Shown here: one piece after another, positions 1-39,251 of the stretch | Layout of the letters: each line of letters opens with the position of its first letter | How positions within the stretch are numbered: the first letter of the stretch is position 1 | Source of the DNA: Bacteroidales bacterium | Lineage (GTDB): Bacteria; Bacteroidota; Bacteroidia; Bacteroidales; F082 | Length of the DNA stretch: 39,251 nucleotides | Assembly: GCA_017616735.1 (NCBI GenBank) | Contig: JAFZXP010000050.1 | Coordinates: 1-39,251 of the forward strand | Direction: 5' to 3' | The notes under the pieces: model-generated | Told to the model about the DNA's origin: nothing | Databases searched by the model: none | What the model saw: only the letters and a program-made list of their open reading frames with translations | Position numbers and translations under genes: made by a program

Positions 1-200
1 ACTTTCTCGGCATTGATTACGATGACATTATCGCCACAATCACTGTGGGGAGTATAGCATGCCTTCCTCTTTCCTCTTAAAACCTGGGCGATTTCTGAAG
101 CCAAACGGCCAAGAACCTGACCCTCAGCGTCGACGACATACCACTTTTTGTTGGCATGCTCTTTGTTGACGCTAACTGTTTTGTAACTTAATGTATCCAT
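1..200 (-). CDS. rplM: 50S ribosomal protein L13, N-terminal part (runs off window)
   Basis: The minus strand reads from an ATG at 200 to the window edge, giving about 66 codons. The protein begins [20 protein letters not shown] and continues with a [15 protein letters not shown] segment, which is the conserved start of L13 of the large ribosomal subunit. The usual length is about 150 residues, so the C-terminal half and probably rpsI lie outside the window. A TACTTTTG -7 element stands about 65 nt upstream. Family assignment is firm from the sequence; the missing part cannot be judged. Confidence 0.93.
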
Positions 201-263
201 TTAATTTTTAATAGTTTGTTTATTGTGTTTATTACACTAATTTTCTTCCAAAAATTCGGACTG

Positions 264-271
264 CAAAAGTA
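264..271 (-). promoter_or_regulatory. Bacteroidota -7 element upstream of rplM
   Basis: Read on the minus strand this is TACTTTTG, matching TAnnTTTG. No well-spaced -33 TTG was seen, so only the -7 part is supported. It lies about 63 nt before the rplM start. Confidence 0.45.
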
Positions 272-316
272 CAAAATTTTTTAATACAAAAAACATTAAT
301 AAAAATTAATTTTTTC

Positions 317-407
317 TAACCACGGATTACACCGATTTACACGGATTTTTAGCCTCGTCATTTCGACAGAAGTGGAGACCTGAGCGAAGCGGAGTGGAGA
401 AATCTCA
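317..407. repeat. Two interspersed repeat types downstream of the GNAT gene
   Basis: Positions 317-350 hold a short degenerate repeat built on CACGGATT / CACCGATTTACACGGATT. Positions 356-407 hold a REP-like unit (CGTCATTTCGACAGAAG...GGAGTGGAGAAATCTC). The second unit recurs at 10592-10618 and 26169-26266. It ends just before the GNAT stop codon at 410. No gene is seen in 201-409. Confidence 0.6.
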
Positions 408-409
408 TT

Positions 410-997
410 TTAGCTAATCTCGCGATAAAGATTTATCGGGAAATACATCCGTCTGGTTTCAGAATTAATGTCTTTTGAGGTTTGAAAAAGGAAACCATTC
501 CTATCGTAAAACTTGTTGGTTCTGCTGTTGTTTAGTGAATCTACAGTGATAAAAAGGCAACCGGAGACATTATAGTTTGCAAATCTATACCTCAAATACC
601 GTATAATATATTCTCCAACACCTTTTGATTGATAATCGGTTCTTACAGCCAGATGTCCGATATTAATCGCTGGGAATGAGTTCGATTTTCCGAAATAATC
701 TTTGTAAATACGGTCATTTGTCATAGATTTATTATTGCTAAAGGCAGATGCCATATCGTCTTTATCATCGGATTCTAAGAATAAAGAGTCGTTCGCTAAC
801 GTAAATGCTGCTATTATAGCATTATTGTATTTTACGCAATATGCAGAAAACATATGACACTGATCACAGACAACCACTTCTTTGTGGAAGAAACTGTCTA
901 ATAAATTGTTGCCACATGAAAAAGAAGACAACTTATTCAAATCGTCTTCTGTAATTTTCTCGATTCTAATATCCGAGAATTGGATCTTTTCCACCAT
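410..997 (-). CDS. GNAT-family N-acetyltransferase, possible toxin
   Basis: A 195-aa protein of the Gcn5-related acetyltransferase fold, which transfers acetyl from acetyl-CoA to an amine. The acetyl-CoA loop is visible as DYQSKGVGEYI after the beta-strand INIGHLAVRT, and the later FYDRNGF supplies the family's usual tyrosine region. The N-terminal FSCGNNLLDSFFHKE resembles the CGN...LD.FL start of GNAT toxins of the TacT/AtaT type, which acetylate aminoacyl-tRNA. The ATG at 997 overlaps the end of the upstream 61-aa gene by 32 nt, implying translational coupling. The toxin role is inference; an ordinary small-molecule acetyltransferase is the alternative. Its stop lies beside a REP-like repeat. 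Confidence 0.75.
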   Translation of the reverse strand: MVEKIQFSDIRIEKITEDDLNKLSSFSCGNNLLDSFFHKEVVVCDQCHMFSAYCVKYNNAIIAAFTLANDSLFLESDDKDDMASAFSNNKSMTNDRIYKDYFGKSNSFPAINIGHLAVRTDYQSKGVGEYIIRYLRYRFANYNVSGCLFITVDSLNNSRTNKFYDRNGFLFQTSKDINSETRRMYFPINLYREIS

Positions 998-1151
998 GGT
1001 TCCTAATAACTTCTTCGCCGACTCTTTTCATTTCCTTCATTTCGGCAATACGTCTTTGCCTTTCCTCTTCTGTGCATTTCCCGCTTACTATTTCGCGAAA
1101 CCGTTTGACGTCTTCAGGTCCCATAGGCGGATTTGGTATTGATATGATCAT
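966..1151 (-). CDS. Small 61-aa protein upstream of GNAT, candidate antitoxin
   Basis: A short charged protein starting MIISIPNPPMGPEDVKRFRE with a helical, basic/acidic middle (TEEERQRRIAEMKEMKRV). It starts at 1151, directly after a promoter -7 element at 1177-1184, and overlaps the GNAT start by 32 nt, so both should come from one transcript. I do not recognise the family. GNAT toxins normally have a ribbon-helix-helix (DUF1778-type) antitoxin upstream, and this protein does not look like one. The antitoxin function is inferred from position only. An additional leader-peptide role is possible. Confidence 0.6.
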   Translation of the reverse strand: MIISIPNPPMGPEDVKRFREIVSGKCTEEERQRRIAEMKEMKRVGEEVIRNHGGKDPILGY

Positions 1152-1176
1152 AATTATGTGTTTTTAGTTGACGCTG

Positions 1177-1184
1177 CAAAGATA
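1177..1184 (-). promoter_or_regulatory. -7 element for the 61-aa/GNAT pair
   Basis: The minus strand reads TATCTTTG, an exact TAnnTTTG match, 25 nt upstream of the ATG at 1151. No clear -33 element was found. Confidence 0.55.
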
Positions 1185-1259
1185 CAAAAAGTTTGGGATA
1201 ATGCGGCTTGCTTTGAAAAATATTTTTTGACACGAATTAGAAATTTTCTATAAATTTTG

Positions 1260-1267
1260 TAATTTTG
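1260..1267 (+). promoter_or_regulatory. -7 element for gldA
   Basis: TAATTTTG matches TAnnTTTG. Transcription would begin around 1272-1275, which makes the ATG at 1278 nearly leaderless and favours the in-frame ATG at 1293. Confidence 0.5.
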
Positions 1268-1292
1268 CACGTTTTATGTGAAGTATTTTCTC

Positions 1293-2015
1293 ATGTCAAT
1301 AAAGGTAAACCACGTAACGAAACGCTATGACCAGCAGCTGGCGCTGAATGATGTGAATCTGGATATCGAAAAAGGCCAGATTGTGGGGCTTTTGGGCCCG
1401 AACGGAGCAGGAAAATCGACTTTGATGAAGATTATCACATGCTTCATTCCGCAGACGGAAGGCACGGTGTCGGTTGAAGGTTTCGATACCATCGACAACC
1501 CGATGGAGGTGCGCCAACGCGTGGGTTACTTGCCGGAGCACAATCCGCTTTACCTCGACATGTATGTGCGCGAATATCTGGAATTCGTCGCCGGAATTCA
1601 TCATATCACAGGCAAGGAGGCTAAAAACCGAATCGACGAGATGATTGAAAAAACTGGTCTTACCGTCGAGATGCGCAAGAAAATCGGGGCTTTGTCGAAA
1701 GGCTACCGTCAGCGTGTGGGATTGGCTCAAGCCATGATGCACAACCCTTCGGTTTTGATCCTCGACGAGCCGACATCAGGTCTTGACCCGAATCAACTTG
1801 TTGATATTCGCGGACTTATCTCCGAACTTGGCAAAGAAAAAACCGTCCTTCTCTCGACTCACATCATGCAGGAAGTTGAGGCAATGTGCCCTCGCATTGT
1901 CATCATTAATAAAGGTGTGGTCGTCGTCAACGACACCATCGAAAATATCAAAATGAATGTAATGCATAGCAAAGACGCCAGCATTGAATCGGTGTTCCAA
2001 GCTTTGACCAGATGA
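1293..2015 (+). CDS. gldA: ABC transporter ATP-binding protein, GldA-like
   Basis: ATPase subunit of an ABC exporter, cytoplasmic side of the inner membrane. Walker A is GPNAGGKST-like (LLGPNAGGKS region written GPNGAGKST), the signature is LSKGYRQRVGLAQA, Walker B is LILDEPTSGLD, and the switch histidine is in STHIMQEVE. The start MSIKVNHVTKRYDQQ matches GldA proteins; the ATG 15 nt upstream is too close to the promoter. GldA proteins are usually near 300 residues, whereas this has 240. The tail jumps from DTIENIKMN to a short SIESVFQALTR end, so the C-terminal extension appears to be mostly deleted. No permease genes (gldF/G) are adjacent. It may serve gliding-type or another export function. 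Confidence 0.8.
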   Translation: MSIKVNHVTKRYDQQLALNDVNLDIEKGQIVGLLGPNGAGKSTLMKIITCFIPQTEGTVSVEGFDTIDNPMEVRQRVGYLPEHNPLYLDMYVREYLEFVAGIHHITGKEAKNRIDEMIEKTGLTVEMRKKIGALSKGYRQRVGLAQAMMHNPSVLILDEPTSGLDPNQLVDIRGLISELGKEKTVLLSTHIMQEVEAMCPRIVIINKGVVVVNDTIENIKMNVMHSKDASIESVFQALTR

Positions 2016-2017
2016 AG

Positions 2018-2067
2018 TCGCTAGTTTCTAGTCGCTAGTCGTTAGTTTCTAGAGACTAAAGACTAAG
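2018..2067. repeat. Heptamer tract after gldA
   Basis: Degenerate copies of a 7-mer (TAGTCGC, TAGTTTC, TAGTCGT) start two bases after the gldA stop and then turn into their complement (GACTAAAGACTAAG), so the tract can fold into an imperfect hairpin. No U-run follows. Confidence 0.75.
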
Positions 2068-2100
2068 TAAAAAAATAATGTGGTGTATTAAAAATTAGTG

Positions 2101-2108
2101 TATCTTTG
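2101..2108 (+). promoter_or_regulatory. -7 element for metK
   Basis: TATCTTTG matches TAnnTTTG. The expected start point, about 2113-2115, falls just before the riboswitch-like stem at 2123. Confidence 0.55.
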
Positions 2109-2120
2109 CACCCGAAAATC

Positions 2121-2170
2121 ACGTGGACAGATTTGATTGATTGCAACCACAAGAAAAAATGCTAAAACAG
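2121..2170 (+). promoter_or_regulatory. SAM-II-like riboswitch in the metK leader
   Basis: A GTGG stem strand (2123-2126) pairs with CCAC (2147-2150). The loop holds GATTTGATTGATTGCAA, and an A-rich stretch leads to ATGCTAAAACAG. The order (stem, GAUUU, AUUGCAA, stem, A-rich linker, AUG-GCUAAAA-like tail) matches the SAM-II pseudoknot riboswitch as I remember its sequence. It sits at the predicted 5' end of the metK transcript, the gene for the enzyme that makes SAM, which fits feedback control. About 108 nt separate it from the ATG, longer than the usual spacing for direct RBS masking. Identification is from pattern memory without covariance scoring. Confidence 0.65.
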
Positions 2171-2229
2171 TGTTTCTTTTTACAATCTCAAATTATCCAT
2201 ATTTATTAACACGAGCTAAGGTTTGAGGA

Positions 2230-2275
2230 AGAATGTAACTTCTAACTTCAAACTCCTAACTCCTAACTTTAAATA
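2230..2275. repeat. Heptamer-like tract (AACTTCT/AACTCCT) before metK
   Basis: Repeats such as TAACTTC, TAACTCC occupy the last 45 nt before the metK start, inside its leader. They belong to the same class as the tract at 34318-34411. Confidence 0.65.
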
Positions 2276-2278
2276 AAA

Positions 2279-3571
2279 ATGGGTTATTATTTCACTTCAG
2301 AATCAGTTTCAGAAGGCCATCCTGATAAAGTGGCCGATCAGATTTCAGATGCCGTCCTCGACGAAATGCTGCGCCAGGACCCGGAATCAAAAGTTGCTTG
2401 CGAGACGCTGGTGACCACAGGTCTCACCGTTGTGGCAGGCGAGGTTAAATCAGACGGATATGTTGACATTCAAGGCACTGCGCGCCGTGTCATCGAGCGC
2501 ATAGGCTATACAAAAGCGGAATATCAGTTCGACAGCAAGTCGTGCGGCGTGCTTTCGGCTATTCACGGACAGTCGCAGGACATCAACCGCGGCGTGGAGC
2601 GTAAAAACGAGGAAGACCAAGGCGCTGGCGACCAGGGCATGATGTTTGGCTACGCATGCAAAGAGACACCGGAATATATGCCGCTGACAATAGTTTTGTC
2701 GCACATGCTTTTGCTTGAATTAGCAAAGATTCGTCGCGAGGGCAAACGCATGAAATACCTCCGTCCGGATGCAAAATCGCAGGTCACGGTGGAATACGGT
2801 GCCAACTGGAAGCCTCTGCGCATCGACACCATAGTCATCTCAACACAGCACGACGAGTTTATGGACGACGACGCTGCCATGATTGATAAAATCGAGCACG
2901 ACGTTCGCACGATATTGCTTCCAAGACTGAAAAAGCTTCTGCCTCAGAAGGTTAGAAACCTCTTCAAGTCCGACATGAAGCTTTTCGTCAACCCGACCGG
3001 CAAGTTCGTCATAGGCGGACCTCACGGCGACACTGGTCTCACAGGCCGTAAGATTATCGTCGACACCTACGGCGGTCGCGGCGCACACGGCGGTGGCGCT
3101 TTCTCAGGCAAAGACTCATCAAAGGTGGACCGCTCGGCAGCATACGCAGCACGTCATATCGCGAAAAACATAGTGGCAGCAGGCGTTTGCGACGAGGCTT
3201 TGGTGCAGATAGCATACGCTATCGGCGTGGCACAGCCTGTCGGTTTCTACGTCAACACCTACGGCACGGCACACGTGAAAGATGCTAACGGCCGCAAGAT
3301 GGGCGACGCTGAGATAGCTGAAAAACTCAAGACCTTGTTCGACCTTCGTCCTTACGCCATAGTGAAGCGTTTCGGACTGAAGAACCCAATCTTCGAGCCA
3401 ACGGCATCGTACGGTCACTTCGGTCGCGACCCGTTCACCGCCAAGGTCGAGGTTCTCTACAAAGACAAGGACACCTTCACCGAAAACGGCAAGAACTACA
3501 AAAACGTCGAGTTCTTCGCATGGGAGAAACTCGATATGGTGCCGGAGATTCAAAAAGTCTTTAGTCTTTAG
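2279..3571 (+). CDS. metK: S-adenosylmethionine synthetase
   Basis: Cytosolic enzyme (430 aa) that makes S-adenosylmethionine from ATP and methionine. The N-terminal [19 protein letters not shown] carries the ATP-binding histidine and the metal-binding region. [12 protein letters not shown] is the methionine/ATP-loop signature, and [19 protein letters not shown] is the second signature. Length is slightly above the roughly 385-residue bacterial form, as in Bacteroidales. The start [13 protein letters not shown] is standard. A SAM-II-like leader precedes it. The final codons (VFSL and stop) are supplied by the downstream heptamer tract, and a hairpin formed by the same tract ends the gene. Confidence 0.96.
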
Positions 3572-3644
3572 TTTTTAGTCTTTAGTTTTTAGTCGTTAGT
3601 CTGGATTACTAAAGTCTAACGACTAAAGACTAACGACTATTTTT
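3557..3644 (+). terminator. Heptamer-repeat hairpin terminator of metK
   Basis: Direct copies of TAGTCTTTAGTTTTT are followed by the complementary copies. TAGTCGTTAGTC (3590-3601) pairs perfectly with GACTAACGACTA (3628-3639), giving a 12-bp stem followed by TTTTT. This looks like an intrinsic terminator built from repeat units. Confidence 0.65.
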
Positions 3645-3677
3645 CCTAAATTCCTAAAAGATTTTTCCTAAAACCCT

Positions 3678-3708
3678 TTTGTCGGATAAAAAAACTTTTT
3701 TATTTTTG
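3678..3708 (+). promoter_or_regulatory. Full Bacteroidota promoter for the M28 peptidase
   Basis: TTTG at 3678-3681, a 19-nt spacer, then TATTTTTG at 3701-3708. This is a textbook match to the primary sigma promoter of the phylum, and transcription would start about 17 nt before the ATG at 3730. Confidence 0.75.
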
Positions 3709-3729
3709 CAGCAACTTAATCCTACAGAA

Positions 3730-5664
3730 ATGAAAAAGTTTTTGCTATTAATTACAATGGCATTGTTATTCAATGCTTTGAATGCCCAATTTATTGATCA
3801 CAAGGGCAATCGTAATCAGACGTATCCTGATGTGTATGGTCAGAATCCTGATATCGTTGCGATGATCAGTCAGGTCGATACGGTGAATTTGTACAACGAT
3901 ATTTATTGGATGCAGCAGTTTATACGCGACTGCGCTTCGCCTGCGGCGGTTACCGTGCAGAATTTCCTTATCGACAGGTTTGAATCGCTTGGACTCGAGA
4001 CTTACATTCATCATCACACTGGCGAGATAGGATGGGGCGACACTCTCGATGCCGGCAATGTCATCGCCATCCAGCCTGGCACTGAATTTCCCGATCAATA
4101 CATTATCGTCGCTTCGCATTACGACCATCCTGACGGTCCGGGTGCCGACGACAACGCTTCCGGAACATCGGGAGTGCTTGAATGCGCTAGGATTTTGAGT
4201 CAGCATCAGTTCAAACGCTCGATTCTTTACATTCCGTTTAACGGCGAGGAGCGCTGGATGGTTGGAAGCTATCCTTTTGTGCAGAAATGCGCCCGTGAAG
4301 ACATGAACATTGTCGGTGTTTTCGATATGGATATGATTGGCTTCTGGCCTGGCCCGGAATATGGTCCGGTTACAATGTATTCAGGCTATTCGTATATCTC
4401 AGAAAGGCTTTTCAATTTTTATCAGGAGGTTGCTAATACTTACATCCCCGAGATGCCGACTTATCGCTTTACGGCAATGGATTCGTATGGCGGCGATCAC
4501 ATGTGCTTCAACATCCACGAGTATCCTGCGCTTTATATCGGCGATATAGAGTATCATTCGCAAAACATTTATTATCATACGCCTAACGATACTATCGGCA
4601 CTGGAGTGAACTGTTTTGCTTTGGCTGAAGGTTTTGTCAAGGCTGTTATCGCTGCGACTGCCGAGCTGGCCGACGGTTGGCTGCCACCTCAGGATTTCAG
4701 CGTGACTGTTAAAGACGAGATGCCTTACCTGAGTTGGAGCGAGTCTTCAAACACAAGTTTTTATCTGGTGTACAAGGACGATGAAATGATTGGCTATACG
4801 GCTGAAACTTCATACGTCGACGATATGTTTTTGCCCGACGAGCATTGGCATACTTATTATGTGAAACCTGTCCATACCGACAGCTGGGCGGGCCCGGCAT
4901 CTAACACCGATTCGATTTTCACATTTGATGCGCAGCAACTCCCTGTGTATTACGACTTTGAGGATGGCACGATTGGAAATTTGAATCTTTACAATGAAAA
5001 TTGGTCGGTTGAGCAATTTAAAAACAGATTGTGTTTGGTGGCAAAGACATATACAAGCGATAATATCTTGCAAATCGTTGAAACACCGTGGTTTGCAATT
5101 CCTGAAACCACCGAGAACGTCACATTCGGATTTAAGATGAACAGAAAAATCTCCTCGATTTGGTCGCCGTTTAACGCCGGTGTTTATATCGAAGCGACAA
5201 CCGACCGTAAAACATGGCATTTGCTCGATTGGATTTGGGATTCGCAAAATCAGTGGAATGATTATGCCATTTCGCTTAATGATTACATAGGCGAAGATTA
5301 TGTGCAGGTGCGCATACGTTTTGAAGCGAGCGGCAGGGGGATTACACAAACCACCTACAAATATATGGCTGTCGACGATATGTATGTCAACTTCGATCCT
5401 GACGGAGTGCACGAAAACCCTGTGGCTGATGAGAAATTCAACATTTCAATTGCGCCTAATCCTTCCGACGGAATGGTAAATGTTGCCACAGGTTTGGAAC
5501 GCGAGTATAATTTATGTGTTTATAATATGTTGGGAATCAGGGTGTTGTCTAAAGATTCATTCCGTGATGGCACCCTCGATTTGTCCTCGTTGCCAACTGG
5601 AGTGTATTTCATTTCAGTTGATAACGGAGTTGACCGACTGACAAAACGTGTGGCGGTGAAATAA
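3730..5664 (+). CDS. Secreted M28-family zinc peptidase with T9SS sorting domain
   Basis: A 644-aa exported protein. The ATG at 3730 begins a signal peptide, MKKFLLLITMALLFNALNAQ; the ATG at 3679 lies upstream of the promoter and is rejected. The M28 aminopeptidase fold shows its two-zinc ligands in order: SHYDHPDGPGADDNASG (H and D), NGEE (general base and ligand), FDMDMIGF (D) and YHTPNDT (H). A fibronectin-like linker (residues about 330-400) and a jelly-roll choice-of-anchor-like domain follow. The last 75 residues (IAPNPSDGMV...LPTGVYFISVD...KRVAVK) form a T9SS type A sorting domain. The likely role is cell-surface or extracellular peptide hydrolysis; the substrate is unknown. Confidence 0.88.
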   Translation: MKKFLLLITMALLFNALNAQFIDHKGNRNQTYPDVYGQNPDIVAMISQVDTVNLYNDIYWMQQFIRDCASPAAVTVQNFLIDRFESLGLETYIHHHTGEIGWGDTLDAGNVIAIQPGTEFPDQYIIVASHYDHPDGPGADDNASGTSGVLECARILSQHQFKRSILYIPFNGEERWMVGSYPFVQKCAREDMNIVGVFDMDMIGFWPGPEYGPVTMYSGYSYISERLFNFYQEVANTYIPEMPTYRFTAMDSYGGDHMCFNIHEYPALYIGDIEYHSQNIYYHTPNDTIGTGVNCFALAEGFVKAVIAATAELADGWLPPQDFSVTVKDEMPYLSWSESSNTSFYLVYKDDEMIGYTAETSYVDDMFLPDEHWHTYYVKPVHTDSWAGPASNTDSIFTFDAQQLPVYYDFEDGTIGNLNLYNENWSVEQFKNRLCLVAKTYTSDNILQIVETPWFAIPETTENVTFGFKMNRKISSIWSPFNAGVYIEATTDRKTWHLLDWIWDSQNQWNDYAISLNDYIGEDYVQVRIRFEASGRGITQTTYKYMAVDDMYVNFDPDGVHENPVADEKFNISIAPNPSDGMVNVATGLEREYNLCVYNMLGIRVLSKDSFRDGTLDLSSLPTGVYFISVDNGVDRLTKRVAVK

Positions 5665-8076
5665 TTATTTCAACGTCACCCTCGTTATTCCAGCGCCGCC
5701 GGTTTCAAGACTGGCGTCGCTGAAATTTTGTACGCACTGCTGTTTGCTCAAGTATTCACGGATGAGCTTGCGCAAGATGCCGTTGCCTTTGCCGTGAAGG
5801 ATGCTTACTTCTTTGATGCTCAATAGGGTAGCCTCGTCGATGTATTTTGCCACGTTGTCAACAGCTTCGTCGCCACGCTGACCACGAACATCCAAAGTGA
5901 GGTTGAATTTTTCAGCCTTTTCGTTGATGTCGTTCATTATGCTCTTACGCAGATACGACGGGTTGTTCTGCGCCTTGCGCGCTTGCGACCGACTGATTTT
6001 CCTGAGCTTGTCGGCTGTGGTGCGCAGTCTGACATCGCCAAACTGAATTGTGACATCTGTTTCGGTGATTGCCAAAAGTTCACCAACGACTTCCAACTCG
6101 TTGATGCATACCATGTCGCCGACTTTCAAATCTGCATTGGCGATTTCTTCTTTTTCCTCGGCTTTCAGCTGCTTGGCGAGATTCTTCTCCTCGTTGGCGA
6201 GGTTGCTTTTCATCTCTTTCAGCTCCTCGCGAAGCTCTTTGGTGCGTATTTTCTCGGCCTGCGCCTCTTTTATTTCACGAATTGTCTTCTCAATTTTGGC
6301 GTTGGCTCTGTCGATTATTTCCTGAGCCTCTTTGCTTGCCTCTCTTAAAAGAGTTTTTCTATTTTTCTCAATATCAGCGAGTTGCGATTTGTATTTTGTG
6401 ACGACCTCATCAAGAAGTTTGTCGGCTACTTTCAGTTCATATTCCTTCTTGCGAACTTCTTTTTTCTCGATTTCGAGTTGCTGAAGCTGCTGGTCGAAGT
6501 CGAGATGCTCACGACCTGAAATTTCGGCTGCGCTGTCGAGTATTTCATTAGGAAAACCTATCTTTTTCGCTATTTCGAAGGCGAACGACGAGCCTGGCTT
6601 GCCAATCATCATCACGTAGAGCGGCTGCAGATAGCGTGTGTCGAACAACATTGCTCCGTTGACGATGCCTGGATGGTTGTCGGCAAGAAGTTTCAGGTTC
6701 GCATAGTGTGTTGTGACTACTCCGAACGACTTTTTCTCGTTCATTTTCAACAAGATAGCCTCTGCTATTGCTCCGCCAAGTTGCGGCTCGGTGCCGGTTC
6801 CGAATTCGTCGATAAGGAACAAAGTGCGCTCGTTGCCGTGTTCCAGAAGCTCCTTCATGTTGAGAAGGTGCGAGCTGTAAGTTGACAGGTCGTTCTCCAG
6901 TGACTGCTCATCACCGATGTCAATGAACATGTCGTGGAAGATGCCGCATTTCGAGTCAACCTTAACCGGAATTGCCAATCCGCACTGCAGCATGTATTGC
7001 AATAGACCTATAGTCTTGAGACACACCGATTTACCACCGGCGTTAGGGCCGGAAATGACGAGAATGCGGTTATTGTTTCCTAATCTTAAGTCAAGAGGTG
7101 TTATCCTTTTTCCTTGCCCCTTCAACTTCTGTTCCAGCAGTGGATGTCGCGCCTCAATCCAGTCGAACATCGGCTCGTCGACGAGCTCTGGAATCACGCA
7201 GTTGTATTCATGGCTCAATAACGCCTTGGCACGGATGAAATCGAGCAATCCCAGCAATCGCCAAGCCATCAGCAGGTTAGGAATCTCTGGCCTCAAAATT
7301 TTCGTGAAAGCTAGCAGAATTTTGTTGATTTCGCGACGTTCGGCATATTCCAACTCCTTGATTTCGTTGTTGGTTTCGAATATCTCAGCCGGCTCGATAT
7401 AAACCGTCTGCCCAGTTGCCGACTCATCATGGATGAAGCCTCTGAGCTCGCGTTTGTCGGCGGCACGCACCGGAATCACAGGGCGTCCGTCGCGGATGGT
7501 CATCTCGGCGGTGCTGTCGGTCCAGCCTGAATTCTTTGCCTCGACCAAAATCTTGTGCATGCGGTGATCGATAGAGCTCTGTTTACGCCTGATGTCGCGG
7601 CGAATCTCGGCAAGTTCTTGTGACGCGTTGTCGGGAATCTCGCCTTTGTCGTCGATGAGGCGGTTTATCTCTGTAAAGATATGATTATCAATTGCAATTC
7701 CTTCGGCCAAAGCTTTCAGATAAGGCACTTTTTCGGACGATTCCGACCTGAAGAATTTGAAAATAAACGATAGCGCCGACAGCGTTGGCTTCAGTGCGAA
7801 CATGCTTTCAAGGCTGATCACGGTGCCGTCGATGGCGAGATGATGAAACTCCTCGCGCAAATCGTTGTAGTCGCGCACCGGGAAAGGCACTCCGTCCTGC
7901 ATCAGCGTCTCAAAATCCTGAATCAGACGCAGGTGAGTGTGGATCTCGTCAACATCGGTGCTGAAACTCATCTTGCCAACGAATTCTTTTCCCATCTCGC
8001 TGATACACAAGTCGTTAAGACGCGTACGTATCGTCTTGAAGCCTATCTTGTTTTCAAAATCCGAAGGATATATCAC
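5665..8076 (-). CDS. mutS2: MutS2 family ATPase with Smr nuclease domain
   Basis: An 803-aa MutS2 protein, a MutS paralogue lacking the mismatch-recognition domain. The family acts on branched DNA and on collided ribosomes. Walker A is ISGPNAGGKSVCLKT (about residues 340-355), followed by LIDEFGTGTEP (Walker B). A long charged coiled coil follows, and the C-terminal Smr domain contains LDVRGQRGDEA and HGKGNGILR. I choose the GTG at 8076 (VIYPSDFENKIGF). Longer reading would include the promoter at 8096-8103, and MutS2 proteins of the group begin at this IYP motif. It is divergently transcribed from cutC. Confidence 0.92.
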   Translation of the reverse strand: MIYPSDFENKIGFKTIRTRLNDLCISEMGKEFVGKMSFSTDVDEIHTHLRLIQDFETLMQDGVPFPVRDYNDLREEFHHLAIDGTVISLESMFALKPTLSALSFIFKFFRSESSEKVPYLKALAEGIAIDNHIFTEINRLIDDKGEIPDNASQELAEIRRDIRRKQSSIDHRMHKILVEAKNSGWTDSTAEMTIRDGRPVIPVRAADKRELRGFIHDESATGQTVYIEPAEIFETNNEIKELEYAERREINKILLAFTKILRPEIPNLLMAWRLLGLLDFIRAKALLSHEYNCVIPELVDEPMFDWIEARHPLLEQKLKGQGKRITPLDLRLGNNNRILVISGPNAGGKSVCLKTIGLLQYMLQCGLAIPVKVDSKCGIFHDMFIDIGDEQSLENDLSTYSSHLLNMKELLEHGNERTLFLIDEFGTGTEPQLGGAIAEAILLKMNEKKSFGVVTTHYANLKLLADNHPGIVNGAMLFDTRYLQPLYVMMIGKPGSSFAFEIAKKIGFPNEILDSAAEISGREHLDFDQQLQQLEIEKKEVRKKEYELKVADKLLDEVVTKYKSQLADIEKNRKTLLREASKEAQEIIDRANAKIEKTIREIKEAQAEKIRTKELREELKEMKSNLANEEKNLAKQLKAEEKEEIANADLKVGDMVCINELEVVGELLAITETDVTIQFGDVRLRTTADKLRKISRSQARKAQNNPSYLRKSIMNDINEKAEKFNLTLDVRGQRGDEAVDNVAKYIDEATLLSIKEVSILHGKGNGILRKLIREYLSKQQCVQNFSDASLETGGAGITRVTLK

Positions 8077-8095
8077 ATTTATAATTTTAAGTTTG

Positions 8096-8141
8096 CAAAG
8101 ATAGTAAAAAGACCTTAATCTGAAATATTTTATTAATTTTG
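8096..8141. promoter_or_regulatory. Divergent promoter region mutS2 / cutC
   Basis: The minus strand has TATCTTTG at 8103-8096, 20 nt before the mutS2 GTG. The plus strand has TAATTTTG at 8134-8141, 17 nt before the cutC ATG. The two -7 elements are 30 nt apart, so polymerases compete for the same short stretch. Confidence 0.55.
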
Positions 8142-8157
8142 CAAAAATTATGTAATT

Positions 8158-8853
8158 ATGAGATTTGAACTTTGTGCAAATGGTTATCAATCAATTGCGA
8201 ATGGCATTGCGGGCGGTGCTGACTGCGCCGAGCTTTGCGAGGCGCTTGAAGTGGGAGGCGTGACGCCATCGTACGGGACGTTGTTGCGTTGTAAAAATAT
8301 TCTGCCCATACGTGTGCTAATCCGTTGTCGTCCAGGCAATTACATTTACAACGATGACGAGGTGGCCATCATGTGCGAGGATATAAAAATGGTGAAAAAC
8401 CTTGGTTATGAAGGCGTTGTGATTGGTGCATTGAACGCAAACGGCGACCTCGATATCCCAGCAATCAAAAGGATGATGGCGGCAGGCGAGGGGATGAAAT
8501 TTACATTCCATCGTGCCATTGATGCATGCCGCAATCCACTTGATGCAATGGAAACCCTGATTAGCCTTGGCTTTGATAAGGTGCTTACATCAGGCTGTAA
8601 ACCAACGGCTTACGAAGGTATTGACATGATTCGCGAGATGCAAACGCTGTTTGGCGACCGTATCAAAATCATGGCTGGAGGCGGCATCAACGAGAAAAAC
8701 GTGAAGCAGATAATCGATGCCACCGGGGTGCGAAACGTGCATGCCTCATTGACGTCGCCAGTTGCCAGCGGAGTTGATAACACTGGAGCGATTATGGCAT
8801 ACAAAGTTTCAAATTTAGACAGAATCAAAGAATTTGTAAAAATCATAAAATGA
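8158..8853 (+). CDS. cutC: CutC family TIM-barrel protein
   Basis: A 231-aa cytosolic protein of the CutC family, historically linked to copper homeostasis, with an uncertain biochemical role. Typical stretches are MRFELCANGYQSIANGIAGG at the start, then AELCEALEVGGVTPS, the RVLIRCRPGNYIY strand, FHRAIDAC, LTSGCKP and GGGINEKNV. Length is close to the family norm of about 245. The stop overlaps the next start by 4 nt (ATGA), so it is co-transcribed and translationally coupled with the beta-mannosidase. The functional reason for that pairing is not obvious. Confidence 0.92.
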   Translation: MRFELCANGYQSIANGIAGGADCAELCEALEVGGVTPSYGTLLRCKNILPIRVLIRCRPGNYIYNDDEVAIMCEDIKMVKNLGYEGVVIGALNANGDLDIPAIKRMMAAGEGMKFTFHRAIDACRNPLDAMETLISLGFDKVLTSGCKPTAYEGIDMIREMQTLFGDRIKIMAGGGINEKNVKQIIDATGVRNVHASLTSPVASGVDNTGAIMAYKVSNLDRIKEFVKIIK

Positions 8854-11147
8854 AAAAACAATTCATCCTATATATACTGGCAATCGTATGTGTTCTAAGT
8901 GCATGTTCCGACAAAAACACTAAAGTTCAAACACTTAATCACGGCTGGAACCTCAAAACCGACACTTTAGGTATTGATTTACAAGTGAATCTGCCATCAG
9001 AAGCTCACGCCGACTTGTATGCGGCCGGCATCATCCCTCATCCTTATTTGGGAAAAGTTGAGCATGATTTACAGTGGATTCCGCAGCACACATGGGACTA
9101 TTCGCTTGCTTTCAATGTTTCGGATGGCGTCTGGCATGAAGAGAATATCGATTTGATTTTCAATGGTTTGGATACTTATGCCGACGTTTGGCTCAATGGC
9201 GTGAAGATTATGCATTCTGACAATATGTTCAAGCAGTATCGAAAAGAGGTGAAGGGCCTGCTGCAACAACGCCACAATATACTGAAAGTTCGTTTCTATC
9301 CTTTTGATACACAACGTGATAGTCTTATCGCAACATATCCGGTGAAGTTTCCTGAAAAATATGCAGTGATGCGCAAAGCCGCCTATCAGAATAGCTGGGA
9401 CTGGGCGCCGCGTTACCTTAACATAGGCATCTGGAAAGATGTGGAACTGAAGGGCTGGAGCGGCTATAAGGTTGAGGATGTGGCAGTTACGACCAGCAAC
9501 TTGATTGGTCAGGATGCCGATATGCTTGCCAACGTTTCGCTGACAAGTGACGGCAGACGGGTTGTGCGTCTGGTGGTGTTGCACAATGGGCAGCGACTGG
9601 CCGAGCGCACCATAACCTCGAAAGGATCGTTTCACTTGCAGCTGCCGTTTAGGATGAAAAACGCCAACCTTTGGTGGCCCAACGAGATGGGCGATCAAAC
9701 CATGACCGACTTCGAGGTGCAGGTTTATGAAAACGATAAACTAGTTGATACACGCAAGGTTACGACCGGAATTCGTAAAATCGAACTGATTGAAGAGCCC
9801 GATAGCATTGGCAGCGCCATGTATTTCAAGGTGAACGGCCGCAAGGTTTACATCAAGGGCGCCAACTACGTCCCCGAGGAGATGATAGAGACTTGGATGT
9901 CTAAAGAAAAGACACTCAAGCTGTTGGCCGAATGCGTGCCAGTTCATTTCAACATGTTGCGAGTGTGGGGCGGTGGCATTTACCCGCCTGATTATTTCTA
10001 CGATATTTGCGACAGCCTAGGCATCATGGTGTGGCAGGATTTCATGTTCGCAGGCACCACCTACCCATATTCCGACGAGTTTTTGAACAATGTTCGTGAA
10101 GAAGCTGCTCAGCAAGTGGTTCATTATCAGAATCATCCGTCGCTGGCTCTGTGGTGCGGCAACAACGAGGTGAGCGAGGGCTATGTCAACTGGGGCTGGC
10201 AGAAGTCGATGGGCTGGACCGACGACGAATATGCCGAGATGAAACGCGGTATGGACAAACTATTTGTCAATATTCTTTCGCAAGTGGTTGATATTTACGA
10301 TGGTACACGTCCTTACTGGGCCAGTTCACCTAAGAACGGCTGGGGCAAACCCGAGAGCCTGACCGAAGGCGATGTGCACTACTGGGGCGTGTGGTGGGGC
10401 GAGCTGCCATACGAGATGTACCTTCAAAAAGTAGGCCGTTTCAACAGCGAATTCGGCTATCAGGCCTATCCGGCATTGTCAACCTTGCAGCAGATTTCGC
10501 CCGAATTGGACGATGAGGTGATTCAGGCGCATCAGAAGCACAGCAGGGGAGAGGAATTGATACAGAAACACATTGAACGTTACATTCACCCCGTCATTTC
10601 GAGCGAAGCCGAGAAATCCCCTGATGACTGGGCACGTGATGTTTACTACAGCCAGCTCTCACAAGCCTACGGCATCGGCCTGGCTATTGAGGCGCAGCGT
10701 GCCGCCAAGCCGCGCAGCATGGGAACGCTTTACTGGCAGCTGAACGATGCCTGGCCCGTAATATCTTGGTCGTCAATTGATTACTATGGCAATAAAAAGC
10801 TGTTGCACGAAAAGCTCGATGAGTTGTATGCACCTATATTAATAGGTGTGCTCCCTGCCATCGACGGCAACTACACTGTTTACGCCGTCAGCGACCTTTA
10901 TCGTGAAATCGACGGCACTTTGGTGTTGAATGTACGCGATATCAATGAAAATCTGTTGAAATCGTATTCCGAAAAGGTGCAAATTCCTGAAAACGGCTGC
11001 ATTCACCTTTCACTCGATGTGAACGATTTTGTTAAGGATTTCGATAAAACAAAGGTATATATCGAGATGCAACTCGTTGAAAATAATGAAATTATTGCCA
11101 CAAGAAAGCAATACCTCGTTTACCCGAAATACTACAAAATTCAATAA
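8850..11147 (+). CDS. Lipoprotein beta-mannosidase, glycoside hydrolase family 2
   Basis: A 765-aa GH2 enzyme expected to release terminal beta-mannose from mannans or N-glycan cores. The N-terminus MKKQFILYILAIVCVLSAC is a lipoprotein signal with cysteine at residue 19, placing it on the outer membrane or periplasmic face. The sugar-binding jelly roll (YADVWLNGV) comes first, then the Ig-like domain, then the TIM barrel. The acid/base is the E of WCGNNEVSEG (about 439) and the nucleophile the E of FNSEFGYQ (about 534). WQLNDAWPVISWSSIDYYG is typical of beta-mannosidases. Near residue 583 a REP-like repeat is translated as HPVISSEAEKSP. Somewhat short at the C-terminus compared with eukaryotic relatives. 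The 4-nt overlap with cutC indicates an operon. Confidence 0.9.
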   Translation: MKKQFILYILAIVCVLSACSDKNTKVQTLNHGWNLKTDTLGIDLQVNLPSEAHADLYAAGIIPHPYLGKVEHDLQWIPQHTWDYSLAFNVSDGVWHEENIDLIFNGLDTYADVWLNGVKIMHSDNMFKQYRKEVKGLLQQRHNILKVRFYPFDTQRDSLIATYPVKFPEKYAVMRKAAYQNSWDWAPRYLNIGIWKDVELKGWSGYKVEDVAVTTSNLIGQDADMLANVSLTSDGRRVVRLVVLHNGQRLAERTITSKGSFHLQLPFRMKNANLWWPNEMGDQTMTDFEVQVYENDKLVDTRKVTTGIRKIELIEEPDSIGSAMYFKVNGRKVYIKGANYVPEEMIETWMSKEKTLKLLAECVPVHFNMLRVWGGGIYPPDYFYDICDSLGIMVWQDFMFAGTTYPYSDEFLNNVREEAAQQVVHYQNHPSLALWCGNNEVSEGYVNWGWQKSMGWTDDEYAEMKRGMDKLFVNILSQVVDIYDGTRPYWASSPKNGWGKPESLTEGDVHYWGVWWGELPYEMYLQKVGRFNSEFGYQAYPALSTLQQISPELDDEVIQAHQKHSRGEELIQKHIERYIHPVISSEAEKSPDDWARDVYYSQLSQAYGIGLAIEAQRAAKPRSMGTLYWQLNDAWPVISWSSIDYYGNKKLLHEKLDELYAPILIGVLPAIDGNYTVYAVSDLYREIDGTLVLNVRDINENLLKSYSEKVQIPENGCIHLSLDVNDFVKDFDKTKVYIEMQLVENNEIIATRKQYLVYPKYYKIQ
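10592..10618 (+). repeat. REP-like unit inside the beta-mannosidase gene
   Basis: CGTCATTTCGAGCGAAGCCG followed by AGAAATC is the same core as the intergenic units at 356-407 and 26169-26266. Here it is read in frame as PVISSEAEKS without a stop. Confidence 0.8.
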
Positions 11148-11150
11148 AAT

Positions 11151-11212
11151 AAACTAATAGCTAATGGCTAATAGCTAACGGCTAATGGCTAATAGCTAAT
11201 GGCTAATCCAAT
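11151..11212. repeat. Heptamer tract (TAATAGC/TAATGGC) at the lepA stop
   Basis: About eight direct copies of CTAATAG/CTAATGG fill the gap between the beta-mannosidase stop and the lepA stop. The last copy supplies the lepA TAG. There is no inverted partner, unlike the tracts at 3557 and 27582. Confidence 0.85.
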
Positions 11213-12990
11213 TTCAGCACTGCAAGGAACGCCGACTGCGGCACTTCCACGTTTCCGATCTGGCGCATGCGTTTCTTTCCTTCCTTCTGTTTCTCGAGCA
11301 GCTTACGCTTACGCGAGATATCGCCGCCGTAACATTTTGCGGTAACATCCTTACGCACCTGACGCACTGTTTCGCGGGCGATAATCTTGGCGCCAACAGC
11401 TGCCTGAATGGCGATGTCGAACTGCTGACGAGGTATCAACTCCTTAAGTTTCTCGCACATACGACGGCCAAACGAATAAGCGTGGTCGGTGTAGATGAGG
11501 GTTGAAAGGGCATCGACGGTGTCGCCGTTGAGCATGATGTCCAACTTCACCAGCTTGGATGGCTTGTAGCCGTTGATATGATAGTCGAAAGAGGCGTAAC
11601 CTCTTGATATCGATTTCAGTTTGTCGTAAAAATCGAACACGATTTCGCTCAGAGGCATCTCGAATGTCAACTCCACACGGTCGGTGGTCAGGTAAACCTG
11701 ATTCTTCAGAATGCCACGGCGCTCGATGCAGAGTGTCATGATCGAGCCGACGTATTCGTTTTGCGAGATTATCTGTGCCAAGATATACGGTTCGTCGATG
11801 TGGTCAAGTCTAGTAGACTCTGGCATTCCGCTCGGGTTGTGAACGTCGACCACGCTGCCGTCGGTAAGATATGCCTTGAACGAAACGTTTGGCACGGTGG
11901 TGATGACATCCATGTTGAACTCGCGGTCGAGGCGCTCCTGGATGATTTCCATGTGCAGCAATCCCAAGAATCCGCAGCGGAATCCAAAGCCCAAAGCTGC
12001 CGACGACTCAGGCTCCCACACCAGTGACGCGTCGTTCAGCTGCAGCTTCTCCAACGAACTTCTGAGTTCTTCGTAATCGTCGGCATCGACAGGGTAGACG
12101 CCAGCAAACACCATCGGCTTCACGTTCTCGAAACCTGCAATCGGCTTGTCGCAAGGGTTGTCGACCGAAGTGATGGTGTCGCCCACCTTTACCTCTTTTG
12201 ATGTCTTGATGCCCGAGATGATATAACCCACGTTGCCGGCCGAAAGCTCTTTCTTAGGCACCTGTTTCATCTGCAAGACACCGATCTCGTCGGCGTCGTA
12301 TTCCATGCCGGTGTTGAAAAACTTGACGTTTTCGCCAGTGCGGATGGTGCCGTTCATGATGCGGAAATAAGCGATGATGCCGCGGAACGAGTTGAAGACC
12401 GAGTCGAAAATCAAAGCCTGAAGAGGTGCGTCAGGGTCGCCTTTCGGGGCCGGGATACGCTTGACGATGGCTTCCAAAATTTCGGGGACACCGAAGCCTG
12501 TTCGGGCCGAGCAGCGTAAAATATCCTCGCGTTCGCAGCCGATGAGGTCGACAATCTGATCCTCCACCTTTTCGGGCTGGGCGCTGTCCATGTCGATTTT
12601 GTTGAGCACCGGAATCACTTCCAAATCGTGATCGATGGCCATGTAAAGGTTGCTAATGGTTTGAGCCTGAATGCCTTGCGAAGCATCCACCACCAACAGC
12701 GCACCTTCGCAAGCGGCTATCGAGCGTGACACTTCGTACGAGAAATCAACATGGCCGGGAGTATCGATAAGATTAAGGGTGTAAATTTCACCCTCGTGCT
12801 CGTATTTCATCTGTATGGCATGGCTCTTGATGGTGATGCCACGCTCGCGCTCCAAGTCCATGTCGTCCAAAACCTGATCCACCAACTCCTTCTTGGTCAA
12901 GGTGTTAGTCAATTCAATCAATCTGTCGGCGAGGGTGCTTTTCCCGTGATCAATATGAGCTATTATGCAGAAATTTCTAATCTTATCCAT
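11203..12990 (-). CDS. lepA: Elongation factor 4 (LepA) GTPase
   Basis: A 595-aa ribosome-associated GTPase linked to ribosome assembly and back-translocation. G1 is [14 protein letters not shown], the switch region is [21 protein letters not shown]3 is DTPGHVDF, G4 is NKID and G5 is CSARTGFG. The C-terminal LepA-specific domain ends with [20 protein letters not shown]. Length equals the usual 595-600. The start [16 protein letters not shown] is conserved. Divergent from gap, with a TATTTTTG element at 13008-13015. Confidence 0.96.
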
Positions 12991-13007
12991 ACTAACGAAA
13001 TAACTTG

Positions 13008-13015
13008 CAAAAATA
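13008..13015 (-). promoter_or_regulatory. -7 element for lepA
   Basis: The minus strand reads TATTTTTG 18 nt before the lepA ATG, so the leader is very short. No good -33 element was found. Confidence 0.5.
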
Positions 13016-13062
13016 CGAAAAAACTCAATAATAATGAAAAAATAAATTTTATTGAAAAATGC

Positions 13063-13093
13063 TTGTTTATATTAAAAATAGTGTCTAACTTTG
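13063..13093 (+). promoter_or_regulatory. Promoter for gap
   Basis: TTG at 13063-13065, a 20-nt spacer, then TAACTTTG at 13086-13093. The ATG follows about 45 nt downstream. Confidence 0.65.
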
Positions 13094-13123
13094 CAAAACA
13101 ATTGAAGCATGAAATTTTATTAA

Positions 13124-14164
<1,041 letters not shown>

Positions 14165-14186
14165 ACCTTAGTCTTTAGACTTTAGC

Positions 14187-14226
14187 AAATGAAGACGCCA
14201 CCCGGCGTCTTCACTTGTTTTATACT
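14187..14226 (+). terminator. Intrinsic terminator of gapA
   Basis: TGAAGACGCC (14190-14199) pairs with GGCGTCTTCA (14204-14213) around the loop ACCC, followed by CTTGTTTTAT. A near-identical hairpin lies in inverted orientation at 15197-15226. Confidence 0.8.
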
Positions 14227-14242
14227 AAAAAAACCATAAACT

Positions 14243-14500
14243 TTAAAACACAATATCCTCTCCTAAAGCGACCGAAATCTTTGCTATGGTTGCTATAGTA
14301 AGGTTATGTGTTCCCGACAGCCATCGGCTCACTTCTGTCTCTGTCTTTCCCAAAAGTTTTGCCAAATCCTTTTGGTTCATGCCCTTAGCCTCCAAAATGT
14401 CATAAACACGATTTGCGATGCAAACTGAAATCTCCAGCTGCTTCTTAACCTCAGGACTAATATGACTCCTGATTTCATCAAGTATCTTGTTTGTTTTCAT
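14243..14500 (-). CDS. XRE-family HTH antitoxin (HigA-like)
   Basis: An 85-aa DNA-binding protein read from MKTNKILDEIRS. A helix-turn-helix is visible as GMNQKDLAKLLGKTETEVSR followed by WLSGTHNLTIATIAKISVAL, the Cro/CI (XRE) type. It overlaps the upstream gene's 3' end by about 23 nt (an ATG at 14518 would overlap by 41). The toxin-first order is typical of HigBA modules. It probably neutralises the upstream toxin and represses the operon, perhaps at the inverted repeat 15092-15105. The family is clear; the pairing follows from context. Confidence 0.82.
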   Translation of the reverse strand: MKTNKILDEIRSHISPEVKKQLEISVCIANRVYDILEAKGMNQKDLAKLLGKTETEVSRWLSGTHNLTIATIAKISVALGEDIVF

Positions 14501-14981
14501 CTTTATCATCAATGACAAATGTCAAAGTCCCTAATAGTTTTGTTCCAGTTATTGAAATAATATTCTGTGTTTCCATTCTTATCAATTCGATATCAATCTT
14601 TTGCAAAGTCTCAACACATCTATTCAAATACTCATCTTCTTCATAAGTTGCCGTTTTTTTCACTCCTCCATTGCCTAAAATAAGAATTTTAGCCCCTATA
14701 TTCAATAGGTACAGTCGCAACGACGTCGTTTCCAAATGCGATGGAAGAGCCATAACCCTATCACTTTTCTTTCCTTCATATCTGAAATGCCTGTCAAGCG
14801 CACCGTCCCGTTTCACAATATCCAACCGATATACAATTTGTGCAATATCTTGAGGATACTCATCTTTATACTTTAACAGGAATTTTTCAAATTCCGTATA
14901 AGTCTCTCCTTCAAATTTCGGAGAATACAAACTCACTTTATCTCCATCTTCAAGCAATTCAAGCAATAAATTCCTTTTCAT
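14478..14981 (-). CDS. HigB/RelE-superfamily-like toxin candidate
   Basis: A 167-aa protein starting MKRNLLLELLEDGDKVSLYS. The core HFRYEGKKSDRVMALPSH, then LRLYLLNIGAKILILGNGG and KTATYEEDEYL, resembles the HigB/RelE ribonuclease-like fold found next to XRE antitoxins in Bacteroidales. An ATG at 15005 lies inside the promoter -7 element, so the start at 14981 is chosen. It is the first gene of a two-gene unit. If a true toxin it would cleave ribosome-bound mRNA. I do not see catalytic residues I can name with certainty. Confidence 0.68.
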   Translation of the reverse strand: MKRNLLLELLEDGDKVSLYSPKFEGETYTEFEKFLLKYKDEYPQDIAQIVYRLDIVKRDGALDRHFRYEGKKSDRVMALPSHLETTSLRLYLLNIGAKILILGNGGVKKTATYEEDEYLNRCVETLQKIDIELIRMETQNIISITGTKLLGTLTFVIDDKDENKQDT

Positions 14982-15002
14982 AAATTCCAATCTTTTGACC
15001 TG

Positions 15003-15033
15003 CAAAAATAAACATAAAAGTTGATTTGTGCAA
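15003..15033 (-). promoter_or_regulatory. Proximal promoter of the HigBA-like unit
   Basis: On the minus strand TTG (15033-15031), 20 nt, then TATTTTTG (15010-15003). The start codon at 14981 lies about 20 nt downstream. Confidence 0.7.
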
Positions 15034-15091
15034 GAATAATTAATGATTTTTTATTTTTCACTCCGTCAAAAAGAATCTAGTCTGATTTTTA

Positions 15092-15105
15092 ATGAATCAA
15101 TTCAT
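15092..15105. promoter_or_regulatory. Perfect inverted repeat, candidate operator
   Basis: ATGAAT-CA-ATTCAT, six-base arms around two bases, lies between the two promoters of the HTH-containing unit. It is a plausible HTH binding site. Confidence 0.4.
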
Positions 15106-15134
15106 AAATCTCAGTTTTTATCCTTTCAACGCTG

Positions 15135-15165
15135 CAAAGATATACAATAAAAACCTTCTTGTCAA
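15135..15165 (-). promoter_or_regulatory. Distal promoter of the HigBA-like unit
   Basis: On the minus strand TTG (15165-15163), 20 nt, then TATCTTTG (15142-15135). The distal leader would cross the inverted repeat at 15092-15105. Confidence 0.65.
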
Positions 15166-15196
15166 GAACTTTTTTGTTAATTTTTTAAAATAAAAC

Positions 15197-15226
15197 AAGT
15201 GAAGACGCCACCAGGCGTCTTCACTT
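15197..15226 (-). terminator. Hairpin terminator, inverted copy of the gapA terminator
   Basis: AAGTGAAGACGCC pairs perfectly over 13 bp with GGCGTCTTCACTT around a 4-nt loop. On the minus strand it is followed by GTTTTATTTT. It would end transcription from the adhesin operon after the heptamer tract. Confidence 0.75.
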
Positions 15227-15238
15227 ACTATCGACCCA

Positions 15239-15300
15239 AGACTAACGTCTAACGTCTAAGGTCTAACGTCTAACGTCTAAAGTCTAACGACTAACGACTA
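15239..15300. repeat. Heptamer tract (CTAACGT/CTAACGA) at the end of the adhesin operon
   Basis: Nine or so direct copies of CTAACGT, CTAAGGT, CTAAAGT, CTAACGA. On the minus strand the tract begins within the last codons of the 83-aa gene and supplies its TAG stop. Confidence 0.85.
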
Positions 15301-15542
15301 CTCTTCCGTTTGCGAGCTACCGCATATCCCGCACCCATTGCGGTGAGGATTAACAGACCGCTGCCCAGCGGAGCTGGTTCATCGGTTGTCAAGCCGTGAT
15401 CCATAGGGAGAAGCGGCATCAAGAAGCCGCCCGTACGGAATATGTCGCCGCCCATACTCCAGTCAGCGACAAAACCATCCTGCGCGCTTGCAGCGAAGCT
15501 CATTGTCATTACTAATGCTAAAGCTATTATGATCTTTTTCAT
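15291..15542 (-). CDS. Small exported protein with C-terminal membrane anchor
   Basis: An 83-aa protein with a signal peptide (MKKIIIALALVMTMSFAASAQ), a short exposed middle, and the tail PAPLGSGLLILTAMGAGYAV followed by ARKRKSSR. The pattern of a short proline/glycine motif, a hydrophobic helix and a basic end is like PEP-CTERM or LPXTG-type sorting tails, but no known signature (PEP, LPXTG) is exact. It starts 19 nt after the giant adhesin stop and is surely in the same operon. Its last residues SSR and stop come from the heptamer tract. Function unknown. Confidence 0.7.
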   Translation of the reverse strand: MKKIIIALALVMTMSFAASAQDGFVADWSMGGDIFRTGGFLMPLLPMDHGLTTDEPAPLGSGLLILTAMGAGYAVARKRKSSR

Positions 15543-15561
15543 GATATATTCCTCCTATTTT

Positions 15562-18500
15562 TTATCTAACAACAATTTTCTGAGTTTTCACATCGTTTCC
15601 GACCAGACGGAAGATGTACACAGCATTTGAGTACTGCTCGGCGCTGATGCGTTCGCTGCCGTTAACTCGCATGCTTGTCACAAAGCGTCCCATCACGTCG
15701 AAGATCTGCAACTCGCCTTCACCGCTGACGATGATCTCGTCGCCGTTCTGGTAAGCGAAGATTTCGCTCTCAATGTCGATGTTGCTGTCGATTGAGTTGA
15801 ATACAAGGTTGAAACGGTTTGCATTGTCTCCTGGTGTTGCAATGAATGTGTAGCTTTCATCGATGAGGAGGTCGATGTCTTCACCTGTAAATCTGTCGAT
15901 GAGGTGGAGATATGTGAACTCAATGTCATCGTTGCTGAAGCTGATGGTGTACTTGCCTGTAGTAGCTACTTTCACGTTGACTGGCAACACGCCCTTGGCT
16001 TCTGCAGTAACCACTGCATAGTCATTGTTGTCCTGTGGAATGTAGACCTTGGTACTGTTTTCACGGAAGCTGAACTTGCTAAGTTGCTGTCCTCCGTCGA
16101 AACGAACAATAGCGTTGTCTGTTTCTGCAACAGCATCGCGTGAAGTGACGTTCTGAGCAAGGCTGATGTTCAGGTTGCCATTGCCAGTGCTTGTGACAGC
16201 CGGTGCTGTTCTAACCATGTAAACAGAACCACTTGTTGTAGCCTCATAGAAGACACCTTGCATAGGAGCTATTGGTGATCCATCGGCAACTGCAACTAAC
16301 CCGCTGCCCTCAGCATTCATCTTATAGTATGGAAGCGCTGTCCCAGAAGTGCTTGCGTTGACAAGGTATGCATCGCATACAAATGGGTTGCCAAGGAGGT
16401 ACCATGCTCCAAATGTATATGAACTGCTGTTATTAGTAAGGTATCTGGTGACACTGCTGTTGCTTGCTCTAAGAGTACTTGTAAAGGTCAAGAATTCAAC
16501 ATCGTTTTCATTGGCATATAGATAACCGTAAAGACCAGATGACAAATCGAATGGACCACTGCCAGTTGCTGTTGATTTGTAGTTTCGCCATTCATAACCT
16601 TGTTTACTATTGTCCCAATTATATAGGTCGTAGTTTCCAGTACGCAGTCCTGTCGAGCTGATGTTAGGCGTGCTGGCAGATGTGTGTTTGTTGATAGTTT
16701 GGAATAATGGGTTAGAAATAAGATAGTAACCGAGTTTGGTGTTTGTGTTACCTGCGCCGTAACCGATGATATGCTTCTTTACAGTTGCTGTAACACCGCT
16801 GTTGTCGTGCTTCAGCTGTCCACCGTCCTCAATAGTGATGGTGTGGGTGCCTTGAGTGATGCTCTTGGCTTCAGCCACACAACCGCTCTCGATGGTGACA
16901 TTGGCATACAGTGTAACACTCTGGTTGATGGTAGGAGCGCCAGTGGGTTCCCAGTTGGCAGCTGTACCCCATTCGCCAGCGGTGATGAACCATTTGTTAT
17001 CAGCTGAAACTGTAGAGAAGTTTACGATGCTGCTTTCCTGTGTTGGATCGCAGTTAGGAACAACCTTCACGTCATACTTGGTGCCAGCGGTGAGGCCATC
17101 GAGGTCGGCAGTTGTAGTAGCAGTAGGTTCGGTTTGCCATGTGCCAGCAGGAACTGGGACACCAATTGCCACATTGTCGATGTGCATATCGTTGTCATCA
17201 CCAGTTACAGCCACTGTTGACTCGCCATAGAAGGCAATCTTCACGGTGCCAGAGTAGCTACTGAGGTCGATCTGCACGTTTTCACCAGCAGTGGCGATGT
17301 TGTTATAGACGTATGCTGAACCGCTGTTGTTCCATTCGCGAAGGATTTCCCATTTGCCGTTGGCGTAAATAAGGACCACAAAACGATCGTCAGCACATGT
17401 ACCGGATACAGGACTTGTACCAACACCTCCATTAGCATATGCTGTCAAAGCGAGGTCGAAACTCAAGCCGCTGTTTGCAGCAAGGTTAACCTCAGGTGTC
17501 ACTAACCAATGGTAGCGTGATGAGCCATAGATATTGAGTGTTATGTGGTTAGAATTGAAGATGTTTGGGGTGTTGGTGGTCATTGTCCAACCGTAAGTAG
17601 TGCTTCCCAATGTAGTTGTACCGGCGATAACATTGTCTACCAAGCCGGTCCATTTTGTCCAATTGCTAGGTATTTCTGTTCCGTCGAACTTTTCGTTGGT
17701 ACCATCAATAGATGCGGCCACTCTATAGTTTACAGTAAAGCCTGTAGCACTTTCGCCTTCAAAGTTGACTGTTGCTTTGTGGTGGGTGACGTTGCTAACC
17801 ACAGGATTCATTGCCGAGCAAGCAGCGATTGTTGAGTAAGGTACTTCGGCTGTCCATTCGCTCACGCCGTCACCGGCATAGCTGGCTTCGCAGTTGTCGC
17901 GCACCTTAACGATGTAGTCGGTTTCTGCATCAAGACCACCGAGAGTGTAGGTTATGAGATTTCCTTCTACGGTAACATCACTTTCATTCAGATTGATTTC
18001 GCTGAAGTCAGCATCTGTTGTCTTCTTGTATGCAACAATCCAATCTTCAGAGCCGCCGTTGGTCCACTGGAGGTCAAACGAATTCGATTTCGGGTTGGAA
18101 GCGGTCAAACCTGTTGGAGCTGGGCAAGCGATGTCGGTTGTGAAGCTGATAACTGCTGTTTCTTGGCTGTAGCCATCGTCGGTGCCGCAGTAACCTTTTA
18201 CCTTGGCGAAGTAAGGCGTTTCTGGATCGAGGCCTCCAACGGTCTTATATAGGTCGGTGGTGTTGTATTCCTGCCATGCTATCGGATACACTGGGCCGGT
18301 AATGGTGATGTCATCGACATAAACATAATACTGATCATTAGGTGCAGTATAAACAATAGCCACATAGCCATTCCCTGAATAACTGCTTAAATCGTATTCA
18401 AAATATTCGTATGTGGTTTTAAGGGTAATCTCCTCGGTTATTGCTGTGAAGTCGGAGATATTATTCCCTGTCGTGGATACATAGACCTGAATCTTGTCAA

Positions 18501-21231
18501 GATCGCTCGAGCCTCTTTTTGCATAGAAACTAATATTGCCACCAAATGCGATTTGTGGAGAAATCAGCCAATCGTTGGCATCTCCTCCAACACTGGATGA
18601 AGTGTATCTTGCACGTACGCAATAATTGCTTTCATGAGCATAGGAACTACCACTTTGAATACTCCACGCATTGCTGTCGTTATCGTTACTAATGGTGGTC
18701 CAGCCTTGCATTTGGCCATCCTCAAAGTCTTCTTCAAGCACGGTGCCAATAACAGGTGTGCCTGTGTAGTCGTAAGTTCCAACTGACAAAACATAGCTTT
18801 CGCTTGTTCCTGTCCAGCTCAGTTTTGCTGTATGACCTGTAACCTCCGAAGCTGCAAGGCCTGTTGGAGCTGGGCATGCCTCGGTTGTGGTGAATGTCGC
18901 TGGAATTGACCATGGGCTGTAACCTGTATATTCGCAATGGCTGCGCACCCAAACGTAATAATCTGTTTCAGGTTTTAATCCGCTTGTCACAGTGAATGGA
19001 TTGGTGTCGGCATCAACAACATCATCCGGATACTCGTAACCTGTGGAAATGGCTGAGGCGTCTTCTGAAAAGTAAAGCTGCCATCCATCTTCGGCGGCAC
19101 TGCCATTTTCGTCCCATTCGAATGTGGCACCATGGCCAGTAGGATTTGAAGCGACCAAGTTGGTTGGTCTCATACAGGCAGGTTTATACTCAACTCTGAC
19201 GTCGTCAATCAATACTTGAGCATATGTTCCTTCATTATATTTGAAGGCTATACGTGAGCCGTCAGGAGCACCGTCGAAGACAAAGTCATCGGTATGTTCA
19301 TACTCACTGATTGATGTAGACATATCGATGGTACCAACATTGACAAATGTGCTGTAATCGTCGATATCAGTGATATAACCAACTTCGAGTGATCCCATGT
19401 CATAGCCGCTATATCCATTGGTCCACCAGAAATTCAACATTAATGCACTGGTGTTTGCAGTTGTGATAGGTAAAATGGCGTAAGCAAGATCTTGTGATCC
19501 ATAAAGACTGACATTGCCTGTGTGTGCATATGTGGGGTTGTTTAATCTGTCAAAGCCATCGAGGTCCCAGCAATAGATAATTTCGCTTGAAGCTTCGAAA
19601 CCCTCGTTATATGGAATTGTAGAGAGGGCGTTGCAGTCGGTTCTCGCTTGAATAGTTTCCACAGTTGAACCGCAGTCGGCTGTGACCTTAAATGTATAGG
19701 CGGTGTTTGCTTTTAGCTCAATTACGGTGCAACCAGTTGCGGTGAGGTTGGTGACGGTGACAGCATTGTCATTGCCATCGGTGATAATATAAGAGGCTGA
19801 GCCGTTGTTTTGGTCGGTCCATGTCAGGCTGACAGTAGTTGTTGTAACATCGCTGACAGCGAGATTTGCTACTGGCATACAGCTTGCCAGTGTTGTAAAT
19901 GTTGAAGCTACCCAATCACTTGTTTCGCCGCCGCCGCAGTTGGATTGGACTTCAAAATCGTATGTGGTTTCCTCGGTCAGACCACTGATATTCAGGCTGT
20001 TTGCGCTTGTTGTTCTGTTGGTCCATGCACCGGCAGGAGTAGGATCATCATAGATGCCGAAGTCATCAATAAGGAGGTAATCTTTGTCCTCATCGGTATG
20101 ACGAAGTGCTATGTAACCAGGAGCGCCATTATAGCTGCTAAGATCAACGGTAAACTCAGTCCATTCAGTGGAATTAGTAGGTGTGTAAACAAGGGTGAAA
20201 TCACCGACTGCGTTTCCTGTTGTGGAAACATAGACAGCATAAGATTCGGAATAACTGGCTCCATCGTCATTAATTGCCCAAAATCTAAGTGTTCCGTCAA
20301 GGGTAACCTGAGGTGTGATAAGCCAGTTGTCAACACTATAGGCAGCTCCGCTATAGCTACGCGACATAGCCATGTATGTACCGCTATGAGCAGGGATAGG
20401 GTTGTTAGTAAAGTTGCCATTAAACTGACGCCAGTCGGTGCCATCTATTCCCTCTCCATTACGAATGATAGTCCATTGTGACAATCCGTCCTCGAAACTG
20501 TCGAAGAAGGTTGGATTTGGAATTTCGGCGGTACGATAACGCACGTTGAAGCCGTTGCTTGGAGCTTCACTTGTCGTCCAGGTAAGGGTGGCACTTTCTG
20601 CCGTGATATTCGTGGCTTCGAGATTCTTTGGCTTCGGGCAGCCAGTAGCTTGAGTCTCGGTAACGGTAATGTCATCGATGTAAAGAGCCCACATGTTTGC
20701 ATCAGAGGTGCAATGAACGACGAGTCTTACGCTTTGCCCAGCAAGTGCTGAATTCGAGTTGGATCCAGTAACCTCTGAAAATGTCTCATTAGTATATGAA
20801 GCAGATGCAATGGCGCTGTAGTGTGTAGCAGTAGCAACAGATTCAGCATTTGTGATATCGCTTGCTTTTACTAAAAACACCTCAAAAGCCTCAGCGTAAG
20901 AAGCTGAGCGTACGCGTTCATACACGCTAACGCCAAGTTCATCCATTTTAGCACTTACGTCAAAAGGGACAGAGACCAAATAGCAGTCCGCATCATAGGA
21001 ACTACTATAGTTATAATACACACTTTTTGAACCGCTGTGTGCATAACTAGAGCTAATAGCCCAGTTGTTGCCGCTTCCGGCTTTGTAAGCAAACCAGTCG
21101 GTTGCAGAATAGCTGGTGGCGATACTCGACATTGCGTCAAAGTTCTCCTCCAGCAGCGCTGTTTGTGCTTTCACTGCCCACGGCGCTAATAGCGTCATAA
21201 GCAGAATCAGAAGTAAAGATTTTTTCTTCAT
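15562..21231 (-). CDS. Giant multidomain T9SS surface adhesin
   Basis: An 1889-aa secreted protein. The signal peptide is MKKKSLLLILLMTLLAPWAVK, then A-Q. A choice-of-anchor J / cleaved-adhesin jelly roll occupies about 27-195, starting at LEENFDAM. Fibronectin type III domains (CPKPKNLEATNITAESATLTW and similar, near 200, 450, 690, 790, 1035 and 1139) follow. Anchor-J-like domains lie at about 240-395, 540-685, 827-980 and 1177-1360. Three of these sit inside a fibronectin domain after the strand FNVRYRTAEI or its equivalent. From about 1410 there is a beta-helix-like region (GEWGTAANWEPTGAP) common in T9SS proteins. The last 75 residues, ending VGNDVKTQKIVVR, are a type A sorting domain. 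No clear promoter stands directly upstream; it may be read from the small gene at 21430. Confidence 0.85.
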   Translation of the reverse strand: MKKKSLLLILLMTLLAPWAVKAQTALLEENFDAMSSIATSYSATDWFAYKAGSGNNWAISSSYAHSGSKSVYYNYSSSYDADCYLVSVPFDVSAKMDELGVSVYERVRSASYAEAFEVFLVKASDITNAESVATATHYSAIASASYTNETFSEVTGSNSNSALAGQSVRLVVHCTSDANMWALYIDDITVTETQATGCPKPKNLEATNITAESATLTWTTSEAPSNGFNVRYRTAEIPNPTFFDSFEDGLSQWTIIRNGEGIDGTDWRQFNGNFTNNPIPAHSGTYMAMSRSYSGAAYSVDNWLITPQVTLDGTLRFWAINDDGASYSESYAVYVSTTGNAVGDFTLVYTPTNSTEWTEFTVDLSSYNGAPGYIALRHTDEDKDYLLIDDFGIYDDPTPAGAWTNRTTSANSLNISGLTEETTYDFEVQSNCGGGETSDWVASTFTTLASCMPVANLAVSDVTTTTVSLTWTDQNNGSASYIITDGNDNAVTVTNLTATGCTVIELKANTAYTFKVTADCGSTVETIQARTDCNALSTIPYNEGFEASSEIIYCWDLDGFDRLNNPTYAHTGNVSLYGSQDLAYAILPITTANTSALMLNFWWTNGYSGYDMGSLEVGYITDIDDYSTFVNVGTIDMSTSISEYEHTDDFVFDGAPDGSRIAFKYNEGTYAQVLIDDVRVEYKPACMRPTNLVASNPTGHGATFEWDENGSAAEDGWQLYFSEDASAISTGYEYPDDVVDADTNPFTVTSGLKPETDYYVWVRSHCEYTGYSPWSIPATFTTTEACPAPTGLAASEVTGHTAKLSWTGTSESYVLSVGTYDYTGTPVIGTVLEEDFEDGQMQGWTTISNDNDSNAWSIQSGSSYAHESNYCVRARYTSSSVGGDANDWLISPQIAFGGNISFYAKRGSSDLDKIQVYVSTTGNNISDFTAITEEITLKTTYEYFEYDLSSYSGNGYVAIVYTAPNDQYYVYVDDITITGPVYPIAWQEYNTTDLYKTVGGLDPETPYFAKVKGYCGTDDGYSQETAVISFTTDIACPAPTGLTASNPKSNSFDLQWTNGGSEDWIVAYKKTTDADFSEINLNESDVTVEGNLITYTLGGLDAETDYIVKVRDNCEASYAGDGVSEWTAEVPYSTIAACSAMNPVVSNVTHHKATVNFEGESATGFTVNYRVAASIDGTNEKFDGTEIPSNWTKWTGLVDNVIAGTTTLGSTTYGWTMTTNTPNIFNSNHITLNIYGSSRYHWLVTPEVNLAANSGLSFDLALTAYANGGVGTSPVSGTCADDRFVVLIYANGKWEILREWNNSGSAYVYNNIATAGENVQIDLSSYSGTVKIAFYGESTVAVTGDDNDMHIDNVAIGVPVPAGTWQTEPTATTTADLDGLTAGTKYDVKVVPNCDPTQESSIVNFSTVSADNKWFITAGEWGTAANWEPTGAPTINQSVTLYANVTIESGCVAEAKSITQGTHTITIEDGGQLKHDNSGVTATVKKHIIGYGAGNTNTKLGYYLISNPLFQTINKHTSASTPNISSTGLRTGNYDLYNWDNSKQGYEWRNYKSTATGSGPFDLSSGLYGYLYANENDVEFLTFTSTLRASNSSVTRYLTNNSSSYTFGAWYLLGNPFVCDAYLVNASTSGTALPYYKMNAEGSGLVAVADGSPIAPMQGVFYEATTSGSVYMVRTAPAVTSTGNGNLNISLAQNVTSRDAVAETDNAIVRFDGGQQLSKFSFRENSTKVYIPQDNNDYAVVTAEAKGVLPVNVKVATTGKYTISFSNDDIEFTYLHLIDRFTGEDIDLLIDESYTFIATPGDNANRFNLVFNSIDSNIDIESEIFAYQNGDEIIVSGEGELQIFDVMGRFVTSMRVNGSERISAEQYSNAVYIFRLVGNDVKTQKIVVR

Positions 21232-21299
21232 GATAATTTAATTTAGTTTATAATTTAGTTATGATTTAAAGATTTGGAAATTCGAGATTAAAAGATTTA
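21177..21299 (-). repeat. Adhesin 5' end and upstream region, copy A of a duplication
   Basis: This stretch, covering the signal-peptide codons and about 68 nt upstream, is nearly the same as 22456-22578. Only scattered substitutions separate them. Confidence 0.85.
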
Positions 21300-21301
21300 T
21301 T

Positions 21302-21430
21302 TTAGTTGTTGCGCTTTAGCTCCTCAGCATCAGCCTGCTCAATCAAATGCATTGCCAACCAGCGCATGTTGCATGGCGTAAGAGTGCCATATAGGTATTC
21401 GAGCAGTTTTGTCAAAGTTGTTTCACTCAT
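21302..21430 (-). CDS. 42-aa fragment-like small protein (antitoxin remnant)
   Basis: The reading frame MSETTLTKLLEYLYGTLTPC continues NMRWLAMHLIEQADAEELKRNN. It resembles the N-terminus of small Bacteroidales proteins that precede RelE-type toxins and normally continue for another 25-30 residues; here it stops early and no toxin follows. The upstream leader (21452-21575) encodes an ATG-TGC-AGC-TAC start like the VapB-type gene at 22964, but that frame ends after 13 codons. I read this as a truncated antitoxin gene lying directly upstream of the adhesin. Confidence 0.45.
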   Translation of the reverse strand: MSETTLTKLLEYLYGTLTPCNMRWLAMHLIEQADAEELKRNN

Positions 21431-21451
21431 GGTTGATAATGTTTTGTTGTG

Positions 21452-21575
21452 TGTAGCTGCACATAGTAATTGTTTTTTTAAATTTAAATATGCGTGTGCG
21501 CATGCATGCACGTATGCAAACCGCAAATTTACGACATTTTCCAATACGATGTAATAGTTTTCAACAAAATTTTTT
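21452..21575 (-). repeat. Leader repeat, copy A (with alternating purine-pyrimidine element)
   Basis: This leader matches 22952-23074 along its whole length. On the minus strand it holds TAAATTTG (21531-21524, a -7 match), then 31 nt of strict purine-pyrimidine alternation (21518-21488), an A/T run and the start ATGTGCAGCTAC. The arrangement suggests a promoter with an operator at the start point. Confidence 0.75.
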
Positions 21576-21615
21576 GGAAATTTGAGTTATCAACAGATTT
21601 TTTTTCGGCAACTGG

Positions 21616-21645
21616 TTGTATGAGTGAAAAAGATTTGTATTTTTG
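21616..21645 (+). promoter_or_regulatory. Promoter of the twin-loop small RNA
   Basis: TTG at 21616-21618, a 19-nt spacer, then TATTTTTG at 21638-21645. The spacing is that of the gap and rel promoters. No start codon with a sensible frame follows. Confidence 0.65.
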
Positions 21646-21650
21646 CGGCG

Positions 21651-21745
21651 TGAAAATACAGATCGGCTACGGCATAGATTTACTGTATCGTCGCAACTTA
21701 AAGCGGTTAGATCGGCTACGGCATAGATTTACTAACCGTTTTTTT
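21651..21745 (+). ncRNA. Candidate small RNA with two hairpins carrying the same 21-nt loop
   Basis: Hairpin 1: ATACAG (21656-21661) pairs with CTGTAT (21683-21688). Hairpin 2: AAGCGGTTAG (21701-21710) pairs with CTAACCGTTT (21732-21741). Both enclose an identical 21-nt loop beginning ATCGGCTACGGCATAG (21662-21682 and 21711-21731), while the two stems share no sequence. Seven T residues (21739-21745) after hairpin 2 make it an intrinsic terminator. With the promoter just upstream this forms a complete transcription unit of about 95 nt. Its 3' hairpin is antisense to the last codons of the 178-aa gene. Family unknown to me. Confidence 0.6.
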
Positions 21746-22252
21746 ATGCTCAATGCTGTATTGAACCAGTATCCCTGTTGTTTTTCTACCTAATAAAACT
21801 TCAACAGGAAAATTCATATACGGAAGATTTTCATTTCTGATATTATACACCAGTTTGTACAGCTTTTCATAATGATTGTTTTTCTGAAACCCTTGTTTGA
21901 TATCGTCAGTGATATAATCTTCATCTTTGGGTCGGGCGTATTTCAATACATCATAAATGTGAAGAATAGCGTAAGTCGATTGCCAGCTTCTTGCAGCATT
22001 GTTGGAAGCTTTCAAATAGCTTTCGCGGAAAATCAGAAAGACATTTTCATTTAGGAAGTCGTTTTTTATAAAATTATTTCCTTGCAGTTTAGAAAGTATC
22101 GATTTATAAGCTATCTCAATTATCTTTCTTCGGATAGGTCTGGCCTCAACATTCTCGGTTGTCGGAATGCGAAAGATTTGATTTGTATGTTGCAGATTCG
22201 TTTCAACAAATTCAGGTAGTAAATCACTATGTATAATTAAATCTTGTTTCAT
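21716..22252 (-). CDS. Unrecognised 178-aa protein between two candidate RNAs
   Basis: Starts MKQDLIIHSDLLPEFVETNL. It is helix-rich in the middle (ESYLKASNNAARSWQSTYAI, then LHIYDVLKYARPKDE) and ends in a beta-like segment VEVLLGRKTTGILVQYS. No signal peptide or membrane segment is visible. I recall no certain family; the centre resembles stand-alone proteins seen near mobile DNA in Bacteroidales, which is a weak impression. The final codons (KSMP and stop) lie in the loop and stem of the convergent small RNA. A structured leader with an intrinsic terminator stands 24 nt upstream of the ATG. It could be a toxin, a phage-related protein or an RNA-regulated accessory factor. Confidence 0.65.
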   Translation of the reverse strand: MKQDLIIHSDLLPEFVETNLQHTNQIFRIPTTENVEARPIRRKIIEIAYKSILSKLQGNNFIKNDFLNENVFLIFRESYLKASNNAARSWQSTYAILHIYDVLKYARPKDEDYITDDIKQGFQKNNHYEKLYKLVYNIRNENLPYMNFPVEVLLGRKTTGILVQYSIEHKKTVSKSMP

Positions 22253-22275
22253 AAACTTAGAATTTAGTATAGTGT

Positions 22276-22391
22276 AAAAAACGGGTAATTTCTCACCCGT
22301 ATATCATTTTGGTGTGCCGGGACAGGTCTGTACTGCATCCGGCCTACGCATCAAGTGGTTATGTTTAGTCGCCACAGGATGGTTGCAAAAT
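22276..22391 (-). ncRNA. Structured leader or small RNA ending in a terminator upstream of the 178-aa gene
   Basis: Downstream of a -7 element (22404-22397) the minus strand shows GTGG...CCAC, CATCC...GGATG and GCCGG...CCGGC pairings. It ends with ACGGGT-GAGAAATT-ACCCGT followed by six T (terminator 22276-22300). The RNA would be about 115 nt. It could be a free small RNA or an attenuator controlling the 178-aa gene, whose ATG lies 24 nt beyond the terminator. Confidence 0.5.
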
Positions 22392-22396
22392 CATTG

Positions 22397-22404
22397 CAAA
22401 AATA
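22397..22404 (-). promoter_or_regulatory. -7 element for the structured leader RNA
   Basis: The minus strand reads TATTTTTG. No -33 element at the right distance was seen. Confidence 0.45.
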
Positions 22405-22447
22405 CAAATTATTTTTATATCTACATCATTTTTTCAAAAAACTTACT

Positions 22448-22510
22448 TTATGTCACCCACGGCGCTATCAACGCCATCAGCAGCATTAGAAGTAAAGATT
22501 TTTTCTTTAT
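22448..22510 (-). pseudogene. Remnant of a second adhesin signal peptide
   Basis: In the frame of the adhesin start this reads (ATA)KKKSLLLMLLMALIAPWVT and stop. It is almost identical to the adhesin signal peptide but has ATA in place of ATG and a stop just before the cleavage site. The flanking upstream DNA is duplicated too (22456-22578). It marks a lost adhesin gene or a recombination scar. Confidence 0.75.
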
Positions 22511-22578
22511 GATAATTTAATTTAGTTAGTAATTTAGTTATAATTTATAGATTTGGAAATTCAAGATTTAAAGATTTG
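22456..22578 (-). repeat. Adhesin 5' end and upstream region, copy B
   Basis: Second copy of 21177-21299, beginning CCCACGGCGCTA and ending AAAGATTTG on the plus strand. It lies between the truncated VapC and the structured leader RNA. Confidence 0.85.
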
Positions 22579-22596
22579 TAAGACACTCTACGGCAG

Positions 22597-22692
22597 TCAT
22601 AATGTGAACAGACGTACAGTATCGTAACAATATGGCTCGCGTTTTTCAAGCAAGTCAATTACAATATTAGTATCTAGAAAAAGATTTTTCAT
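22597..22692 (-). pseudogene. Truncated VapC-like PIN-domain toxin
   Basis: The frame starts at 22692 with MKNLFLDTNIVIDLLEKREP and stops after 31 codons. LFLDTNIVIDLL is the PIN-domain N-terminal strand with the first catalytic Asp, but PIN toxins need about 130 residues and three more acidic positions, all absent here. It overlaps the antitoxin-like gene by 4 nt (ATGA), as in vapBC operons. The break falls where the duplicated adhesin upstream region begins, so recombination probably removed the rest. Confidence 0.75.
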
Positions 22693-22964
22693 TTGTACTT
22701 CTCCTCGAGAAAATGATAGTAATCGTTACGACCATTCAAATCACTGTCGGCTATAGGCGTGCCGGCACCAAGCAAACTGAGCACGATGTCTGGCGCCACC
22801 TGCTCCTCAGAATTTATGATGGTTCTGTTTTGGTGCCGTACATAGTTGCGCAGCATTTCTTCCATCTGCTGCTGAAGCCATTTTTTCAAGGCTTTATCGT
22901 CGGCAAACGACGGTTTCGCTTTTTGCACCAATGTGTCGTCGGGTGTTATGTTGTAGCTGCACAT
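22689..22964 (-). CDS. VapB-type antitoxin candidate
   Basis: A 91-aa protein starting MCSYNITPDDTLVQKAKPSF with an acidic middle and EKYK end. The MC-x-Y start and the KKWLQQQMEEMLRNYV helix resemble Bacteroidales antitoxins that precede PIN toxins. It follows the leader repeat (22952-23074), whose ATGTGCAGCTAC is its start, and overlaps the truncated PIN gene. With the toxin destroyed this would be an orphan antitoxin. Family name is from resemblance only. Confidence 0.62.
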   Translation of the reverse strand: MCSYNITPDDTLVQKAKPSFADDKALKKWLQQQMEEMLRNYVRHQNRTIINSEEQVAPDIVLSLLGAGTPIADSDLNGRNDYYHFLEEKYK

Positions 22965-23074
22965 AGTAATTGTTTTTTTTCTATTCGTTCGTACGCGCGC
23001 ATGTTACGCACGTATACGAACCGCATATTTACAACATTTTTCAATACGATGCAAAAGTTTTCAACAAAATTTTT
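22952..23074 (-). repeat. Leader repeat, copy B
   Basis: Second copy of 21452-21575. The -7 element is changed to TAAATATG, and the alternating purine-pyrimidine element (22990-23018) has one break. Confidence 0.8.
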
Positions 23075-23096
23075 CATTCAGCTGCCTGACGCAAAT

Positions 23097-23135
23097 AAAA
23101 AATCGGGTTCCACTGAAAAGGATGGAACCCGATTT
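23097..23135 (-). terminator. Intrinsic terminator of the DUF4160-DUF2442 pair
   Basis: AAATCGGGTTCC (23100-23111) pairs perfectly with GGAACCCGATTT (23124-23135), and six T residues follow on the minus strand. It lies 18 nt past the DUF2442 stop. Confidence 0.85.
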
Positions 23136-23152
23136 ATACAGTACTCTAAGGT

Positions 23153-23386
23153 TTATGACAACTTCATTAAATCAACGACGGAGTAAATGCGAGTTAAGTG
23201 CTCGAAGGTGAAATACTGGTCGTCAAGAACCATCCATTCCTCACGCTGTTTGACAGAGAGATTTTTTATATCCGGGAAAAATGACACTGGGACAATAATA
23301 ATTCTGCCGTCAGTCAAAGTGGCGACTATTTTACCTCTTTTTGCAGTAAAATTCATGTCTTTAATACCGACTTTTACATCTTTCAT
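23153..23386 (-). CDS. DUF2442 family protein
   Basis: A 77-aa protein from MKDVKVGIKDMNF. The segment LTDGRIIIVPVSFFPDIKNL then SVKQREEWMVLDD matches the DUF2442 pattern (DGR.i.vPls.fP.l..at..qR..w). It ends a two-gene unit 21 nt after the DUF4160-like gene and before a strong terminator. DUF4160 and DUF2442 genes often travel together and have been suggested as a TA-like pair; the activity is not established. Confidence 0.78.
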   Translation of the reverse strand: MKDVKVGIKDMNFTAKRGKIVATLTDGRIIIVPVSFFPDIKNLSVKQREEWMVLDDQYFTFEHLTRIYSVVDLMKLS

Positions 23387-23407
23387 TTTACACATGGTTC
23401 CAATCTC

Positions 23408-23704
23408 CTATTTTTCTATATTTTTCATTTCCGTTTTTTCACCTCTGAATGTCTTTGATATCTGTTCGTTGATAAACTCCCAGTTTCTATCAATGGCATC
23501 CATAATTATACTGTTTTCTTTGGATGATAGAGTAGATTCTGCTATTTCAATACATTTTACCCCATCTGATTCTATCCATATTTTTGCAACGGATTTCATA
23601 TGCCGTGCGCCTTTTTTGAACACGTGAACGTGCCTCCTGTTATCTTGGATATCTGCTGATATCGAAACGAGAATAAACATCCTCAAGAACGCTAATTGTC
23701 CCAT
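23408..23704 (-). CDS. DUF4160-like protein
   Basis: A 98-aa protein starting MGQLAFLRMFILVSISADIQ. The HVHVFKKG segment, preceded by DNRR, corresponds to the DUF4160 core (h.P.HvHv), followed by the usual acidic/hydrophobic repeat and a NWEFINEQISK helix. It is the first gene of the pair with the DUF2442 protein and has its own promoter with a palindrome at the start point. Activity unknown. Confidence 0.72.
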   Translation of the reverse strand: MGQLAFLRMFILVSISADIQDNRRHVHVFKKGARHMKSVAKIWIESDGVKCIEIAESTLSSKENSIIMDAIDRNWEFINEQISKTFRGEKTEMKNIEK

Positions 23705-23740
23705 AAATTTTAATTTTTAATCAAAAATAAATTCTCTATT

Positions 23741-23753
23741 CACTTCGGAAGTG
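23741..23753. promoter_or_regulatory. Palindrome CACTTC-G-GAAGTG, candidate operator
   Basis: A perfect 13-nt palindrome just downstream of the -7 element (23760-23767, minus), at the expected transcription start of the DUF4160-DUF2442 pair. Confidence 0.45.
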
Positions 23754-23759
23754 ACACTG

Positions 23760-23788
23760 CAAAAATAACAAAAAAATCATTCCGGCAA
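23760..23788 (-). promoter_or_regulatory. Promoter of the DUF4160-DUF2442 pair
   Basis: On the minus strand TTG (23788-23786), 18 nt, then TATTTTTG (23767-23760). Confidence 0.55.
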
Positions 23789-23835
23789 CCTGCGGATGAA
23801 ATTTTATTTTTTGGAAAAAAATCTAACTTTTTTCC

Positions 23836-23866
23836 TTGCAATTATCCAAATCCCTTTGTAATTTTG
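23836..23866 (+). promoter_or_regulatory. Promoter of rel
   Basis: TTG at 23836-23838, a 20-nt spacer, TAATTTTG at 23859-23866, about 33 nt before the ATG. Confidence 0.65.
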
Positions 23867-23899
23867 CAGTTTTGAAACGAGCATTTAAAACATGGGATT

Positions 23900-26122
23900 A
23901 TGATGACGCTACCTGACACTTATTCACCTGAAGAGAAAGTTGAGTTGGAAAGACAGTTCAACGAGCTTTTACAGTGTTGGAAATCAAGGAAAAACGAGCA
24001 GGACGTGGCTATGGTGACCGAGGCTTATCTGCTAGCCGCCAACGCCCATAAGGACGCGCGCCGCCGCTCGGGCGAGCCTTATATGTACCATCCGCTGGCT
24101 GTAGCCACAATCATCGCCGGCGAAATGGGCATGGGCCGCACGTCGATAATCTGCGCCTTGCTGCACGACGTGGTGGAAGACACCGAATATACACTCGACG
24201 ACATGCGTCAGCGCTTCGGCGACAAGGTGGCTGAGATTGTGGACGGCGTCACCAAACTGACCAAAGAAGACTTCGACGAGCAGACGGCTCGCAGTATGCA
24301 GGCCGAGACATTCCGCAAGGTGATAATGAGCATGTCGTACGACATCCGCGTGATACTGGTCAAGCTGGCCGACAGACTGCACAACATGCGCACACTCAGC
24401 TCGATGCCTCATCACAAACAGCTTAAAATAGCTTCGGAAACAACGCAGATTTACGCGCCGCTTGCATATCGTCTCGGATTATATAAGATAAAGGTGGAGC
24501 TCGACGATCTCTGCCTCAAGTACATCAACCCTCAGGTGTTCGAGTCGGTGCAGCGTCAGTTGGCCGAGGTGAGGGAACGCAAAATCAAGGAACTGGAAGA
24601 GTTTATGGCTCCGGTGAAGGCCGACCTTGAAAAGATGGGCGTAAAAGTGCGGACGCAGGCCATTGAACGCAACGTGAGCGCCGTGTGGGAGCGTATGGCC
24701 AAGTTCGGACAGTCGCTCGAAGAGGTGTACGACACATATGTGGCCCGCATCATAATCGACTGCCCCAATGTCGAAGACGAGAAGCTGCGCTGCTGGGAGA
24801 CATTTGCAATATTCACCAAGTATTATTATCCCGACAACAAGAAGATGCGCGACTGGGTGTCGTTCCCCAAAACCAATGGCTATGCCTCGATACATGCTGT
24901 GTTTATGAGCAATAGCGGCAACTGGGTGGAGACGCAGATACGCACCGAGCGCATGGACGAGATTGCCGAGAACGGATTCGCGGCCTACTGGAAATACCGC
25001 GACCAGAACAGCAATGCCGAGTCGGGACTCGACCTCTGGATGAAGGTGGTGCGCAACTTGGTGCAGCAAGCCGACGAAAATCATGTGTCGGCTATTGAGT
25101 TTATCGACAATTTCAAGTTGGATCTTTTCAACGACGAGATATTTGTTTTCACCCCTAAAGGCGACAAGATAACATTGCCGAAAGGCTCGACAGTGCTCGA
25201 CTTCGCATACAATATCCACACCGACCTTGGCAACCGTTGCGTGGGCGCCAACATCAACAAAAAGCTGTCGCCAATCGACACCGAGCTGAAGATGGGCGAC
25301 CAGGTGGAGGTGATAACGTCGGAATATCAGGAACCGCAGGAGAAATGGTTCGACTATCTGGCCACTTCGAGCGCCAAGAGCCGCCTGAAAAACGGCATCA
25401 AAGACTTCCGCAAGGAGTTTAAAGAGAAAGGCAAGGCCATGCTCAGAGAGTATTTCGAGCGTGCCAAAATCGACTTCAGCAAGCAGAACCGCAACACCTT
25501 GGCCGAAAAGTTCAATCTGGCCACACGCAACGACCTGTATTATTTTGTCGCCACACGCAAGATAGGCCAGCAGGACGTGGAAAACTGCCTCAAGGGCAGC
25601 GACGCCCACTGGTCGGATTATCTGATGAAATATCTCACCTTTGGATTTGTGAGGCCGTCATCCAGAAAAAGCGATGAAAAAGCCGACGAAAACAGCGTGT
25701 CGGGCTATGTGATTTCCACCTGCTGCAACCCGATTCCGGGCGACGACGTGGTGGCTATACAGCTGCCCGGACAGCCTATGCAGATACATCATCCCGACTG
25801 CCCCGAGGCTCAGAAACTGATGTCGCGTTACGGCGAAAACATAGTGAAGGCGAGGATGCAGTTTGGCGATGAGTTTGCTTTTTTGGCAACTCTTAAAGTG
25901 CTGGCAGTCAATAAGATGGGTTTTGGTGCCACTTTGTTCGACATCATCACCAATCAGGAGAAACTCGACATGCAGGCCATGGAGATGAAGATTGAGGGCG
26001 GAATGGTGGTGGCGACGGTGTCGGTTTATGTCAACAACCTCAAAACCCTTGAAAATCTTATAGATAAGATCAGGAAGCTGGAGCTTGTGAAAAAAGTTGA
26101 AAGAGTGGGGAAGCGGAGCTGA
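23900..26122 (+). CDS. rel: Bifunctional (p)ppGpp synthetase/hydrolase (RSH)
   Basis: A 740-aa stringent-response enzyme. The hydrolase HD domain has ALLHDVVEDTEY (the HD pair near residue 89) and ADRLHNMRTL. The synthetase domain has VYDTYVARIII, FPKTNGYASIH and VETQIRTERMDEIAE. The loop usually reading GRxKSIYSIWxKM in this phylum is IERNVSAVWERM. The TGS domain follows (VFTPKGDKITLPKGSTVLDF), then a zinc-finger-like CC motif (STCCNPIPGDDVV) and a C-terminal ACT domain. Both catalytic domains look present; the altered synthetase loop might lower synthesis. Monocistronic by position. Confidence 0.93.
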   Translation: MMTLPDTYSPEEKVELERQFNELLQCWKSRKNEQDVAMVTEAYLLAANAHKDARRRSGEPYMYHPLAVATIIAGEMGMGRTSIICALLHDVVEDTEYTLDDMRQRFGDKVAEIVDGVTKLTKEDFDEQTARSMQAETFRKVIMSMSYDIRVILVKLADRLHNMRTLSSMPHHKQLKIASETTQIYAPLAYRLGLYKIKVELDDLCLKYINPQVFESVQRQLAEVRERKIKELEEFMAPVKADLEKMGVKVRTQAIERNVSAVWERMAKFGQSLEEVYDTYVARIIIDCPNVEDEKLRCWETFAIFTKYYYPDNKKMRDWVSFPKTNGYASIHAVFMSNSGNWVETQIRTERMDEIAENGFAAYWKYRDQNSNAESGLDLWMKVVRNLVQQADENHVSAIEFIDNFKLDLFNDEIFVFTPKGDKITLPKGSTVLDFAYNIHTDLGNRCVGANINKKLSPIDTELKMGDQVEVITSEYQEPQEKWFDYLATSSAKSRLKNGIKDFRKEFKEKGKAMLREYFERAKIDFSKQNRNTLAEKFNLATRNDLYYFVATRKIGQQDVENCLKGSDAHWSDYLMKYLTFGFVRPSSRKSDEKADENSVSGYVISTCCNPIPGDDVVAIQLPGQPMQIHHPDCPEAQKLMSRYGENIVKARMQFGDEFAFLATLKVLAVNKMGFGATLFDIITNQEKLDMQAMEMKIEGGMVVATVSVYVNNLKTLENLIDKIRKLELVKKVERVGKRS

Positions 26123-26131
26123 AAAATTTCG

Positions 26132-26139
26132 TATTTTTG
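26132..26139 (+). promoter_or_regulatory. -7 element, likely for purA
   Basis: TATTTTTG, 10 nt past the rel stop and 164 nt before the purA ATG. The inverted REP pair lies in between. No -33 TTG at proper spacing was seen. Confidence 0.4.
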
Positions 26140-26168
26140 TACGCTTTGAATGACGAAAACAGGGTCTT

Positions 26169-26266
26169 CGTCATTTCGACTGAAGCCGATAGGCGGAATG
26201 GAGAAATCTCCTGCAAATAAGAAACTAAAAATAGGTTGAGATTTCTCGACTACGCTCGGAATGACG
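26169..26266. repeat. Inverted pair of REP-like units in the purA leader
   Basis: CGTCATTTCGACTGAAG...GGAGAAATCTC (26169-26210) is answered by GAGATTTCTCGACTACGCTC with GGAATGACG (26238-26266). The pair can fold into one long hairpin. Confidence 0.8.
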
Positions 26267-26279
26267 TTTTAAATTTTGA

Positions 26280-27581
<1,302 letters not shown>

Positions 27582-27651
27582 ACGTTAGTCTTTAGTCTTT
27601 AGTTGTTAGACATTAGTTACTAAAGACTAGAGACTAAAAACTAAAGACTAA
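27582..27651 (+). repeat. Inverted heptamer tract between purA and the ATP-grasp gene
   Basis: TTAGTCTTTAGT (27585-27596) pairs perfectly with ACTAAAGACTAA (27640-27651). The second arm ends one base before the next ATG, so the hairpin may hide that start or act as a leaky terminator. Confidence 0.75.
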
Positions 27652-27652
27652 T

Positions 27653-28804
27653 ATGATTATACTTGAAAAACCATACGTTTCAGCTCCATTGGTGGAGTAT
27701 CTGGAGAAATCGCAAATTGCAGTTCTGAGAAATGAGATGTCGGAGCTTTTGGCAAAGCAAGGCCATAAGCTGAATCTTGTTAACGACAAGGAGTTTGTTG
27801 AGCAATATCAGCAAACTGGCAAGCTTTATGCCGTGTCGGAGAATGCTTTGGTGTGGCTGTATCCGCATCTGGCAGGCTCTGAGCTCATTGAAAAAGTGAA
27901 AATCGTTAAGGACAAGGCCGAGTTTCGTAAGATTTGCGCCAAGATTTTCCCTGACTTCTACTATAAAGAAGTGGAAATGAATGAATTACGTTCGCTAAAT
28001 CCTGACAATCTGCCGTTGCCTTTGGTGATAAAGCCGGCAGTCGGATTCCTCAGCGTGGGCGTTTACATTGTGCGCGACAAGAAAGAATGGCGGGATGCTT
28101 TGGACGATATAGACAAGAATTTTGCCAAACAGTGCGCGGTGTTCCCTGAAACGGTGGTCAAAAGCGGCAAATTTGTGCTCGAAGACTTCATACAAGGCGA
28201 AGAATATGCTGTTGACGCTTATTACGACAAAGACGGTAAGCCAAATATTATCAATATCTTCCATCATATCTTCAAGTCGGAGACCGATGTCAGCGACCGC
28301 CTCTATTGCATGAGCAAGGAGATTTTTGAGAAGAATTACGGCCCGTTCAACCAGTTCCTCATCGACTTGAACGGCGTGCTGAATCTCAGCAACTTCCCGA
28401 TGCATGTGGAGTTCCGTGTCGATAAGAATAGCGGCAAAGCCATCCCGATTGAGGTGAATCCGCTGCGTTTCGCAGGCATGTGCCTCAACGATTTGACACG
28501 TCACACCTGCGGTTTGCTGCCAGTGCAATGCTATTTCGAGGGCATTCATCCCGATTATGCCACGATGTGGAATAGCATTGAAGACGATGTGTTCAGCTTT
28601 GTGGTTTTGGACAAGCCTTACGAGACGACGAAAGCTCTTGATTTTGAAAAGATTAAGAGGCATTTCCATGGCGTTGTCGAGACTCGCGACCTCCAGAATC
28701 CGGCCATGAGCGTGTGGGGATTTTTGTTCGTGAAGACCGACAAGGCGCATCGTGCCGAATTGCAGGAGATATTGAATTCTGATTTGACAGAATTTATAAA
28801 ATGA
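27653..28804 (+). CDS. ATP-grasp domain protein
   Basis: A 383-aa cytosolic protein likely forming an amide or ester bond through an acyl-phosphate. Visible ATP-grasp parts are LPLVIKPAVGFLSVGVYIV (lysine and glycine loop), FVLEDFIQGEEYAVDAYY and HVEFRVD...IPIEVNPLRFAG with the Mg-binding E and N. The N-terminal preATP domain is short. Substrate unknown. It overlaps the downstream transglutaminase-like lipoprotein by 4 nt (ATGA), so the two are made together. Confidence 0.83.
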   Translation: MIILEKPYVSAPLVEYLEKSQIAVLRNEMSELLAKQGHKLNLVNDKEFVEQYQQTGKLYAVSENALVWLYPHLAGSELIEKVKIVKDKAEFRKICAKIFPDFYYKEVEMNELRSLNPDNLPLPLVIKPAVGFLSVGVYIVRDKKEWRDALDDIDKNFAKQCAVFPETVVKSGKFVLEDFIQGEEYAVDAYYDKDGKPNIINIFHHIFKSETDVSDRLYCMSKEIFEKNYGPFNQFLIDLNGVLNLSNFPMHVEFRVDKNSGKAIPIEVNPLRFAGMCLNDLTRHTCGLLPVQCYFEGIHPDYATMWNSIEDDVFSFVVLDKPYETTKALDFEKIKRHFHGVVETRDLQNPAMSVWGFLFVKTDKAHRAELQEILNSDLTEFIK

Positions 28805-31233
28805 AAAAAATATTCCTTTTTATTGTTATTTCATTAATAGCAATATCGTGTTCCGACAGTAATTCGAAAAAAGAGCGGAAAGCATTGGATTTTCTGTATG
28901 CTTCGATGCCGCAGTGCGATGCCGTTGATTACGCTGAAGATTATTTTTTGCAAAATATCGAGGCGTCTTTCAAGGCAAAAGAGGAGTTGCCATGGGGCAA
29001 TTCGGTGCCTGAGCGTGAATTCAAGCATTTCGTGTTGCCGATTCGTGTAAACAACGAGAATTTGGATGATTTCAGAACGTTTTATTACGATGAATTGCGC
29101 GACAGAGTCAAGGATTTGTCGATGTACGATGCCGTTTTGGAAGTCAATCATTGGTGTCACGAGAAGGTGAACTATAAAGGCTCCGATTCCAGAACCAGTG
29201 CTCCGATGGCGACCATCAAAACCTCGTGGGGACGCTGCGGCGAGGAGTCGACTTTGCTGGTGGCGGCTTTGCGTACGGTTTGCATCCCAGCACGTCAGGT
29301 TTATGTGCCACGCTGGGCGCATTGCGACGACAACCATGCCTGGGTGGAGGCTTGGGTTGACGGCAGGTGGCATTTCTTGGGCGCCTGTGAGCCTGAGCCA
29401 GTGCTCGATCTGGGTTGGTTTAATGCCCCTGCATCGCGCGCATTGCTAGTGCACACTCGTGTTTTCGGCGATTACAACGGCCCAGAGGAAGTTATCGACC
29501 GAAATGCCAACTATACCGAAATCAATGTTGTTGAAAACTATGCCGCGACAGCCAAACTGAATGTCAAAGTTGTTGACGCCGAAGGCAAAGCGGTTAAAGG
29601 TGCACGTGTCGATTTCAAGATTTACAATTATTCGGAATACAACACAGTTGCTACAAAATACACTGATAATCATGGAGATACATGGTTGACAGCCGGATTG
29701 GGTACGATGATGGTTTATGCCTCGAAAAATGGAAAATTCGGCTACGAGGTGCTGAAAATCGGGTCAACCGATAATATCAGAATAACGTTATGTAGAGACG
29801 ATGTGTACATCGTCTCTACGGATATCGAATCATACGATTACGACATAATTCCACCCGTTGAAAATGCCCGAATCCCCAATGTTTCAGCCGAAATGCGCGC
29901 CGAAAACAACCGTCGTGCCGCCTATGAGGATTCAATACGTAATGCCTACGTCGCAAAATGTGTTGCCGCCCAAAACGAAGGCGATTACAACCATGAAATC
30001 ATGGCGAAATCATGGGGTAACTATCAGACAATCAAGAATTTCGTTGATTACGCAAGAGAATCGGGCAGGGAAGAGGAGGCATATAAAATTTTAGGTGTTA
30101 TTTCTGACAAGGATTTGCGTGACGTAACCATGGATGTTTTAATCGATTGTGTAGAGACGTTTCCTGAAACGTCTCAAAATGACGATTTTTATTACAAATA
30201 CATTGTAAATCCTCGCGTTTCCAACGAAATGTTGCGCCCATATCGTGCCGAATTTAACAAATTTGTAGAGACGTTTCCTGAAACGTCTCTCACGACGCCA
30301 TCAGATATCATCAAGTTCGTCCGCGACAGCATTGAAATCAGCAATGATTTGAATGTACGCCAGATTCCGATGTCGCCGGACGGTGTCATGCGCAGCCGTG
30401 TAACCGACTCGCATTCGCGCGACATTTTCTTTGTGGCACTGGCCCGCGCCGCAGGCCACCCTTCACGAATTGACCCTGTCACGGGCAAGGTGCAGTATTA
30501 TGATAATCAATGGATTGATGTCGATTTTGCCCCTGTAGAGACGTTTCCTGAAACGTCTCAAAAACCAGGCACATTAGTCATTGATTATCAAGGCACCGAC
30601 GACCCACGATATTACACGCATTTCAGCATTAAGGAATTCAACGGCAACACCTTCGACCTGCTGGCATACGATACCATGGATCCTGGAATGGACGTTGGAA
30701 TGACGCTGTCGCAGATGATGGCCGAGGGCGGCATAACACTCGACCCGGGCTATTACGTCATGAGTTCGGGGCCGCGCCTTGATGACGGCAGCGTGCTTAA
30801 TCATTTGGTTTTCTTCACGATAGAGAGCGGAAAGAAAACAAATGTCGAATTGATTATGCGCGAACCTATCGTAGAGACGTTTCCTGAAACGTCTCAAAAC
30901 GAAACGTCCAATTTACGCATTGTTGCCTATCTCGACAGCGGCAGCGAACCTACCACCCATGCCATGCAGGAATTCTCGATTTTGAAATCTGATTTTGAAA
31001 AGTGGGGAGGAAGCATTGAGTTTGTGTTCCGCGGCGAAAGCGATTTCAATAATTTCAAATCTAAGAAATTCAATGAGTTGCCTGATAATATCGTGATGAA
31101 AATTGACGGCGGCGTTGAAAGCGTCAATTTGCCTCTCTTTACGATAGTCGACGAAAACGATGAAATAGTTTATTCAAGCCAAGGCTACAAAATCGGTCTT
31201 GGCGAGCAGATGCGCAATATCTTAATGCATTAA
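28801..31233 (+). CDS. Transglutaminase-like lipoprotein carrying five translated palindromes
   Basis: An 810-aa exported lipoprotein (signal MKKIFLFIVISLIAIS, Cys at 17). A transglutaminase-like core spans about 60-230, with the Cys in WGRCGEESTLL (about 146) and the His in DDNHAWVEAWVDG (about 179). A carboxypeptidase-regulatory-like beta domain follows (LNVKVVDAEGKAVKGARVDF). Its C-terminal half carries four in-frame VETFPETSQ or VETFPETSL segments (near residues 451, 489, 579 and 691) and one CRDDVYIVST segment (near 331), all translated DNA palindromes. Likely periplasmic or surface peptide or amide chemistry; the substrate is unknown. The stop overlaps the convergent cotH-like gene by 12 bp. 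Confidence 0.82.
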   Translation: MKKIFLFIVISLIAISCSDSNSKKERKALDFLYASMPQCDAVDYAEDYFLQNIEASFKAKEELPWGNSVPEREFKHFVLPIRVNNENLDDFRTFYYDELRDRVKDLSMYDAVLEVNHWCHEKVNYKGSDSRTSAPMATIKTSWGRCGEESTLLVAALRTVCIPARQVYVPRWAHCDDNHAWVEAWVDGRWHFLGACEPEPVLDLGWFNAPASRALLVHTRVFGDYNGPEEVIDRNANYTEINVVENYAATAKLNVKVVDAEGKAVKGARVDFKIYNYSEYNTVATKYTDNHGDTWLTAGLGTMMVYASKNGKFGYEVLKIGSTDNIRITLCRDDVYIVSTDIESYDYDIIPPVENARIPNVSAEMRAENNRRAAYEDSIRNAYVAKCVAAQNEGDYNHEIMAKSWGNYQTIKNFVDYARESGREEEAYKILGVISDKDLRDVTMDVLIDCVETFPETSQNDDFYYKYIVNPRVSNEMLRPYRAEFNKFVETFPETSLTTPSDIIKFVRDSIEISNDLNVRQIPMSPDGVMRSRVTDSHSRDIFFVALARAAGHPSRIDPVTGKVQYYDNQWIDVDFAPVETFPETSQKPGTLVIDYQGTDDPRYYTHFSIKEFNGNTFDLLAYDTMDPGMDVGMTLSQMMAEGGITLDPGYYVMSSGPRLDDGSVLNHLVFFTIESGKKTNVELIMREPIVETFPETSQNETSNLRIVAYLDSGSEPTTHAMQEFSILKSDFEKWGGSIEFVFRGESDFNNFKSKKFNELPDNIVMKIDGGVESVNLPLFTIVDENDEIVYSSQGYKIGLGEQMRNILMH
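29792..29819. repeat. Palindrome GTAGAGACGATGT/ACATCGTCTCTAC in coding DNA
   Basis: 13-base arms around GT, translated as RDDVYIVS within CRDDVYIVST. It shares the GTAGAGACG ends with the four palindromes further downstream. Confidence 0.85.
30151..30175. repeat. In-frame palindrome, copy 1
   Basis: GTA then GAGACGTTTC-CT-GAAACGTCTC, read as VETFPETSQ. Confidence 0.88.
30265..30289. repeat. In-frame palindrome, copy 2
   Basis: Same sequence as copy 1 (arms GAGACGTTTC / GAAACGTCTC), read as VETFPETSL. Confidence 0.88.
30535..30559. repeat. In-frame palindrome, copy 3
   Basis: Same sequence as copy 1, read as VETFPETSQ. Confidence 0.88.
30871..30895. repeat. In-frame palindrome, copy 4
   Basis: Same sequence as copy 1, read as VETFPETSQ, and followed by a further GAAACGTC. 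Confidence 0.88.
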
Positions 31234-33237
31234 GGCTATCTTGCCGACCACCGATTTGCCGGCTGTGCTGATTCGCAGATTGTATAAGCCGTTGGGCAAA
31301 CTGGACAGGTTGATTGTGCGACTGCGGTAAACAGCCATTCTCTTTCCGGTGATGTCAAAAACCTCGACAGAAATCACATCCTCTTCAGTGCTTATGTTGA
31401 TAATTCCGCTCGACGGGTTGGGGTAGATGCTGATTGAACCTTCCGACAAAGCCTCAACATTGTCAAAGTCGTACGATGCCACCCAGCTTTCGGGCAAGCT
31501 GTTGTCCATGTTGAGGTCGATAAGCTGCAAAAAGGCTCCCAAGCCGTCGGCCTCGATTGGCCATGGCTCGGTGTCGGCGTATTTCACTTGGTCGATGACA
31601 TCGCCCCAGGCGTTGGCTATCACAATGTCTTCCGATTTGTTGGAGAGCTTGCGCAGATACTGCCCGAACGGGATGCGGTTGTAGCGCTCGATAAAGCTTA
31701 GCGAGTCGGAGCAGAGAACCAGTTTGCCGTGTGCCTCGAGGCTTGAGCCCACAGGGAAAGTGTATGTTACGCCAAGGTTGCGTAAGTAAACTCCGGTAAG
31801 GTCGACCGAGGCGTCGCTGTTGTTGCTGATTTCAATAAATTCGTAGTTGTTGCCGTCGATAGTGTCGTTGGGCAGCGGGTTGTAGTTGATGCGCGAGATT
31901 ACCAAAGAAGGCAAATCGGGGTAGTCACAATTAAATGAGGAACTGATGTTTTGATCTAACCAGTTGATTCGCTGTTGAATCCAGTTTTTCATGGCCTGCA
32001 CTTCCGATGCATGCTGATTCATGGTGTGCCAACGTTGGTTGTTTCGTTCCACGCCTTCGGCTATCCATTGGTCGATCTCGTCCATTCTGGCGCATATCAG
32101 GTTGTAATCCAATACGTTGCCTGTGGCTGTCACCTCGGCCCAACGTCTGGCTAAATAGCACCGGAACGTGTTGGTGTCGAACAAATCTTTCCAGAATTTG
32201 GGGCCGTTATTGTCATCGTTGTTGAACTGCCACACGTCGTAGCGGCTGCGGTTGCCGAATTCGTCGTGACCATACGTCAGGTTGTAATCCCAAATCGGGC
32301 CGGCGCGCAGCTTGCCTTTACGGTCTTTGTGGAAGAAAGTGCTCAACTGGTATACATCCACATTTGACGAGAACTCGGCAATAATCATGAAATCGACAAA
32401 ACTTGCCACGTCGATTATGCTTGGAATGCCATTGGCCAAGCTGAGGTTATGATTGCCCGCCTGTGTGGCAAGGTTCATAAACACGTTTTTTATGTAGTTG
32501 TTTTGGGTGGTTGTAATGTCGCCATGCTTCGGATAATGATGCACGAAAGTGGCTGTGGCGCTGCCTGGCCATCCGCTGCTGTAGCCCGGCATGGTCCAAG
32601 CGGCAGGTGAAGTGTAATCGCTTCTGTCGGTCTGCACGATATATCCGCCCGTAACTTCAGGATAGCTGTTGCAGTTTTGATCCATCTTCTGGATGTTGAC
32701 ACGGTTATCGTCGGCTTTTATCTTCTCCATGAAGACGTAAAGGCCTTTGTAGTCGCCGTTTATCACCACTTCGCAATAAACGCGGCGCGGTGAATACTGC
32801 CCTAGGTTTTCGTATAATTCGTATGAAATGACGTCGCGCATGCCGGTCTGGTCAAATGCCAGCGAGTTTAAGATCCAGTCGTTTTCCTTGGGCATGCCAA
32901 GAATGCTGACGTTGTTGTTGGTGACGTCATCAGATTGCAGAGTCTCAAGGCCGTAAGGCTTTTTGGGCAACATTTGCGACGAGCTGCCTCGAGTTTCGAT
33001 GCCTATTCGGCCGTCGTAATTCAGAAATTCAGGGTTGTTGATGTCTGTCAGATAGTTTCTCGAGCCATCCTGATGCCATATTATCTTCATGTTTCCCAAA
33101 ACCTTGGGTTCGTCGGGAATATTCACCCCTCCGTCTGTATCTATAACTACAATCGGAAGATTGCTGTCGGTGAAATTCTGCGCTGATGCCAGCATCGGCA
33201 GCAACAGCATCATCATTATGGCCAACCATCTCTTCAT
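31222..33237 (-). CDS. CotH-like kinase-domain protein with lamin-tail and T9SS domains
   Basis: A 671-aa secreted protein. Signal peptide MKRWLAIMMMLLLPMLASAQ. The CotH fold is marked by GRIGIETRGSSSQMLPKKP, then NDWILNSLAFDQTGMRDVIS and GPIWDYNLTYG. CotH proteins can phosphorylate extracellular proteins in spore coats; the bacterial T9SS forms are untested in general. A lamin-tail domain (ISRINYNP...YEFIEISNNS...LVLCSDS) lies near residues 450-550, and the type A sorting domain is ISIYPNPSSGIINISTEED to the end. The start is 3 nt after the stop of the upstream T9SS gene, so they form an operon. Confidence 0.87.
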   Translation of the reverse strand: MKRWLAIMMMLLLPMLASAQNFTDSNLPIVVIDTDGGVNIPDEPKVLGNMKIIWHQDGSRNYLTDINNPEFLNYDGRIGIETRGSSSQMLPKKPYGLETLQSDDVTNNNVSILGMPKENDWILNSLAFDQTGMRDVISYELYENLGQYSPRRVYCEVVINGDYKGLYVFMEKIKADDNRVNIQKMDQNCNSYPEVTGGYIVQTDRSDYTSPAAWTMPGYSSGWPGSATATFVHHYPKHGDITTTQNNYIKNVFMNLATQAGNHNLSLANGIPSIIDVASFVDFMIIAEFSSNVDVYQLSTFFHKDRKGKLRAGPIWDYNLTYGHDEFGNRSRYDVWQFNNDDNNGPKFWKDLFDTNTFRCYLARRWAEVTATGNVLDYNLICARMDEIDQWIAEGVERNNQRWHTMNQHASEVQAMKNWIQQRINWLDQNISSSFNCDYPDLPSLVISRINYNPLPNDTIDGNNYEFIEISNNSDASVDLTGVYLRNLGVTYTFPVGSSLEAHGKLVLCSDSLSFIERYNRIPFGQYLRKLSNKSEDIVIANAWGDVIDQVKYADTEPWPIEADGLGAFLQLIDLNMDNSLPESWVASYDFDNVEALSEGSISIYPNPSSGIINISTEEDVISVEVFDITGKRMAVYRSRTINLSSLPNGLYNLRISTAGKSVVGKIALMH

Positions 33238-33240
33238 AAT

Positions 33241-34308
33241 CTAACGTCTAACGACTACTTTCTCAGTTGTACCGTCGGGTTTTCTGATGAGATAGATGCC
33301 TTCAGGCAGTGTTATCGTCTCTTTTTCAGTTATCCGCTTGCTGATAACCAGCTGTCCGAGACTGTTGAATATGGCGATGTCGCCAGTGCCCTCGATGGTG
33401 AATGTGCCGCTCGACGGGTTAGGGTAGATGCTTGTCTGGGCCGAGATCTCTTCGGTTGAATCGGTACTTGCCGTAGCCCAGAAGGTGAACATTGCCGTGG
33501 CGCATCCGCAGTCGAGTGTGAACATGATATCGATCCATGTGGTTGATCCGACGGCGATGTTTGGCAGCATGGTGGCCACGCCTCTAATCTCGATAATCTC
33601 GTCGGTAGCGGCCGGGAATGTTGGCGCTTCGACGCCGTTGGCATACAGATGGATGTTGGTGAAATACTCAGTTTGCGGGGTGATGTACACGTTGAGCGGT
33701 TCGTAGCCCACGTTGATGAATTTGAAGCTGAATTCCACCTCCGAGCCAGGCGTCATGCTTGTCTGCATATTGTCAGGCGTCACTTGCATGGCGTATTTTT
33801 CAACCAGGTCGACATTGACATCGTCGATGGTGAGCACGTAGTCGCCGTAAGCCGAAACCGCATGAATGCCGAAGTATTCATGATCAGCTGCTACCTCGTC
33901 GATGTAAGCTGAAAATTGCTCATAACCGCCGATATTCACAATGTCTGAAAGCAAAAGCTGTGTCATGGCACTCGGATATGCCGCACTGCCAGCCCATATC
34001 TCCAATTGGTATCCGCCGTCGGAGATTGCCCAAAGCGAGAAACGGTATTTAAGCTGCTCACTCATGTTCATCTGCATAAACATCCACGAGTCGGCACTGT
34101 CGGTATATGCATACCAATTGCCGGTATGGGCGATACGGTTGTGGTCTTTGGGCAGGTATCCCGCCAGCCATGTGTCGTTGGCGGTTACCCATCCGATAGG
34201 CGCCTGTCCGTCCTGATTGGCATATTCGAAGCCGTCAAAAAGAATGCTTCCGGCGTATGCGAATCTCGTCGCGATCAATATCAATAAGGTGATAACAAAT
34301 CTTTTCAT
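33241..34308 (-). CDS. T9SS-exported choice-of-anchor-like protein
   Basis: A 355-aa protein from MKRFVITLLILIATRFAYA (signal peptide). An N-terminal jelly-roll domain (SILFDGFEYANQDGQAPIGW) similar to choice-of-anchor J modules, with the closing strand TIDDVNVDL, is followed by an Ig-like domain of unknown type. The type A sorting domain is TSIYPNPSSGTFTIEG with LPEGIYLIRKP. The last codons (VVRR and stop) come from a heptamer tract. The ATG at 34338 has no signal-like sequence and is rejected. Probably a surface protein co-expressed with the CotH-like protein. Confidence 0.78.
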   Translation of the reverse strand: MKRFVITLLILIATRFAYAGSILFDGFEYANQDGQAPIGWVTANDTWLAGYLPKDHNRIAHTGNWYAYTDSADSWMFMQMNMSEQLKYRFSLWAISDGGYQLEIWAGSAAYPSAMTQLLLSDIVNIGGYEQFSAYIDEVAADHEYFGIHAVSAYGDYVLTIDDVNVDLVEKYAMQVTPDNMQTSMTPGSEVEFSFKFINVGYEPLNVYITPQTEYFTNIHLYANGVEAPTFPAATDEIIEIRGVATMLPNIAVGSTTWIDIMFTLDCGCATAMFTFWATASTDSTEEISAQTSIYPNPSSGTFTIEGTGDIAIFNSLGQLVISKRITEKETITLPEGIYLIRKPDGTTEKVVVRR

Positions 34309-34317
34309 AATAACTAA

Positions 34318-34411
34318 CTGTTTATTATCAACTATCAACTATCAACTGCCAACTGCTAACTATCAACTGTCAACTTCTAACTTCTAACTTCTAACTTCTA
34401 ACTTCTAACTC
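34318..34411. repeat. Heptamer tract (AACTATC then AACTTCT) between infB and the T9SS genes
   Basis: About twelve near-perfect 7-nt units fill the gap between the infB stop and the next gene. The first units read CAACTAT and the later ones CTAACTT. No hairpin and no promoter were seen. Confidence 0.88.
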
Positions 34412-34413
34412 CA

Positions 34414-37317
34414 TTAAAGTTTTCTGCTGACTTCTTTCTCCTGATAGCCCTCGATGATATCTCCAACCTTGATGTCGTTGAAGTTTTCGATGTTCAAGCC
34501 GCATTCAAAGCCTGCTGAAACTTCCTTGACGTCGTCTTTGAAACGTTTCAGTGAGCCGAGTGTGCCTGTGTGTACCACGATGCCGTCGCGGATCAGGCGG
34601 ATCTTGGTCTGGCGGTTGACTTTGCCGTCGAGCACCATACAACCGGCGATGTTACCCACCTTGCTGATGTGGAACACCTCGCGGATTTCGATGTTGCATG
34701 TGACAACCTCCTGAATTTCAGGTGCCAACATACCTTCGATAGCTGCCTTAATCTCTTCGATGGCGGTGTAGATGATGGAGTAGAGTCGGATGTCGATTTG
34801 CTCGCGCTCGGCAATCTTTCTGGCCTGCATTGTAGGACGCACGTTGAAGCCTACGATGATGGCGTTGGATGCCGAAGCAAGCATGATATCGGCCTCGCTG
34901 ATGGCACCAACAGACTTGTGTATGATGTTCACCTGCACCTCTTCGGTCGACAGCTTCAGCAACGAGTCTGACAGAGCCTCCACCGAGCCGTCCACGTCGG
35001 CCTTGACGATGATGTTGAGTTCCTTGAAGTCGCCGATGGCGATGCGGCGTCCGATTTCGTCAAGGGTGATGTGCTTCTGTGTGCGCAAGCCCATTTCACG
35101 CTGCAACTGCTGACGGCGGTTGGCAATGGTCTTAACCTCGCGTTCGTCGTTCATTACATTGAAGTTGTCGCCTGCCTGCGGAGCGCCGTTCAAACCGAGC
35201 AACAGCACCGGTGTTGAAGGACCTGCGTCTTTCACCTGCTGGTTGCGCTCGTTGAACATGGCCTTCACCTTGCCGTAGGTGGTGCCTGCCAGCACCATGT
35301 CGCCTACGTGCAATGTGCCGTCTTGCACGAGCACCTTGGCCACATAGCCGCGTCCCTTGTCGAGAGCCGACTCGATGACTGTGCCCTTGGCCAAACGGTT
35401 AGGATTGCCCTTGAGGTCGAGCATTTCGGCTTCGAGAAGCACTTTTTCGAGCAACTCATCAACGCCGATACCCTGTTTTGCTGATATTTCCTGTGACTGC
35501 ACCTTGCCGCCCCATTCCTCAACCAGAATGTTCATTTCCGACAGTTGACGGTAAATCTTCTGCGGATCGGCGGTTGGCTTATCTATCTTGTTGATTGCGA
35601 ATACGATAGGCACGTTGGCGGCGTGGGCGTGGTTGATAGCCTCAACGGTTTGAGGCATCACGTTGTCGTCGGCTGCTATCACGATGATAGCCACGTCGGT
35701 AATCTTGGCACCACGGGCACGCATGGCGGTGAAAGCTTCGTGACCAGGGGTATCGAGGAAGGTGATCTTCTTGCCTGTGCTTGTTCTCACCTCGTAAGCG
35801 CCGATGTGCTGTGTGATACCGCCGGCCTCGCCAGCCACCACGTTGGTGCTGCGGATGAAGTCCAACAACTTGGTCTTACCGTGGTCGACGTGACCCATAA
35901 CTGTTACCACAGGGGCTCTCGGGACGAGTTCATCCGGGTTGTCAGGCTCGTCCACTTCTGAAAGGGCTTCCTGCACTTCGATGCTGGTGAACTCAACCTT
36001 GAATCCGAACTCTTCGGCCACCATCTGCAACACCTCGGCGTCGAGACGCTGGTTGATAGACACGAAGATGCCAAGGCTCATGCAAGTGCCGATGACTTTG
36101 GTGACAGGGATGTTCATCATGGTTGCCAACTCGTTGGCTGTCACAAACTCCGTCACCTTGAGGACTTTCTGTTCCTCCATTTCGTGCATTCTTTCCTCCT
36201 CAAGCTCGTTTTGGATGTTGTGACGTTTCTCACGACGGTGCTTTGAAGTCTTCGACTTGCCAAGTGGCGACAGACGAGCCAGAGTCTCTTTAATCTGATT
36301 CTTAATCTCGTCGTCGGTAAGCTCGTGCTCTTCAACAACAGGCTGACGACCTTTCTTGAAGCGGTCGCGGTCTTTGTGTTTATCGCCTTTTTCGCCTTTG
36401 TCCATCGGTTTGCCGCCCTGCTTTTTGTCGCCTGGCTTGCCGCCTTTGCTGTCTTTGTTATCCTTTGGCTTGTCGGTGCCTGCCACCTCGTTAGGATTGA
36501 CAGGGCCGTTGCCTATGCGTTTACGTTTTTTCTTCTTGTCCTTGCCGAATTTGTCATCAGACGAAGCCACAGGCTTGCCTTTGCCTTTGTGCTCGACCGG
36601 AAGCTCGATCTTGTCGAGGATTTTCGGACCCTCAAGCTTCTGGAACTTGGTAGGGATGAAGTTGACATCAGATGCAGGTTTTGGAGCTGGCTTCACCTCG
36701 GGTTTCACCTCAGGCTTAACTTCAGGTTTTACCTCGGGTTTTGCTTCAGGCTTCACCTCAGGCTTTGCCTCAGGTTTTGGAGCAGGCTTCTCAGCCTTGG
36801 CCTGAGAATTATCGGGCTGTCCGTCACCCTTCTGCGCCTTGGCTTTTTTGCCGCCGTCCAGGTCAATTTTACCCACCACGTTCAATTTGATGGCATCCTT
36901 GACGCTGTCATCTTTAGGTTGCTCGGCTTTAGGTTGTTCAACTTTAGGCTTTTCAGCTTTCGGCTTCTCAACCTTAACTTTTACATCTTCTTTCACCTCG
37001 GTCTTGGGCAAAATATTCGATTTGATAGCCACAATTTCCTCTTCTTCCTCTTCAACCGCAGGACGCTCGGTGGCTTCAACGGTTATGGTTTTACCCTTGA
37101 AGGCGATGTTTCCGATTTGATCGGCGTTCTTCTTCACCTCTTTTTCACCCTGATACTCTTTTCTGACCAAGGCATATTCCTCGGCGGTGAGCTTTGTGTT
37201 GGGCGATGAATCAATTTTGAAACCTTTCTTTGCAAGGAATTCCACAATTGTCGACGTGCCAACGTTAAACTCTCTGGCAGCCTTTGATAATCTGATGTTT
37301 ACAACTTCTTCGGACAT
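34414..37317 (-). CDS. infB: Translation initiation factor IF-2
   Basis: A 967-aa GTPase that places initiator tRNA on the 30S subunit. The N-terminal 60 residues are the IF2 N domain ([20 protein letters not shown]). A long lysine/proline/glutamate linker contains [16 protein letters not shown] repeats. The G domain has [28 protein letters not shown] and NKIDKP, followed by domains II-IV ending with [18 protein letters not shown]. It is downstream of nusA in the same direction, the classic order. Confidence 0.96.
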
Positions 37318-37361
37318 AAAAATACAATTTGTTGTTTGTTTTTCTAATCTTATATCGTTTT

Positions 37362-37389
37362 GTAAGGGCGAATCATCATTCGCCCCTAC
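37362..37389. repeat. Palindrome between nusA and infB
   Basis: GTAAGGGCGAAT, CATC, ATTCGCCCCTAC: 12-base arms with one mismatch. The outer GTA...TAC ends and overall size match the GTAGAGACG palindromes in the transglutaminase-like gene. Confidence 0.75.
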
Positions 37390-37395
37390 GAAATA

Positions 37396-38640
37396 TTATT
37401 CAGCGAATTCAGCCTGCAAAATCTTGAACACTTCGTTCACTGTCTCGATTTCGAGGTCGGCGCGCGATGCCACTTCCTCAGGGGTGTAGGCGAGCACGTT
37501 CTTAGCTGTGTCGCAGCCCATGCGGTGCAGTGACTCGATGATCCAGTCTTCGATTTCGTCGTTGAATTCCTTCAAATCGACATCGTCTTCAAGGTCGACT
37601 TCGTCGCTGTTGCGGTATACGTCGATGTCGTAGCCTGTCAGCTTGCCGGCGAGCTTGATGTTGTAGCCGCCTTTACCGATGGCGAGGCTCACCTGGTCGT
37701 TCTCCATGTACACCTCGGCGAGTTTCTTCTCTTCGTTGATGTTGATGGATGTGATCTTGGCAGGGCTCAATGCTCTGGTGATGAACAACTCAGGCTTGGT
37801 TGTGAAGTTGATGACATCGATGTTTTCGTTGCGCAGCTCTCTGACGATGCCATGGATGCGCGAGCCCTTCATACCCACGCATGCGCCCACCGGGTCGATA
37901 CGGTCGTCGTACGATTCAACGGCTATCTTGGCTCTTTGGCCGGGCTCGCGCACAATCTTGCGGATGGTGATGAGTCCGTCGTAAACCTCAGGCACCTCCT
38001 GCTCGAACAAACGCTGCAGGAAGATTTCCGATGTTCTTGACAAGGTTATGACCGGCGAACCGTTCTTGTTCTCCACGCTTTTCACTATGGCGCGGATGCC
38101 TTCGCCTTTTTTGTACACATCGGCAGGAATCTGCTCGGCTTTTGGCAGCACCAACTCGATGCCGTCTTCGTCGACTGCGATGATTTCCTTGCGCCAAGCC
38201 TGTGAAACCTCGGCATTGATGATTTCACCGACTTTATCTTTGTATTTCTGATAGATGTTTTCCTTTTCGTACTCCATGATTTTCGACTGGAGGTTCTGAC
38301 GGATAGCCAGAATTTCTCTTCTGCCGAAGCTGTGAATGTCGACAACTTCCGCCACATCGTCACCAACCTCAAAGTCGGGTTCGATCTTGATAGCGTCGGA
38401 ATAAGCTATTTCGGCCAATTCGTCTTCAACAGCGCCGTCTTCCACAACAGTGCGGTTGTGGTAAATTTCGAGGTCGCCCTTGTCGATGTTGACGATGATG
38501 TCGAAATACTCGTCGCTGCCGTATTTCTTGGCAAGCATAGCCTTGAACACGTCGCTCAGGATGTGCATCATGGCCTCGCGGTCGATGTTCTTAAACTCCT
38601 TAAATTCGGAAAAGGTGTCTATTAAGTTAAGTGTGTCCAT
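37396..38640 (-). CDS. nusA: Transcription termination/antitermination factor NusA
   Basis: A 414-aa RNA-polymerase-binding protein. The N-terminal domain (DTFSEFKEFKNIDREAMM) comes first, then the S1 domain near residues 130-200. KH domains follow with VGMKGSRIHGIVRELRNENI and VSLAIGKGGYNIKLAGKLTG. The acidic linker (VDLEDDVDLKEFNDEIED) leads to a helix-hairpin-helix-like tail (LAYTPEEVASRADLE). It sits 2 nt after rimP, so the two are translationally close. Confidence 0.95.
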   Translation of the reverse strand: MDTLNLIDTFSEFKEFKNIDREAMMHILSDVFKAMLAKKYGSDEYFDIIVNIDKGDLEIYHNRTVVEDGAVEDELAEIAYSDAIKIEPDFEVGDDVAEVVDIHSFGRREILAIRQNLQSKIMEYEKENIYQKYKDKVGEIINAEVSQAWRKEIIAVDEDGIELVLPKAEQIPADVYKKGEGIRAIVKSVENKNGSPVITLSRTSEIFLQRLFEQEVPEVYDGLITIRKIVREPGQRAKIAVESYDDRIDPVGACVGMKGSRIHGIVRELRNENIDVINFTTKPELFITRALSPAKITSININEEKKLAEVYMENDQVSLAIGKGGYNIKLAGKLTGYDIDVYRNSDEVDLEDDVDLKEFNDEIEDWIIESLHRMGCDTAKNVLAYTPEEVASRADLEIETVNEVFKILQAEFAE

Positions 38641-38642
38641 TT

Positions 38643-39104
38643 TTAAAATTTAATATATGGTCTGACTTCTTTTAATTTATTGATTTCAAGTGTTGTAGCC
38701 TCGTGATAGATGGTTTTTGTCAGCTTGCCGTATTTTTTGGCTTCGGCTTCCTCAACCTCGAGTTGCAAACCGTTGAGCGACAAAAGCCGGTACATCTTTT
38801 TCACGCCTTCGTTATCGGTAATGATCAGATCCTTGCCGATATATTTGTTGTATTGTCTCATCTTCAGCAGAGGCTCGTCTATGCCGGCCGACGACACGCT
38901 GAGTTCGTAATCCTCAACGTCACGGTCGAGTTTCCCGTTGATGTAGTTGCTTACCGCGACGCAGTCGTCGATAGTGACCGAGCTGTCGGCATCGAGGAAA
39001 AGCTCGATTACGTTTTCCTTGTTAATCAGCACGTTGACGACATAACGGTCGGTGCCTTGCAAAGCCTCTTCGGCCAATGTGACAATTTGTTCTTTTGTTA
39101 TCAT
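38643..39104 (-). CDS. rimP: Ribosome maturation factor RimP
   Basis: A 153-aa protein needed for 30S subunit maturation. The N-terminal alpha/beta domain shows the conserved DADSSVTIDDCVAVSNYING and VSSAGIDEPL, and the small SH3-like C-terminal domain follows. Length is typical. It begins the rimP-nusA-infB operon, just downstream of the tRNA terminator. Confidence 0.93.
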   Translation of the reverse strand: MITKEQIVTLAEEALQGTDRYVVNVLINKENVIELFLDADSSVTIDDCVAVSNYINGKLDRDVEDYELSVSSAGIDEPLLKMRQYNKYIGKDLIITDNEGVKKMYRLLSLNGLQLEVEEAEAKKYGKLTKTIYHEATTLEINKLKEVRPYIKF

Positions 39105-39116
39105 CTTTTTTACAAT

Positions 39117-39144
39117 AAAAAAACCTGTTACATTCCGTAGCAGG
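39117..39144 (-). terminator. Intrinsic terminator after tRNA-Gln
   Basis: On the minus strand CCTGCTAC, GGAAT, GTAACAGG (8 bp with one G-T pair) is followed by seven T. It separates the tRNA from the rimP operon. Confidence 0.8.
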
Positions 39145-39164
39145 CCTTCAACTCTTTCCTAATG

Positions 39165-39235
39165 TTGTCGAGCAAGGATTCGAACCTTGACAGGCAGAAC
39201 CAAAATCTGCAGTGCTGCCATTACACCACTCGACA
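39165..39235 (-). tRNA. tRNA-Gln (anticodon UUG)
   Basis: The acceptor TGTCGAG pairs with CTCGACA, the anticodon stem is GCAGA/TCTGC, and the loop TTTTGGT has TTG at 34-36. The T-loop is TTCGAAT on a CAAGG/CCTTG stem. Length is 71 nt, and CCA is not encoded. Confidence 0.93.
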
Positions 39236-39251
39236 TCATTCCAATTCTGAA

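Follow-up and report, generated by a model that had tools for sequence, protein, structure and literature searches.

A conserved two-hairpin RNA convergent with an LPD3-related gene in Bacteroidales: a putative polymorphic RNA antitoxin

Introduction

Among described systems, the one closest in design to the locus reported here is AbiF-Cd/RCd22, a type III-like pair of Clostridioides difficile. According to the accessible text of PMC12373285 (this and the other papers cited by accession were available in part), RCd22 is a prophage-borne noncoding RNA, about 132 nt long, whose two motifs of 33 and 35 nt are separated by 19 nt; it neutralises its toxin through direct RNA–protein contact, both in cis and in trans. 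Type III systems (ToxIN, PMC5772629; CptNI and TenpNI, in PMC12373285) pair a repeated structured RNA with an RNase toxin. In ToxIN, as described in the accessible part of PMC5772629, the ToxI repeats are placed 5' in the same operon, ahead of a terminator; they form pseudoknots, and ToxN cleaves them.

In the available sections of PMC5576092 and PMC11699363, the immunity factors described for polymorphic toxins are proteins; for the MuF polymorphic toxins of temperate phages, the proposed immunity factor is a small downstream ORF (PMC5576092). Paralogous small RNAs with a Bacteroidetes-type promoter are described in Bacteroides as FopS and GibS (PMC11697453): the FopS RNAs, of about 65–70 nt, pair through a 5' seed with susC mRNAs and bind RbpB, and the accessible text mentions no partner toxin gene. 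LPD3 (PF18798) is a domain of polyvalent proteins whose precise function was called elusive in 2017, in a paper whose available part mentions no RNA partner (PMC5512222). A literature search, with preprints and many subscription papers outside its range, gave, among the matches listed, no work that deals with an RNA partner of LPD3 or with RNA-based immunity against polymorphic toxins; nor does 'LPD' occur in the main text, as available, of a paper that catalogues structured RNA candidates from human microbiomes (PMC8040213).

Here we analyse 39,251 nucleotides of Bacteroidales DNA (the window), in which a predicted two-hairpin RNA is convergent with an LPD3-related gene. The two-motif RNA is the point of likeness to AbiF-Cd/RCd22; the differences are that the protein there is of the Abi_2/HEPN kind rather than LPD3, that RCd22 lies upstream in the same orientation and is co-transcribed, and that hairpin arrays of mixed type, present here, go unmentioned in what is accessible of PMC12373285. 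With type III systems the locus shares a repeated structured RNA partnered by an RNase toxin, here a putative one; unlike in ToxIN, however, the RNA is convergent with the gene, consists of predicted hairpins and ends in a hairpin that is itself the terminator. Whereas a downstream ORF is proposed for MuF toxins, the candidate immunity factor here is the adjacent RNA on the opposite strand. Paralogy and promoter class are shared with FopS and GibS; the domain of the partner protein is homologous to the LPD3 of polyvalent proteins.

Results and Discussion

A two-hairpin RNA element

The earlier note on this DNA had proposed a small RNA gene made up of a TTG-N19-TATTTTTG promoter, two hairpins and a seven-T terminator. 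All of these parts are in place (Table 1) in a pattern far beyond chance, and the promoter and terminator motifs support the reading as a small RNA gene. The 21-nt loop, with up to three mismatches allowed, occurs twice in the window compared to none in 100 shuffles, and at no other site of the genome assembly (80.5% complete); another contig of the same genome (C53) holds a more diverged copy of the two-hairpin RNA. The loops are letter-for-letter identical over 21 nt, as had been noticed, but the true repeat unit is longer: 25 nt, AG...CT included. Because this unit takes in AG/CT, both hairpins share their two innermost stem pairs, which corrects the description of the stems as having nothing in common. 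The proposal that the 3' hairpin would be both terminator and working module is supported.

Table 1. Features of the RNA–gene locus and its flanking repeats (window positions)
Feature	Position	Strand	Remarks
Promoter motif of the RNA	TTG 21616-21618, N19, TATTTTTG 21638-21645	+	Bacteroidetes-type; motif read directly
Hairpin 1 (type I)	21656..21688	+	Stem ATACAG/CTGTAT 21656-21661/21683-21688; 21-nt loop 21662-21682
Hairpin 2 (type I)	21701..21741	+	Stem AAGCGGTTAG/CTAACCGTTT 21701-21710/21732-21741; loop 21711-21731; doubles as terminator hairpin
25-nt repeated core, copy 1	21660..21684	+	Repeat search, family D2
25-nt repeated core, copy 2	21709..21733	+	Repeat search, family D2
Seven-T run (intrinsic terminator)	21739..21745	+	Read directly
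Match to covariance model R1 (two-hairpin RNA)	21650..21745	+	96.3 bits; own sequence among the 7 model-building ones
Convergent gene, LPD3-related	21716..22252	-	178 aa; stop codon inside hairpin 2
122-nt direct repeat, left of RNA–gene islet	21177..21298	.	89% identical to 22456-22577; covers adhesin gene start
122-nt direct repeat, right of RNA–gene islet	22456..22577	.	

The region modelled by R1 measures 96 nt. A TAnnTTTGC motif precedes the first loop by 23–26 nt in 11 of 13 rows of type I, the hairpin type of the window; none is given for L027 and L040. Searches with the Rfam covariance models gave no gathering-level match for the window RNA or for 20 related loci, and the sole match at a lax threshold was MIR396 (E 2.3), in agreement with the earlier statement that no described family carries this loop.

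Conservation of the RNA and of its pairing

Relatives within the genus show this arrangement too; their stems differ, and the core is almost unchanged. The covariance-model search that had been suggested brought out a conserved RNA: model R1, built from seven sequences, matches in 26 of 99 genus genomes (the seven source sequences included) and, among 173 genomes of the family, in one of 16 genera. A scan with the loop gave a match in 18 of 100 genomes, several three-mismatch sites (for example L003, L004, L009 and L014) being dropped as lacking such hairpins. The 47 hairpins that are distinct by their surroundings comprise 14 loop variants and 13 different six-position stems; a filter for at least three adjacent pairs excluded none of them.

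Loci picked by protein alone, with no pairing demanded and the core letters still loosely fixed, have the core in 28 of 28 cases. The 17 distinct hairpins at these loci all share the two innermost stem pairs; the four outer pairs beside the core are paired in every one of them (two via differing base pairs), and the next three pairs outward are paired in 11, 12 and 13 hairpins. Across seven full-length RNAs, 97.0% of cells are paired compared to 94.0% in shuffles, with 6 two-side changes compared to 2.5 – a modest signal in the right direction. A larger set of 27 hairpins gives 93.8% paired cells and 42 two-side changed cells against 15.3 in shuffles; its search pattern fixed most core letters and demanded at least four pairing positions of seven, and inner constancy and part of the pairing are thus built in. 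Accordingly, the case for pairing rests on the protein-picked loci and the seven full-length RNAs. The refuting outcome named in the earlier note, homologous regions in which stem pairing or loop is lost, did not occur, and the observation survived: a nearly fixed core sits on changing stems, with pairing kept near the core.

Predicted fold

For the two-hairpin RNA the predicted folding energy is -28.1 kcal/mol (z = -3.1), which none of 200 shuffles equals. Folded alone, hairpin 1 is unremarkable (z = -1.8; equalled by 10 of 200 shuffles) and hairpin 2 is strong (z = -3.7; equalled by 1 of 200). The 'loop' is itself predicted to be structured, with an AUC/GAU helix, a GC/GC helix carrying a variable tetraloop, and a 3-nt 3' bulge; it is likely a small structured module, and the tetraloop is the most variable part of the core. 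A structured 'loop' with a varying tetraloop favours recognition by protein over a base-pairing seed. Of the two targets that the earlier note had allowed for the loop, RNA or protein, the prediction thus leans to the latter, and an open pairing loop becomes improbable.

A convergent gene related to LPD3

The RNA element had been recognised in the earlier note; its partner on the opposite strand, a gene overlapping the 3' hairpin (Table 1), had not been foreseen. The encoded protein matches no Pfam (PF18798 included) or PADLOC family, and its NCBIfam rows are at chance level only. Its relatives match LPD3 weakly, 10 of 65 family members doing so at E<=0.01. Profile comparison of the family with clear LPD3 proteins (hhalign) gives 97.1% probability and E 6.9e-11, and the best viral match in Foldseek is named LPD3 (E 2.1e-5). 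By profile and fold we conclude that the family is homologous to LPD3. The predicted fold weakly resembles RNase toxins, among which those of the BECR fold were considered, and the protein is probably a toxin of the RNase type.

Family members occur in 69 of 99 genus genomes. The 20 strongest, near full-length matches all adjoin a type I RNA; the weaker ones examined adjoin RNAs of the same design – promoter motif, at least one hairpin and a T-run at the gene 3' end – with other cores. Between the window loop and the start of its own gene there is no complementarity beyond that of shuffles.

Gene–RNA orientation across loci

To count loci, 152 rows were reduced by their 3' regions to 102 distinct LPD3-type loci. 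Left out were partial or broken genes at 8 of 77 loci (L175, L180, L184, L185, L186, L189, L191, L194), L128 with its early stop, and further loci that were broken, partial, repeated or at contig ends. An antisense TAnnTTTG lies at most 300 nt from the gene 3' end in 99 of the 102; the corresponding counts are 25 for the sense strand of the same flank and 49 for the antisense strand of the 5' flank. The exceptions are L070 (with counterparts L194 and L197) and L196, where a type I RNA is on the other, 5' side of the gene, L196 holding the type I core, and L219, whose 3' region suggests that the promoter falls within the predicted reading frame. The same design recurs in distant hosts, recorded as a Tannerella and a Dysgonamonadaceae MAG. 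Two giant polyvalent proteins whose LPD3 is internal are counter-examples, as neither has such an RNA at its 3' end.

Similar loops on two-hairpin RNAs also occur next to LPD3 genes from other families, at L216 (G075) and L242 (G231).

RNA type follows protein subtype

Thirteen core types, of which the window RNA represents one, can be defined by patterns written after the data were seen; 89 of the 102 loci can be assigned to one of them. In 88 of these 89 loci the nearest protein neighbour correctly predicts which type the last hairpin has. With neighbours limited to 90, 80, 70 and 60% identity, 86, 84, 61 and 35 of 89 are predicted, compared to a mean of 9 and a maximum of 18 when labels are permuted under the 90% limit.

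Relatives carry one to four typed hairpins per RNA. Upstream hairpins of foreign type are borne by 17 of 29 multi-hairpin loci, 25 such hairpins in total, and a single RNA may combine up to four types (VI-V-III-IX in L162 and L163; IV-II-III-IX in L166). Each foreign type seen is also the last, matching hairpin of another protein subtype, for type III hairpins via one counted locus, L231. In relatives, a given gene subtype thus comes with a hairpin type of its own, which makes the RNA look like a matched antidote to the protein.

Cassettes, decay and phage fusions

Comparison of 99 upstream flanks (120 nt plus the promoter motif) gave 139 homologous pairs, with a minimum of 80 nt aligned and 75% identity. 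Different last-hairpin types are carried by 124 of these 139 pairs, a figure that is not a rate because near-identical loci had been removed beforehand, which lowers the number of equal pairs. Eight hairpin types occur within a single group of 15 loci with homologous flanks; cassettes thus differ between species behind a homologous promoter flank.

The gene next to the RNA is not always intact. Of 27 type I RNA loci, 20 have near full-length genes (in one, G043, the gene runs from residue 27 at a contig end) and in seven the gene is broken or missing. Broken genes of other types also keep their RNA (L175, L180, L184, L185, L186, L189, L191). An intact RNA beside a broken gene would fit an antidote and its poison more than a gene and its terminator. 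LPD3 also forms the C-terminal domain of Phage_Mu_F (MuF) proteins, and there, too, convergent hairpins of other types are found.

At L224 (1-1863), a single protein combines a papain-fold toxin domain (Gln_amidase) with a terminal LPD3.

A candidate RNA antitoxin and its alternatives

We consider it probable that these loci constitute a polymorphic type III-like toxin–antitoxin or immunity system whose RNA hairpins act by neutralising proteins of the LPD3 type. The sequences themselves show the conservation of the RNA, the pairing kept near its core, its convergent linkage to the gene, the matching of RNA and protein types, the different cassettes behind one flank, the broken genes beside intact RNAs and the MuF–LPD3 fusions; transcription, toxicity, RNase activity, direct binding and neutralisation are inferred. 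The plus-strand RNA would present two copies of a structured recognition module on different stems. By analogy with type III and type III-like toxin–antitoxin systems, it would be made in excess, its cores binding the LPD3-type protein directly and holding it inactive; the protein would act as poison once the RNA is lost or when a phage brings it in. RNA type and protein subtype would belong together as a cassette behind the homologous promoter flank, and upstream hairpins of foreign type may give protection from further subtypes, among them the ones fused to MuF proteins of phages. A more far-reaching form, which we put forward tentatively and with somewhat more doubt than belief, is an RNA-based immunity to polymorphic toxins: genomes would keep small arrays of hairpins that are interchangeable and each counter a single LPD3 subtype, and the locus would serve as a library of antidotes against resident and MuF-phage toxins.

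Specific matching of RNA and protein would fit any dedicated ribonucleoprotein, including one in which the LPD3-related protein is an RNA-binding regulator or chaperone and the partner RNA acts elsewhere or feeds back on the gene; that several neighbouring genes are housekeeping genes also suits such a role. Cassette differences, foreign hairpins, broken genes beside intact RNAs and MuF fusions are, however, typical of conflict systems, and the predicted fold leans, weakly, to RNase toxins; a regulatory particle is in our judgement unlikely. We give less credence still to type I-like antisense control, by which the RNA would overlap the mRNA 3' end and repress the gene through base pairing. 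Tail-to-tail type I pairs exist in Bacillus, and the window RNA is indeed convergent and overlaps the coding end. Yet in 55 of 89 loci the end of the last hairpin motif falls outside the CDS, though mRNAs may extend past the stop codon, and nothing in the gene is an obvious antisense target for the duplicated cores or for the foreign hairpins. Moreover, G115, G116 and G025 have their type I RNA on the 5' side of the gene, about 210 nt away, divergent and without overlap of the coding region; the longest RNA–gene complementarity there is 8–9 nt, and duplex energies equal those obtained after shuffling the RNA (15 shuffles each).

A fixed core on stems that vary is also reminiscent of integron attC sites, and folded DNA-level recombination sites of this kind could account for cassettes that differ behind one flank. 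The promoter motif and T-run, the fact that hairpin type follows protein, and homologous flanks that include the promoter, ahead of the first hairpin, speak against them, and we regard this explanation as very improbable. Equally improbable, in our view, is the base-pairing form of the earlier proposal, a trans-acting RNA that would pair with target RNAs through an open loop: a core conserved on variable stems would be expected of it, but the prediction gives the loop a structure, the tetraloop is variable, and core types go with protein subtype.

As to classification, the preferred reading of the RNA as a protein-neutralising antidote agrees with type III systems in the repeated structured units, here two identical 25-nt cores with a putative antitoxin role. 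It departs from them in gene order, the RNA not being upstream on the toxin strand before a terminator but marked by an antisense promoter motif at the gene 3' end in the 99 of 102 loci above, and in toxin family, no type III toxin being matched in Pfam, NCBIfam and PADLOC scans and profile homology being to LPD3. On account of gene order and toxin family we class the system as a variant among RNA antitoxins that stands outside type III. If the reading is correct, it extends RNA antitoxins to another protein family and to convergently arranged genes, and most notably to polymorphic arrays of mixed hairpins; an RNA that is extendable hairpin by hairpin would be a simple means of collecting immunities. 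Natural matched and mismatched hairpin–protein pairs make the specificity of RNA–protein recognition directly testable, and the LPD3 domain gains a testable role.

Surroundings of the window locus

Eight neighbouring genes were scanned. Four are housekeeping genes (LepA, GAPDH, RelA/SpoT and adenylosuccinate synthetase); the others encode S-adenosylmethionine synthetase, a large fn3/cleaved-adhesin protein and two proteins without a family. The window copy thus sits in a chromosomal islet between the 122-nt direct repeats.

Three minor observations concern non-coding sequence. On the minus strand, upstream of the LPD3-related gene (22276-22408), a promoter-like TATTTTTG is followed by a terminator-like ACGGGT...ACCCGTTTTTT about 25–30 nt before the start codon; this stretch may be a leader or a further RNA. 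A conserved CCGACAGCAAACGACTACAGTCGACTACAAACGTTTAATCAACGG-like sequence, possibly an operator or exchange site, lies 5' of the LPD3-type genes at L060, L062, L063, L065, L076, L077, L081, L083 and L084. Elsewhere in the window, a SAM-II riboswitch (2117-2175; 67.9 bits) is located just ahead of the S-adenosylmethionine synthetase gene (2279-3571).
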